Part shown: positions 1-44,286 of the stretch, piece after piece | Position numbering within the stretch: position 1 is the stretch's first letter | Layout: each line of letters opens with the position of its first letter | Origin: Verrucomicrobiales bacterium | Lineage (GTDB): Bacteria > Verrucomicrobiota > Verrucomicrobiia > Limisphaerales > Palsa-1400 | Assembly: GCA_003140095.1 (NCBI GenBank) | Contig: PLIU01000110.1 | Location: 1-44,286 of the forward strand | Length of the DNA stretch: 44,286 nt | Reading direction: 5' to 3' | Program-made: the position numbers and the translations under genes | The notes under the pieces: generated by a model | Databases searched by the model: none | What the model was told of the DNA's origin: nothing | Seen by the model: the letters and a program-made list of their open reading frames with translations, nothing else

Positions 1-2
1 CA

Positions 3-143
3 AACCCGGTCAAATCAAACCAACAGGGCTATCCTATTGACTCCAGTGACCCACAATTTGCAGCAGCGATGGGCCAGAATGCCTCGGAATTTGGCGGCAA
101 GAATGAACGAAAACACAATTTCGGCTCTAGCTGGAGTCGTTAG
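3..143 (+). CDS. C-terminal end of an unknown protein (cut by window edge)
   Basis: The frame ending at the TAG at 141-143 is open back to the window edge. It encodes a plausible soluble C-terminus: rich in Q, N, S and G, with a charged patch (GGKNERKHNF) shortly before the stop. No start is visible, so the gene begins outside the window. I do not recognise the family. The first bases contain the TCAAACC-type repeat that recurs at 259 and 8376, so the repeat may overlap this frame and the call could be chance. The 248 bases after the stop hold repeats and then the promoter of the next gene. Confidence 0.35.
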   Translation, partial: NPVKSNQQGYPIDSSDPQFAAAMGQNASEFGGKNERKHNFGSSWSR

Positions 144-258
144 CCAAACCAAATCAAACCTTTGAGCGGGAAGTATCTATGGCACACGGAGTTGCACGGG
201 AGAGGAATGGGGGTTCGGCAGGGTTTAGAATTAAGATTAGGATTACGAATGGATTTAG

Positions 259-282
259 TCAAACCCAGTCAAACCCGGCCCA
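259..282. repeat. Interspersed GTCAAACCC-type short repeat
   Basis: The unit GTCAAACCC occurs twice in direct succession here. Related copies are at 1-20 (AAACCCGGTCAAATCAAAC), 145-159 (CAAACCAAATCAAACC) and 8376-8394 (AGTCAAATCCAGTCAAACC). All lie in intergenic DNA or at gene ends. I see no coding role. The spread suggests a small interspersed repeat of this genome. Confidence 0.45.
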
Positions 283-319
283 ACCTAGCACTGAGGGTCT
301 CAGGCCAAGTCAAAGACTT

Positions 320-350
320 TTGACTTTTTAAGATTTTCGCTTGCTATCTT
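320..350 (+). promoter_or_regulatory. Predicted sigma70 promoter of the BlaI/M56 operon
   Basis: A TTGACT -35 box at 320-325 and a TATCTT -10 box at 345-350 are separated by 19 bases. The -10 is preceded by TGC, an extended -10 that can compensate for the long spacer. The promoter abuts the operator repeats at 348-385, which fits repression by the downstream BlaI-type protein. Confidence 0.5.
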
Positions 351-385
351 ACAAATGTGGGATACAGTTTTCTTACAAACGTAAG
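348..385 (+). promoter_or_regulatory. Twin BlaI/MecI-type operator half-palindromes
   Basis: Two similar 14-base elements lie 10 bases apart: CTTACAAATGTGGG at 348-361 and CTTACAAACGTAAG at 372-385. The second has perfect CTTAC/GTAAG arms. BlaI/MecI repressors are known to bind TACA-N2-TGTA-like dyads as dimers. Both elements carry TACAAA followed by TGTG or CGTA. They sit between the -10 box and the repressor start at 392, so binding should block transcription of both genes (inference). Confidence 0.55.
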
Positions 386-391
386 AAGAAT

Positions 392-796
392 ATGAGCTTC
401 GAGACAAAACCTGAAAGTGAGGGAAAGAATCTGCCCAGGATTTCTGACGCGGAATGGACGGTGCTGAAGGCGGTCTGGCAACTGCAGACTCCGACCGCCC
501 GCGAAGTGGTGGAGAAACTCAAGGATGAAGCGAATTGGAAGCCCAAGACCATCCACACCCTCCTGAGCCGATTGGTGCAAAAGGGGGCGCTGACTACTGA
601 AAAGCCGAGACGGGAATATGTGTTCAAGCCGCTGGTCGCAGAACGGGAGTGCCGCCTGGCGGCCAGCCGGTCGTTCCTGGAAAAGGTGTTTGACGGGGAA
701 ATTGCGCCTTTCCTGGCTTGCTTCCTGGAGCGCGAAAAGCTCACGCGCGAGGAAATCGAGGAACTTAAGGCAATCCTGGAGGAAAAAGGTTCATGA
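392..796 (+). CDS. blaI: BlaI/MecI/CopY-family transcriptional repressor
   Basis: A 134-residue winged-helix repressor of the family that controls beta-lactamase, MecA or copper operons and is inactivated by proteolysis by a partner M56 protease. The N-terminal half shows the family pattern: ISDAEWTVLKAVW, then the wing segment KTIHTLLSRLVQKGAL, then a helical C-terminal dimerisation part. The start at 392 gives the usual family length; the frame could begin upstream at a TTG at 341, but that would lie inside the promoter. It overlaps the protease gene by four bases (ATGA at 793-796), so translation is coupled. Twin operators just upstream indicate autoregulation. The inducer is unknown; the partner lacks a penicillin-binding sensor, so an antibiotic-resistance role should not be assumed. 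Confidence 0.88.
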   Translation: MSFETKPESEGKNLPRISDAEWTVLKAVWQLQTPTAREVVEKLKDEANWKPKTIHTLLSRLVQKGALTTEKPRREYVFKPLVAERECRLAASRSFLEKVFDGEIAPFLACFLEREKLTREEIEELKAILEEKGS

Positions 797-2766
797 ATAC
801 ACTTCTGGCCCTGAGCGAGCGCGCGTTCGATTGGACTTGGAAGACTTCCCTAAACGCGGCTGTGCTCGCGGCGCTGGTTTTTCTGGCACAGAAACTCCTG
901 AGCCGATGGCTGACTCCGCGTTTCCGTTACACGCTAAGCCTGCTCATTTTCATCCGGTTGTTGTTCCCGCCGGTTCCTTCCAGCCCGCGCAGTTTGGAAA
1001 ACCTTTGCCGGCTTGGGTCTTCGCCCAAGGAATCCGCAGCCGCCACGATCGCCCCGGAGCCATTGACCGAGGAAGCCAATCCGGCGCGGCTGGCTGACAT
1101 TTCGGCTGCCGTTTCAACTGGATCTGCTTCCCGCATTTCACCCGTCATTTCCCACCTCCCCGCGCCTCTTGCGCCACGCCTGCCGGTGCGCGCCTGGATA
1201 AGCCTGGTTTGGGCGGGCGGATGTCTTGGCCTGGTGATGCTCGCCGGTTGGCGCTACCGGCAATGGCATGGCCTGATTGCGCGCGGGCAACCGATTTCCG
1301 ATCCGCCACTGCTGGCATTGCTTGACAGCGCCCGCGCGGCCATGGGCGTGCGTCGTCCAGTCAAGCTGATAGCCGTGACACGATTGAACAGCCCGGCTGT
1401 GTTCGGGTATAGGCGGGTCTGCCTGCTTTTGCCCCAAAGCGCAACAGGCCCATTGAGCGCACAGGAACTGCGCATGGTTTTCCTGCATGAAATGGCTCAT
1501 GTCCGCCGGCACGACGTTGGCCTGAACTTTTTGTTCATCGCCGTCCAATTCCTGCATTGGTTCAATCCTCTGGTCTGGCTGGCGATCCATCGGATTCGGG
1601 CCGATCGCGAATTGGTCTGCGACGGGATGGTGATGAGCCATCTGCCGGCGGCGCAGCGCCCACATTACGGACAAGTCCTGCTCAAACTGATGTCAGGATT
1701 CTCGGCGGAAACACCGGTTTTTGCCGGAGCGCTTCCCGTCGTTGGCAGCATACAAGAAATCAAACGGAGGTTAATTATGATCAAACATTACGGACATGGC
1801 AGTTTCGGAGCCGGTTTGGCGACCGCGTTGGCGGTGGCGGCGCTGACCTGCGCCACCTTTACGCGCGCCCAAGAACAAGTCGCGGGTGACGCCGATTGGA
1901 CGGACTGGAACAATCACCAAAGCATTGGCTCGTTCTACGCAGTCGCCGGCACGGCAAAGGAAACGGTCGCCGTCGGCATTGACGGACTCATCGCGACTCG
2001 CAACAACACCACCGGGGTTTGGACGACCCAGACCTTCACCGGCGATCCCGATTTTCGGGCCATTGTCTATGCGAATAACCGATATGTCATCGTCCGCGAG
2101 GCGGGCTTCATCATGACCAGCCCGGACGGACTTAAATGGACCAGCCGCACGTCTCCCACCGCAGAGAACTTGATGGGATTATTCTGGGACGGACATCAAT
2201 ACCTGGCCGGTGGGAACCGCGGAACAATATTATCCAGCCCAGACGGCATGAAGTGGGCCAGCCGCGATTCGGGCAGTCAAATAAACTTTTACAGTTTCAG
2301 CTACTCCGGCGCGCGCTATGTCGCCGTTGGGAATGATGGCATTCTCATCAGCAAGGATTCTGTTTCATGGATGGCGCCAACGACTGCTCCCAGGTCGGTG
2401 CCGTTCACAGCCTGCACGTGGACGGGCAAGGAGTTTCTCGCTTGCGGACTGGGAGAGGACAAAAATCCCACTATCTACACCAGCCCGGACGGCGATGTCT
2501 GGAGGTTACGTGACACCACGATTAGGGCATCGCTGCGCGCGGCGACGACCATCAAGGGCACGATTTACGTCGCCGGTGACAGCGTCATCGAGAAGTCCAC
2601 CGACGGCGGAGCGACGTGGACGGACACCTTCATGAACGTTGGCGGCAACAAGCTCTTCATGGGTTTAGCCAGCAACGGCGAGTATTTGATTGCCGCCGGA
2701 TTCAATCACAACGTCTGGGCTATGCCATTGTCAGCCAAGCCGGTTGTCAAACAGAATGAGCCATAA
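793..2766 (+). CDS. BlaR1-like M56 membrane protease fused to an Asp-box beta-propeller
   Basis: A 657-residue antirepressor-type protease. The first ~340 residues are the M56 module: hydrophobic segments near residues 20-40, 45-60 and 135-155, zinc motif H232-E-M-A-H236, and the third ligand E273 in the RELVCD motif. A fourth membrane segment lies near 335-355. The rest, outside the membrane, is a propeller of about six repeats of the type G-x-I-x-x-S-P-D-G-x-x-W, including a classical Asp box STDGGATW. Known BlaR1/MecR1 carry a penicillin-binding domain at this position, so this protein probably senses something else. Coupled to the repressor by an ATGA overlap. Oddity: GGAGG at 1766-1770 precedes an in-frame ATG at 1777, which would start a signal-peptide-like segment and release the propeller alone. 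Family assignment is firm; the ligand is unknown. Confidence 0.85.
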   Translation: MNTLLALSERAFDWTWKTSLNAAVLAALVFLAQKLLSRWLTPRFRYTLSLLIFIRLLFPPVPSSPRSLENLCRLGSSPKESAAATIAPEPLTEEANPARLADISAAVSTGSASRISPVISHLPAPLAPRLPVRAWISLVWAGGCLGLVMLAGWRYRQWHGLIARGQPISDPPLLALLDSARAAMGVRRPVKLIAVTRLNSPAVFGYRRVCLLLPQSATGPLSAQELRMVFLHEMAHVRRHDVGLNFLFIAVQFLHWFNPLVWLAIHRIRADRELVCDGMVMSHLPAAQRPHYGQVLLKLMSGFSAETPVFAGALPVVGSIQEIKRRLIMIKHYGHGSFGAGLATALAVAALTCATFTRAQEQVAGDADWTDWNNHQSIGSFYAVAGTAKETVAVGIDGLIATRNNTTGVWTTQTFTGDPDFRAIVYANNRYVIVREAGFIMTSPDGLKWTSRTSPTAENLMGLFWDGHQYLAGGNRGTILSSPDGMKWASRDSGSQINFYSFSYSGARYVAVGNDGILISKDSVSWMAPTTAPRSVPFTACTWTGKEFLACGLGEDKNPTIYTSPDGDVWRLRDTTIRASLRAATTIKGTIYVAGDSVIEKSTDGGATWTDTFMNVGGNKLFMGLASNGEYLIAAGFNHNVWAMPLSAKPVVKQNEP

Positions 2767-2946
2767 GTGTCACATCTTAATTTTAATACCCGGTCTGATG
2801 ATAGACCTCCATTAGAATCCCTGTCACCACATGTCTGATTGCAATTGGCCCATTCAATCCTACATGCGCATTCGCAGGACAACAAGAATTAATACACTTA
2901 CCATATACTTTTCGTGTCCGGTTTGCGTATGATCAGGGTGAAACTT

Positions 2947-3156
2947 ATGGATACCTCAGATTTCAAATTCTATTGTTCCCACTGCGATCAGCCTTTGAAG
3001 TGCGATCCCTGTCACGCCGGCCGGCAGATTCAATGCCCGGCCTGCCAGCATCTCATCCGCATTCCCAGTCCGCCGGCGGGCACCGGTTTCACCCACGTCC
3101 AGCCGGAGTCCGGCCAGACCTGGGCCACGCATGTGCCGAAGGGCAACAAGGCCTGA
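2947..3156 (+). CDS. Small zinc-ribbon protein
   Basis: A 69-residue protein. Its first half is a four-cysteine zinc ribbon of the form CSHC...CPAC, followed by the hydrophobic turn HLIRIP and a Pro/Gly-rich tail. The same ribbon type forms the N-terminus of the MoxR protein at 8608. Such ribbons are common as short stand-alone ORFs or N-terminal add-ons in Verrucomicrobiota-like genomes (from memory). The start at 2947 follows GGGTGAAACTT; an alternative ATG lies at 2932. The 180 bases upstream hold no other gene. Function unknown; zinc binding is inferred from the cysteines. Confidence 0.6.
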   Translation: MDTSDFKFYCSHCDQPLKCDPCHAGRQIQCPACQHLIRIPSPPAGTGFTHVQPESGQTWATHVPKGNKA

Positions 3157-3281
3157 ATCGGCCGGGCAAGGGAAGATCAGCGCGGGGTCAGCCCACGCAT
3201 CTCGCGTACACCCGCAAAAGCCGCGTCCCCGGCATTCGCGCACGTTGACTCTCCTGCCGAGGCAATGGCATTCTGTCCTTC

Positions 3282-3884
3282 ATGGAACTTGATTTGGAAG
3301 GTCAATTGGCCGACCGCGCGTATCCGATTCTGGCGAGCCTGGTGACGCCGCGCCCGATTGCGCTCGTGACCACCGTCAACCCGGACGGCAAGGTCAACGC
3401 CGCTCCGTTCAGTTTCTTCAACATGCTGGGGGCGTCGCCTCCGATTCTGGGCTTCGCCCCGGGCGACCGCGACGATGGCACACCCAAGGACACGGCCCGG
3501 AACATCCGCCTTACCCACGAATTCGTGGTGAACCTGGTGGATGAAGCCATTGCGGAAGCGATGAACAAATGCGCCGCTTCGCTGCCCTACGGGGAAAACG
3601 AACTCCTGCCCGCAGGTTTGCATGCAGCGCCCTCGTCCATGGTAAAACCACCCCGCATTCTCGAGTCGCCAGCCAGCCTGGAATGCAAGGAATGGGGGAC
3701 GTTGCAGATTGGGGACAACCGCGTCGTCATCGGCATGGTCAAGCGGCTTCACCTGCGCGAGGAATTGTTCGATGTGGACAAGCAGCGGGTCCGGACCGAC
3801 AAGCTCTTTCTCATCGGCCGCATGGCCTCGCCGCACTGGTATTGCCGCACTCGCGACCGTTTCGAAATGATTCGGCCCAAGTGA
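3282..3884 (+). CDS. Flavin reductase-like FMN-binding split-barrel protein
   Basis: A 200-residue protein of the flavin reductase-like domain family, which binds FMN and transfers electrons from NAD(P)H or acts in small-molecule reduction. The N-terminal strand pattern YPILASLVTPRPIALVTT and the following DGKVNAAPFSFFN are the family's flavin-contacting segment. The later EFVVNLVDEAIAEAMN and IGMVKRLHL segments complete the barrel. Length matches the family. It stands alone, and its stop lies 14 bases from the convergent peroxiredoxin gene's stop. The specific substrate cannot be read from sequence. Confidence 0.85.
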   Translation: MELDLEGQLADRAYPILASLVTPRPIALVTTVNPDGKVNAAPFSFFNMLGASPPILGFAPGDRDDGTPKDTARNIRLTHEFVVNLVDEAIAEAMNKCAASLPYGENELLPAGLHAAPSSMVKPPRILESPASLECKEWGTLQIGDNRVVIGMVKRLHLREELFDVDKQRVRTDKLFLIGRMASPHWYCRTRDRFEMIRPK

Positions 3885-3898
3885 GCCATGCGTGCCAA

Positions 3899-4840
3899 CT
3901 AAGGCGAAACCTTGCCGCTCAGGTTCGCCAAAGCCGCCGCCAATTCCTTCACATGCACAGCGGGATCCGGCGAGTCGGTGATGTGCATGATCTTCCCGTC
4001 CAATCCGATAAGAAAGCTGACGCGGCGGTCCATTCTTTGGGACCTCGACAATTCCGAAGGATAGGCGTCTTCGAGTAGCAAGCGGTTAAGGTGGGCCAGC
4101 GTGGGGCCTTTCGGACTTTGCTTTAAAAGTTCGGTCGTTTCTGGCCGCAATGAGACGCCTTTGAATCGCCCGGCATTGTAAACGCACGGGCCTTTAATTA
4201 TTTTGTCAAAAGCTTGGACAATAACTTCTCGAGCTTCCTTCGAGGTTGGGGCCGATGCCTGATAGCTCATGAGCAATGATTGTCCTGACTTTGACAATCT
4301 CTTCCACAGAAAAACGGATACTGGATCGGATTGTCCCTTCAATCGATTTATAAGTCCTGGCAAATCCTTGAACTTGCTCACGGAAGAGGTCGCGGAACCC
4401 GTTTTCTTAAATTCACCCATCCGGGCGCCGTAGGCATCGGCAATTGCGCCATCGGTATCGGCCAACAGCGGAAAGTTCAGGTTGTACTTGAAAATAAATT
4501 CCTTATGGGTGTCTTTGTCGTCGAAACTAACGCCCACCACATCCACGCCCGCCTGTTTAAGCTCGACCATATTGTCGCGCAGGCTGCAAGCCTCGGCCGT
4601 GCAACCGGCAGTGTCGTCTTTGGGATAGAAATACAGAAACACAACACCTTTGCCGATGTGGTCGGAGAGTTTCCAATGATTGCCATCCTGGTCCCGGCCC
4701 GAAAATGGCGGGGCGTCCTGGCCCTCCAAGGGAGGAGAAGCAGGCTCGGCCAACAGAGGCAACGCGGCAGCCAGAGCGGTGGCGCAAAACCAGCATAGAG
4801 GATGTCGCGACGTTTTCAGAGCGTGACCATTCAATCTCAT
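3899..4840 (-). CDS. Exported PrxQ/Bcp-type peroxiredoxin with a large internal insertion
   Basis: A 313-residue thiol peroxidase of the Bcp/PrxQ class. The N-terminal ~31 residues are a signal peptide with an Ala/Leu core ending in LLAEP, so it acts outside the cytoplasm. The peroxidatic cysteine is C80 in the YPKDDTAGCTAEAC motif and the resolving cysteine is C85, the five-residue spacing of atypical 2-Cys PrxQ. After the conserved ADAYGARMGEF (ending ~144) the family normally runs straight into the strand RRVSFLIGLDGKI. Here that strand appears only at ~272, so about 125 extra residues interrupt the fold. The ATG at 4840 is chosen because it begins the signal peptide; the open frame continues upstream with Arg/His-rich sequence unlike a protein. 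Downstream of threonine synthase on the same strand, 92 bases away. Confidence 0.8.
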   Translation of the reverse strand: MRLNGHALKTSRHPLCWFCATALAAALPLLAEPASPPLEGQDAPPFSGRDQDGNHWKLSDHIGKGVVFLYFYPKDDTAGCTAEACSLRDNMVELKQAGVDVVGVSFDDKDTHKEFIFKYNLNFPLLADTDGAIADAYGARMGEFKKTGSATSSVSKFKDLPGLINRLKGQSDPVSVFLWKRLSKSGQSLLMSYQASAPTSKEAREVIVQAFDKIIKGPCVYNAGRFKGVSLRPETTELLKQSPKGPTLAHLNRLLLEDAYPSELSRSQRMDRRVSFLIGLDGKIMHITDSPDPAVHVKELAAALANLSGKVSP

Positions 4841-4932
4841 TAAACACCGGCGGTCAACTTTCGCTTTCGGCGAATCTTTCTCCAAGCACCACTTGCACGT
4901 CATGTATGCGCCGGCGGAGGGCCTGGCTTGGC

Positions 4933-6153
4933 TTAAATCGATTCCCAATCCGTTCGTTCTGTGAGGTCGATGCGCCGCAGGTTTTCTTTCACGGCTCCGG
5001 GGTATTTTTGCGCCGCGCCGGTGTTGAAGATCACAATGCGATCGTTGGGTTTGAGCGTGCCGCGTTGCAACAGGAGTTCGAGCACGCCCAAACAGATGGC
5101 GCTTTCGGGGCAAAGCGAAATACCCTCACGGGAGGCGGCAAGGCGCATCCATTTCGGGATGTCCGCTTCGGACGCAGCCAAGGCCGCGCCGCCACTCTCG
5201 CGCACAGCATCCAGAACCATGAAATCGCCGACGGTGGACGGGACGCGAAGGCCACTGGCCATCGTCGCGGGGTTCTCGAATGGTTGCGCAAAGCGCGCCC
5301 CCCGGTTGAACGCCTCCACAATCGGCGCGCATCCGTCGCTTTGGCAGGCGAACATTTTTGGCCTCTTCGGCGACTTGAGCCAGCCGAGGCGTTCCAGTTC
5401 CTGAAAGGCCTTCCACATTCCAATCAGACCGGTGCCCCCGCCTGTCGGGTACAAAATCACGTCGGGCAACTCCCAGTCGAACTGCTCGGCCAGCTCAAGC
5501 CCCATGGTCTTTTTGCCTTCGATCCGATACGGCTCTTTGAGGGTTGAAAGGTTGAACCAGCCTTTGACTTTCGTCCCCTCGCCAACCAGGCGCCCGCAAT
5601 CGGCAATCAGGCCGTTCACCAGGAACGTTTTCGCGCCGGCGAGGTAGCATTCCTTCATGTTAATTACGGGTGCGTCGTCCGGCATGAAGACATACGCTTC
5701 CATCCCGGCTGCGGCAGCGTAAGCAGCCATCGCCCCGCCGGCATTTCCGGCTGTCGGCACGGCTACCTTCTTTGTGCCGAACTGGTTGGCCATCGATATG
5801 GCCATGGCCATCCCGCGCGCTTTAAAACTGCCCGTCGGCAGCCTGCTCTCGTCCTTGACATAAAGCTGGTTCAATCCGAACCAAGCCGCCAGGCGCTTGG
5901 TCTGCAAAATCGGCGTAATCGTTTCCGCCAGCGAAACGATTTTCTCCGGTTCACGAATCGGCAGTAGTTCCAAGTAGCGCCAGAGGGTGGGCGGGCGTCC
6001 GAAGAGATCTTTCCTGGCGAATTGCTGCTTCAGCGCGTTCAAGTCGTAACGGACCCAGAGTGGCCGTTGGCAGGAGGTGCAGAGGTTATAGGGCCGGTCA
6101 GCTTCAAAACGCTGGCCGCAGTTGGCACATTCAAGATGTGTGACGAAGTTCAT
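4933..6153 (-). CDS. thrC: Threonine synthase
   Basis: A 406-residue PLP enzyme that converts O-phospho-homoserine to threonine. It opens with a short zinc ribbon (CANCG...CTSCQ) often seen in this branch. The PLP lysine is K111 in the motif PTGSFKARG, and the phosphate-binding glycine loop is PTGGGTGLIG. TAGNAGGAMAAYAA is the substrate-side loop. The start at 6153 (MNFVTHLECANCG) is preferred over the upstream in-frame ATG at 6201 because it places the ribbon at the N-terminus. Some family members are annotated as pyridoxal-phosphate-dependent enzymes of unclear specificity, but the ribbon and length favour ThrC. Divergent from the fluoride riboswitch. Confidence 0.85.
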   Translation of the reverse strand: MNFVTHLECANCGQRFEADRPYNLCTSCQRPLWVRYDLNALKQQFARKDLFGRPPTLWRYLELLPIREPEKIVSLAETITPILQTKRLAAWFGLNQLYVKDESRLPTGSFKARGMAMAISMANQFGTKKVAVPTAGNAGGAMAAYAAAAGMEAYVFMPDDAPVINMKECYLAGAKTFLVNGLIADCGRLVGEGTKVKGWFNLSTLKEPYRIEGKKTMGLELAEQFDWELPDVILYPTGGGTGLIGMWKAFQELERLGWLKSPKRPKMFACQSDGCAPIVEAFNRGARFAQPFENPATMASGLRVPSTVGDFMVLDAVRESGGAALAASEADIPKWMRLAASREGISLCPESAICLGVLELLLQRGTLKPNDRIVIFNTGAAQKYPGAVKENLRRIDLTERTDWESI

Positions 6154-6282
6154 CGGAACAAAAGCCACCCTATCGATTTCACTATTTGCCTGCCAGAACA
6201 AACCAATCTCGAAACGGCTTTTGTCAGCCTTCCATCGAACAAAGGACTTGCAATGCCAATTTCTTTATGCAAGAATAATCTC

Positions 6283-6356
6283 GGCAATGGGGTTTGCCCG
6301 CTCGCCGTGAGGTGAGGAAACTGCCTGAGATATTTCAGAGCTGATGACCCCTACCG
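6283..6356 (+). ncRNA. Fluoride riboswitch (crcB motif)
   Basis: The segment matches the fluoride aptamer. GGCAATGGGGTTTGCC at 6283-6298 forms the first stem with the pseudoknot strand GGGG. A variable stem-loop follows, then AAACTGCC, a CTGA/TCAG hairpin and the conserved GCTGATGACCCCTACC at 6339-6354, whose CCCC pairs with GGGG. This is the arrangement of known crcB-motif RNAs. It precedes a crcB gene by 30 bases. No strong intrinsic terminator is visible; the ribosome site GGCAGGAG at 6371-6378 could pair with CTGCC at 6321-6325, suggesting translational control (inference). Confidence 0.88.
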
Positions 6357-6385
6357 AGACAGGTTGCATCGGCAGGAGTTTTTTT

Positions 6386-6784
6386 ATGCTCAATTATTTG
6401 TTTGTCGGTTTGGGCGGGGCTCTTGGAACCATGGGTCGATTTTGGTTAGGCGGCGTCATTTCGCGGCGCTTTGGTGAATCATTCCCTTTGGGCACGCTGG
6501 TCATCAATGTCACCGGCTCATTTGTCGTCGCTTTCTTCGCGACGATGACGGCGGCAGAAGGACGCTGGATGGTGCCGGCTCGGGAGCGTCTGTTTTTTAT
6601 GACCGGCATCTGCGGCGGTTACACCACTTTTTCCTCATTCAGTCTGCAAACACTTAACCTCGCTCTTGATGGCGAGTGGTTATACGCCGGGGCCAATGCC
6701 GTGCTTTCGCTGACGCTTTGTCTGCTGGCGGCTTGGCTCGGCTATTTCGCAGCCATGAGCTGGCGACGAACGAAAGGAATTTAA
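6386..6784 (+). CDS. crcB: Fluoride efflux channel CrcB/Fluc
   Basis: A 132-residue four-helix membrane channel that exports fluoride as a dual-topology dimer. Diagnostic motifs are GGALGTMGRFWLG in helix 1, PLGTLVINVTGSFVVAFF in helix 2 and the pore segment GICGGYTTFSSFS in helix 3, all intact. The ATG at 6386 is preferred because it follows AGGAG by a proper spacing and starts at the first helix; an upstream in-frame ATG at 6344 lies inside the riboswitch. Control by the riboswitch immediately upstream is near certain from the architecture. Confidence 0.93.
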   Translation: MLNYLFVGLGGALGTMGRFWLGGVISRRFGESFPLGTLVINVTGSFVVAFFATMTAAEGRWMVPARERLFFMTGICGGYTTFSSFSLQTLNLALDGEWLYAGANAVLSLTLCLLAAWLGYFAAMSWRRTKGI

Positions 6785-6843
6785 ACATGGGCGAGAACGA
6801 CCGCGACGGTTGGAAGCGGTCACCTTAATTAAAAGGATCCGTT

Positions 6844-8247
6844 GTGCGCAAAACTAAAATTATCGCCACGCTTGGGCCCGCTACAGCTTCCGAAGAAATG
6901 ATCGCCCGGCTGGTTGAGGCCGGGGTCAATGTTTTTCGTTTGAATATGTCGCACGCGCCGCACGACTGGGTTCGACGAGTTGTCCGGGACATTCGCTCCG
7001 CCGCCGCCGCGCGGCAGCGATTTGTCGGAGTCATGCTCGATACACAAGGGCCGGCGATCCGCACGGGAGATCTGTCTGTGCCGCTGGATTTGCTGCCAGG
7101 TCAGAAGTTTACCCTGACCGTTCGCGGCGAGCGCAGCGAGGAAGAACGTTCGGTGGATGTCAATTACGAAAATTTTGTCAATGACATCCATGTCGGAGAC
7201 GTGGTGTTGATCGACAACGGCGCGATTGAAATGAAAGTTCTGGCCAAGAGCGGCAATAAAGTCCAATGCCAGATATTGACCGAAGGCAAACTCGGCAGCC
7301 GGCGGCATATCAACTTGCCGGGAGTCAGAGTCAGCCTTCCTGCTTTGACCAGCAAGGACATTGCGGATGTGCAGCTTGGGCTGGAGGTCGGTGTCGATTT
7401 TATCGCCCTCTCCTTTGTGCGGGAAGCTGCCGACATCCGGCAGTTGCGCGAACTTTTTCCGTCGGACAAACCCCATCCTCTGGTCGTGGCGAAAATCGAG
7501 GACCAGGAAGCGGTCCGCAATCTCGATCAAATCATTCAGGAGTCGGACGCCATCATGGTGGCGCGCGGCGATTTGGGCATCGAATTGCCGTATGAGGAAC
7601 TGCCAATCATTCAGCGACGGATTATCAAGATCTGCTTGCGCGTCGGACGTCCGGTGATTGTGGCTACGCACATGCTCGAGAGCATGATTGAATTGCCGTC
7701 CCCGACGCGGGCGGAAGTAACGGATGTGGCGAACGCCGTTTTTGAGCAGGCGGATGCTATTATGCTTAGCGGCGAAACCACGGTTGGCAAATACCCAATC
7801 AAGTGCGTCGAGGTATTTGATCGGATCGCGCGTCGAATTGAGCGCAGCGGCGGGGCCAATTATTCCGAGCAAGCGCAGCTTTCCAGCCATCGTCAGAAAT
7901 TGGTGAAGAGCGCCGTCGTCCTAGCCAATGAGCTGCGAGCCGAAGCAATCCTGGTTTTGGCGCGAAGCGGGAACTCGGCTCGGCACACGGCCTGGATGCG
8001 CCCCCGGTATTCACAGGTGTTTGCTCTGTGCGAACGCGAGCACGTGGCCGCAACTTTATCCCTCAATTGGGGTACGACAGCTTTTGTAGTCCCTTTCGAT
8101 TCAACTCAGCCACAAAACACCATTGAAACAGCCATCAAGACCTTGGTGGTACAAGGACATCTGCATCCAGCCAGCATTGTTGTGGTTGTTGGCTCCATTA
8201 TTGCCGTGGACAACACCATCGAGGCGGTGCAAATGCGGATCGTATGA
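6844..8247 (+). CDS. pyk: Pyruvate kinase
   Basis: A 467-residue glycolytic enzyme transferring phosphate from phosphoenolpyruvate to ADP. It begins with GTG after AAAGGATCC and reads RKTKIIATLGPAT, the standard N-terminus. The signature around the catalytic lysine (VVAKIEDQEAV), the metal-binding MVARGDLGIELP, the ATHMLESMI segment and the C-terminal regulatory domain are all present and the length is normal. In the nucleotide-side motif usually written DTKGPEIRT, this protein has DTQGPAIRT, so the lysine is replaced by glutamine. The gene starts 59 bases after crcB on the same strand; co-transcription is possible, and fluoride is known to inhibit glycolysis (at enolase), but no link is shown here. 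Confidence 0.93.
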   Translation: MRKTKIIATLGPATASEEMIARLVEAGVNVFRLNMSHAPHDWVRRVVRDIRSAAAARQRFVGVMLDTQGPAIRTGDLSVPLDLLPGQKFTLTVRGERSEEERSVDVNYENFVNDIHVGDVVLIDNGAIEMKVLAKSGNKVQCQILTEGKLGSRRHINLPGVRVSLPALTSKDIADVQLGLEVGVDFIALSFVREAADIRQLRELFPSDKPHPLVVAKIEDQEAVRNLDQIIQESDAIMVARGDLGIELPYEELPIIQRRIIKICLRVGRPVIVATHMLESMIELPSPTRAEVTDVANAVFEQADAIMLSGETTVGKYPIKCVEVFDRIARRIERSGGANYSEQAQLSSHRQKLVKSAVVLANELRAEAILVLARSGNSARHTAWMRPRYSQVFALCEREHVAATLSLNWGTTAFVVPFDSTQPQNTIETAIKTLVVQGHLHPASIVVVVGSIIAVDNTIEAVQMRIV

Positions 8248-8607
8248 GCTTTCCTTTCGTGCCTCGGAAAAAGGAAGCGGCGCAACTTCAGCGCTGGCTG
8301 GTACTCTCCACTAAGGATTCGACAGAAACGACGAGGCGTTGGAGAGCTGAAGCGTTTCGCCCGGTTGCCAAACAAAGTCAAATCCAGTCAAACCACAAAT
8401 AGAGGTTTGACAAGCAGTCGGCCAATATTATCGGTTGATACCTCGCTTCTCTCTTGACTCTAATTTCAGAATTCAGTTTGAATCATTGAGGCACAACGAT
8501 CAAAAGGGCTGTTTTCTCAGGGAGGTTATGAGTCATGAAAGAATGTTTTTGAGAAAAAATAGGCGTTCCATCATCGCCCAACATGGTCGTGGGCCGGAAG
8601 ATAAGCT
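8248..8607. other. Intergenic stretch with nested inverted repeat
   Basis: No gene is supported in these 360 bases. They hold an inverted repeat with outer arms CTTCAGC (8286-8292) and GCTGAAG (8346-8352) and inner arms CTCTCCA (8304-8310) and TGGAGAG (8340-8346). There is no T-run after it, so it is not a typical terminator. A copy of the TCAAACC repeat lies at 8376-8394. Confidence 0.4.
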
Positions 8608-9741
8608 ATGATAAAATGCGTCTGCCAACATTGCGGCCAACACATTGGGGCTTCGAATTCCATGTCGGGAAGGGAGACCGCTTGCCCAAATTGTGGAAAA
8701 GCCGCCTTGGTTCCGCCTGCCCGGCCGCAGGATGCTAACGCTCCAAAATTGACATTGCCCCCGGCCATCCCATCGAAGGGACCTTCCCCGGCGCAGGTGT
8801 GTGTCATCGCCCAACAAATCATTGCCAACATCGAAACAGTCATTGTCGGGAAGCGCGAACAGGTGACCATGGCGGTGGCTGTCCTGCTGGCGGAAGGTCA
8901 TCTTTTGGTCGAAGATGTTCCGGGCGTCGCCAAGACTATGCTGGCGCGAGCCCTTGCGCAAAGCGTCGGTTGCTCCTTCAAACGCATTCAATGCACGCCC
9001 GACCTTCAGCCGTCGGATATTCTTGGCCAGCCTTCTCTCGACCGCGACAGCGGGGAGACGGCCTTCCGCTTTGGGCCGCTCTTTGCGCAGGTCGTTCTGG
9101 TGGACGAAATCAACCGCGCCAGCCCGCGCACCCAGGCGGCTTTGCTAGAGGCGATGGGCGAAGCCAGCATTACTGAGGGGAAAATAACGTATCGAATGGA
9201 GCGGCCATTCATGGTCATTGCAACGCAAAATCCTATCGACCAGGAGGGCATCTTTTTGCTACCCGAAGCGCAAAAGGACCGCTTCCTCGTCCGCATGAGC
9301 GTCGGCTACCCATCCTTAAACGAGGAAAAACAGATGTGCGAGCGATTTCAATTGCGCCACCCGATTGAAACGCTTAAGCCCGTGACAACGCCCGACCGGA
9401 TTGTGATATGCCAAAATGCGGTGCGCGAAATGCGGCTGGATTCGGATGTGTGCGATTACATTCTGGCGCTGGTTCGTGCGACTCGCGAGCATCCCGCCGC
9501 GCTGCTCGGCGCCAGCCCGCGCGGTTCGCTGGGCTTATTTCGCGCGGCGCAGGCGATGGCCGCCATTCAAGGCAACGATTTTGTATCGATCGCCCAAGTC
9601 AAAACGTTGGCAGAAAATGTCCTGGGCCACCGCCTCATCATTCGGGCGGACCGCAAACATCGTTACCATGAAGGAGTCGAAGTCATCAGAGAATTCCTTG
9701 CGGGCAAGAAACCGGATTATGGGCCGGCTAGTCCGTCATAG
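8608..9741 (+). CDS. MoxR-family AAA+ ATPase with N-terminal zinc ribbon
   Basis: A 377-residue chaperone-like ATPase. Residues 1-35 form a zinc ribbon (CQHCGQHI...CPNCGK). After a Pro/Ala-rich linker comes the MoxR AAA+ core: Walker A in the form DVPGVAKTMLA, Walker B VVLVDEINRASPRTQAALLEAM, sensor 1 IATQNPIDQEG, and the helical lid with LGASPRGSLGLFRAAQA. MoxR proteins usually act with VWA or DUF58 proteins in assembling metal enzymes or membrane complexes. Here no such partner follows: the next ~900 bases hold no recognisable protein gene. The start at 8608 puts the ribbon at the N-terminus. The fusion resembles the small ribbon ORF at 2947. Confidence 0.87.
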   Translation: MIKCVCQHCGQHIGASNSMSGRETACPNCGKAALVPPARPQDANAPKLTLPPAIPSKGPSPAQVCVIAQQIIANIETVIVGKREQVTMAVAVLLAEGHLLVEDVPGVAKTMLARALAQSVGCSFKRIQCTPDLQPSDILGQPSLDRDSGETAFRFGPLFAQVVLVDEINRASPRTQAALLEAMGEASITEGKITYRMERPFMVIATQNPIDQEGIFLLPEAQKDRFLVRMSVGYPSLNEEKQMCERFQLRHPIETLKPVTTPDRIVICQNAVREMRLDSDVCDYILALVRATREHPAALLGASPRGSLGLFRAAQAMAAIQGNDFVSIAQVKTLAENVLGHRLIIRADRKHRYHEGVEVIREFLAGKKPDYGPASPS

Positions 9742-9952
9742 ATGACCGCAAGTTGGAGCAGACCCTCCCGGCGCTCCGCGCCGTCGGCCAAATGCTGGCT
9801 CAATAGGTGGTCAGCAATTGCCGCTGGCTGTTGGACAGCCCTGGCAACAACAGCGGCCGCCTCAAAGGAACTATTTTTGCTTAACATCAACCAATCCGAA
9901 TATTAGAATTCCAGCCAAATCCACTCGGCCGCAAAATATTTTAAAATATTAC

Positions 9953-9982
9953 TTGCACGTAACCGCCAGCATGTGCTATACG
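9953..9982 (+). promoter_or_regulatory. Predicted promoter of a small RNA
   Basis: TTGCAC at 9953-9958 and TATACG at 9977-9982 are separated by 18 bases and preceded by an A/T-rich stretch that could serve as an UP element. The -10 is preceded by TGC. A strong intrinsic terminator lies about 230 bases downstream with no convincing protein frame between. Confidence 0.45.
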
Positions 9983-9987
9983 TCTAT

Positions 9988-10220
9988 ACGTTCGATGAAA
10001 ACTTGCTTAAACATATCAGCCACGAGTTGGCCGACGATGCCGGTCGCGAAAGCGACACGTCATAGCCAGGTCACCCAAGGCTATGTGTTTAGCCTTGGAC
10101 TATCCTTGGCATCTATCGGGAAACAGCCCGAAGGTAATTTGGATAGACATGGTGTAGGCAGGTAACGAATCGAAATAAAATTTCTTCACCCTGCTTACCG
10201 CGTGTAAGCAGGGTTTTTTG
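9988..10220 (+). ncRNA. Candidate structured small RNA, family unknown
   Basis: A promoter-like element and a strong terminator bracket ~230 bases rich in potential helices: GTCGC-GAAA-GCGAC at 10043-10056 (GNRA tetraloop); CATAGCC/GGCTATG at 10061-10085; CCAAGGCTA/TAGCCTTGG at 10075-10098; CTATCC (10100-10105) with GGATAG (10141-10146) enclosing CGGG-AAACAG-CCCG at 10117-10130. The second and third helices share GGCTA and cannot coexist, so the RNA could switch. I checked for signatures of tmRNA, RNase P RNA, SRP RNA and common riboswitches and saw none. A 56-codon frame starts at 9995 but resembles no protein I know. It could be a divergent 6S RNA, a mobile-element RNA or a new family. Confidence 0.45.
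10189..10220 (+). terminator. Intrinsic terminator
   Basis: CCCTGCTTA at 10189-10197 pairs perfectly with TAAGCAGGG at 10205-10213 (9 bp, loop CCGCGTG), followed at once by TTTTTTG. GGTAA at 10161-10165 could pair with TTACC of the left arm, a possible weak antiterminator. It ends the candidate small RNA. Confidence 0.8.
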
Positions 10221-10534
10221 TTTTCCCTGAACAGCATGAAAAGAAACGAGTAACGACCAATGATAGACAATCTGTGAACAAGAACAAAGCGACATCTTGA
10301 TGATGTCTTGTGGCGACAAATTGAATTTGGCGAGGACGAGCAGAGAAGCCTCACCGGTGGGGTGTGCCCACTACCAAAAGACAGAGTCACGAAGACGCAC
10401 GAAACGAATTTTAGATTTACATATTAAGGGCTTCGCAGGAGGTGTGCCCCTAAACACCGAAACAGCCGCCGTGAAACCGCGGGTTGGGATCGAATAGATC
10501 GCCAAGAGGTGTTTGTTCTTTGTTGAAATGGCAT

Positions 10535-10602
10535 GGGCCGGGAGCAGTCTAAATGCAGAATGCAGAATGCACAATGCATTGAGCGGCATTGCTTCCCGGC
10601 CC
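10535..10602. repeat. Long-looped inverted repeat carrying four heptad repeats
   Basis: GGGCCGGGA at 10535-10543 and TCCCGGCCC at 10594-10602 are perfect 9-base arms. The loop holds four consecutive 7-base units at 554-581 of the 10-kb block: TGCAGAA, TGCAGAA, TGCACAA, TGCATTG. A TTTTT run follows on the + side. It may be a small non-coding repeat element. The region 10221-10641 otherwise shows no gene. Confidence 0.5.
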
Positions 10603-10641
10603 TCATTTTTAAGCCCAGCGCGGAACAACAGAAATTGAGGA

Positions 10642-11003
10642 TTATTTGCCAATTTCGGAGTTCCGCCGGGCTGTATTAATCAATGAAATGGCAATGGCAA
10701 CGAGCTCAGTAGCCTTACCCTGCAGGTCGGCGGCGCTGGAGTTTGTCTTACCTGCGTCCTGTAACGATTCGATCCTATACGCGGATTCATCAGCCTCCTC
10801 GAGCACCGTTCCCATTTTGGAAATGAAGTCGGCTTTGGACTTGGCACGACAGGCGGCACGGTAGTTTGCCCCAACGGAGCACCCAGATCGAAGCAATTGT
10901 CTCCGAGGGTCTTGCCGGTTTCATCCTTCGGGCGTCCTTCGCAGAATTGGATCACTCTTAGCGCGAACTGCTTGGTTCGCAACAGAAGATTCTCGTGTTT
11001 CAT
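10642..11003 (-). pseudogene. Frameshifted S23-like four-helix-bundle protein
   Basis: The family is a ~120-residue helical bundle (the S23-like / TIGR02436 type) of unknown function, often found near rRNA genes or mobile DNA. The first frame gives RTKQFALRVIQFCEGRP from the ATG at 11003. The continuation LLRSGCSVGANYRAACRAKSKADFISKMG and the C-terminal helices lie in another frame and run to 10642. The two halves join at about 10890-10900, where one base appears to be missing near GGAGACAATTG. Either the gene is dead or the assembly has a one-base error. The two halves together have normal family length. Confidence 0.7.
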
Positions 11004-11085
11004 TAACTGCGAACTTTGCAGTCTGCTCTCTAATTATCCACTTTAAAAGGTCGCGCACCAGCCTGTGCAGCAGAGTCTCCAAAAC

Positions 11086-12144
11086 TCAGCCCTTAAAATG
11101 GACGAGCCAGGGGATTGTTCTTAGCGCTTGTTGCGAATAGTCGTCCGCTTCGGCCAGCAATTCAGACGAGCCAATTAGCGCGTCAACATAAGCGATGTTG
11201 TTGAGAAGCAGAGGGAACAAGGCCTTGTCATCGGCGAGCATTGTCCGCAGACCGACCAATGCTTGCCTTGCCTCGTCAAGCTTGTTTTCGAATACAAGAT
11301 AAGTGGCGCATGCTAAGGTTAGCGTGTGACTGGCGGGAAATTCGCGCAGGCCTTCGTCGAGCCACCGTCTCGCCTCACCAAGTTTGTGGTCTCGCCGGCA
11401 TTTTTCGGCCTCAAAAGAATAGTAGGCAGCCTTGATGGCGGCAATGGTCTGCGGAGTCTGTTTCCAAGTCAGCCATATATTCAACCCGTCGTTGGGCAAC
11501 CGACCTTCCGCGCTACTCGTTCGCTGCGGCGTCAAATTACCGATCAACGCGGCTGCATTCATGACCAACAGGAATTGCATGGGCAGGAAACCCGAAAGAC
11601 GGGTCTGGCCCAGCATGACGTCCAGCCACCGGCATTTCCACGCGAGCAAAAAGAGAATCGCGTTAACAGCAGGACCGCCTAGAACAAAAAGCGTCTGCTT
11701 CAGTCGAAAGCCACGTATGTCCAGAGGCAGGCCGTACGCTCTCCCACCAACAGGAGTTTTTTTCAGACGCCAGCGGATTCCAAATCGTTTGAACTCCAGC
11801 ACGTATGGTCCGATGCCGATTTCCACAGCGAAGATTTTGAAGCCAGCAACCCTGCCGACAAACGCGTGTCCCAACTCGTGCATGAGCGAGATGCAGATGC
11901 CTGCTACCGCGATGAAACCGAAGTTGATCATCAAGGCATTCCCACGCGAACCCGGATGCAGTATCATTAGAAAAAGACCGAGCAGACCGAGCGAAAACGG
12001 AATCCAGAAAATCACCTTGAAGACTGAGGCTTCCTTGGCGCTCTGGCATGAGAGGCAAAGCGTTTTCCTTTTTGAAAATGGTTCTCGCTCGGTTTTGAAA
12101 AACGCTTGGTTCTCCGACTCCAGTCCACACTTGTCGCATTTCAT
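11086..12144 (-). CDS. M50-type membrane metalloprotease with zinc ribbon and helical repeat tail
   Basis: A 352-residue protein. An N-terminal zinc ribbon (CDKCG...CLSC) precedes several membrane helices. The zinc protease motif is H89-E-L-G-H93 in MHELGHAFVG. The M50 third-ligand region is GNLTP...LPNDGLNIW. Residues ~235-350 are helical and TPR-like (RWLDEGLREFPASHTLTLACATYL). M50 site-2 proteases cleave membrane-embedded substrates; bacterial soluble-ribbon variants are poorly studied. The start at 12144 begins the ribbon. The C-terminus ends abruptly at PWLVHFKG, where I would expect another helix pair, so it may be shortened. A perfect 16-bp hairpin lies just upstream. Substrate unknown. 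Confidence 0.75.
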   Translation of the reverse strand: MKCDKCGLESENQAFFKTEREPFSKRKTLCLSCQSAKEASVFKVIFWIPFSLGLLGLFLMILHPGSRGNALMINFGFIAVAGICISLMHELGHAFVGRVAGFKIFAVEIGIGPYVLEFKRFGIRWRLKKTPVGGRAYGLPLDIRGFRLKQTLFVLGGPAVNAILFLLAWKCRWLDVMLGQTRLSGFLPMQFLLVMNAAALIGNLTPQRTSSAEGRLPNDGLNIWLTWKQTPQTIAAIKAAYYSFEAEKCRRDHKLGEARRWLDEGLREFPASHTLTLACATYLVFENKLDEARQALVGLRTMLADDKALFPLLLNNIAYVDALIGSSELLAEADDYSQQALRTIPWLVHFKG

Positions 12145-12179
12145 ACGTCGTTCAGTATGGAGCAAAAATCATTCTAATC

Positions 12180-12216
12180 CAGCCTTCGCCTGCTGCATGT
12201 CAGCAGGCGAAGGCTG
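12180..12216. repeat. Perfect 16-bp palindromic hairpin
   Basis: CAGCCTTCGCCTGCTG at 12180-12195, loop CATGT, and CAGCAGGCGAAGGCTG at 12201-12216 are exact complements. No T-run follows on either strand. It lies 36 bases upstream of the M50 protease start and would form in its leader; it may also be a palindromic repeat element. Its stability could insulate transcription between the divergent genes. Confidence 0.6.
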
Positions 12217-12256
12217 AGTCTCATCCTGTGCGGCTACGGCTGGCAGGCCAATTTCC

Positions 12257-12341
12257 GGGAAGTGATCCGGCTGCCGGTCTGTAAAACCGGTGTCTTCAAA
12301 CAAGCCGGAAGCGACGACTGGAGCGTTACCTGCACTTCCCA
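12257..12341 (+). tRNA. tRNA-Tyr(GTA)-like element, degenerate
   Basis: An 8-bp closing stem GGGAAGTG (12257-12264) with CACTTCCC (12333-12340) encloses a good anticodon arm: CCGGT-CTGTAAA-ACCGG at 12274-12290 with anticodon GTA. An A discriminator and CC follow, but not CCA. There is almost no room for a D-arm, and the T-arm is not canonical. The segment GGAGCGTTACC at 12320-12330 also occurs in the Ser-like element at 14366-14376. It may be an aberrant tRNA, a decayed one or a coincidental fold. Confidence 0.3.
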
Positions 12342-12404
12342 CCGTTCTCCGCGTTCACCTTCAAACTTGAACAAAGCACAGGCGTTTGGTAATTCACTCC
12401 TGTA

Positions 12405-13862
12405 ATGAGCGGTCAATCCGAGTCAACGGGCGTCCGGTCGCGCGGTCTCAGCAAAAGGATGTTTATCGTCGTTGCTATTGTCGTCGTTGGCGCTGTGGCA
12501 ATCGCGTTGTGCCGGCCAGGAGGCGACGATTACAAGATTAACGAAATCCCGTTTCAGATTTGGGTCGCCCAACACCCGGATTTCCAAATCCAGAACGCGC
12601 TCGCGGGAGTTGGCACGAACGCCATACCGCATCTCGTTCGCATTATTCGTGAGCCTGCGGACTCCACCATGGCCTATCAACTGGAATCATGGATTTGGAA
12701 GCGCATGCCGCAACGTTTTCGATCTTTTTTTTTCCGCTCGCCCCCGGTGCCTGAATGGACGTTGAAACGGACTGCCCTTTTTGGATTGCGGGCTTTTGGC
12801 CCGGAAGCGAAAGCCGCGCTGCCCGACATTCTGAAGCTGGGCCGTTCCGAAACAAATAAATTCGTGCAGGCTTCGGCGCTCGTCGCCGCATTGTCCGTTG
12901 CGCCGGAGTCCCCGGATACTTTCTCGTTTTGGCGCGAGCAATGGAATACCACAAACTATGCGCGGCGTGATCTTGCCACTTATTTGCGCATTGCGTATCA
13001 GCCCTACGTATCAGCAGTTCCGCTGCTACTTGAAGAAGCCAAGCGAACCCAAGATCCGACAATAATGGAGGCGTTTGAGTACTTTGGCGAGGCGGCGCGG
13101 CCAGCCATGCCATATATGCTTCAGCTTTTAAAGAATACCGGCAACCGGGGGGACATGCTGGAGGTTTTCCTGAGGCTGGGGCCGGTTGCCTCCGGCGTGG
13201 TTCCGGAAGTGGGTGCGCTTTTGAACGACAGTAACCCGGCGGTCGTGGCCGCCTCGTTACAAGTGCTGAGCTCGATTGGCCCGGAGGCTCGTGCAGCATT
13301 GCCTCAAATTCAGCCATTGCTTACAAACGACGATTCGACAATCCGGATGCTTGCCGCATCTGCCTCAGCACACATTCAAGCGAAGCCGGAGCTGGCAGTC
13401 CCGATTCTCCTTCAGACATTGGAAAATCCGCGTCGCGGAACCGCCAATGCTTTTATGTACATCCAATCTCAGCAACCCATCAGCCCCAGTGTGACGTCCG
13501 GGTCTCAAGCTGCAGCGATACTCCTGGGTGAATGCGGGCCGGCAGCCAGGGCTGCGCTTCCTGACCTCGAAAAGATGCTTCATGACCCTAACCCAGCTAC
13601 GCGGCTGTTCAGCGCCCAGGCCATGTGGAGGATCAGCCGCTCCACAAGCCCGGCTTTGCCAGTGCTGCTCGACATCCTGAATTCCCAGCCTCCGCCACAG
13701 TCCGAGCAGGACGACACTCTGCTCATGGCCATCGAAGCAATCGAAGAAATGGGCCCGGAGGCCAAGGAAGCGGTTCCTTCGCTGTGCCGAGTCCGCACCT
13801 TCTCGATGTCTGCGCACAGAGCAGTTAGTTCTGCATTGTTACGCGTCGATCCGGCGCGTTAG
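12405..13862 (+). CDS. Membrane-anchored HEAT-repeat protein
   Basis: A 485-residue protein with one N-terminal membrane segment (FIVVAIVVVGAVAIALC, residues ~20-37), then six or more helical HEAT-like repeats with the recurring pattern GPEAKAALPDI, GPEARAALPQI, GPAARAALPDL and GPEAKEAVPSL. The repeats should form a curved scaffold for protein binding on the outer face of the membrane. No catalytic motif is visible. The ATG at 12405 starts two residues after the intergenic tRNA-like region and places the helix normally. A related but broken HEAT gene with a similar N-terminal helix lies at 43116. Partner unknown. Confidence 0.75.
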   Translation: MSGQSESTGVRSRGLSKRMFIVVAIVVVGAVAIALCRPGGDDYKINEIPFQIWVAQHPDFQIQNALAGVGTNAIPHLVRIIREPADSTMAYQLESWIWKRMPQRFRSFFFRSPPVPEWTLKRTALFGLRAFGPEAKAALPDILKLGRSETNKFVQASALVAALSVAPESPDTFSFWREQWNTTNYARRDLATYLRIAYQPYVSAVPLLLEEAKRTQDPTIMEAFEYFGEAARPAMPYMLQLLKNTGNRGDMLEVFLRLGPVASGVVPEVGALLNDSNPAVVAASLQVLSSIGPEARAALPQIQPLLTNDDSTIRMLAASASAHIQAKPELAVPILLQTLENPRRGTANAFMYIQSQQPISPSVTSGSQAAAILLGECGPAARAALPDLEKMLHDPNPATRLFSAQAMWRISRSTSPALPVLLDILNSQPPPQSEQDDTLLMAIEAIEEMGPEAKEAVPSLCRVRTFSMSAHRAVSSALLRVDPAR

Positions 13863-13947
13863 TTAGATTGGGACAGCGAGGAACCGCGACATTCCCAGCA
13901 CATCCCAACCTCTTTCGATCTTCGGGAAAACCTCGGCAAGCCATTTC

Positions 13948-14022
13948 GGACTCGTAGCTCAATCAGCAGAGCGCCCCGTTGTCTGCGGGAGGGTTGAGGG
14001 TGCAACTCCTTCGGGTCCGCCA
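13948..14022 (+). tRNA. tRNA-Asp(GTC), divergent
   Basis: Acceptor GGACTCG (13948-13954) pairs with CGGGTCC (14012-14018), followed by G and an encoded CCA. D-arm GCTC...GAGC, anticodon loop TTGTCTG with GTC, T-loop TGCAACT. The T-stem has only about four pairs if the acceptor has seven. The D-loop AATCAGCA lacks the usual GG and the T-loop has G in place of the second T. The fold is otherwise convincing. First of a tight cluster. Confidence 0.75.
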
Positions 14023-14029
14023 CTTTTTA

Positions 14030-14117
14030 CGGAATGTAGCTCAGTCTTTAGAGCAATCTTTAGAGCACCCGACTTGGGACCGGGAGGCCGCAGGTGAAAA
14101 TCATGCCATTCCGACCA
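14030..14117 (+). tRNA. tRNA-Pro(TGG) with duplicated D-arm segment
   Basis: Acceptor CGGAATG pairs perfectly with CATTCCG, discriminator A, encoded CCA. Anticodon loop CTTGGGA reads TGG. The D-arm GCTC-AGTCTTTA-GAGC is followed by a second copy AATCTTTAGAGC (14055-14066), a 12-base duplication that enlarges the arm. The T-arm GCAGG-TGAAAAT-CATGC has one mismatch and lacks TTC. The duplication could prevent function. Confidence 0.65.
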
Positions 14118-14124
14118 TTTCTAC

Positions 14125-14200
14125 GCTGGCGTGGCCGAACATATCAGGCATCCGTCTTCTAAGCGGATTCATGCAGGTGAGAATCCTGCCGGCAGCGCCA
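14125..14200 (+). tRNA. tRNA-Arg(TCT), divergent loops
   Basis: Acceptor GCTGGCG with CGGCAGC (one G-G mismatch), G discriminator, encoded CCA. Anticodon arm TCCGT-CTTCTAA-GCGGA gives TCT. T-arm GCAGG-TGAGAAT-CCTGC is fully paired, but the loop is TGA rather than TTC. The D-loop GAACATATCA has no GG. Seven bases after the Pro gene. Confidence 0.75.
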
Positions 14201-14201
14201 T

Positions 14202-14276
14202 TGCCAGGTGGTGTCAAAGTAGCACGACGGTTTGTTAAGCCGCGCGGTGTTGGTGCGAGTCCAACCCTGGCAGCCA
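14202..14276 (+). tRNA. tRNA-Asn(GTT), divergent loops
   Basis: Acceptor TGCCAGG with CCTGGCA is perfect, with G discriminator and encoded CCA. Anticodon loop TTGTTAA reads GTT. T-arm GTTGG-TGCGAGT-CCAAC is fully paired. The D-loop TCAAAGTAG lacks GG. It starts one base after the Arg gene ends, so the cluster must be cut from one precursor. Confidence 0.78.
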
Positions 14277-14283
14277 ATTTCAC

Positions 14284-14406
14284 GGAAGGCAGGCAGGTGC
14301 TTGCGCACTGGCACCGAGCTGGCTGCTGCCTGTCCCGAAAACAGGATCGGCTCAAACCCGAGGTCGGAGCGTTACCCGGTGGCCGTCTGCAAAGACACTT
14401 CCGCCA
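14284..14406 (+). tRNA. tRNA-Ser(CGA)-like class II element, degenerate
   Basis: GGAAG (14284-14288) pairs with CTTCC (14398-14402), then G and an encoded CCA. An arm CCTGT-CCCGAAA-ACAGG (14329-14345) would place CGA as anticodon, with C where T33 is invariant. TCGG-CTCAAAC-CCGA follows as a long variable arm. At 123 bases it is ~30 too long, and the D- and T-arms are unclear. It sits seven bases after tRNA-Asn, in step with the cluster spacing, so a decayed or unusual tRNA is more likely than chance. Confidence 0.4.
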
Positions 14407-14435
14407 AATCTAATCAGTCAACGAAAGGAAACCCC

Positions 14436-14591
14436 ATGAAGCCCGTTCTCCGTTATCAAAGCCAATTGCTCTTTCGTAAGAGCTACAAACCACGTCGCGT
14501 CATTCGAATCCGGCCCACTGGAAAGCTGAATTTCGTATTCCGCTCTGCGAAACGGTTCGGCGTGAAACCACAACTGACCACCGTCTCGTAG
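14436..14591 (+). CDS. Small basic protein, unknown
   Basis: A 51-residue frame starting 29 bases after the tRNA cluster, preceded by AAAGGAA at a normal ribosome-binding distance. The product is strongly basic (many Arg and Lys, few acidic residues) and could bind nucleic acid. I recognise no family. It ends before the convergent acetyltransferase gene. Its position right behind the tRNAs suggests it shares their transcript or mobile origin, but the frame is short and could be chance. Confidence 0.4.
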   Translation: MKPVLRYQSQLLFRKSYKPRRVIRIRPTGKLNFVFRSAKRFGVKPQLTTVS

Positions 14592-14691
14592 CTTTCGATT
14601 TACGAGCAGTTGTCGAATTCTGAATCTGGGGGTATTCGTGCCCTGATTGCGTGAAGCGTCAATGGCAAATCGCAAATTTCCGAGTGGAATG

Positions 14692-15585
14692 TCAACCGGC
14701 CACGCGAGCCGGAACGTCGGGGTCCTGCGCCAATCGCTTTTCCAATTCGGCGATGTTTGCACTGCAGAGGAGTGGCATGTAGCGATTGATCAATGCCGCC
14801 GGCCAATCCCACCACCGGATCTGTTCCAACGCTTCAATTTCCGCGTCGGAGAATCGCTTGCGAATCGGGCGCGCCGGGGTTCCGGCTACCATGCTATAGG
14901 GCTGGACCGATTTGTTAACCAATGAGCAGGCACCGATCACCGCGCCATTTCCGATGGTTATGCCCTTGAACAATTTTACGTTGTAACCAATCCACACATC
15001 GTTGCCGACGGAAATGTCACCGCGGTTCTTATTGCTGCCGAACTCGGGCGCCTGCGGATAGGGAATGTCTTGGGTGCCTGGCCACGTCGATCGGATGCAC
15101 TCGTCCAGGAAGGGATAGGTGGTTATCCATTCGGAATGATGGTCATAGCCGATGATGACGAGGTCGGTGGCAATCGAGCAGAATTTTCCGATGCGGAGGT
15201 GGGTTAAAGCGCCGCTGGGGTTCCGGATTTTTCGATCGTGGATGTAGGTGTGTTCGCCAATATTCAGGGTCAACCCAGAGTCCAGCGAAATGCCCTGGGT
15301 ATTGAAGGAATCTGTTTGCGGATGGGTCGGCGGCGTCACCTCGGACGGAGGAGGATTACCGGTCGCGAACGGTCCCTGCAGTTTCGCTTTCAGCCCGCGC
15401 ACCTCGTTCAGCATGGCGGACACCTCGGCGTCGTGTCCGTTGCGCCGGATTAAGCGAAGGCAAATCTGTGCGGCTTGGTCCGGTTGGTGTGCGACGAGAC
15501 AACTCCGGGCCAGCACCTTCAAGGCGATGGTTTCTTCCGGTTTCTGGACAAGTACCTGGTTCTCGGTCAGTTCAGCGGTATCCAT
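14692..15585 (-). CDS. Hexapeptide-repeat acetyltransferase (xenobiotic acetyltransferase/CatB-like) with helical N-terminus
   Basis: A 297-residue protein. Residues ~10-70 are helical and TPR-like (ALKVLARSCLVAHQPDQAAQICLRLI). From ~100 it is a left-handed beta-helix acyltransferase: LRIGKFCSIATDLVIIGYDHHSEW with the catalytic-type histidine, the insertion loop around ECIRSTWPGTQDIPYP, then ISVGNDVWIGYNVKLFKGITIGNGAVIGACSLVNKSV and the closing VAGTPARPIRKRF. This class acetylates sugars, antibiotics or other small acceptors using acetyl-CoA. The fused helical part suggests a cell-surface polysaccharide role rather than drug resistance (inference). The 14592-14691 gap holds no gene. Confidence 0.82.
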   Translation of the reverse strand: MDTAELTENQVLVQKPEETIALKVLARSCLVAHQPDQAAQICLRLIRRNGHDAEVSAMLNEVRGLKAKLQGPFATGNPPPSEVTPPTHPQTDSFNTQGISLDSGLTLNIGEHTYIHDRKIRNPSGALTHLRIGKFCSIATDLVIIGYDHHSEWITTYPFLDECIRSTWPGTQDIPYPQAPEFGSNKNRGDISVGNDVWIGYNVKLFKGITIGNGAVIGACSLVNKSVQPYSMVAGTPARPIRKRFSDAEIEALEQIRWWDWPAALINRYMPLLCSANIAELEKRLAQDPDVPARVAG

Positions 15586-15966
15586 GCATTATCGCGTCGT
15601 ATTCCTGAGTGGACAAGCAGACGACGTGCCACCGCCAATCCCCCCCCCGTTTTTGCCAGGTTTTTGCGAGATATAACCGATTCATTGGGCAATTTTGACT
15701 CCCTCCGGGACCGCACGTGGCAGGAATTGCCGGACGGGAAGGTAAATTCCACAACCGCAAAGCATTTCCAGCGATGCCTCCGATCAGTAAGCCAGTCAGC
15801 TCAGTGCAAGTCCGGGTGGGGGCTCCAATTTCATAACGACCGCAGTCGAGCCAGCGCTCAGGCAGGTTTCGTGTGCCCGCTCTGCCCAGGGCAGCGCTGG
15901 GGACTGCGACCATATTCCTCCATGCAGCAGCCTGCGGATTTCTTTTGCAAGGAGAGAGTGCCGGGG
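15586..15966. other. Gene-free stretch before the IS
   Basis: I see no supported gene in these 381 bases. A run of nine C lies at 15640-15648. AGCTCAGTGCAAGTCC near 15800-15815 resembles a tRNA T-arm but cannot be folded into a full tRNA. The likely IS end, GAGCCTGTTGCAAAAG, begins at 15974. Confidence 0.35.
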
Positions 15967-16332
15967 CTAGCTAGAGCCTGTTGCAAAAGTGCGTTTTTTG
16001 CGATGGCTAATTTCCATGAGGCGCTGCTTGTTGAGATCTGATATCTGCTGGAGATAATCCTGCAGTTGGTGCCATGCCGCGACGCTCTGGCGCACCTCTT
16101 CCTGGATCGCCCTGGGCACATAGTAGCCGGTCGTCTTGCCTTTGGATCCGCGGTAACTGACATAGAGATGGGGACCGTGCTTGGGACCATCGCGGTGGCA
16201 GCGGCAGCCCGGATTGCCGCAGGTGCGATAGGTTTGAGAGATCGATCCAAAGAGCGCTCGCCGGGCCAGTTGTTGGATCTCGTGCAGCAACAGTTCTCGT
16301 TGCGGCTCCAGTTTTGGGTTCGGTTCTTTCAT
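15967..16332 (-). CDS. DUF6788-like protein coupled to the transposase
   Basis: A 121-residue protein with the conserved core TYRTCGNPGCRCHRDGPKHGPHLYVSYRGSKGK, i.e. a cysteine/histidine cluster (C-G-N-P-G-C-R-C-H) followed by strands and YYVPRAIQEEV, then a long helix. It resembles the DUF6788 family (from memory), which has no assigned function. Its ATG at 16332-16330 overlaps the transposase stop at 16331-16329 (ATGA), so it is translated with the transposase and travels with the IS. The ORF runs into the presumed IS end and its last residues are encoded there. It may help transposition or bind DNA (inference from coupling only). Confidence 0.65.
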   Translation of the reverse strand: MKEPNPKLEPQRELLLHEIQQLARRALFGSISQTYRTCGNPGCRCHRDGPKHGPHLYVSYRGSKGKTTGYYVPRAIQEEVRQSVAAWHQLQDYLQQISDLNKQRLMEISHRKKRTFATGSS

Positions 16333-17757
16333 CCGCTTAAACAAGGTTCCTTTCTTTTGGCGTTTTTGCTGCGCGCTAGGGCCGTCAAGTTCTGCGCGAT
16401 CACACACGCGCCGATGTAACGCTCAAAACCGGCTTCTCCTTTATAATAGGCGCGTTCCATTCCAAAGCGGTGTTTGAGGGTGCTGATGCGCCCTTCAATG
16501 CCCGCCCGCCACCCCTGCCCTCGGCGAAACCAGCGCTCCTTCTGGCGCGCGGCTCTTTGCTTGGACAAGCGGCCGCGCCCCGGCAGAACCGTTCGTTGGA
16601 CTCCCAGTTCCTGCGCCAGAGCTTCGTTGGCCGCGCTCCAAAAGCCTCGATCCGCCGCGGCCAGGCGCGGTGCCCGCCCAAATATTTCCTTGTGGCCTTC
16701 CAAAGCCGGCTTCCAATGCTGCTGATCAGCCGCATTATTGACAGAGACATGATAGCCGCTGACAATCCCGTTTTCCACTTCGTCAAGGCGCACCAACCGG
16801 CCGAATTCATTAGGCTTGTGCGCCTTGCCTTTGCGAATAACCACCGTGTGCTCTTCAAACAAACTCAAAATCTTATCCGGATGACGCGTCTGGCCCTCAA
16901 AGATGCGGGCCTTTGCCTGGGCCATGACTTTCTGAGTCAGGGGCAAAAAATGACGCAACTGCGCTTCGGCTTGGAGCACCGTTACCAGCATATTGCCTTT
17001 GGCCGCCAGTTTCCCCGTCTTGAGATCTTGGAGAACCTGGCCGGTTTTGCGGGCCAGGCCGCGTGTCAACCTGATAAGCTTGCCGTAGCTGTCCTTGAGG
17101 TTTTGGCGGCCGGCCTCGGTGAGCGTTTTGGCGGCCCGGCAGATTTCCAACACCCGGTACTTGGCCGCCCGCTGATGATCGACGACCTGGAGCTCGCCCG
17201 CCTGGCAGGCGGCGCTGACGCGCTTGAGGGCGCGGGTCAGGACACGGATGCCATCGGCAAGGAGCGAACTGTCGGTGGGATGATGAATGTTGGTTTCCAC
17301 CGCCGTGGTGTCGGTTCGCAGCTTGCGGCCTTTGGCCACCTGGTGCTCCTTGGCTATCTGCACGACTCGATCGTGAAAGCGCGCGGTTCCATCCTTGCCA
17401 AAGAGGCCAAACGTTCGGGAAAAACTGGAAAAAATCAGGGATGGCGTCCTCGTAAAAGCGGGTGAAACGCCGGTAGAGAAGGCTGGCCCGCAATTCTCTT
17501 TCCAACTGGCGGAAGGACCAACCCTTGAGGTGTTTCAAGACGACGCAACGCAGCAGCCGGTCGGGAGCAATGGAAGGGCGGCCAAAATCAGCGGAGCGCC
17601 CTCGGCGCTTGGCCAACGCCTGGGAGGCCAGATCCAGCAGACGGGCATCCTGCAAGACCTCCTCCAAAGGATCCAGAATATCGTCGGTGATGGCCGCGAC
17701 TTCTTTGGCGAAAGCCAAATAGAACAGCGAAGCTTGGCGGTTGGTGCGACCGATCAT
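16329..17757 (-). pseudogene. DDE transposase (DUF772-type N-terminus), frameshifted
   Basis: Read from 17757. The first frame holds the N-terminal DUF772-like region (SIAPDRLLRCVVLKHLKGWSFRQLERELRAS, FTRFYEDAIPDFF). At about 17425, after TTTTTTCC, the coding frame changes by +1 to SFSRTFGLFG and continues to 16329 with the DDE core: RTDTTAVETNIHHPTDSSLLADGIRVL, the second acidic residue in AAADRGFW, and an ARQKERWFRRGQGWRAGIEGRISTLKHRFGM segment with the last glutamate. A one-base insertion is likeliest; programmed +1 shifting would be unusual. Otherwise the protein looks full length. Confidence 0.75.
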
Positions 17758-17767
17758 TGACTAATGG

Positions 17768-17796
17768 ATATAATCGATTAGGTATAGTGGATGCAA
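17768..17796 (-). promoter_or_regulatory. Predicted transposase promoter
   Basis: On the minus strand, TTGCAT (17796-17791) and TTATAT (17773-17768) are 17 bases apart, just upstream of the transposase ATG at 17757. An imperfect CTAAT...ATTAG palindrome (17761-17781) overlaps the -10. Confidence 0.45.
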
Positions 17797-17896
17797 GAAA
17801 AAAATGAAAAAAGTGAAAATATTTTTGAAACCGCTTCCGAAGCAGATCGGTCGACTCCTTAGACTCCTTTGCCTGTTTCTGGTTCGAAAAAGACGA

Positions 17897-19127
17897 ATGA
17901 GGGCGGACTCAAATGACGCTTCACCGCTTGCGATCGCAGCGGGTGAACAGGAACCCATGCGCAGATCGATGGTCTGGCTCATTGCGACCTCCGTGAGCGT
18001 GGTCGTGGCCAATATATATTATGCGCAACCGCTCCTCGCCGACATCGCGCACAGCTTCGGTCTCACTGTCACCCAGGCCGGGGCAATCGCCATGCTCAGC
18101 CAGGTGGGCACCGCTGTGGGGATGTTTCTTTTCGTGCCGTTGGGCGATAAATTCGAGCGCCGCTCGCTGATCACTATCTTGATGCTTGGCGGAGTTGCAT
18201 CGCTCCTGCTTTTCGCTGTCGCTCCGAATGTCGTATGTCTCGCCGCCGCCAGTTTCGCTGTGGGCGCTTTTGCGGCAAATGTGCATGTCGTGGTCCCCTT
18301 CGCCGCCCATCTTGCGTCGGACGAACAGCGGGGGCGCGTCGTCGGCACGATGGTGGGTGGAATACTTTTCGGTGTGCTGCTCGCGCGCACTTTTAGTGGA
18401 TGGATCGGGGCGTTGTTTGGCTGGCGCGCGGTCTATGGTATTGCATCTGTAGGCATTCTGATTCTCGCGGCGATCATGCGAGCGCAACTGCCAGCCAGCC
18501 TCCCGGCACTTGTCATCGCCTGGCCGGACTTGATGCGCTCCAAGCTGCATCTCGTGCGCCGCCACGCCCTGCTGCGGGAGTCGGCATTGCTTGGCGCGAT
18601 GTGCTTTTCGGCCTTCAGCGCATTCTGGACAACGCTGATTTTCTTTTTGGAATCGCCAGCCTATCGTTACGGCAGCGCGGTGGCGGGCTTCTTCGGCCTC
18701 GTGGGAGCGGTGGGAGCAGCGGGCGCGCCAACATTTGGCCACCTTGCCTGGCAAACACGGGCCTCGTGCCACCATCCGCGTGGCGCTGTGGCTCAGCATG
18801 TTTTCCTTCATTTTGATGGGATTCATTGGCAGATATTTTGCCGGTCTCATTATCTCCGTGATTCTCATGGATCTGGGAATCCAGATCGCCCATGTCTCCA
18901 ACCAGACCCGTATTTACAGCCTCGACCCATTGGCGCGGGGCCGGCTCAACATGGTTTACATGTTCTGCTATTTCGTCGGCGGCGCCCTCGGCTCCTACCT
19001 TGGCGCCGTTTGCTGGCATCATGGCGGATGGTGGGGCGTTTGTTCGTTTGGCGCCGCGATCCTCTGGCTCGCTACCCTAGCCGAATCATTTTACAATCGC
19101 TCGCTTGGGCGGAGCATAAGACATTAA
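17897..19127 (+). pseudogene. MFS transporter (DHA1/AraJ-like), frameshifted
   Basis: A 12-helix efflux-type transporter of the major facilitator family. The first frame from 17897 shows the signature VVVANIYYAQPLLADIAHSFGLT, the loop FVPLGDKFERRSLI between helices 2 and 3, and helices up to GLVGAVGAAGAPTFGHLA at ~18745. There GCCTGGC has one base more than expected and the protein resumes in another frame (GKHGPRATIRVALWL, then the last four helices) to 19127. The original frame runs on to 19207 in unrelated sequence. One base removed at 18748-18750 would restore a normal ~410-residue transporter, so a sequencing error is possible. The substrate is unknown. Confidence 0.75.
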
Positions 19128-19199
19128 GTTTAACGGGGCTGCCTAAACAAAGAACAAACACCGGCCCCGACAAGCACGGTGAGTGTTTGCGAGCATTTT

Positions 19200-19739
19200 A
19201 TGAATGACATATTGAACAAGTCGATGGTGCTGGTGCTCAACCGCAACTGGCAGGCCGTCAATGTCCGCACGCCGCAAGAGGCCTTCTGCATAATGGCGAC
19301 GGACGTGGCGACCGGTCTGGAATTCGAAGTCGAACACCACATCCGTCCCGTCTCCTGGGGCGAGGGGATCACGCTGCCTATTCGTCCGCAGGACAACGCG
19401 GTGCAGACCGTGCGCGGTCCGATTCGCGTGCCGACGGTGATCGCGGCGGTGAATTACGTCAAGGTGCCCAAAAAGCGCCCGAAGCTGTGCGCCCGCGCCA
19501 TCTGCGAGCGCGACCGCAACCGCTGCCAATACATCGGTCGCGTGCTTCGCCCGGACGAGGGCAGCCTCGACCACGTCCTGCCTCGCTCGCGTGGCGGCAA
19601 GAACGCCTGGGAGAACCTGGTTTGGGCGGGCAAAGACGTGAACGCTCGCAAGGGCAACCGCCTGCCACACGAGGCCGGCCTGAAGTTGCTTACTGCGCCG
19701 CGTGCGCCGAAGGAACTGCCGGCATCGGCGTTGATTTGA
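19200..19739 (+). CDS. HNH endonuclease-family protein, C-terminus cut by a nonsense codon
   Basis: A 179-residue protein of the stand-alone HNH type. The HNH core is SLDHVLPRSRGGKNAWENLVWAGKDVNARKGNR. The preceding zinc-knuckle usually reads RDRxxCQYCG; here it is RDRNRCQYIG, so one cysteine is lost. After ALI the frame has TGA, but the next codons read NAHGIPEWKLF, the usual C-terminal end of this family (from memory), so CGA-to-TGA is a likely nonsense change and the natural end lies a few codons beyond 19770. The start at 19200 (MNDILNKSMVLVLNRNW) is preferred over 19179. Nuclease activity is uncertain given both changes. Confidence 0.7.
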   Translation: MNDILNKSMVLVLNRNWQAVNVRTPQEAFCIMATDVATGLEFEVEHHIRPVSWGEGITLPIRPQDNAVQTVRGPIRVPTVIAAVNYVKVPKKRPKLCARAICERDRNRCQYIGRVLRPDEGSLDHVLPRSRGGKNAWENLVWAGKDVNARKGNRLPHEAGLKLLTAPRAPKELPASALI

Positions 19740-20005
19740 AACGCCCACGGCATCCCGGAGTGGAAACTGTTCGTGCGGGAACGAATCAACGGAAGGGTGG
19801 CTGTCGAGGTTCGCCCTCCCGACGAAAGCAAGAGTGACCTGTTCTGCTTTGCCGCCGAGTTCATCGCGCGTCGACATTGGCCGATCTGCATGAAGCATAC
19901 GGAAGGCGGTTTCTGGGTCGCCCGGATTGCAATCCGTTCGCGCCGCCACCGACACAATTCCGGCCTCCGGTTCCAGCAGGACATTTTACTCCGATTGGAG
20001 TCATC

Positions 20006-20874
20006 CTAAATGCCACGTCTTCGAAACTCGTCCATCAAACGCAGAATTCCTTCGCGAATCCAGAACAACTCTTTCCGCGCATCCGCCATCATGCTCTCTG
20101 GCAGAAGAGTTTTCGGGGTCACGGCTTCGAGTCCGGCCTGCGACTTGTGCAAATGATCCAGTGCGCGCTTCAGATAGGCGACGGTGAATGCAGCATCGGC
20201 AAAATCCTGCCCGCGAGCAATTCCAGCCAACGCGCCGGCGAGCTTGATGCCGGTGGTTTGGAATTCAAACAGGAACTGATCCATGTCCTTATCCCGTAGC
20301 GCTTCCAGGCCTAATTCCCTGGCCTGCTTCGAAAATCTCACTGTACTCTCGAAGCATCGATGTTACAGCGGGTGCCTAAGATCGCCGTTTTCGGTGCGAA
20401 TCCAGTCAATGCCTTCGCGATGCGAATCGGGCGCGGGTGGCAGTTCGTTCGCGGCAGCGTTGCAAACGGCATTGATTTTCTCGATCGACATTTGTTCGGC
20501 ATTGCTCTCATGCTCGCGGACGCCCCATCCCATCTCCAGCGCGATCCGCCTCCTGGCTTCAGAATCTCCGTATTTGTCAAGCAGTTTGCCTGTTCCTACT
20601 GCACGTCAAAGCTGCGCACCTTGCGCGAGGCTGTGATGTCGCCGATGCGGCCGCGCTGGATGGGATGCAGCGAATCCAGATCCGGATCAGCGATACGCTG
20701 CGGCGGATTTGTGAAAGTCAGCAAGCAGCCAGCAAGATCAGGCCAGGCATTGTCCTTTAGTTCGAGGGCCACCGGCTCGGCACGAGCCTCGAGCCAGATT
20801 TTGCCGCGCACAACTCCTTTCTCGCGATTGTCAATATCACCGCGCGCCACGCTGTCATGAATGCGAAAGGCCAT
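20006..20874 (-). pseudogene. Remnants of one hypothetical gene (three pieces)
   Basis: Piece 1, 20874-20596: MAFRIHDSVARGDIDNREKG, then WLEARAEPVALELKDNAWPDLAGC and TFTNPPQRIADPDLDSLHPIQRG, resembling a hypothetical protein I recall from Verrucomicrobiota. Piece 2, about 20600-20363 in another frame: LLDKYGDSEARRRIALEMGWG to DWIRTENGDLRHPL then TAA. Piece 3, 20341-20006 in the same frame as piece 2 with a GTG start: a helical 111-residue segment (DMDQFLFEFQTTGIKLAGALAGIA, YLKRALDHLHKSQAGLEAV). The pieces add up to ~285 residues. I infer one decayed gene with a deletion or frameshift after piece 1 and a stop between 2 and 3. Piece 3 could alternatively be a separate small gene. Confidence 0.45.
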
Positions 20875-21899
20875 GCTCCAAATAATGCCATACAGCTATT
20901 GAACGACAAGCCGCAGCCAAAGCATCTTCCTTCCTTCCGAATTCGGCCAAAATCTTCAGCCAGCCTGAGTTGGGCGGGCAAGTGGTTGCGCTCATCGGCA
21001 CATGATGCAGTCTGATTCCCTTGTGGAAGCCGTGGTTCTTCGACTTTCCGGGTTGCGCGGGGATGCGGTGCTTCACCGCGCTCGGTTGAGACGTTCCGCG
21101 TCTCACGGATCGCGTCTGGGAAAAAGGGTTCCCCTTCGCGCATCCGCGCAACAACCTGCCGGTTGGCAAGCGCGGGTTCGTATCCTGGATCAAGCGCCAA
21201 GGCGCGCTCAAAACACTCCATCGCAACGGCCCGCTGGCCAAGTCCAGCATAGGCCAGGGCCAGGTTGCCAAAGGATTGGACGTGGGTGGGGTTCTCGCGC
21301 AAAACGCGACGGAATAGCTGGACCGCTTTTTCGAAGTCCCGATTGTTCAGAAGTTTGAACGCTTCGTCAAAGAGCTTTGCGTTCGCCAGATATGCGTCCA
21401 AATTTGGAAAAGGCGATGTCTTGAGCACGGTTGTTTCAAGGAAATGGAGTTCTTTGCGCGCCCTCTCCGCAATTGCGTCGTCATCTTGAGAGTAACGAAG
21501 CGCAGCCCGAAGCGACTCAACCGCTTTGGGGACCTCGCAAGCCATCCGGGCGGAAGTTCCCAGATTGTAGTGAGCCTCTGGAAAAGGAGGAAATATTTGC
21601 ACGGCCGTCTCAAAAAACGGGATTGCGCCGACCGGATCTTTCATTACTATTGCGATGTAAACTCCCATCGCATAATGGGGCATGTGATGGCGGGGATGTT
21701 TTTCGAGCAGCGCTTTGATTTCCGGTTCCACCGCGCGGCCCGCGCCCAATTCCAACCGCTCCAGTAAGCGATCCACCGCCTCATCCAGGTCAGGTCGCAA
21801 TTCAGTGATAAATGGTTCCTCAGGATCTTCGGCAACGACCCGAGGCCGCGCCGCCTCGTTTCGGGGCAGACAGCATTTCTTGTACTTCTTCCCACTCAT
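20757..21899 (-). CDS. SEC-C motif TPR protein with disturbed C-terminus
   Basis: The N-terminus MSGKKYKKCCLP is the end of a SEC-C motif (CPCGSGKKYKKCC), so the first cysteines are missing or lie upstream. Residues ~45-300 form TPR units: HYAMGVYIAIVMKDPVGAIPFFETAVQIFPPFPEAHYNLG, FEKAVQLFRRVLRENPTHVQSFGNLALAYAGLG, and AMECFERALALDPGYEPALANRQ. Up to REGEPFFPDAIRET it follows the family. After that the reading continues ~130 residues in Arg/Cys-rich sequence overlapping the next gene, so the true stop was probably lost by a frameshift near 21000; another frame ends neatly at 20855. The ATG at 21899 follows GGAAAAACT. Likely a protein-interaction scaffold. Confidence 0.65.
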   Translation of the reverse strand: MSGKKYKKCCLPRNEAARPRVVAEDPEEPFITELRPDLDEAVDRLLERLELGAGRAVEPEIKALLEKHPRHHMPHYAMGVYIAIVMKDPVGAIPFFETAVQIFPPFPEAHYNLGTSARMACEVPKAVESLRAALRYSQDDDAIAERARKELHFLETTVLKTSPFPNLDAYLANAKLFDEAFKLLNNRDFEKAVQLFRRVLRENPTHVQSFGNLALAYAGLGQRAVAMECFERALALDPGYEPALANRQVVARMREGEPFFPDAIRETRNVSTERGEAPHPRATRKVEEPRLPQGNQTASCADERNHLPAQLRLAEDFGRIRKEGRCFGCGLSFNSCMALFGAWPFAFMTAWRAVILTIARKELCAAKSGSRLVPSRWPSN

Positions 21900-21984
21900 A
21901 GTTTTTCCGTCTTTGACTGTCCATGGAACCAAGCCTAATCGCGGATGGGTAGTTCTGCAATATCGGCTGCATGATTTTTCGATT

Positions 21985-22037
21985 TGGCGCATCCTGCAGG
22001 ACTTGAACCTGCAACCTTCCAATCTGAAGCTCTGCGC
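21985..22037 (-). tRNA. tRNA 3' remnant (possible attachment site)
   Basis: On the minus strand this ends in a canonical 3' half: T-arm GCAGG-TTCAAGT-CCTGC, acceptor strand AGGATGC, G discriminator and CCA. A shortened anticodon arm (CTTC-AGATTG-GAAG, loop of six) precedes it. The matching 5' acceptor GCATCCT and a D-arm are absent. Unlike the 14-kb cluster, the T-loop is standard, so this comes from an ordinary chromosomal tRNA (Arg-like by ending). Such 3' copies are typical of integration sites of mobile elements. Confidence 0.5.
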
Positions 22038-22139
22038 CTGACTGTTCGCAAGTTTTTTGCTTTAGTTCGTCCAGTGCCCGCCCTTGCCAAGGGCGCGGCA
22101 TTGCACTTATTCTCTCCCGCGCAAGACGCTGGGCAAATT

Positions 22140-22892
22140 ATGTATCAAGGCAAAAAAGTGGTGGTGGTCATGCCGGCTTACAACGCGGCCAAAACCCTGG
22201 TGCAAACCTTTGACGAGGTCATGGAACAAGGCGTGGTGGACCGTGTCATCGTGGTCGATGACGCCAGCCGGGACAACACCGCGGCCATCGCCGAAACGCT
22301 CCCCGATGTGACCGTCTTTACGCATGTAAAGAACCTCGGTTACGGGGGCAACCAAAAAAGCTGCTACCGCCTGGCCATGCAGGAAGGGGCCGACATCATC
22401 ATCATGGTGCATCCAGATTCGCAGTACACCCCGAAATTGATTCCGGCCATGGTCTCGATGATCGCCTCCGGCCTCTATCCGTGCGTGCTGGGCAGCCGCA
22501 TTTTGGGGGGTTACGCGTTGCGCGGGGGGATGCCGTCCTGGAAATACGTGGCCAACCGCCTGCTCACGGCGGTGGAGAACCTGCTGCTGGGGGCCAAGCT
22601 GTCGGAATATCACACCGGCTACCGGGCCTTTTCGCGCGCGCTGCTGGAGCACATTCCACTGGGCGCCAATTCCGACAATTTTGTTTTCGACAACCAGATG
22701 CTGGCCCAGATTCTGTGGTACAACTACACCATTGCCGAGGTCAGTTGTCCGACGCGGTATTTTGACGAGGCTTCCTCGATCAACTTTCGGCGCAGTGTTC
22801 ACTATGGTTTTGGCTGCGTGGCCACGGCGCTGTCGTTTCGGCTGGCCAAAATGAATCTCCGCTCTTCTCGGCTTTTTCCGCCGGCGCAGTGA
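22140..22892 (+). CDS. Family 2 glycosyltransferase (dolichyl/undecaprenyl-phosphate sugar synthase-like)
   Basis: A 250-residue GT-A fold transferase. Motifs: KVVVVMPAYNAAKTL, RVIVVDDASRDNTAAIAE, KNLGYGGNQKSCYRLAM and the metal-binding MVHPDSQYTP. The region LGSRILGG...MPSWKYVANRLLTAVENLLLGAKLSEYHTGYRAFSR is typical of polyprenyl-phosphate sugar synthases. The open frame extends upstream to 21984, but that part is antisense to the tRNA remnant; the ATG at 22140 begins the domain. It converges with the Wzc-like kinase gene, so a role in envelope polysaccharide or glycan assembly is likely. Sugar donor unknown. Confidence 0.87.
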   Translation: MYQGKKVVVVMPAYNAAKTLVQTFDEVMEQGVVDRVIVVDDASRDNTAAIAETLPDVTVFTHVKNLGYGGNQKSCYRLAMQEGADIIIMVHPDSQYTPKLIPAMVSMIASGLYPCVLGSRILGGYALRGGMPSWKYVANRLLTAVENLLLGAKLSEYHTGYRAFSRALLEHIPLGANSDNFVFDNQMLAQILWYNYTIAEVSCPTRYFDEASSINFRRSVHYGFGCVATALSFRLAKMNLRSSRLFPPAQ

Positions 22893-23017
22893 GTTCCGCC
22901 GGCAAAGACAAAGAGGTGGCCGCCCTGGTTTGCGTGGGGCTGGTGGCGGTTACACCGGTGGTGTTTTGAGGCGCCCGGCAGTGCCAGTTTGTCAATTCTG
23001 GCGAAGGGTTTCGCCGA

Positions 23018-25201
23018 TTACCTTCGGGTTTCAACCGGAGTTTTATCCTCTTCTTCTTTGCCATAAGATCCATACCCGTAACCGTGATAATGAGAGTAAT
23101 AATAGCCGCCGCAGAGGCGACGGTTCGGCAAAAGGTTCAAGACAATCCCTCCAAGAGGGGCGTTAGCCCTTCTCAGAAATAGCACACTGCGCTCCACTAA
23201 TTTGCGCGACGTCTTGCAGCCATGAACCACCAGCACCACCATCTGCACTTTGCTGGCCAGCAGAAGCGTGTCGCTCACCGGCAAAAGCGGCGCTGCGTCA
23301 ATAACGATGCGGTCGAACTGAGTCAGTCCTTCGTTGAGAAATTGTTGGAAATCAGTCTGCATGAGCAACTCCGACGGGTTGGGCACGGAACGGCCGCTGG
23401 GCATCCAAAATAATGTTGAAATGTCTTTGTGTTGCTGGCAAAGCTGGTCAAATTTCGTGCGTCCCAAGAGGTAATCGGTGACGCCGGGCAAACGATGGCG
23501 TTTCCCGGTGAGAAACTCCTCAACCCTCGGGCGGTGCAAATCCATATCAACCAGCAGTGTGCGCAAACCCAGTTGCGCCAGGCTGGCCGCATAATTAACG
23601 GAGGCAAAAACTTTGCCTTCATTCGGTAGGGAGCTGGTAAAAAGATACGTTCTCCAGTTTTCTTCTCGCCCCAGCATCGAGATGGTGGCGCGCAAGGTGC
23701 GAAAGACTTCCGCTCCGGCGGAATTGCCATCCCCGACTGCCACCAATTTGTTGCTTGCTCCTGCGTCCTTCGGCAGCTTGGGTATAGCGCCCAAAACAGG
23801 CAGCAAGAAATGGCGCTCGACTTCATCCACCGTGCGGAAGGAAGTGTTAATGAAAGAAAGCACAAAGCTGATTCCCAAACCGACGGCCAGTCCGCCGAAA
23901 AGAGCCAGCCCGAAAATGAGTCTAATTCTTGGCGAAGCAGGCAGCTCGGGAGCCAAGGCTTTCTGAATGACTCGAATTCTTTCCGGCTTTATTTGTTCTG
24001 CGACCGTTGTCTCGTGGAGTCGGCTGATGAGGGCATCAAACTGTGCTTGGTCGGACTCCGCTTGGCGGGCGAGCACATTGAAATGGACGGCGGAGTCGCT
24101 GAGATGCATGGCGTTGGTTTCGGTGTCGTGAAACTCCGCCTCCAAACCGCGCTGGGAGGTCAAGGCATTTTGATGGATGATGCGCAGGCTTTCCTGCATG
24201 CGCGCGCGGGCCTTCAGCACCACTGCGGCCAGTTGTTGCTTGAGGCCGTCCAGTGAGGCGGCGGCCAAGACATATTTGGGATGCCTTTGGCGGCACCATA
24301 GGCGAATCAACACGAACGCATCGGCCTGCCGCTCCACTTCGCTGGAGATTTGCACCACGTCCGGGTCGGTGGCGATTTGCGGGTACGCCAGCAAGTCTTC
24401 GATATTGGTGCTCATTTTCAAGGAGTCCTGATAGGCTCCGTCGGCCTGCACGAGGTTGGCTTTGCTTTGCGTCAGGCGCTTGTTCAAGTCCTGAAGTTGC
24501 GGTGTAACAATGTCCTGGCTCTCTTGCAGAGAAACCAAGTGGCTTGTCTGGCGATAATCCTGCAAAGCTCGCTCGGACGCCTCCAGTTTGTCCTTCTGCC
24601 GATTGGCTTCCAATTGCAGAAATACTTTTGCGTTGGCGGTAGTGGTCCTTTGCATGAGCGCATCCTGTTCCAAATAGTTTTCAACCAGCGAATTGGCCAG
24701 TTGAGCGGCCAAGCGGGGGTCGGTATTGCGGACGGTAATGTCAATCAGACGCGTGTTGCCGCGCAACGAAGTTTTGACGTCATGCGCAAATCGTGTAATG
24801 GTTGCCTCGCGCGTCAACACCTTGGAACCCTTGGTCACAACCATCCCCTCTTGCGGCAGCAAATGATTTGTCTCCAGCACTTGTTCCAACAAAGCGGCGT
24901 TGCACAATTTCTCAACGACGGTGTACAGAATATCAAACCCGCGCATATCTTCGGATACCACCGGCTGGGCCTTGACGACTTTTGCGTCCTCTTGTTCCAC
25001 CTGGACCGTGCTGACCGCTTCATAAACGCGCAAAGCCCGTCCCACGTAAAAGGCGGCGGCCATCACCGCCAGCAGAACGCAGGAAACTATCAGCCAGCTT
25101 TTATCCTGCAGCAGCCGGATGACGCCGGGCAAATCCACAATGGCGCCGGAGGCGGAAGGTTTCGGCGAAGGAGGCAAATCAAGCGGCTCAAGGTTTTGCA
25201 T
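23018..25201 (-). CDS. Wzc-like polysaccharide co-polymerase / BY-kinase with altered Walker A
   Basis: A 727-residue protein. An N-terminal Wzz domain (first membrane helix ~33-55), a long coiled-coil periplasmic part (GSKVLTREATITRFAHDV, LQLEANRQKDKLEASERAL), and a second helix ~425-450 lead to a cytoplasmic BY-kinase domain. Walker A' LLVDMDLHRPR and Walker B IVIDAAP (D635) are present, but the Walker A loop reads PNEGK530-V-F where GK(S/T) is expected. The C-terminus has the tyrosine cluster GGYYYSHYHGYGYGSYG used for autophosphorylation. The family sets exopolysaccharide chain length and export. Loss of the Walker A hydroxyl residue predicts weak or absent kinase activity. Upstream DNA holds decayed IS copies, not a visible wza. 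Confidence 0.87.
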   Translation of the reverse strand: MQNLEPLDLPPSPKPSASGAIVDLPGVIRLLQDKSWLIVSCVLLAVMAAAFYVGRALRVYEAVSTVQVEQEDAKVVKAQPVVSEDMRGFDILYTVVEKLCNAALLEQVLETNHLLPQEGMVVTKGSKVLTREATITRFAHDVKTSLRGNTRLIDITVRNTDPRLAAQLANSLVENYLEQDALMQRTTTANAKVFLQLEANRQKDKLEASERALQDYRQTSHLVSLQESQDIVTPQLQDLNKRLTQSKANLVQADGAYQDSLKMSTNIEDLLAYPQIATDPDVVQISSEVERQADAFVLIRLWCRQRHPKYVLAAASLDGLKQQLAAVVLKARARMQESLRIIHQNALTSQRGLEAEFHDTETNAMHLSDSAVHFNVLARQAESDQAQFDALISRLHETTVAEQIKPERIRVIQKALAPELPASPRIRLIFGLALFGGLAVGLGISFVLSFINTSFRTVDEVERHFLLPVLGAIPKLPKDAGASNKLVAVGDGNSAGAEVFRTLRATISMLGREENWRTYLFTSSLPNEGKVFASVNYAASLAQLGLRTLLVDMDLHRPRVEEFLTGKRHRLPGVTDYLLGRTKFDQLCQQHKDISTLFWMPSGRSVPNPSELLMQTDFQQFLNEGLTQFDRIVIDAAPLLPVSDTLLLASKVQMVVLVVHGCKTSRKLVERSVLFLRRANAPLGGIVLNLLPNRRLCGGYYYSHYHGYGYGSYGKEEEDKTPVETRR

Positions 25202-25329
25202 AATCGTTACAAAACGAAATCAATCTTCCAAAAAGCTCTTTAGCCAACAGTAATAATGTCGTTTGGCAAAATTGCAAACGATTTTTTCGTCGGCTCTTTT
25301 GACAGGTGCGTTGCAAAAAAGTTCAAGGC

Positions 25330-26010
25330 TCAGGCCGCTTGGGCCCAAGATTGACTCCAAAGGTGATTCCAGCCGCCTGCTGAAAGCAGAGCGCAACGCA
25401 GGGCAAGGATGGCAGAAGCGCCGTCTGGGGTCCAGAACAATGCCGGATTGTTTGAGGCGTTGGCCGATGACGTGTTTGCATCCAGCCTCCACCAGCGCAA
25501 CGCGAAATCGAGTATTTAGAAAAAAATCGCGCGCGCAGGGCCTAGCGTCGCTATCGAGCCAACGGTTGGTTCATTAATTCGGAAGTGGACCGAAAGGGCG
25601 ATGCCAGCAGCCTGTCGAGGCTCGACCAAAAGGGCAGACCCCGCCCATCCTCCAACAGGGCGCTGCGCAAGGCCGCTTCGATCCATTGGGTGGAAACGGC
25701 GTGCTCCTGCTCCAGCCGCTGGGCCAAGAGTCTCAAGAAGGCTTCGGTTTCCTGCTGACGATTGGCTTGGACCTCTTGGAGTTTTTTTACGCTCCGCGTC
25801 GGAAGCGCGGGTCTGCGCGATCGTCAAATCGACAAATTCCTCGGCCAATTGCTGAAAAAAACGCTCATGGTTGGCCAGCGGCCAGCATTGCAGCTTGTGG
25901 AACGGCGGGGTGGCCGGTCTGCGGGATTGGACACAGAGCTTGCCTCGCTCCATGCGGGTGATGGCGTTGATCTCTTGGAGAATTTCCCGGCGGTGTTGTT
26001 CAGATTTCAT
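25330..26010 (-). pseudogene. ISKra4-like transposase remnant (internal deletion)
   Basis: The N-terminal piece from 26010 (MERGKLCVQSRRP, RFFQQLAEEFVDLTIAQTRASDAERKKTP) parallels the start of the larger copy at 27854. The C-terminal piece at ~25490-25330 reads EAGCKHVIGQRLKQSGIV and then, after a one-base shift, WTPDGASAILALRCALLS, the family C-terminus. The catalytic middle is missing. TTTTTTGCAACGCACC at ~25305-25320 may be near the IS end. Confidence 0.65.
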
Positions 26011-26143
26011 GCACTTTATCTATATTACAAGTACAAAGTTTCACTAAAATATTTACACATTAGGCAGCTAAAAGGTCAAAATTTTTCCAGCGCTGCACGA
26101 ACGGAGGGGTGCAGGACAAAATCGTTACCATCCTTGGCTGTTC

Positions 26144-27854
26144 TTAGGCAACTATTGGCAAAGGTTTACGATATTGTTCCCAGAACAGGGCAAATTGGCG
26201 GTTTTCCAGCAGTGAGCGAATGTCTAGGACGTTCTTTGCGCCTTTGACTCCCTAGAACATGCCCGACTGCTTAAGTCGCAGGCCGATGACGGTTTTGCAG
26301 CCGGCTTCGATCACTCCAGAGCCAATGAACAGGCCTCGTGCCAGATACTCGGCGTAACGCATCCTGTTGGTGTTGTTTTCGAAGTAAGCGATCTGTTTGA
26401 GGGCAGCTTCTCGCCGCAGGCCCCGACGAGGCAATGCCTGGCGTGCCTCCCGCAGGACGATCTCCAACCCGTCGGGTTGCTCCTTAAGCACCTTGGCCCA
26501 TTGCTCCCACTGAGTTTTGGAGGCGTCGGTTTTTTCTCCGAAAAGCGCTTCGGCCAGCAACTCCAGGTGCTCGGCGGCGTGAAAGAAATCCAGGATGAAG
26601 ACGGCCATGGGGAAGTTCACCCGCGCCAATTCCCACACCCAGGCGGCCCCGTCGCCCAGAAAAACAACCAACTTGGCCAGCGCCAGTCCCCGCCGGAACG
26701 CTTGGGCGCGCAGCAAGGGGCCAAACTCAGCGGCCGGTTCCAGTGTGGCCACATAAGAGGTGCTCTCAGGATCCCGTACCGGTTTACCCTCCTCATCTTC
26801 CTGGTCTGGGTGAAGACACAGCCCAGCTTCACCTCTCGAGTTTTGGCGGATTGATCGTCTTGCTTGCCTTTGCGCCCCTCCGTTTCCTCTGGACGAACGG
26901 GAAGGCCTGTGCCGTCACCCTCGACATAGAACACTTGGTCCGGCGGCGGCAGGCACAGTGGAGGACTGGGCCGAGGCCATTGGGCCATCTGCGGCCCCAG
27001 GCGATTGACCATGCGCTGGATCCGCCGGCCATTGATCGTCAAGCCTCTGTACTCATTGAGGCTGGCGGCCGCCGCCTCGTAATGCTCGACCGCCCCGGCC
27101 CGACACATCAGTCGCGCTAAAGCGGGCGTGCAACCCTCTACCATCCCAAGCGCCTCGTCCAGAGGAGCGCGGCCCCCGCCTTGGCCGTCGGTGTAATAGT
27201 TGCGCCGCACACAGAGCGGGCCGAGCAGGGTGTCCACCGTCGTAGGTCGGGCCGCATAGCACTTTTCCCCGGCTCTGCGTGGTCGCGCTCCAACCGACAA
27301 TTGGCATCGTTGAACAACTCTTCCAAGGCGTGCCGACCATCCTGCCGCAGAGCTTCGCGCAGCCCCAACTCCAGCCAAACTGTGGGCCCAAGCTTCCTTC
27401 GGTCGCCAGACGCGCTTTGGCTAGGGCGATGAAGGCCTCGACTTCCGAGGCGGTTTCTCGGCGGACCGACGTTTGGAGTTTTTTTTGCATCGGCGGCGGG
27501 CCGCGTGGCGCGGGTGTGCTGCACGGTCAACTCGATGCATTGCTGGGCCAGTTGCTCAAACTGCTGGCGGCCTTCCACCGCCTGGCGCAACTGCTCGGCG
27601 CGAGGGCCGGCCAACCGTTGGGAGTGGTTCTGGCCTTCCTGCCAAACCTGATACTTGTAGTAGGGGCCCAGCGAATGGCTGGGGTCGGCCCCCGGTCGAA
27701 ACTCGGCTTTGAGGGAGCCGTATTCCATTTGGTCGATCCGGGCCATTTTTTGGAGGATCACCTGACGCTGCTCGATAAATTTGCTCACACCGGGAGTCCG
27801 TGCCGGTGGCAAACCGGTCAGGCCTGCAGGATCACGTTTTGTTTCCATGATCAT
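26144..27854 (-). pseudogene. ISKra4-like transposase, multiply broken
   Basis: Starts at 27854 after GGAAAGAAA. The N-terminus (FIEQRQVILQKMARIDQMEYG, QQFEQLAQQCIELTVQHTRA), middle (TPALARLMCRAGAVEHYEAAAASL, VFYVEGDGTGLPVRPEE) and C-terminal core (LAKLVVFLGDGAAWVWELA, FPMAVFILDFFHAAEHLELL, GSGVIEAGCKTVIGLRLKQSGMF) lie in at least three frames. After SGMF the codon is TAG where the family has TGG (W), and the frame then continues GVKGAKNVLDIRSLLENRQ to a natural stop at 26144. So frameshifts and one nonsense substitution have killed it. Assignment to ISKra4 rests on the LGDGA...HAAEHL and EAGCKTVIGxRLKQSGM motifs. Confidence 0.75.
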
Positions 27855-28172
27855 TTTCTTTCCGCATTGCGCAGTGAAAGCGGGGGTCAATTGTCTTTCT
27901 ACATCGGCGAAGCTTGCTGCAAATGGACAAAACTGTGGTTTGACACCTTCAAATGTGTCCGATCCTCCTACACCAAGCCGATGCGGGTGGTCGTTAATTC
28001 CAACTCTTGAAATTCTCAATCCCTGGCGACTGGAGCGAAAACCCGCGCTTATTCTCCAAGCCCCGAAATCGTTATCCGGAGACGTTAGAATATCCGCATG
28101 CCCATCAACAAAAACATAAGCTTTGACGAATTTGCCACGGGGAGATCGCGTTGCTTCCTTTTCCCGGAGCAA

Positions 28173-28594
28173 AATGGTCTAACCCGGATGGGCAAAACCG
28201 TTCAGGTCACCACCAGATACAATCTCCCAATTTGAATCTGAAAGACCCTCGTTCGGCCGGATTTTTGGACATGTTTCAATCGCCTGCCGCCCAATGTTCA
28301 TAAGACCGCGCGCAAGAATTTCGCCCTTTGGAAAAAACAGCCCAGCTTGAAATCTCTCGCCTTCAAGAAAATCAAGCACGATCTTTGGTCAGTGCGGGCG
28401 GCGTCGGGTTTCCGCCCCCTGGCAACCGTTTGGTGACGGCCGTTTCCTGTGGTTTTGGATCGCGACGCATGATGAATATGAGCGGCTATTGCGCAAGCTC
28501 TGATCTGCGGAAGACTTTATCCCGCGGAATCGAGTTTCGGCTCGACGGAGTTGCCCTGCCGTTGATGCAAGCACTTTGCAAAAAGTGCGGCGGC
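28173..28594. other. Stretch without a convincing gene
   Basis: These 422 bases separate the IS remnant from the CNNM operon. A minus-strand frame at 28379-28179 (FLEGERFQAGLFFPKGEILARG) and, in another frame below 28172, VFVDGHADILTSPDNDFG look vaguely like the C-terminal H-X9-DG part of a prepilin-type protein, but frames are broken and no start is visible. Confidence 0.3.
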
Positions 28595-29926
28595 CTAGTC
28601 CGCAGGCTTGGGGGGTTCGGGTTGGCGCGTCAACGTGAGCCGCGCAACTTTCATGCCTTCGGTGCGATCGACGCGCAAAAGGTACGCGCCCAGGGTCAGG
28701 GTGTCGCCCGTTTTGGGGAAGCCGCCGCGCCGTTGGGTGACCCAGCCGCTGGTGGTGGCGACGTTGTCGCCGGAAAGATTTTGGCCCACCAGATCGGCCA
28801 ACTCGTGCAAGGGCAGCGCGCCGTCAAGTTCCCACTGGTCCGGGCCGCGCCGCAGCAGCAGCGGCTTCTCCTGGTCGAATTCATCCTGGATTTGTCCGAC
28901 CAGTTCCTCCAGGACATTTTCCAAAGTGACCATGCCAACGGTGCCGCCGAATTCATCAACCACGATGGCGAAATGAAGTTTGCGCTCCAGGAAGAGCTGG
29001 AGCAGTTTTTCCAGCCGGGTGGTTTCCGGCACGTAGATCAACTTGCGCGCCACCGGCGCCAGGTCCTTGCCGCGCGCGGCCTGGCTGCGCAAGGCGAAGA
29101 GGTCCTTGATGTGAACGACGCCGAGCATCTTGTCCAGGTCGCCGTCTTCGCAGAGCGGGAAACGCGAATAGCGGGTTTTCTCGGCCAACTCCAGGCATTC
29201 GCGCAAGGCGGCCTCGGTGTTGAAGGCGGCGATTTCCATGCGCGGACGCATGACGTTGCGCACGATGCGGTGGCTCAGGTCCAGCGCGTTCAGAATGATT
29301 TCGTGGCCCAGGCGCGTGGCGCCGGCGCGGCTTTGGTTGAGCATCAGACGCAACTCCTCCTCGGAATGAATCGAGAGCGGCGAGCCGGACGGCTCGATGC
29401 CCACGCGGCGCAAGAGCCATTGCGCGGCATGATTGAGGATCCAATTGAAGGGATAGGAGGCACGGTAAAACCAGTGCAGCGGCGTAGCGATGGACAAAGC
29501 CACCGGCAGCGCCCGTTGAATGGCAAACCATTTCGGACCCAATTCGCCCAGCACGATTTGCAGAAAGGTGGCAGTGGTGAAGCCGATGGCGAAAGCGGCG
29601 GATTTCTGGACGTGGGGCGAGGCGACGCCCAGCCATTGCAAGGGCGGCGCGAGCAAGGAAAGGAAAACAGGCTCCGCCAGCCAGCCCAGGCCGAGGCTGG
29701 CCATGGTAATGCCCAGTTGCGTGGCGCTGAGGTAGGAGTTGAGCCGGCGCAGAATGTGCCGGGCCAGCCGCGCGCGGCGGTTCCCCGCCACGATCAACGC
29801 GTCCAGTTGCGTGTCGCGCAGTTTGACCAAGGCGAACTCGGCCGCGACAAAGAAGCCGTTGGCCAGGACAATGGCCAGCATGCCCAACAGATGAAGCGCG
29901 TCTGCGGCCAGGGTGTCGCTGTTCAT
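28595..29926 (-). CDS. CNNM/CBS transporter-associated protein (HlyC/CorC family), third of three
   Basis: A 443-residue membrane protein: an N-terminal CNNM domain (ANGFFVAAEFALVKLRDTQLD, LGITMASLGLGWLAEP), two CBS domains (VMRPRMEIAAFNTEAALRECLELAEKTRYSRFPLCEDGDLDKMLGVVHIKDL and the following FVIVDEFGG-like HFAIVVDEFGGTVGMVTLENVLEELVG), and the C-terminal CorC_HlyC domain (GDTLTLGAYLLRVDRTEGMKVARLTL). The family is linked to Mg2+/Co2+ export or resistance. It starts inside the stop of the previous gene (ATGA, 29926-29923). Confidence 0.9.
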   Translation of the reverse strand: MNSDTLAADALHLLGMLAIVLANGFFVAAEFALVKLRDTQLDALIVAGNRRARLARHILRRLNSYLSATQLGITMASLGLGWLAEPVFLSLLAPPLQWLGVASPHVQKSAAFAIGFTTATFLQIVLGELGPKWFAIQRALPVALSIATPLHWFYRASYPFNWILNHAAQWLLRRVGIEPSGSPLSIHSEEELRLMLNQSRAGATRLGHEIILNALDLSHRIVRNVMRPRMEIAAFNTEAALRECLELAEKTRYSRFPLCEDGDLDKMLGVVHIKDLFALRSQAARGKDLAPVARKLIYVPETTRLEKLLQLFLERKLHFAIVVDEFGGTVGMVTLENVLEELVGQIQDEFDQEKPLLLRRGPDQWELDGALPLHELADLVGQNLSGDNVATTSGWVTQRRGGFPKTGDTLTLGAYLLRVDRTEGMKVARLTLTRQPEPPKPAD

Positions 29927-30909
29927 AAGTTGAGTTCGCCGAAGATCAGTTTGAGCACGTCCTGCAAGGTAATGATGCCGGCCTCACGGTTGTCACGGCC
30001 CAACACCACCGCCAGACGCCAGCCGGTGTGTTGCATGCGGCGCAGGGCTTCCTCCAAATGCAAGTCCTCCGGCAAATAGAAGGCGGGTTGCAAATAGTCC
30101 CGCGCCGGGCGGGCGGGATCGACATCCTTGGAGAAGAGCACGTGTTCCAGATTGACGATGCCTGTGATGCGCCGGGTGGAACGGTCCACAGCCGGCACGC
30201 GCGTCAGGTTCAAATGGCGGCAGAGAGCGATGGCCTCGGAGATGGGTTTATCGGCGGCGAAGGTGACGACGTTGGCCAGTGGCACCATGACGTGGCGGAC
30301 GCGCAAATTGGGCAGGTCCAGGACGCGATTGATCATGGATCTTTCTTCGGTGGTCAAGTTGCGGGCGGCCTCCTGCATGACGAAGCGCAATTCGTCGCGG
30401 CTGCCGAAGAGGCGGCCCGTGTGGGCCTGGCCGCCGGTCCAATGCAACAGGCCGCGCGAAAACCATGCCACCACGGCCACCAACGGCGCCAGCAACCGGT
30501 GAATGAGCCGGAAGGGCGCGGCCCAGGCCAGCGACAGCACGTTGGGATAACGCTGGAAGAGCGTCTTGGGCGCCAATTCGCAAACGACGTAAAAGATAAA
30601 GACGCCCGCGATCAACACGGACGCTTCCGCCAGCCGCCGGTTTCCGAGCCAATGGCGCAATTGCATCACGCCCAGGCTGAAAAGGACGAAGTTGACGACC
30701 GTGTTGCCAACCAGGATGGTCCACAGGAAATCTTCCGGGTTTTGCAGGAAGCCGTGCAAGAGGGCCGCGCGCCGGTCGCCGCTGCGCATGCGTTGGCGGA
30801 TGCGAAAGCGGTTCAAGGCCAGCACGCCCGTTTCCATGCCTGAAAAAAGAAAGGAGAGCGCGACGCACAACAGCGCCACCAGCAAAACCAGAATGTCGCT
30901 GTCTGTCAT
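29923..30909 (-). CDS. CNNM/CBS domain protein, second of three
   Basis: A 328-residue paralogue with CNNM helices (LLVALLCVALSFLFSGMETGVLALNRFRIRQRM, IAGVFIFYVVCELAPKTLFQRYP) and two CBS domains (VRHVMVPLANVVTFAADKPISEAI and WRLAVVLGRDNREAGIITLQDVLKLIFGEL). It stops there, so it lacks the CorC_HlyC domain of its neighbours. The in-frame extension upstream of 30909 is antisense-like and rejected; the ATG at 30909 overlaps the upstream gene's stop by four bases. The short form may pair with the flanking paralogues in a mixed complex (inference). Confidence 0.87.
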   Translation of the reverse strand: MTDSDILVLLVALLCVALSFLFSGMETGVLALNRFRIRQRMRSGDRRAALLHGFLQNPEDFLWTILVGNTVVNFVLFSLGVMQLRHWLGNRRLAEASVLIAGVFIFYVVCELAPKTLFQRYPNVLSLAWAAPFRLIHRLLAPLVAVVAWFSRGLLHWTGGQAHTGRLFGSRDELRFVMQEAARNLTTEERSMINRVLDLPNLRVRHVMVPLANVVTFAADKPISEAIALCRHLNLTRVPAVDRSTRRITGIVNLEHVLFSKDVDPARPARDYLQPAFYLPEDLHLEEALRRMQHTGWRLAVVLGRDNREAGIITLQDVLKLIFGELNL

Positions 30910-32135
30910 CGCTTTTTGACCACTTCGACCAGGAGGTCGCGAATGCGGCGTTCGTCGGCCGCCTGTACTGTCAAGCGCAAGCCCGCCACCGTGACCGATT
31001 CCCCGGCCGCGGGCACGACCTCGAATTGTTGGAGCGCCAGACCGGCCATGGTTTCGCAGCCGGGGAATTCGGGCAGTTGGGGATACTCGCGGCGGAAATT
31101 GTCCAGGCGCAATCCGCCGCTGACGTGCCAGCGGTTTTCGGCCAGCTTTTCCAGGATGGCGCGTTCGGTGGCGTGCTCGCTGCGAATCTCGCCCAACACT
31201 TCGGCCAGGATGTCCTCGATGGTCACGATGCCGGCAGTGCCGCCAAATTCGTCCAGGACGATGGCCAAGCCGCGTTGCTGGCGTTGCAGGCTCTTCAACA
31301 ACGGCAACAGGTTCATGCTCTCCGGGACGAAAGAGGGAAACTCGATGGCCAAGGCCAGGTCCGCCGCCGAGTCCAGCAGCAGGGCGCGCGTGTTGAGAAC
31401 GCCCACAATCGTATCGAGCGATTCGTCGTAGATCGGCAGCCGGCGATGTTTGAAACGGCGGGCGGCCTCGATCATTTCCGGCACGGAGAGATCGTCTGAG
31501 ATGCAGGCCATTTGCGCCCGGGCCTTCATGACCTCGCCCGCGTGGCGGCGGTCCAGATTGATGATTTGCAGGATGATTTCCTTTTCGCCCGCCGCCAGCG
31601 CGCCTTGCTGATAAGCCATTTCGAGCAACTCCTGATACTCCGCGTCGGAAAGCCCGGCGGCGGGGGCGGGGAGATTGGGGAAAGCGCGCAGAGCCAAGTT
31701 GGTCAGACGTTGCGCCACGCGCCGCAGGGGGCGGCTGAACTTTTGCAAAAAGAGCATCAGGCGGGCGACGCGCAACGCCCAGAGTTCGGGCGCGCGGACG
31801 GCGAGAGTCTTTGGCGCCACCTCGCCGCCAAAGAGAATCAATACCAGCAACGCCGCCAGCACGGCTGGCAATGGCCACGCGCGCCGCAGCGCCAGCAGCA
31901 GGGCAATGGCCACGATGCCGGCGTTGGCGAAGCTATTGCCCAGCACCAGCGTGGCCAGCAAATCCTGCGGCTCGGACAAGAGCCGGCTGATGATTTTGCC
32001 CAGAGCAGGCGAGCGCGCTTCCAACTGCCGCAACTGCCATTTGCCCAGGGAGAAGAGCGACGTTTCGGCCAGCGCGAAGAAGAAGCTGGCGCCGGCAAAG
32101 AGAACCAGGACCACCAATGCCAACGTCGGCGTCAT
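30906..32135 (-). CDS. CNNM/CBS protein with CorC_HlyC domain, first of three
   Basis: A 409-residue paralogue: CNNM domain (FAGASFFFALAETSLFSLGKWQLRQLE, FGGEVAPKTLAVR), CBS pair (EVMKARAQMACISDDLSVPEMIEAARRFKHRRLPIYDESLDTIVGVLNTRALL; GLAIVLDEFGGTAGIVTIEDILAEVLGEI) and C-terminal CorC_HlyC domain (GLALQQFEVVPAAGESVTVAGLRLTVQAADERRI). ATG at 32135 is chosen because it begins the first membrane helix; the open frame begins 51 bases upstream. It heads a run of three genes with ATGA overlaps, so stoichiometric expression is expected. Confidence 0.9.
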   Translation of the reverse strand: MTPTLALVVLVLFAGASFFFALAETSLFSLGKWQLRQLEARSPALGKIISRLLSEPQDLLATLVLGNSFANAGIVAIALLLALRRAWPLPAVLAALLVLILFGGEVAPKTLAVRAPELWALRVARLMLFLQKFSRPLRRVAQRLTNLALRAFPNLPAPAAGLSDAEYQELLEMAYQQGALAAGEKEIILQIINLDRRHAGEVMKARAQMACISDDLSVPEMIEAARRFKHRRLPIYDESLDTIVGVLNTRALLLDSAADLALAIEFPSFVPESMNLLPLLKSLQRQQRGLAIVLDEFGGTAGIVTIEDILAEVLGEIRSEHATERAILEKLAENRWHVSGGLRLDNFRREYPQLPEFPGCETMAGLALQQFEVVPAAGESVTVAGLRLTVQAADERRIRDLLVEVVKKR

Positions 32136-32328
32136 CAATGGAAGATTGGGGCAGAACGGCCCGGCGCAAAAGGTAAAAATCCGCAAAAACGAAGCTGCCG
32201 GCGCCAGCGAGTCTCTTTGGCCAACCTATCCTGTTGGCATTCCCAATTTTTATGTTGACCCAATGTGTGCGCTGGTTGGAGCGGGGAGATCATGAGGGAA
32301 ATGCAGGCGGCCCGCCGGAAAAGAAACA

Positions 32329-32348
32329 GGCGCCCCACCCGGGGCGCC
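32329..32348. other. GC-rich perfect hairpin between divergent operons
   Basis: GGCGCCCC-ACCC-GGGGCGCC, eight paired bases. On the minus strand a pyrimidine-rich TGTTTCTTTTCC follows. It lies between the CNNM operon start and larB. The rest of 32136-32511 contains no gene I can support. It may be an insulator or part of a leader. Confidence 0.45.
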
Positions 32349-32511
32349 CCATGAAAACTAACTCTACTGCAAGGAAAAGCCTACTGGAATTCTGCGTAGT
32401 TGTCTGTAAGGCGAATCACCTCTTTTTTTGTGAGGTCACGCCCTACAGAGGCAGTGCCTGGAGCATTTTCCAGCGTGACCGGGCCGCCCTTTGGTGTATT
32501 TTGCGGGTGCT

Positions 32512-33273
32512 GTGACGACCACTGATGCCATCAAGCTCTTGGAAAAGTTTCGCGCCGGCAACATAAATCTGGCCGACGCTCTCCGGGCCTTTCAGATTCC
32601 GCCGGTGGCGGATCTGGGCTTCGCGCAGGTGGACATGCACCGGGCCTTGCGCAAGGGATTCGCGGAGGTCATTTACGGCGGCGGCAAAACGGCGGCGCAA
32701 GTGGTGGCGATCGCGCGCCGCATCCGCCAGCGCGAAGAACGCCTTTTGATTACGCGGCTGGACCAGGTGCAAGCGCGGGCCGTAAAGAAGAAGTTCAAAG
32801 ACGCGCGCCACCACCAGGCCGCCCGTTGCGTGACCATCGACCCCAAACCGCTGCCCAAGCGTCCGGGCGCCATCGCGGTGGTATGCGCCGGCACGAGTGA
32901 TTTGCCGGTGGCGGAGGAAGCCGCCATCACCGCGGACATCATGGGCAACCGGGTCGAGCGCATTTATGACGTAGGCGTGGCGGGTCTGCACCGGCTGCTC
33001 AACAAACTGGAGTTGATCCAAAGGGCGCGGGTGGTCATTGTGGTGGCGGGAATGGAAGGAGCTCTGCCGAGCGTCGTGGCCGGCTTGGTCAGCCGTCCGG
33101 TCATTGCCGTGCCGACCAGCGTGGGCTACGGCGCGAACTTTGCCGGATTGACGCCGCTGTTGAGCATGCTCAACTCTTGCAGCAGCGGAGTGACGGTCGT
33201 AAATATTGACAACGGCTTTGGCGCCGGTTACGCCGCTAGCCAAATCAATGAGCTTGGCACGGGCAAACCCTGA
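32512..33273 (+). CDS. larB: Nickel-pincer cofactor biosynthesis protein LarB
   Basis: A 253-residue carboxylase/hydrolase that acts on nicotinic acid adenine dinucleotide in the first step of nickel-pincer nucleotide synthesis (established for the Lactobacillus plantarum lar system). The N-terminal helical part is followed by the AIR-carboxylase-like domain: GAIAVVCAGTSDLPVAEEAA, RIYDVGVAGLHRLL, VVIVVAGMEGALPSVVAGLVSRPVIAVPTSVGYGANFAG and the C-terminal MLNSC...VVNIDNGFGAGYAA, all typical. GTG at 32512 gives the usual N-terminus; a TTG at 32491 is an alternative. larC follows after 15 bases. No larE or larA in the window. Confidence 0.9.
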   Translation: MTTTDAIKLLEKFRAGNINLADALRAFQIPPVADLGFAQVDMHRALRKGFAEVIYGGGKTAAQVVAIARRIRQREERLLITRLDQVQARAVKKKFKDARHHQAARCVTIDPKPLPKRPGAIAVVCAGTSDLPVAEEAAITADIMGNRVERIYDVGVAGLHRLLNKLELIQRARVVIVVAGMEGALPSVVAGLVSRPVIAVPTSVGYGANFAGLTPLLSMLNSCSSGVTVVNIDNGFGAGYAASQINELGTGKP

Positions 33274-33288
33274 ACGCGCTCTTTGAAA

Positions 33289-34602
33289 GTGAAAACACTT
33301 TATCTGGATATTTTCAGCGGGCTGAGCGGCGATATGTTTATCGGCGCTATGCTGGACCTTGGCTTGGGTTTGGATCATCTGGAGCGGGAGTTGGCCAAGT
33401 TGCCCGTGGAGGGATACAACTTGCATGCCTCGCGCGCCAAACGCTTGCAGATCGAGGGGACGAAGTTTGATGTACACTTGGAAGACCACCACACGCACAA
33501 CCACGAACATGGCCACGAACACGAACACAACCACGAACATGGACATGAACATGAACATGAACACGGCCACGAAGAAGGTCATGAACATGGGCACGAAGCT
33601 GAGCATGGTCGTGCTTACGCGGATATCCGGCGGTTGATCGCTGGCAGCGGCCTTTCGGAATGGGTCAAGACCAAAGCAACGGCGGTGTTTCACCGCCTCG
33701 CGGTGGCGGAGGGCAAAATCCACGGGCAGCCCGCCGGGCAGGTTCATTTTCACGAGGTGGGCGCGGTCGATTCCATTGTCGATATTGTGGGCGCGTGCGT
33801 GGCCTTGGAGTTTTTCGGCCAGCCACGCGTGTTGGCGTCCGCCGTGGTCGATGGCACTGGATGGATCGATTGCGCCCACGGGCGGTTTCCGATTCCTGCG
33901 CCGGCGACACTGGAAATTCTGGCCGCGCGCGGAGTGCCGATTTCCCAGTGCGAGGAACCTCACGAATTGATCACCCCCACCGGCGCGGCCTTATTGGCCG
34001 AGTTTGTAGAGGTGTTCGGTCCGATGGAAGGTTTGGCCCCGGAGCGCATCGGCTTCGGCGTCGGCGGGCGCGAGCACAAAACCCGGCCTAACGTGGTGCG
34101 CGCCATCCTGGGCCGGAGCGCCGCCGCCACGGCGCACGACTGGGAAACCGACACGGTGGCGGTGTTGGAAACCAATCTGGATGACGCCAACCCCGAATGG
34201 TTGGGGCATTTCATGGAGCAAGCCATGGCTGCGGGCGCCCTGGATGTCTGCCAGACGCCGGTGCTGATGAAAAAGAACCGACCCGGCGTTCTGCTCACGG
34301 TGCTGTGCGCGACGGCGGAGGCGGACAAATTCAGCGAATGGATCTTGCGGCACACCAGCGCGTTTGGCGTGCGGCGCACCGTGGCCGAACGCCGCAAGTT
34401 GCGCCGGGATTTCCGCTCTGTGCGGACGCCTTACGGCGACGTGTCGGTCAAAATCGGCACGCTTGACGGCCGGGTCGTTCAGAGCGCGCCGGAATATGAG
34501 TCGTGCAAATTGCTGGCCGAAAAGAAGAACGTGCCGTTGAAGACCGTCTATGAAGCCGCGCTGGCGGCGGTGACGTTGGCATCCAGCCCACCGCCTGAAT
34601 GA
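33289..34602 (+). CDS. larC: Nickel insertase LarC, full length with long His-rich insert
   Basis: A 437-residue CTP-dependent nickel insertase completing the nickel-pincer cofactor. The N-terminal TLYLDIFSGLSGDMFIGAMLDLG, the QVHFHEVGAVDSIVDIVGA motif, DGTGWIDCAHGRFPIPAPATLEIL and the C-terminal ETNLDDANPEWLGHFME all match. Residues ~66-106 form an extreme His/Glu tract of alternating HEHGHEH units, encoded by tandem CATGAACA-like hexamers at 33487-33606, probably a nickel reservoir. In L. plantarum LarC is made by frameshifting between larC1 and larC2; here one frame is continuous. GTG at 33289 is preferred to the TTG at 33283. Overlaps the next gene by ATGA. Confidence 0.92.
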   Translation: MKTLYLDIFSGLSGDMFIGAMLDLGLGLDHLERELAKLPVEGYNLHASRAKRLQIEGTKFDVHLEDHHTHNHEHGHEHEHNHEHGHEHEHEHGHEEGHEHGHEAEHGRAYADIRRLIAGSGLSEWVKTKATAVFHRLAVAEGKIHGQPAGQVHFHEVGAVDSIVDIVGACVALEFFGQPRVLASAVVDGTGWIDCAHGRFPIPAPATLEILAARGVPISQCEEPHELITPTGAALLAEFVEVFGPMEGLAPERIGFGVGGREHKTRPNVVRAILGRSAAATAHDWETDTVAVLETNLDDANPEWLGHFMEQAMAAGALDVCQTPVLMKKNRPGVLLTVLCATAEADKFSEWILRHTSAFGVRRTVAERRKLRRDFRSVRTPYGDVSVKIGTLDGRVVQSAPEYESCKLLAEKKNVPLKTVYEAALAAVTLASSPPPE

Positions 34603-35330
34603 GCGAGTCCGACACCAACCTCGTCACACGGGCCGGGCCTTGCCTAGCCGTGGTCATCCCGGTTTTCAATGAGGCGGCCACCATCACCGAGGTCATCAAG
34701 GCCGTCGCCAGCCAACCGTTGGTGCAGGAGGTCATCATCGTTGATGACGCCTCCCGTGACGGCACCTGGGAGGTGTTGCAACGGGTGGCCAAAGTAACGC
34801 CGGCGGCGCGGCTCTTCCAGCACGCGGTCAACCAGGGCAAAGGCGCCGCGTTGCGCACCGGCTTCGCGCAGGTCACCGCTCCGCTGGCCATCGTGCAGGA
34901 CGCGGACCTGGAATACGACCCGGCGGATTACACTGCGCTGTGCAAGCCGATTCTGTCCGGCAAAGCGGATGTGGTCATCGGCTCGCGCTTCCTGGGCGCG
35001 GGCGCGCACCGCGTCCTTTACTATTGGCATTCGGTGGGCAACCGGCTGCTGACCACCCTTTCCAACATGGCCACAAACATCAACCTGAGCGACATGGAAA
35101 CCGGCTATAAAGTCTTCCGGCGCGAGATCATCCAAAAAATTCGGATCGAGGAAAATCGCTTTGGCTTTGAACCGGAGATCGTGGCCAAGGTCAGCCAACT
35201 CAACGTGCGCATTTACGAAGTGCCCATCTCCTACTACGGGCGCACCTACGCCGAAGGCAAAAAAATCGGCTGGCGCGACGGTTTCAGCGCCCTGCGCTGC
35301 ATACTCAAATATAATTTACTGCGGAAGTGA
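34599..35330 (+). CDS. Family 2 glycosyltransferase (polyprenyl-phosphate sugar synthase-like)
   Basis: A 243-residue GT-A transferase: CLAVVIPVFNEAATITEVIKAV, EVIIVDDASRDGTWEVL, NQGKGAALRTGFAQ, the metal-binding VQDADLEYDPADY, and DMETGYKVFRREII. Length and motifs fit dolichol/undecaprenyl-phosphate mannose or glucose synthases. Its start codon overlaps the larC stop (ATGA), so it is co-translated with the nickel-cofactor genes; a functional link is not known to me. It is a different subgroup from the GT2 at 22140. Converges with the dehydrogenase gene, with 11 bases between stops. Confidence 0.88.
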   Translation: MSESDTNLVTRAGPCLAVVIPVFNEAATITEVIKAVASQPLVQEVIIVDDASRDGTWEVLQRVAKVTPAARLFQHAVNQGKGAALRTGFAQVTAPLAIVQDADLEYDPADYTALCKPILSGKADVVIGSRFLGAGAHRVLYYWHSVGNRLLTTLSNMATNINLSDMETGYKVFRREIIQKIRIEENRFGFEPEIVAKVSQLNVRIYEVPISYYGRTYAEGKKIGWRDGFSALRCILKYNLLRK

Positions 35331-35341
35331 CCGGCCCAGCC

Positions 35342-36754
35342 TCAACTCATCTTGCCCATCTTGTATTCGTGGTGGGCGAGGATGCCGGGCATGGGCACGG
35401 GATATTTGCCGTCCGGTCCCGAACGCACCGGCGGCGGCGAATCCATGGTGAAGTTTTCCACGCCAGGGGCGTACACGTCCTCGTGGTTGAGCATCTGGTC
35501 GTAAGTGATTTCTTGTGCCGTATGGGCGGCCATGCGCCCCATGGATGTTACCACGCTGGCCTTCACTCCGCGGGGAACTTCATTATAAGCTTTGTCGTCG
35601 CGGATGGCGGCCACCAAGTCATTCCATTCGTTCTGATACGGATTCTGCTCGTCCTCGTTGACTTGGGAGGTCCAGATCACGTTATCCCGCCGCGGGTTCT
35701 GGCCCTTGTGAGTGCTGGAGGGCATCCCGCAGTCGCCGCCATTGGAGACAACGGCCATGCCCTTGGAGCCTTGGGCGTGACTGTAGTACATTTCCGCGGC
35801 ACCGACCATGCAGCGTCCGTCCATGTACATTTTAGTTCCGTCCTCAAACGTATATTCCACGGCGTAGGAATCAAAATTCTGATCCACCCAGACCGCGCCT
35901 TCCTGGCTTTGCCGGTAATGGCGTCCGCCCAGGGCTTGGGCCTTGACAGGCCACGCATTTTTCATCATGCAAAGATGATCGATGTGGTGGATGTAAAAGT
36001 CACTGAAGCAGCCGCCGCTGGCCCAAATGAAACTGTGAAAGCGCGAAATCTGCCAGAGAAGCTCACTGGGGTTGCCGGGCCATTTTTGCGAAAAGGCCGA
36101 CGCCAGCGGTCCCGCCATGCGATAACCCCGCATCAGAATGATGTCGCCGATTTCCCCGTCCTGGATGCGTTGGCTCAGTTGCTGAAGCGCCCGGCTGTGG
36201 CGGGACATCAAGCCCACGCCTACTTTGAGGTTCTTGGCCGTGGCCTCATCAGCGAGCTTGAGCAACTTGCGGGCACTGGATCCATCCGCCGCCAACGGCT
36301 TTTCCATGAATACGTTCAGCCCTTTCTGAATCGCATAAGTAAAATGAACCCATCGAAAGGCCAGCGGTGTGGTAAAAATCGCGACGTCACCCGGTTTCAA
36401 GCAATCCATCGCATGCTGGTAAGCATCGAAGCCGATGAATTTGCGTTCCGGCGTCACATCCATGCGGGAGCCGCATTCGTGGTCGCCACTCAAAGCTTCG
36501 TAGCTGCCGTCGAGCCGATTGTCGAAAACATCCGCCATGGCCACCAGCTTAACCGGGCCGCGCTTGACCATCATGGCGTCTTTGGCCGCGCCGGTGCCAC
36601 GCCCGCCGCAGCCGATCAAGGCCACCTGAAGTGTATCGTCGCCCGCGGCGTGGACGTAAGGAATGGCTATCCCCGCCAAGGCGGAGGCAGCGGCCACACG
36701 GCCAGTCGTTTTGATAAACTCGCGGCGGGAGGAGACATTTGTTGAGTCATTCAT
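35342..36754 (-). CDS. Tat-exported Gfo/Idh/MocA-family oxidoreductase
   Basis: A 470-residue NAD(P)-dependent sugar/cyclitol dehydrogenase-like protein. The N-terminus SSRREFIKTTGRVAAASALAGIAIP is a twin-arginine signal, so it is exported folded with its cofactor. The Rossmann motif is VALIGCGGRGTGAA, and the family EKP motif is VFMEKPLAAD. The C-terminal sheet domain contains WASGGCFSDFYIHHIDHLCMM. Secreted members of this family are numerous in Planctomycetes and Verrucomicrobia. ATG at 36754 precedes the Tat motif; an upstream in-frame ATG at 36790 would add 12 residues. Substrate not predictable. Confidence 0.9.
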   Translation of the reverse strand: MNDSTNVSSRREFIKTTGRVAAASALAGIAIPYVHAAGDDTLQVALIGCGGRGTGAAKDAMMVKRGPVKLVAMADVFDNRLDGSYEALSGDHECGSRMDVTPERKFIGFDAYQHAMDCLKPGDVAIFTTPLAFRWVHFTYAIQKGLNVFMEKPLAADGSSARKLLKLADEATAKNLKVGVGLMSRHSRALQQLSQRIQDGEIGDIILMRGYRMAGPLASAFSQKWPGNPSELLWQISRFHSFIWASGGCFSDFYIHHIDHLCMMKNAWPVKAQALGGRHYRQSQEGAVWVDQNFDSYAVEYTFEDGTKMYMDGRCMVGAAEMYYSHAQGSKGMAVVSNGGDCGMPSSTHKGQNPRRDNVIWTSQVNEDEQNPYQNEWNDLVAAIRDDKAYNEVPRGVKASVVTSMGRMAAHTAQEITYDQMLNHEDVYAPGVENFTMDSPPPVRSGPDGKYPVPMPGILAHHEYKMGKMS

Positions 36755-36821
36755 AATTGATTCGAAATTTGGACGCACAGGGCTTTTCATAGCTTCAATA
36801 AATCGCGGTTTTCAAGCAAAC

Positions 36822-37952
36822 TCAAGCCTTTTTTGAAGAGCGTGCCGGGATGCCAGCCAGACGGGACAATTCCCGATGAATCCGCGAAACGCGTTCCACT
36901 TGGCCTTTAGCTGGAAACCTTTCGTAAAACCCTTCATTGCGGAATTGACGCGCCTGTTCGGTCCAGGGAGTAAGCCGTTGCCGCCAGCGCTCCACGCGGC
37001 CTTCCTCCGGCTCCGTATCCGCCGCGGCCAGGTCCGCGCAGACCCGGAACATGGCCTTGAGCGCGACCGGTTTTGTGACCATGAAAGCTGGATCGCCCCA
37101 GGCGCCGCCCCAAACATCCGACGCAGCTTTGAGGAAATCCCGCGCCACGGCGTAGTACTGGGCCGCCAGCCGTTTGTCCGGGCTTTCCTTTTCGATTTGG
37201 TTCCAGGCCAGCCGGGTCCAGCGGTGGATTTCATTGAAAAGCTCCGCTTGCAGAATCCACTTCTCCTTTTTGCTCCGGCCGCCCAGGCGGTTGATGCGGT
37301 AGCGCAACGGGCTGTCGGATTCGCTATACAGCATCTCGGCGATGTTCGCGGCGAAGCGCCGGTCCGGCTCGGCCCAGGAAACCCGCTCGTACAGATCGAT
37401 GAGGTGGCTCTTGTTGATCCGGGTGGGCGTGGAGTTGATGATGACGAACATCTCCGTGGCGAAGTCCTCGCTCCGGCCGTCAAAAATGACGCACGGCACC
37501 GAGATATGGCTTGCATCCTCGGGATGCGTGTTCATGAAAAACTGCAGCGCCGCCAGCCGATGCTGGCCGTCAATGATCAGAAACTTCTCGCCCGGCTCCT
37601 GCAGTTTTCCGACGCCCGATCCATCCGCCCAGGCCTCGAAATGCAGCGTCTGCGCCGTGAAGAGCAGCACCGTGCCCGGGATCGGCGGCTGGGAAATGGC
37701 CGTTTCGTAGAAATTGCGAATGGAGCGGACTTTCGTGCGTGACAATTCCCGCTGGAAGGCCTTGTCGTTCTTTTCGATTTTGGCGATGAAGAGTGCAACG
37801 TCATCCTGTTCCTCGACCGGATCGGGCTGAATTTGCTCCCCCTGCTCGTCATAGAAGCGGCTGATAAAGCGCACGCTTTGGAGCAGTTTTTCCGAGGGAT
37901 AAGAGGCGAAATAAAACAAAGCATCTTTTTGGCGAATTTGTGTGGCGATCAT
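36822..37952 (-). CDS. Orphan DGQHR-domain protein (DndB-like)
   Basis: A 376-residue protein with the hallmark LIIDGQHRLAALQFF (D128-G-Q-H-R132) and the following region EMFVIINSTPTRINKSHLIDLYE. The DGQHR fold is related to ParB-type domains and is found in DndB, the regulator of DNA phosphorothioation, in DpdB of the 7-deazaguanine system, and in orphan proteins. No dndACDE, dpd or nuclease gene is adjacent, so it is an orphan or the rest lies elsewhere. It lies 67 bases upstream of the exported dehydrogenase on the same strand; a link is unlikely. A Uma2 pseudogene and TA remnants follow on the other side, which fits accessory DNA. Confidence 0.8.
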   Translation of the reverse strand: MIATQIRQKDALFYFASYPSEKLLQSVRFISRFYDEQGEQIQPDPVEEQDDVALFIAKIEKNDKAFQRELSRTKVRSIRNFYETAISQPPIPGTVLLFTAQTLHFEAWADGSGVGKLQEPGEKFLIIDGQHRLAALQFFMNTHPEDASHISVPCVIFDGRSEDFATEMFVIINSTPTRINKSHLIDLYERVSWAEPDRRFAANIAEMLYSESDSPLRYRINRLGGRSKKEKWILQAELFNEIHRWTRLAWNQIEKESPDKRLAAQYYAVARDFLKAASDVWGGAWGDPAFMVTKPVALKAMFRVCADLAAADTEPEEGRVERWRQRLTPWTEQARQFRNEGFYERFPAKGQVERVSRIHRELSRLAGIPARSSKKA

Positions 37953-38118
37953 AAGATTCCAATTCGTTCCGTTCTCACGCGCCCGCAGCGCGCATGGAAA
38001 CTAAAGGATTCAGGCTTGAAATTGCAAGCGCCAATCGCGGGCTTTTTTTCAAAATAATAGCTTTGCCGCCGGCTTTTCCGCCCTTGCGGACAGCTCTCGC
38101 GCGACTATAATGTGCTCC

Positions 38119-38695
38119 ATGATGAACGCGGTTGAGTCTCCTCCGGTCCCCTTCGGCGGGGCGCAACTCCGGCCCCTGCCCGTGGCCGCGTAACACGCTT
38201 TGGGTGGGGCGGATCTGATTCCCAAAAACACCGAGCTTCTCTACGGCCTCGTTTACACAAAAATGTCCAAGTCACCATTTCATTAGCTTTCCGGTCGTGC
38301 GATTGCTGCGACTGCTCCGTTCCGTGACGCCGCCAACCCACTTGGTCCGCTCCAAACAACCCATCAGTTGCCAGGAATCTGAACCAGAGCCGGATATTTC
38401 CGTCGTGCATGGCGCGGAGACCGATTTTATCACCGACCATCCCCACACGGCCGAATTGGTCATCGAGGTCTGCGTGAGCAGCCATGAATACGACCGCTGG
38501 AAATTGCGGGCCTACGCCACCGCAGGCGTGAAGGAATGCTGGCTCGTCCTCGGACCGGAGAAGAAGATCGAAGTATATCGCCAGCCAATGAACGGCCAAT
38601 TCACCGAACACTCCCTCCACGGCCCGGGCGGCACGCTCATCAGTTCCGCGTTGCCGGAATTCGCGCTGCCCCTGGAAACTTTCTTCGCCAAATAA
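38119..38695 (+). pseudogene. Uma2/DUF820 restriction-fold protein, degraded
   Basis: The family is a PD-(D/E)XK-like fold common in TA-rich and cyanobacterial genomes. The N-terminal frame reads MMNAVESPPVPFGG...ALGGADLIPKNTELLYGLVYTKMSKSP but has TAA at ~38191 and TAG after FH. A shift then leads to RLLRLLRSVTPP, and the frame to 38695 is intact with the core SEPEPDISVV, ELVIEVCVSSHEYDR-KLRAYATAGVKECWLV (the D, E and K of the fold). Three lesions in the first third make it a pseudogene. A GTG- or ATG-started C-terminal product from 38297 is possible but would lack the first strands. Confidence 0.75.
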
Positions 38696-38840
38696 TATGG
38701 CATCGGTGTTGGTGACCCAAATGGGGTTTAGTGCAGGCTGAACTGGACGCTGCCTCTGTGACGCCTCCCAAAATCATCTTCCATTCTTCCATTCGTAAGC
38801 CTTGCTTGCCAAGCTCGCACGGGCATGGTTAATTCCAGCC

Positions 38841-39062
38841 ATGACCGCACAAGCCGTCATTAAGCAATTCAAGGCCTTGCCTGCTAAAGAGCGCGCCCGG
38901 TTCGCCAAATTCGTCATGGAGTCGGACGATTCTTGGATTCCTGAATCCTTCAAGCGCGGGATGGCGGACGCGCAAGCCGGTCGCTTTGCCGACATGAACC
39001 CCGTTCTGGCCGATGCCCCGCCACCCTCACGCCGGCCGAGTCACGGGGTTGTGAAGAAATAA
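38841..39062 (+). CDS. Antitoxin-like small protein
   Basis: A 73-residue protein: an N-terminal helical segment AQAVIKQFKALPAKERARFAKFVME, then DDSWIPESFKRGMADAQAGRFADMNPVL and a Pro-rich tail. The size, the charged helix and the immediate position before a RelE/ParE-type toxin ORF (57 bases) support an antitoxin. I recognise the SWIPESFKxGMAD pattern from small verrucomicrobial proteins but cannot name a family. With the toxin broken, it may persist as an orphan antitoxin. Confidence 0.5.
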   Translation: MTAQAVIKQFKALPAKERARFAKFVMESDDSWIPESFKRGMADAQAGRFADMNPVLADAPPPSRRPSHGVVKK

Positions 39063-39119
39063 TTGCATTTGTTTTCAAAATGGGCTTGACGGGAATGGCG
39101 GAAAATGAAATGGGGGGAA

Positions 39120-39472
39120 ATGAATGAACTATCGCTTCAAGCCACGGAGAACTTTTGGGAAAACTTTTACGACCTTACTCCCAGCCAAAAGGAATCTACA
39201 CGCCGCGCTTGGAAAATTTTTAAGCAAAACCCATTTGACCCGCGCCTCCGGCCGCACAAGATTAACCGCCTTTCCGTACGCCGTGGCCGAACGATTTATG
39301 CCGTTGACTTGAGGACGATTTGCGTGTCGTGTTTTATATCGAACGTAATTGCGTCGTGACCGTGGACCTTGGCACAGACGATCATCTACAAAGACTGAGT
39401 TCAGCGTCGCACTCAAACCTTGCCCTTCTGGCGCCAAACGCTAATGCCGAAATGTCGAAAATACGCGAATAA
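39120..39472 (+). pseudogene. RelE/ParE-type toxin, frameshifted
   Basis: The frame from 39120 (after GGGGGGAA) encodes TENFWENFYDLTPSQKESTRRAWKIFKQNPFDPRLRPHKINRLSVRRGRTIYAVDL, the usual first two-thirds of a small mRNA-cleaving toxin. Near 39314 (GACTTGAGGACG) one base seems lost; the next frame gives DDLRVVFYIERNCVVTVDLGTDDHLQRLS and ends at 39472. The fused product would be a normal ~115-residue toxin. As it stands, the toxin is truncated after 80 residues. Confidence 0.6.
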
Positions 39473-39491
39473 ACCAAACCCGACAAAGCCC

Positions 39492-39520
39492 TTGACTAAT
39501 CCTCGTTCATAATGTAATTT
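39492..39520 (+). promoter_or_regulatory. Predicted promoter of the GbsR-type regulator
   Basis: TTGACT at 39492-39497 and TAATTT at 39515-39520 with an ideal 17-base spacer. The regulator begins at 39546. The operator-like element at 39519-39534 overlaps the end of the -10, so binding should repress this promoter. Confidence 0.65.
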
Positions 39521-39534
39521 CAGAAGTGACAGAA
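39519..39534 (+). promoter_or_regulatory. Putative operator 1 of the GbsR-type regulator
   Basis: TTCAGAAGTGACAGAA shares both outer bases and the ACAGAA half-site with the perfect palindrome at 40131. Overlap with the -10 box suggests autorepression. Confidence 0.45.
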
Positions 39535-39545
39535 ATGATTGAAAT

Positions 39546-40076
39546 ATGTGCCCGCTCACTCCAGTCCAGCAAAAGTTCATCCTCCATTGGGGCGAAATGG
39601 GCGCCCGTTGGGGCATCAATCGCACCGTCGCCCAGATTCATGCCCTTCTTTACCTCGCCCCCGCCCCGCTTCACGCCGAGGCCATCGCCGACACCCTCAG
39701 TGTCGCCCGTTCCAACGTCAGCACCAGCCTCAAGGAGTTGCAGGGCTGGCGCATCGTCAAAATGGTCCACGTCATGGGCGACAAGCGCGATCACTTTGAA
39801 TCGATGAAGGATGTCTGGGAAATGTTCCGCGTCGTGCTGGACGAACGCAAACGCCGCGAGATCGATCCAACTCTGGCCCTGCTGGAGGATTGCATCCAGG
39901 AGGCCGACAAAGACAAGGGCGCCGACAAATACACCGTCGAACGCCTGCGCGCCTTGCAGGATTTTTTCCGCAAGACCACCGCTTGGTACACCCAGATCAG
40001 CAAACTGCCGTCCGGCGCCTTATCCAGGTTCATCGGCGCCGGGGACAAGCTGCTCAAAGCCCTGGGCATCGGCTGA
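39546..40076 (+). CDS. GbsR/MarR-family transcriptional regulator
   Basis: A 176-residue winged-helix regulator. The start FILHWGEMGARWGINRTVAQIHALLYLAPAPLHAEAIADTLSVARSNVSTSLKELQGWRIVKMVHVMGDKRDHFE is the GbsR-type HTH and wing; the C-terminal half is helical (dimerisation). GbsR of Bacillus controls choline/glycine betaine genes, but this subfamily is broad. It is followed after 82 bases by a three-gene run, and two similar operator-like elements lie before it and before that run, so it probably represses both. Effector unknown; a lipid or membrane signal would fit the neighbours (inference). Confidence 0.82.
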   Translation: MCPLTPVQQKFILHWGEMGARWGINRTVAQIHALLYLAPAPLHAEAIADTLSVARSNVSTSLKELQGWRIVKMVHVMGDKRDHFESMKDVWEMFRVVLDERKRREIDPTLALLEDCIQEADKDKGADKYTVERLRALQDFFRKTTAWYTQISKLPSGALSRFIGAGDKLLKALGIG

Positions 40077-40130
40077 TCGAATAATGAAACGATTAATTAA
40101 TTAAATGATCAAAAATTTTTGAGGATTTAA

Positions 40131-40146
40131 TTCTGTGATTACAGAA
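40131..40146 (+). promoter_or_regulatory. Putative operator 2 before the acyltransferase
   Basis: TTCTGT-GATT-ACAGAA is a perfect palindrome with 6-base arms. It lies 13 bases upstream of the ATG at 40159 and matches operator 1 in its right half. Occupation would block the acyltransferase operon's promoter or leader. Confidence 0.55.
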
Positions 40147-40158
40147 ATAACAGACAAC

Positions 40159-40962
40159 ATGAAAATGGCCGCTTGGCTCCAAATGTGGGCGCTGGCCGGC
40201 CTCCTTTTTCTGTGCGCCAAATGGTTGACCCTTCGTCCGCCCTGCTCGACCGCCGCCAAGCCCCCGTTTGGCCGCCTGGCGGGTTACGTCTTTCTCTGGC
40301 CCGGTTTGGATGCGGCGGCCTTCTTCAGGCCCGCGCGCGCCCCGCGGCCGCGGGCCAGGGAATGGATTTCGGCCACGGCCAAAACGGCCTTCGGCGCAGG
40401 CTTGATCTGGTTGGGAGCGCGTTTGGCCTGGTCCGCCCATTTAGCGTCCGCCGCCTGGATTGCGATGGCCGGTTTGGTCTTTCTGTTTCATTTCGGCGCG
40501 TTCCATTTGGTCTCGCTCTGCTGGCGGGCGGCGGGAGTAAACGCCGCGCCGATCATGCGCTCGCCCATCACCGCCACCTCGCTGGGCCGGTTCTGGGGCG
40601 GACGTTGGAACCGGGCCTTCAGCGATTTGATGCAACCGCACTTTTTTCTGCCTTGGGCTAGGCGATTCGGCGCGCGAGACGCCATGCTGGGAGTTTTTCT
40701 GGTTTCGGGCTTGTTGCACGAACTGGTGATTTCCCTGCCCGCGCGTGGCGGATACGGATGGCCGACCGCCTATTTTGCAATTCAAGCCGCGGGTTTCTGT
40801 CTGGAACGAGGGCCTTTGGCCAAGCGCCTCGGTTTGGGGCGCGGATTTCGCGGCTGGCTTTTCACATTGCTCATAGCCGCCGGACCGTTGCCCTGGCTGT
40901 TCCATCCCGTCTTCATCCGCCATGTCATTTTGCCGATGCTTCGAGCCATCGGCGCAACCTGA
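40159..40962 (+). CDS. MBOAT-type membrane acyltransferase (wax synthase-like)
   Basis: A 267-residue polytopic protein with about eight hydrophobic segments. The wax-synthase-type MBOAT signatures are present: SLGRFWGGRWNRAFSDLMQPHFF and, later, GLLHELVISLPARGGYG, whose histidine is the presumed catalytic one. Members transfer acyl groups to alcohols or lipids in the membrane. ATG at 40159 is preferred to the GTG at 40135, which lies inside the operator. First gene of a run with a membrane protein (11 bases later) and an epimerase. Acyl acceptor unknown; a sterol-, quinone- or wax-like lipid is possible. Confidence 0.75.
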   Translation: MKMAAWLQMWALAGLLFLCAKWLTLRPPCSTAAKPPFGRLAGYVFLWPGLDAAAFFRPARAPRPRAREWISATAKTAFGAGLIWLGARLAWSAHLASAAWIAMAGLVFLFHFGAFHLVSLCWRAAGVNAAPIMRSPITATSLGRFWGGRWNRAFSDLMQPHFFLPWARRFGARDAMLGVFLVSGLLHELVISLPARGGYGWPTAYFAIQAAGFCLERGPLAKRLGLGRGFRGWLFTLLIAAGPLPWLFHPVFIRHVILPMLRAIGAT

Positions 40963-40973
40963 AAGGAAAAACT

Positions 40974-41399
40974 ATGAAATCATTATCTCTGGCCCTTCTC
41001 CTCCAAATCGCCGGCCTGCTCCACCTCGGATTGATCTGCGCGGGAGCGCTGATGCCGCAGGCGGTTCATCTGCGCGAACATCTGTCGCCGCTGCCGGCAT
41101 TCATCCGGCGCCTGTTCTGGGTTTACTACGTCTTCATCGGCTTGTGCCTGGCAGGTTTCGGCTCTCTGACGGTGGCCTTCGCTCCGGCCCTGGCCTCCGG
41201 CGCCGCGCCGGCCCGCGCGATCTGCGTGTTTCTGACCCTCTTTTGGACCTTGCGGCTGGTGGCGGCCACATTCATTTTCGATGTGCGGCCGTACTTGGCC
41301 AACCCTTGGTTGCGCCTGGGCTACCACGCGACCAACGCGGCCTTCATCTATCTGCCCATCGTCTATGCCCTGGCGGCGTGGAAGGGAGGAACGCCATGA
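40974..41399 (+). CDS. Four-helix integral membrane protein, unknown
   Basis: A 141-residue protein with four predicted membrane helices: LALLLQIAGLLHLGLICAGALMP, FWVYYVFIGLCLAGFGSLTVAF, AICVFLTLFWTLRLVAATFIFDV and AAFIYLPIVYALAAW. No catalytic motif. The ATG at 40974 follows GAAAGGAAAA. It ends in an ATGA overlap with the epimerase gene, so the three genes are one unit. I cannot name a family. A partner role for the acyltransferase is plausible from context alone. Confidence 0.7.
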   Translation: MKSLSLALLLQIAGLLHLGLICAGALMPQAVHLREHLSPLPAFIRRLFWVYYVFIGLCLAGFGSLTVAFAPALASGAAPARAICVFLTLFWTLRLVAATFIFDVRPYLANPWLRLGYHATNAAFIYLPIVYALAAWKGGTP

Positions 41400-42394
41400 A
41401 AATCGCCATCACCGGCGGCACAGGATTTGTCGGCCGCTCCGTCGCGCGGGCGCTGGTCAGCGAAGGCCACGCAGTCGTCCTCATTGCGCGCGGACACGAT
41501 CAAACCTGCCCGTCGATCCAGCAATTGCCCAACGCGCGCTTCGTCGCCGCGGGCTTGGACGACACCGATCAATTGGCGGCGGCCTTCGCCGGCTGCCAGG
41601 CCGTGGCGCACTGCGCGGGCATCAATCGGGAAATCGGCGCGCAAACGTATCAAAACGTCCACATCGACGGCACCCGCCGCGCGGTGGAAGCCGCCCGGCG
41701 CGCCGGCGTAGGCAAGATCGCGCTCATCAGCTTCCTGCGCGCCCGGCCCTATTGCGGCTCCGGCTACCACGAATCCAAATGGGCCGCCGAAGAAATCGTG
41801 CGCGGCTCCGGCCTGGATTACACCGTGTTCAAGTGCGGAGTCATCTACGGTCGCGGCGACCACATGCTCAACCACCTCAGCCACGCCTTCCACACCTTCC
41901 CCATGTTCGCCTTCGTAGGCTTCACCGACCAACCGATCCGTCCCACCGCCGTGGCGGACATCGCGCGCTTGGTGAAGGCATCGCTGACCGCCGGCGCACT
42001 GTCCCGGCGGACGGTTGCCGTGATGGGCCCGGAAACATTGACCCTGCGCCAGGCCGTCCGCCGCGTGGCGCGCGTCGTGGGCCGGCACCCGCTGATGTTT
42101 CCGCTGCCCGTTTGGTTCCACTACACCCTGGGCTGGTTGCTGGAAAAAGTGATGGTGACGCCGCTCGTTTCCATCGCGCAAGTGCGTATTCTGACCGAAG
42201 GCCTGGCCGAAGCCAGCCCGCCCTGCGAGCCCTTGCCGCCGGACATGGCGCCAGCAATCCCGTTCAGCGAGGTCCAAATCCGCCAGGGCCTGCCCGCCCC
42301 CGGCCGCTTCACCCGGAGAGACATCCTCTGGTGCCGTCGCAAAGCCCGTGCGAAGAGCGCCCATCCCACACGCGTCTTCTTCGAGTTGCCCTGA
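41396..42394 (+). CDS. NAD(P)-dependent epimerase/dehydratase (NDUFA9-like atypical SDR)
   Basis: A 332-residue atypical short-chain dehydrogenase. It begins with the nucleotide motif MKIAITGGTGFVGRSVARALVSEGHAVVLIAR, continues AVAHCAGINREIGAQTYQNVHIDGTRRAVEAARRAGVGKIALIS and has SGYHESKWAAEEIVRGSGLDYTVFKCGVIYG, where the canonical tyrosine/lysine pair of the active site is replaced by the HESK pattern of the NDUFA9/UDP-glucose-epimerase-like subgroup. The C-terminal half is a substrate-binding domain. Members act on quinone or isoprenoid-type lipids or nucleotide sugars. Co-translated with the membrane protein upstream. Confidence 0.82.
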   Translation: MKIAITGGTGFVGRSVARALVSEGHAVVLIARGHDQTCPSIQQLPNARFVAAGLDDTDQLAAAFAGCQAVAHCAGINREIGAQTYQNVHIDGTRRAVEAARRAGVGKIALISFLRARPYCGSGYHESKWAAEEIVRGSGLDYTVFKCGVIYGRGDHMLNHLSHAFHTFPMFAFVGFTDQPIRPTAVADIARLVKASLTAGALSRRTVAVMGPETLTLRQAVRRVARVVGRHPLMFPLPVWFHYTLGWLLEKVMVTPLVSIAQVRILTEGLAEASPPCEPLPPDMAPAIPFSEVQIRQGLPAPGRFTRRDILWCRRKARAKSAHPTRVFFELP

Positions 42395-42527
42395 AGGCTG
42401 CTTTAATTTGTCGCGGACGGGTATCCCATCAAATCAACCCTTTCGCAATAGCAAACATATTCATATCTAATTCAAATTCAATCACTTCCGACATTCTTGG
42501 ACATTTTTAGAGGAGCTTCGCTTCGTT

Positions 42528-42770
42528 GTGAGTCCTCATGAATTGATATGTGTGTATGTGGATGCTTCACGCGCGGCCCGTCTGGAACGCGTAAAGGAGC
42601 GAGACGGGCTTTCCGCCGAGCAGCTCGCGGCTTTGGAAAGACATTCCACGGAAATTGAGGTGGAACAGCGACTTAAGCGGGCTGCTGATTTTATTGCAAA
42701 CAATGCTAACTCAACTGAGGAATGCGCTGATACGGTAGTCGAGTGGGCTAAAAGCCGAAGACTCGTCTAA
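42528..42770 (+). pseudogene. C-terminal fragment of a nucleotide-kinase-like protein
   Basis: An 80-residue frame with a GTG start: ICVYVDASRAARLERVKERDGLSAEQLAALERHSTEIEVEQRLKRAADFIANNANSTEECADTVVEWA. This matches the last third of dephospho-CoA-kinase-like or deoxynucleotide-kinase-like P-loop proteins (VDAxxxxRLxRxxxRDG ... ADFxIxNxxS). The P-loop and N-terminal half are absent; the frame upstream stops within ~60 bases. So it is a remnant rather than a small gene. Confidence 0.5.
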
Positions 42771-42820
42771 GGCAATTCTGATGATTACAGCTTCATCGAG
42801 GGCAAATTTTAATATTTAAT

Positions 42821-42961
42821 TTAACATTTGATACCGGCACCAGTCTTGACCAGTCGGATACGACTGCCAGTCTGACGGTTCGCTTCGTAGCCCACGCGAC
42901 GCGAGGCTTTCACCAGTTCGGCGCCCGACAAGCCCTTTATCAAGCCTATTGCGCCATGCAC
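42821..42961 (-). pseudogene. HicA-like toxin fragment
   Basis: A minus-strand 46-residue frame from a GTG at 42961 reads IKGLSGAELVKASRRVGYEANRQTGSRIRLVKTGAG and stops. HicA proteins show xLSGxELVxALRRxGYExxRQTGSHIRLxx; here the catalytic histidine of GSH is replaced by arginine (GSR), and the rest of the small fold is missing. No hicB is visible on either side. The remaining bases of 42771-43115 hold no gene. Confidence 0.45.
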
Positions 42962-43115
42962 GAATTCGATGCGTGGTCCGAGAATGGAATCGTGACACAC
43001 CCTTTTACGCCCAAACCAATTATTGGCCCCCGTTAGGCGAGAATTCGGGAGGCAACAGCGCCCTTGTCATGCGGGGAATTCGTGCTTAAATCAAGCGATG
43101 ATTGGCCGCCAGCGT

Positions 43116-43778
43116 ATGAAGACGCCCACCACCATCCTTCTACTGGGTGCTGCTGTCGTTATGGCGGTTTGGCTTTTGTTTAGCATGCTGGACAACCGCG
43201 ATGACGTTCGTCGTTGCGTTTACGAGGCGTGCAACACTCCCAGTCCAACCAATCGGCGAAACCAATACCGTCCTGAGGACTGTCATAGCGGCGCTGACTC
43301 AAACCAACGACATAGCCGGCCCCACGATGGCCAGCTTCCTCGCCGCGAAGATGGACCCAGCCTCCCGCGAAGCTATTGCCTCCATTCTGGTTAAACGTCT
43401 TGAGGACCCGGCTCACTCCAAGGTCCGTCTCGACGCCGCGGTAGAGCTTCGTAACCTTCACGTTCAATCCGAACCAACCAGGCCGCTCTCTTGCGGGGAA
43501 CCAAGGATAGCGACTTGGATGTGAGACGTCATTGCGCCGTAACGCTTTGGCGCCTGTGGCCTGCCAACGCTCTTTGTGCCTCCTTGGGAACCCGCGTCTT
43601 CCTCGAATGGGCGAGTGCCGACACACCGGGTGGCATCAGCTTCGCCCAACGCGCAAGGAAATTAGATGTTGATCCCACGACTGCCGTCCTCGCGCTGAAA
43701 GAACACCTCAACGACGCCGATCCTAAAATCCACCGCCAAGCTGCCCAGGCCCTAAGCTCAATCAATGGCTCGTTCTAA
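43116..43778 (+). pseudogene. Membrane-anchored HEAT-repeat protein, twice frameshifted
   Basis: Starts MKTPTTILLLGAAVVMAVWLLFSML (membrane anchor like the intact HEAT protein at 12405). Around 43200-43215 the frame shifts to TRRATLPVQPIGETNTVLRTVIAALTQ...ASILVKRLEDPAHSKVRLDAAVELRNL and near 43480 shifts again to RGTKDSDLDVRRHCAVTLWRLWPAN...ALKEHLNDADPKIHRQAAQALSSI. The pieces together give a normal repeat protein of ~220 residues, so two one- or two-base lesions are likely. Confidence 0.65.
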
Positions 43779-43837
43779 AGAATAATCACAACCGCTTCAG
43801 GCAAGTTAACGGCATTGTCCATGCCCATACGGTTGAT

Positions 43838-43856
43838 TGACAATGACCGATTGTCA
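43838..43856 (+). promoter_or_regulatory. Perfect 7-bp-arm inverted repeat upstream of a small gene
   Basis: TGACAAT-GACCG-ATTGTCA is an exact dyad with a five-base centre, 15 bases before the ATG at 43871. The size and centre fit a homodimeric repressor operator; a hairpin in the leader is the alternative. Confidence 0.5.
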
Positions 43857-43870
43857 TCGTAATTTCAGGC

Positions 43871-44095
43871 ATGGCAAATCCCGATGCAAAAGAATTCGCC
43901 AAAGCCGTTTTATGGCATCTGGCTTGTCTGCGCACTGACCTAATTAAGACTCAATTGCTGGTGATGCAGATTCAGGCTGTCCAGCACAAGATACCTGTGA
44001 AGCAGATTCAGGCGCGTTGGAAGCGTGAAACTGAGACCATGCGCCGGAAGCTCTATCGCGAGGCTCTCCGGGCCGCCAGGCTAATTGACGAGTAA
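43871..44095 (+). CDS. Small helical protein, unknown
   Basis: A 74-residue, strongly helical and charged protein (DAKEFAKAVLWHLACLRTDLIKTQLLVMQIQAVQHKIPVKQIQARWKRETETMRRKLYREAL). No motif I recognise; it could form a helical hairpin or coiled coil. A perfect inverted repeat sits directly upstream, which suggests a regulated gene. The final 191 bases of the window (44096-44286) show no gene. Confidence 0.55.
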   Translation: MANPDAKEFAKAVLWHLACLRTDLIKTQLLVMQIQAVQHKIPVKQIQARWKRETETMRRKLYREALRAARLIDE

Positions 44096-44286
44096 CCCTC
44101 CGCCTGATCGTCAGGCTCGTGCGTGGGTCGCTCCCTAACATGTCAAAATTGGGTTTGACTGTGTTCACAGTACGGCGTGCGAACCTTTCGCGCCAGGCCG
44201 GGAATTCGCCTCACCCCGCCCGCTCTCTCAAACCACGATAAGAGCGCATTTTTAGAACAAGCTCTTAGCCCGACTTGACGGATTCG

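Follow-up and report, generated by a model that had tools for sequence, protein, structure and literature searches.

A putative internal translation start ahead of the last membrane helix of a verrucomicrobial M56 sensor protease

Known receptor proteases and the locus in the window

The receptors BlaR1 and MecR1, together with their repressors BlaI and MecI, are the closest described systems to a gene pair found near one end of a 44,286-nucleotide stretch of DNA from a Verrucomicrobiales bacterium (the whole of this stretch is called the window here). The locus shares with them a metalloprotease domain carrying HExxH, a further Glu and a KRR motif; an adjoining BlaI-like gene with overlapping reading frames; and a sensor that comes after the final hydrophobic helix, with a signal-peptidase-like site. 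It differs in having a beta-propeller in place of the penicillin-binding domain, as well as an internal Shine-Dalgarno (SD) sequence and ATG; none of three Bacillaceae BlaR1 genes (L207, L208 and L209) has a start codon at that position. The KRR motif recurs in Staphylococcus aureus BlaR1, and Arg326 of the window protein aligns with Arg294 there. A study of S. aureus BlaR1 describes it as a domain-swapped dimer in which Arg294, on the swapped helix, is placed at the active site by cryo-EM, and reports that SpsB cuts between Gly331 and Gln332, just past the last helix, and that the sensor is shed (PMC9834060). On that description the outcome is likewise a free sensor, and the position of the cut behind the last helix coincides with that of the site proposed here; the S. 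aureus sensor arises by proteolysis of the full-length receptor, whereas for the window gene a separate translation start is proposed.

The proposed start precedes a signal peptide that would double as a membrane helix, and this sets it apart from the internal starts of Escherichia coli. There, the genes cheA, infB, clpB and arcB have in-frame internal starts and yield a full-length and a shorter C-terminal product, and the short products are cytoplasmic. Internal in-frame starts are therefore already known, and soluble receptors are known from animal cytokine receptors. Also known already are M56 receptors, BlaI pairs and, from the S. aureus study just cited, sensor shedding. What would be new is an internal start that makes the last helix of a receptor the signal peptide of a soluble receptor; none was found in searches of open-licence papers, where titles and abstract beginnings gave no description of an internal start in M56 genes.

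The repressor gene, the protease and its propeller

The features of the gene pair are as follows.

320..350, + strand: promoter-like TTGACT (320-325) and TATCTT (345-350), spacer 19, found by eye 5' of the repressor gene
348..361, + strand: operator-like CTTACAAATGTGGG, 2 mismatches against CTTACAAANGTAAG
372..385, + strand: operator-like palindrome CTTACAAACGTAAG, the sole exact CTTACAAANGTAAG match in the draft genome
392..796, + strand: BlaI/MecI-like repressor of 134 aa, ATG at 392; PF03965, 6.3e-33
793..2766, + strand: M56 antirepressor-type sensor protease, open reading frame of 657 aa with an ATG start; PF05569, 5.2e-51
1486..1500, + strand: HEMAH zinc motif, residues 232-236
1609..1611, + strand: Glu273 in RELVCD, likely third zinc ligand, role by homology
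1897..2742, + strand: beta-propeller sensor, residues about 369-650; seven blades by strand count on the model

The adjacent repressor belongs to the BlaI/MecI family by its PF03965 score (114 bits, cut-off 22.6), and it matches NCBIfam BlaI_of_BCL at 1.3e-37 with 128.4 bits, under the cut-off of 180; its stop and the start of the M56 gene share the letters ATGA. The promoter-like pair is absent from the output of a consensus scan, which permits spacers of 16-18. Upstream of the repressor gene TCTTACAAAYGT is present twice with a 24-base spacing, and the second copy is palindromic. Paired repeats of which the second is a palindrome unique in the draft genome suggest that the repressor operon is autoregulated through them, and no more than this. 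A regulon search of the draft genome (7.8 Mb in 515 contigs, the window being contig C446) found one exact copy of the palindrome, at its own promoter, and three sites in total when one mismatch was allowed, against 11 for a backward control pattern.

The Peptidase_M56 match spans residues 15-330 (174 bits, cut-off 31), and the BlaR1 structures 8exs and 8exp match residues 196-332; together with the two zinc-site features listed above, this bears out the M56 protease with HEMAH and E273 that had been read from the sequence in an earlier note on this DNA. Hydropathy peaks lie at residues 18-36, 46-64, 134-152 and 338-356, with others at 247-265 and 299-317. NCBIfam blaR1_generic reaches 147.7 bits against a cut-off of 400 and covers residues 24-338 only; no C-terminal penicillin-binding sensor domain is found, the C-terminus being a beta-propeller. 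The AlphaFold2 (AF2) model of the whole protein had a pLDDT of 36 and was left unused, and the sensor was modelled from a three-row alignment (A2, three homologues). The sensor model is confident (pLDDT 87.3) and is a propeller standing where a penicillin-binding domain would be expected, the structure for which the earlier note had proposed prediction as a check. Asp-box-like motifs were detected by pattern at residues 443, 482, 520, 564 and 602, and a sixth, degenerate one by eye; the “~6” repeats first counted are thus present, as a slight undercount of the seven blades in the model.

The best Foldseek match for the propeller model was Ycf48 (1.2e-11, TM 0.71), a resemblance of fold (PDB 5ojr, 2xbg) at 14-15% identity; the NCBIfam Ycf48 model NF010237 gave 16 bits against a cut-off of 326, which places the sensor outside that family. 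VIA-align returned Z scores up to 29.9 for many functionally unrelated propellers, with seven-bladed designs among the top rows, so that the fold gives no function for the sensor. Searching PDB chains by sequence with the propeller profile gave none at E 0.01. The propeller alone scores 30.7 bits against DUF6242 (PF19755, cut-off 29) and, within the whole protein, 26.6 bits, under the cut-off; the NCBIfam F510_1955 family glycosylhydrolase is matched in part, at 42.6 bits and far under its cut-off of 175. Neither of these matches tells the function of the propeller.

The nearest relatives of the propeller (57% identity) are the C-terminal domains of Ser/Thr kinases in G232 and G237, two metagenome-assembled genomes of an uncultured Verrucomicrobia subdivision 3 bacterium; the propeller is C-terminal as in the window protein, and the output is a kinase, not a protease. 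The kinase part scanned, that of G232, matched Pkinase and, weakly and below threshold, S26. With the window protein as query the two scored 2.5e-109 and 5.8e-97, and the next propeller-only match, in G125, 8.1e-26, among the matches listed; searching genome contigs with the propeller gave nothing in a first scan and the same two kinases in a second. The best M56 relative among the matches listed, in G256, is 60% identical over residues 1-360, and after the conserved ATFTRAQ carries what is by eye a different, internally repeated domain. An orthologue with both the M56 protease and the same propeller was not seen among the matches listed from 320 genomes of the order, which were sorted by E-value with three candidates scored per genome. 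Given its presence on an M56 protease and on kinases, the propeller is, by sequence relationship, a portable sensor that has been joined to outputs of two kinds.

The proposed internal start in the window gene and its relatives

Within the protease gene, four features bear on an internal start.

1762..1770, + strand: Lys324-Arg325-Arg326 (AAA CGG AGG), including GGAGG at 1766-1770
1777..2766, + strand: proposed short product from Met329, 329 aa, consisting of TM4 as signal peptide and the propeller
1804..1860, + strand: last membrane helix TM4, or signal-peptide core, residues 338-356; hydropathy peak 1.76
1861..1872, + strand: T357-R358-A359 / Q360, signal-peptidase-like site with the conserved T-x-A

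The GGAGG is followed after six bases by the ATG of Met329 (1777-1779), in frame with the M56 gene, and here coordinates and frame agree with the earlier note; the five letters belong to the codons CGG AGG of Arg325-Arg326. The anti-SD duplex is calculated at -10.7 kcal/mol, against -9.3 at the gene's own start (793), and the window gene holds all elements of an internal start. The combination GGAGG-N5-8-ATG is seen six times in the window, where 6.2 are expected and there is no excess over chance, and synonymous shuffling of the gene gives GGAGG in that stretch with a probability of 0.054. Since the motif in a single gene is unremarkable and no more than chance would give, relatives were collected for comparison; across homologues, on the statistics that follow, it does exceed chance.

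A first set comprised 96 distinct M56 genes, the sources being the order and the window's own genome; an enlarged set of 130 genes drew on the order, on 29 phylum-level loci and on loci from a pattern search that demanded ATG and left the Arg codon free. In the first set 55 of the 96 genes have ATG at codon 329, and in 35 of these 55 an SD 4-mer precedes it, against 12.6 expected from each gene's codon usage (z 8.2). The same test found 26 of 46 against 13.3 expected at the genes' own starts, 100 against 104.2 expected at 1088 further internal ATGs, z from -0.5 to 1.4 at five other Met columns, and 3 of 40 against about 7.7 expected in rows of the 96-gene set without a start codon at 329 (by subtraction). 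The exact GGAGG is rare (6 of 96, 2.3 expected), and the conserved element is an SD-class purine run, commonly AGGAGA. The idea of a conserved internal SD therefore stands for the class of sequence and not for the pentamer itself; the lack of conservation in homologues that had been predicted in case of failure did not occur.

Arg326 is invariant in all 130 aligned genes, which makes its codon a clean probe. AGA or AGG is used there in 50 of the 72 genes that have a start codon at 329, against 2 of the 58 that do not; the same 72 genes use these codons 21 times in 453 at eight other conserved Arg columns, and 154 times in 1718 at all other Arg codons of the aligned part. When the set was thinned to below 40% identity the proportions were 17/20 with a start, 2/27 without and 9/95 for control Arg. 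These Arg-codon controls reject the view that chance or codon bias explains everything.

When the codons of the SD and of the start were kept constant, mRNA folding around the site was weaker than in synonymous versions in 34 of the 47 genes having both SD and start (p 3e-5), and GC3 was under expectation, the flanking codons being AT-shifted, in 37 of the 47 (p 6e-7). Neither shift was seen in the 25 genes with a start and no SD; the 58 genes with no start showed no folding shift and a slightly raised GC3 (p 0.012). This restriction to genes with both elements indicates that SD, start codon and open mRNA go together. In one gene (L028) TTG, another start codon, replaces ATG and AGGAGG is kept.

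The SD 4-mer is present in only 47 of the 72 rows with a start codon, and also in 4 of the 58 without. The tree implies at least 18 changes of the start codon and at least 21 of the SD. In seven supported independent pairs the change is in the same direction for the SD in 2.6 and for AGA/AGG in 3.7 on average; changes in the opposite direction average 0.0, a few pairings having 1, and with just seven such pairs significance is out of reach. Searching 320 genomes with the pattern yielded 24 matches from 16 genomes and 13 genera, 20 of them with AGA/AGG by count; two of the 24 (L162 and L166, one of each kind) were not recovered as M56 rows and may be chance.

By these comparisons, conservation of the internal start beyond what the protein demands is strong in the window's order and weak and thin outside it. 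Of 59 genes held out from other orders, eight were start rows, among them L272, a repeat of L185: AGA or AGG stood at Arg326 in 5/8 of these against 10/51 of the non-start rows (p 0.02), or in 4/7 with the repeat removed, and an SD was found in 3 start rows against 1.3 expected and in 9 non-start rows against 12.0 expected. Five phylum-level genes from outside the order, all included among the 130 (L178, L181, L192, L194 and L195), have AAAAGGAGR or AAACGGAGA before the ATG. The window's own genome contributes seven rows from further M56 loci; one of them, L020, carries both SD and ATG, and the remaining six, including L015, which aligns poorly, do not. A Sphingomonas plasmid M56 gene was also observed to have GGGAGG-N6-ATG at the same codon.

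Genes that end soon after the helix, or that begin just before it, were also compared. Twenty sensorless M56 genes of one family, chosen for short open frames and encoding 18 distinct peptides, continue for 47-69 residues past codon 329; none of the 20 has a start codon at 329, AGA or AGG at Arg326, or an SD, and as close relatives they amount to fewer than 20 independent cases. In G108, from the family of the window's genome, a stand-alone gene starts a few codons 5' of the motif; it lacks the M56 body but retains TM4 and a sensor, and this ATG is the SD-preceded start. It shares 48-49% identity with the short product of L038, whose sensor has no Pfam match, and is one case from a fragmented draft (680 contigs, 67% complete). 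Three small relatives of this sensor (L303, L304 and L305) have signal-peptide-like starts of their own, with the motif absent.

Two probable products from one gene, and the alternatives

The short product would begin with MIKH, with a net charge of +1 over residues 329-341, and run through the core at 338-356 into TRA-QEQ; as sequence features the charged start, the hydrophobic core, T357 and A359 would be compatible with a putative signal peptide. The signal-peptide-like segment described earlier is thus present, and it is no added feature but TM4 of the protease. Of the rows with a residue at the position, 105 of 120 carry T357 and 89 of 118 carry A359, with variable neighbours, a pattern such as would be expected of a signal-peptidase site. 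T-x-A is shared by genes that lack the internal start, and most sensorless genes have it as TDA, so alone it is no argument for a short product. Ten short products of SD-and-start genes were searched against Pfam: six gave matches (Ig-like, WD40-like in two, laminin-G-like, kelch and CarboxypepD_reg-like) and four none. What is kept across these gene sequences is the start and TM4; the sensors differ.

We favour, with a probability of about 0.68, the reading that one mRNA gives rise to a membrane sensor-protease and, from the internal start, to a free, exported propeller sensor. Translation from 793 would produce the M56 sensor-protease in the membrane with its propeller facing outward, and by homology with BlaR1 and BlaI this full-length protein would, on signal, inactivate the BlaI-like repressor encoded upstream. 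Translation from 1777 would produce a protein of 329 residues with TM4 serving as its signal peptide; after a cut behind TRA (359), a free, 298-residue propeller would be left outside the cytoplasm. The codon and folding statistics of many relatives show nucleotide selection for SD, start codon and open mRNA at codon 329; we infer that ribosomes initiate there and that the product is exported and cleaved. The suggestion that one gene makes two products accordingly has the relatives behind its internal start, and its export half is plausible because of the conserved T-x-A after TM4 and because SpsB cuts S. aureus BlaR1 there. The most likely use of the free sensor, of which we are less sure, would be as a decoy or buffer that competes for ligand and so sets the threshold of the membrane receptor: by binding the receptor's ligand it may buffer or delay the response, and, should its amount increase along with operon expression, it could provide negative feedback. 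It may instead serve as a ligand carrier, the other role suggested in the earlier note. The internal start would supply mature sensor without spending a receptor.

It is unlikely, though a possibility to be taken seriously, that the free sensor is mainly cut from the full-length protein by signal peptidase, as happens in S. aureus, with the internal start playing a minor part. Retention of T-x-A in genes without the internal start would fit such an origin, as would the removal of the sensor from S. aureus BlaR1 by SpsB; the SD, start-codon and mRNA signals are left unexplained by it. Shedding and internal initiation may both operate, the same mature propeller resulting from either. We give a smaller chance to a short product that TM4 keeps anchored in the membrane, where, unreleased, it would modulate the full-length protein by pairing with it. 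An uncut short product would indeed retain TM4, and BlaR1 is described in the same study as a domain-swapped dimer, yet T-x-A is conserved, and the short product would be without Arg326 and the residues preceding it, whose equivalent, with Arg294, lies on the swapped helix of BlaR1 in that description.

Improbable, in our view, is that the SD-like run slows ribosomes before TM4 and so aids folding of the protease or insertion of TM4, no initiation taking place. The run does directly precede TM4; but AGA/AGG tracks the start codon (50/72 against 2/58) although genes with no start have TM4 too, the open-mRNA and GC3 signals are confined to genes with SD and start, and the sensorless genes retain TM4 without an SD. 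Pausing as the only role is accordingly disfavoured by the Arg326 codon, the sensorless genes and the folding and GC3 results. Very improbable is a mere by-product of the conserved KRR protein motif and codon bias: KRRL is found in S. aureus BlaR1 too, Arg326 is invariant and the 0.054 probability under synonymous codons holds for the window gene alone, but the eight conserved Arg columns (AGA/AGG in 21/453, against 50/72 at Arg326) largely contradict it.

Beyond the favoured two-product reading of the window gene, we hold tentatively, and at somewhat less than even odds, that many Verrucomicrobiota M56 genes may be two-product genes, encoding a membrane receptor and, from a conserved internal start, a soluble receptor that the last helix would export and that would tune signalling by binding, outside, the same ligand. 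The start would accompany TM4 through exchanges of the sensor, and comparable starts may be present elsewhere. If the two-product reading is true, the retention of a seldom-used codon for an invariant Arg would be explained, and the annotation of such M56 loci would change. Soluble and membrane receptors would then come from the same bacterial gene in a widespread family of signalling proteases, and the free sensor would be a ready-made ligand-binding protein, offering a handle on the ligands of many sensors.

The signal-peptidase-like site after TM4

The T-x-A site past the last membrane helix, TM4 (window 1861-1872), is also conserved among M56 genes of the order that have no internal start, and most members of an M56 family lacking a sensor (L273-L292), which extend just 47-69 residues beyond codon 329, carry it in the form TDA. 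This conservation suggests that many M56 proteins are processed by signal peptidase.

Loci of relatives

L307 727-4218: blaI-M56 locus of G108, a genome of the window's family
L210 (Sphingomonas parapaucimobilis plasmid NZ_CP155757.1) 1045-2658: alphaproteobacterial M56 gene

In the G108 locus the sensor reading frame of the M56 gene appears to run on in another frame, and a stand-alone TM4-sensor gene lies directly 3' of the locus. The Sphingomonas gene has ATG at the equivalent of codon 329, preceded by GGGAGG-N6; in the Kurthia locus (L212) AAAAGGAGA is present, with Met one codon further on.

Other window features

23018-25201, minus strand: protein with domain matches to Wzz, GNVR and AAA_31

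This domain set resembles that of polysaccharide export. Upstream of the repressor gene, a 14-mer resembling CAAACCCGGTCAAA occurs four times within window 1-283, with 10 bases between two of the copies.

The propeller on kinases

L055 2088-5135, minus strand: Ser/Thr kinase with a C-terminal propeller 57% identical to the window's

An open reading frame upstream of this kinase gene resembles, by eye, a sigma factor. The Ser/Thr kinase of L056 (G237) likewise ends in a window-type propeller (57% identical); the S26-like match in the propeller-bearing kinase is weak. The window-type propeller is a single sensor module serving two outputs.

Follow-up and report, generated by a model that had tools for sequence, protein, structure and literature searches.

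Four tRNA genes with unusual loops

What are the four closely spaced tRNA genes on a Verrucomicrobiales contig whose loops lack the nucleotides expected at the elbow? The window, by which we mean the whole stretch of 44,286 nucleotides analysed here (PLIU01000110.1), is contig C446 of a genome of 7.8 Mb in 515 contigs. In normal tRNAs the elbow is held by the contact between the GG of the D-loop and the TC of the T-loop, and G18-U55 and G19-C56 are among the most conserved of all tRNA contacts. Re-checking confirmed the Asp, Pro, Arg and Asn coordinates given in the first-pass annotation (Table 1), as well as the spacings of 7, 7 and 1 bases, the anticodons and the encoded CCA ends. The loops had also been read correctly: none of the four genes has G18G19, and all four have G55, in T-loops TGCAACT, TGAAAAT, TGAGAAT and TGCGAGT. 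Arg and Asn each score 45 bits against the Rfam tRNA model.

Table 1. Predicted island features in the window.
Feature	Position	Strand	Basis or remark
Upstream leader block: promoter-like TTGCAC-17-CTATAC (by eye), ~200 nt conserved, first terminator-like hairpin	9929..10424	+	Locus comparison
Conserved leader RNA, immediately upstream of the array where copies are intact	10425..10546	+	Alignment A3
tRNA-Asp(GTC), G55 type	13948..14022	+	T-stem one base short
tRNA-Pro(TGG), G55 type	14030..14117	+	12-nt D-arm duplication and two stem changes
tRNA-Arg(TCT), G55 type	14125..14200	+	G5-G68 mismatch
tRNA-Asn(GTT), G55 type	14202..14276	+	A27-C43 mismatch
51-aa basic protein gene	14436..14591	+	tblastn map; many copies of the island also have it before Ile/Phe
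HNH protein gene, closes the island in intact copies	19179..19739	+	Pfam HNH_4, HNH_5

The stems had been described as staying paired. For the window copy this is wrong, as each of the four genes is flawed relative to intact homologues in the same genome. The Asp T-stem has shrunk from CCCTT to CCTT, Pro has altered bases in its anticodon stem and T stem besides the duplication in its D-arm, and the mismatches of Arg and Asn are new. ARAGORN called three of the four genes, missing Pro and placing the Asp register off by one base. The window copy is probably dead. The earlier argument against random decay survives in part: the G55 loops are inherited and the set is coherent, but the window genes form a degraded fragment with decay on top. 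Judged against the intact copies, the window holds a decaying fragment (leader, Asp-Pro-Arg-Asn, 51-aa gene and HNH gene) of a chromosomal island of one Verrucomicrobia order. Between its island parts lie genes for a transposase and an MFS transporter, as well as for an M50 peptidase and for proteins of the HEAT-repeat and hexapeptide-transferase types.

Three other features of the window were noted. The tRNA-like stretch at 21985-22036, previously described as a host remnant, does have an ordinary TTCAAGT T-loop and a CCA end, but it corresponds to no more than the 3′ half of a minus-strand tRNA, and no 5′ half is recognisable. It is possibly an integration-site remnant. REP-like short imperfect palindromes occur at ~14297-14320 and ~14379-14399, beside the island tRNA genes. 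A fluoride riboswitch (6274-6360; Rfam, 39.6 bits) is located upstream of an ORF (6344-6784, +) that reads as a CrcB/Fluc-like fluoride channel.

A conserved island with a full tRNA set

G55-type arrays are present on six more contigs of the same genome, and intact versions longer than the window copy occur among them. We wrote our own cloverleaf scanner because ARAGORN misses part of the arrays. Among 69 array tRNAs scored in this genome, 67 have G55, the exceptions being an element with a TTA anticodon and one Met-CAT. Longer intact versions were also found in at least 12 relatives, with conserved order, all 20 amino acids and an initiator-like tRNA. The arrays of relatives share one order, which up to Rsr reads leader, Gly, (Trp), Ala, Met, (Tyr), Asp, Pro, Arg, Asn, Ser, 51-aa gene, Ile, Phe, RtcB, Glu, Arg, Thr, His, SEC-C protein and Rsr. 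After Rsr follow Cys, Gly, Lys, Arg, Leu, Ile, Arg, Gly, Val, Glu, Thr, Lys, Gln, Val, Gln and HNH. Trp, Tyr and further Leu and Ser genes were placed by inspection and pattern. Single copies lack some members, and in some RtcB follows the HNH gene. The tRNAs are densely packed, with 15 in ~2.8 kb at locus L033 and 28 in ~11.8 kb at L074; the window fragment retains only four.

A conserved, selected second tRNA set almost certainly exists. The first-pass annotation had proposed a coherent, specialised set of tRNA-array type, possibly stress-related, and this part is strongly backed by 362 G55 tRNAs, the fixed order, coverage of all amino acids and the presence of RNA-repair genes. What did not stand was the intactness of the window genes and the loss of both elbow partners.

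Several island copies contain further elements. At L031, short REP-like imperfect palindromes (such as GGTGCTTGCGCACC...CCACC) lie in or beside Gly-GCC (6957-7047), Leu-CAA (7979-8069) and Ile-TAT (8205-8312), and such insertions apparently break several tRNA genes of this copy. Near the Rsr position there are tRNA-like RNAs with an ordinary TTC (L033 458-533, L034 8994-9070, L074 8755-8830 and 9005-9085), and YrlA matches lie close by, with T-arm, acceptor and D-arm in permuted order. Two of the tRNA-like RNAs have a TTA anticodon, which is absent from both of those at L074. We considered an ochre-suppressor tRNA as decoder, given the two copies with this anticodon, and rejected it: because the L074 homologue has another loop, the T-loop is TTC and Y-RNA matches are near, the TTA element is better described as a tRNA-like RNA. 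Another element with a TTC T-loop lies between Gly-TCC and Lys-CTT (L073 12556-12646, with homologues at L074 and L031). The L073 element has a weak tRNA-Sec match (32.7 bits, below the gathering score).

The elbow appears to be rebuilt

We tested co-variation in 362 distinct G55 tRNAs from loci of this and related genomes, with T-loops shuffled among the tRNAs in 10,000 trials as the null. In 316 of the 362, A occupies a strict D-loop position and the next base is complementary to base 56, against a shuffled mean of 250 and maximum of 267; these and the following shuffle values are not exact probabilities, because relatedness is ignored. Where base 56 is other than C (n=56), 30 tRNAs match and 16.3 are expected (maximum 28). 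Where bases 19 and 56 are complementary, the pair is G-C, U-A or C-G. Switches within an isoacceptor depend less on relatedness. In Arg-TCT, A-G accompanies C56 in 3/3 and A-C accompanies G56 in 8/8, and A-T occurs with A56 in some but not in all; Pro has UU with A56 or G56 and otherwise AG with C56. The same holds for other tertiary positions: pair 54-58 is U-A, A-U, G-G or C-C in 323/362, compared with 203 expected and a shuffled maximum of 224. For pair 8-14, the combinations U-A and A-U account for 278/362, compared with 243 expected and a maximum of 261.

The claim that both elbow partners were lost is therefore wrong. The contact is rebuilt, with A18 facing G55 and base 19 complementary to base 56. 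From its position, we infer that A18 contacts G55. Because of the co-variation, the elbow should be under selection, and the plain reading of the sequences is that these tRNAs would adopt a functional, selected L-shape with rewired tertiary pairs.

Further positions that are nearly invariant in tRNAs are less strictly kept here, with C33 in 64/362 and A8 in 79/362. C33 instead of the near-universal U33 occurs in Ala-TGC, Glu-TTC, Val-TAC, Gly-GCC and His, and other members of the same isoacceptors have U33.

The host's ordinary tRNAs do not share the odd loops. In the comparison with the genome's standard tRNAs, the ordinary ones among the best 30 loci all have TTC and the D-loop GG; over all loci, canonical tRNAs have the D-loop GG in 49/50 and U54-A58 in 50/50. 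Many amino-acid specificities of the island are duplicated by ordinary copies in the same genome, so that the island tRNAs are redundant isoacceptors.

Aminoacylation identity elements are mostly kept. G3-U70 is present in 25/26 Ala tRNAs, U73 in 14/14 Cys, G73 in all Asp and Asn, C73 in 10/11 His, C1-G72 in all Pro, A73 in all Leu and U1-A72 in 17/19 Gln. The Met-CAT tRNAs mostly have a 1-72 mismatch and are initiator-like. Base 73 of Gly and Phe often deviates. On the whole, this pattern suggests a translation-like set.

Leader RNA and island protein genes

The block upstream of the window leader resembles the blocks that precede the first tRNA at other loci, with 92% identity in L035 and 73-78% in L073, L074 and L075. 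Its first hairpin and T-run (~10193-10219) are also found in several array loci. A conserved stretch of ~200 nt (~9990-10219, with homologues in L031, L035, L073, L074 and L075) has no Rfam match and may be a separate small RNA. The leader itself is represented by 29 distinct sequences/loci with a mean column identity of 86% in the alignment. In a hand-drawn structure there is one helix with double changes in three pairs, which is modest evidence; RNAalifold found no covarying pairs in the leader, and the fold is doubtful. A terminator-like hairpin follows the leader in the island. The window leader has no match to an Rfam family, and an insertion splits its terminator hairpin.

The 51-aa protein has no match in Pfam or NCBIfam. 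The HNH gene probably starts at the ATG at 19200, and its family was found in 11 of the array-bearing genomes compared. Between Phe and Glu, many copies encode an RtcB-family ligase (PF01139; TIGR03073, 418 bits), a gene that is absent from the window fragment. The Rsr/Ro60 protein has TROVE and Ro60 vWA domains and matches NF041674 at 491 bits, below the model cut-off. RtcB and Rsr occur in many but not all copies, and many contigs end within the island. Near the Rsr position, Rfam searches returned two Deinococcus Y RNA matches, one of 46 bits (E 4e-5) and one of 45 bits (E 7e-5), as well as YrlA (E ~1e-3), all below gathering score. Neither RtcA nor RtcR was among the protein families conserved inside the arrays, the island has no conserved transferase family, and a GGQ motif scan recognised no PrfH partner. 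A 264-aa protein family (L075 8192-8986, L078 and L092) is encoded near the SEC-C and Rsr genes in some islands and has no match in Pfam or NCBIfam.

Distribution and genomic setting

In a collection covering 84,980 species, an exact Ala tRNA probe matched 21 contigs. Almost all carry labels of Verrucomicrobia groups (Pedosphaera, Limisphaerales, subdivision 3); two are labelled Akkermansia and one Proteobacteria. An island fragment lies on a contig labelled Proteobacteria bacterium WB4_2_1501 (L107, RFSE01000027.1), reflecting misbinning or transfer. Spread was measured with an Ala D-arm/anticodon pattern. Allowing up to two mismatches, it matched 37/320 genomes of the order and 25/118 genera, which is an undercount, as G001, G042, G054 and G032 have arrays that it does not match. 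With one mismatch, only the source genome was matched among 388 of the phylum, a sample in which just two genomes do not come from other orders. A covariance model built on the G55 set (R1) was tried as a measure of spread and rejected: it matched 58/58 relatives, but ordinary tRNAs also score high.

The suggestion of a phage or plasmid location was not supported. Three probes, the Ala tRNA included, had no match in IMG/VR. Housekeeping genes of chromosomal type make up most of the examined flanks, with aroA, cmk and an acyltransferase at L073, signal peptidase II and thiG at L079, and also housekeeping genes at L075. On the other side, the spread is patchy and there is one weak integrase match, near the L078 copy. 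As far as flanks and spread indicate, the island is chromosomal and common to many uncultured Verrucomicrobia. We found no description of it in the literature searched, which omits most subscription papers and bioRxiv preprints.

Possible function of the island

We infer that the island functions as a regulated stand-by (back-up) tRNA set for tRNA or RNA damage, a reading that we credit about as readily as we doubt it. The leader would hold the island off through early termination until stress. The G55 tRNAs would then be produced, receive their amino acids from the normal synthetases and serve in translation on the ribosome, and their altered elbow would spare them attack or handling given to ordinary tRNAs; having no U55, they have no pseudouridine 55. 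RtcB and Rsr would repair or clear damaged tRNAs. Precedents that may be relevant are the stress-induced trn operon of Anabaena and the rsr-yrl-rtcBA operon, which responds to tRNA fragments. Several points count against the stand-by reading. As the anticodons are ordinary, a nuclease reading only the anticodon loop would still cut the G55 tRNAs. Many of these tRNAs lack other universal features, and RtcB and Rsr are not in every copy.

It is also possible, unlikely but far from negligible, that the island is a domesticated phage- or plasmid-type array that a mobile element uses for counter-defence or to supply codons and that was passed between chromosomes, its elbow reflecting long separate evolution and having no special role. 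Relatives of the HNH protein are encoded next to tRNA arrays in mycobacterial plasmids and in phage Tunturi_5, phage Mx1 unites TROVE, HNH and tRNAs, and jumbo phages carry tRNAs, RtcB and TROVE (PMC7824862). The patchy spread within the order, the several copies per genome and the integrase match near L078 would fit such an origin. The empty IMG/VR searches and the housekeeping flanks do not, and the arrays of these relatives are canonical in the elbow. In the island, the co-variation speaks for selection on the elbow.

The first-pass annotation had also offered decoy tRNAs, and Rsr and Y-RNA-like RNAs inside the island could be taken to mean that the G55 tRNAs are tRNA-like scaffolds that act outside translation by soaking up tRNA-cutting nucleases or binding Rsr. 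For the tRNA-like domain of YrlA, competitive inhibition of an anticodon nuclease has been proposed (PMC7790460). A decoy would have no need of full amino-acid coverage, initiator-like Met, discriminator and 1-72/3-70 elements or an encoded CCA, and with all of these kept we regard this role as improbable.

Non-proteinogenic tRNAs for cell-wall synthesis, of the Staphylococcus type, are a still poorer fit. The S. aureus tRNA-Gly likewise replaces G18G19 (PMC4052509), but its weak EF-Tu pairs are not enriched in the G55 set (A49-U65 in 21/362 and A51-U63 in 64/362) over canonical tRNAs (5/50 and 10/50), and we dropped the idea for this reason. A full set with an initiator-like tRNA would be unexpected under it, as would the lack of a conserved transferase family in the island. 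Pseudogenes, that is, old tRNA duplications whose loops drifted, are scarcely credible: damage to all four window genes and the short repeats inserted in several tRNA genes of L031 fit drift, but in many other copies the stems are intact, with compensatory changes, the gene order is conserved and the partner genes are open, and because of the co-variation this reading is refuted for the family and holds only for the window copy.

Returning to the stand-by set, we tentatively propose, while leaning slightly against it, that the order keeps a complete, regulated, parallel and translation-competent tRNA set, with A18 and G55 and a free choice of the 19-56 pair, that is switched on when ordinary tRNAs are attacked. 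If true, this would be a natural alternative, for all amino acids, to the near-universal elbow of G18-pseudouridine 55 and G19-C56. With several hundred natural tRNAs in which the elbow was replaced in a coordinated way, one can test directly what purpose the elbow and pseudouridine 55 serve, and which toxins, RNases and modification enzymes recognise them. The island unites three topics usually kept apart, namely tRNA arrays, RtcB ligation and Ro60/Y RNA. For engineers, it is a source of structurally distinct tRNAs for all 20 amino acids. Annotation tools overlook part of such tRNA sets.

Comparison with known systems

The S. aureus non-proteinogenic tRNA-Gly, in which G18G19 is replaced, belongs to one isoacceptor family used for cell-wall synthesis (PMC4052509) and has weak EF-Tu pairs, whereas the island encodes a complete set in which such pairs are not enriched.

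Mycobacterial tRNA arrays on chromosomes, plasmids and phages are dense (2-9 tRNAs per kb), contain redundant isoacceptors and usually have an HNH gene as companion (PMC5966550, PMC12803027). The island is likewise dense, redundant and associated with HNH, and relatives of its HNH protein are encoded in those plasmids. However, the mycobacterial arrays have GG/TTC elbows and belong mainly to mobile elements, whereas the island is G55 throughout and chromosomal, with a leader RNA, RtcB and Rsr. The plasmid arrays of Curtobacterium and Rossellomorea also have ordinary elbows, and almost all tRNAs in the plasmid and phage arrays read have U55, compared with G55 in the 362 island tRNAs.

Jumbo phages combine tRNAs, RtcB and TROVE (PMC7824862). 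In phage Tunturi_5 (L120) the HNH relative has an array of tRNA genes and an annotated tRNA ligase as neighbours, and in phage Mx1 (L123) HNH, tRNAs and a TROVE protein occur together. Like the island, these phages bring tRNAs, RNA ligase, TROVE and HNH into one region; unlike it, nearly all their elbows are ordinary and there is no such leader RNA.

The Salmonella rsr-yrl-rtcBA operon, which is activated by tRNA fragments (PMC7790460), also places RtcB, Rsr/Ro60 and Y RNAs together. It has no tRNA set, and in the island no conserved RtcA or RtcR family was seen.

The trn operon of Anabaena sp. PCC 7120 comprises 26 genes on a megaplasmid, is regulated by TrcR and is silent until induced by translational stress (PMC10272220). 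It resembles the island as a redundant tRNA operon beside the housekeeping set. It differs in its megaplasmid location and TrcR control, whereas the island is chromosomal and is preceded by a leader with terminator-like hairpins.
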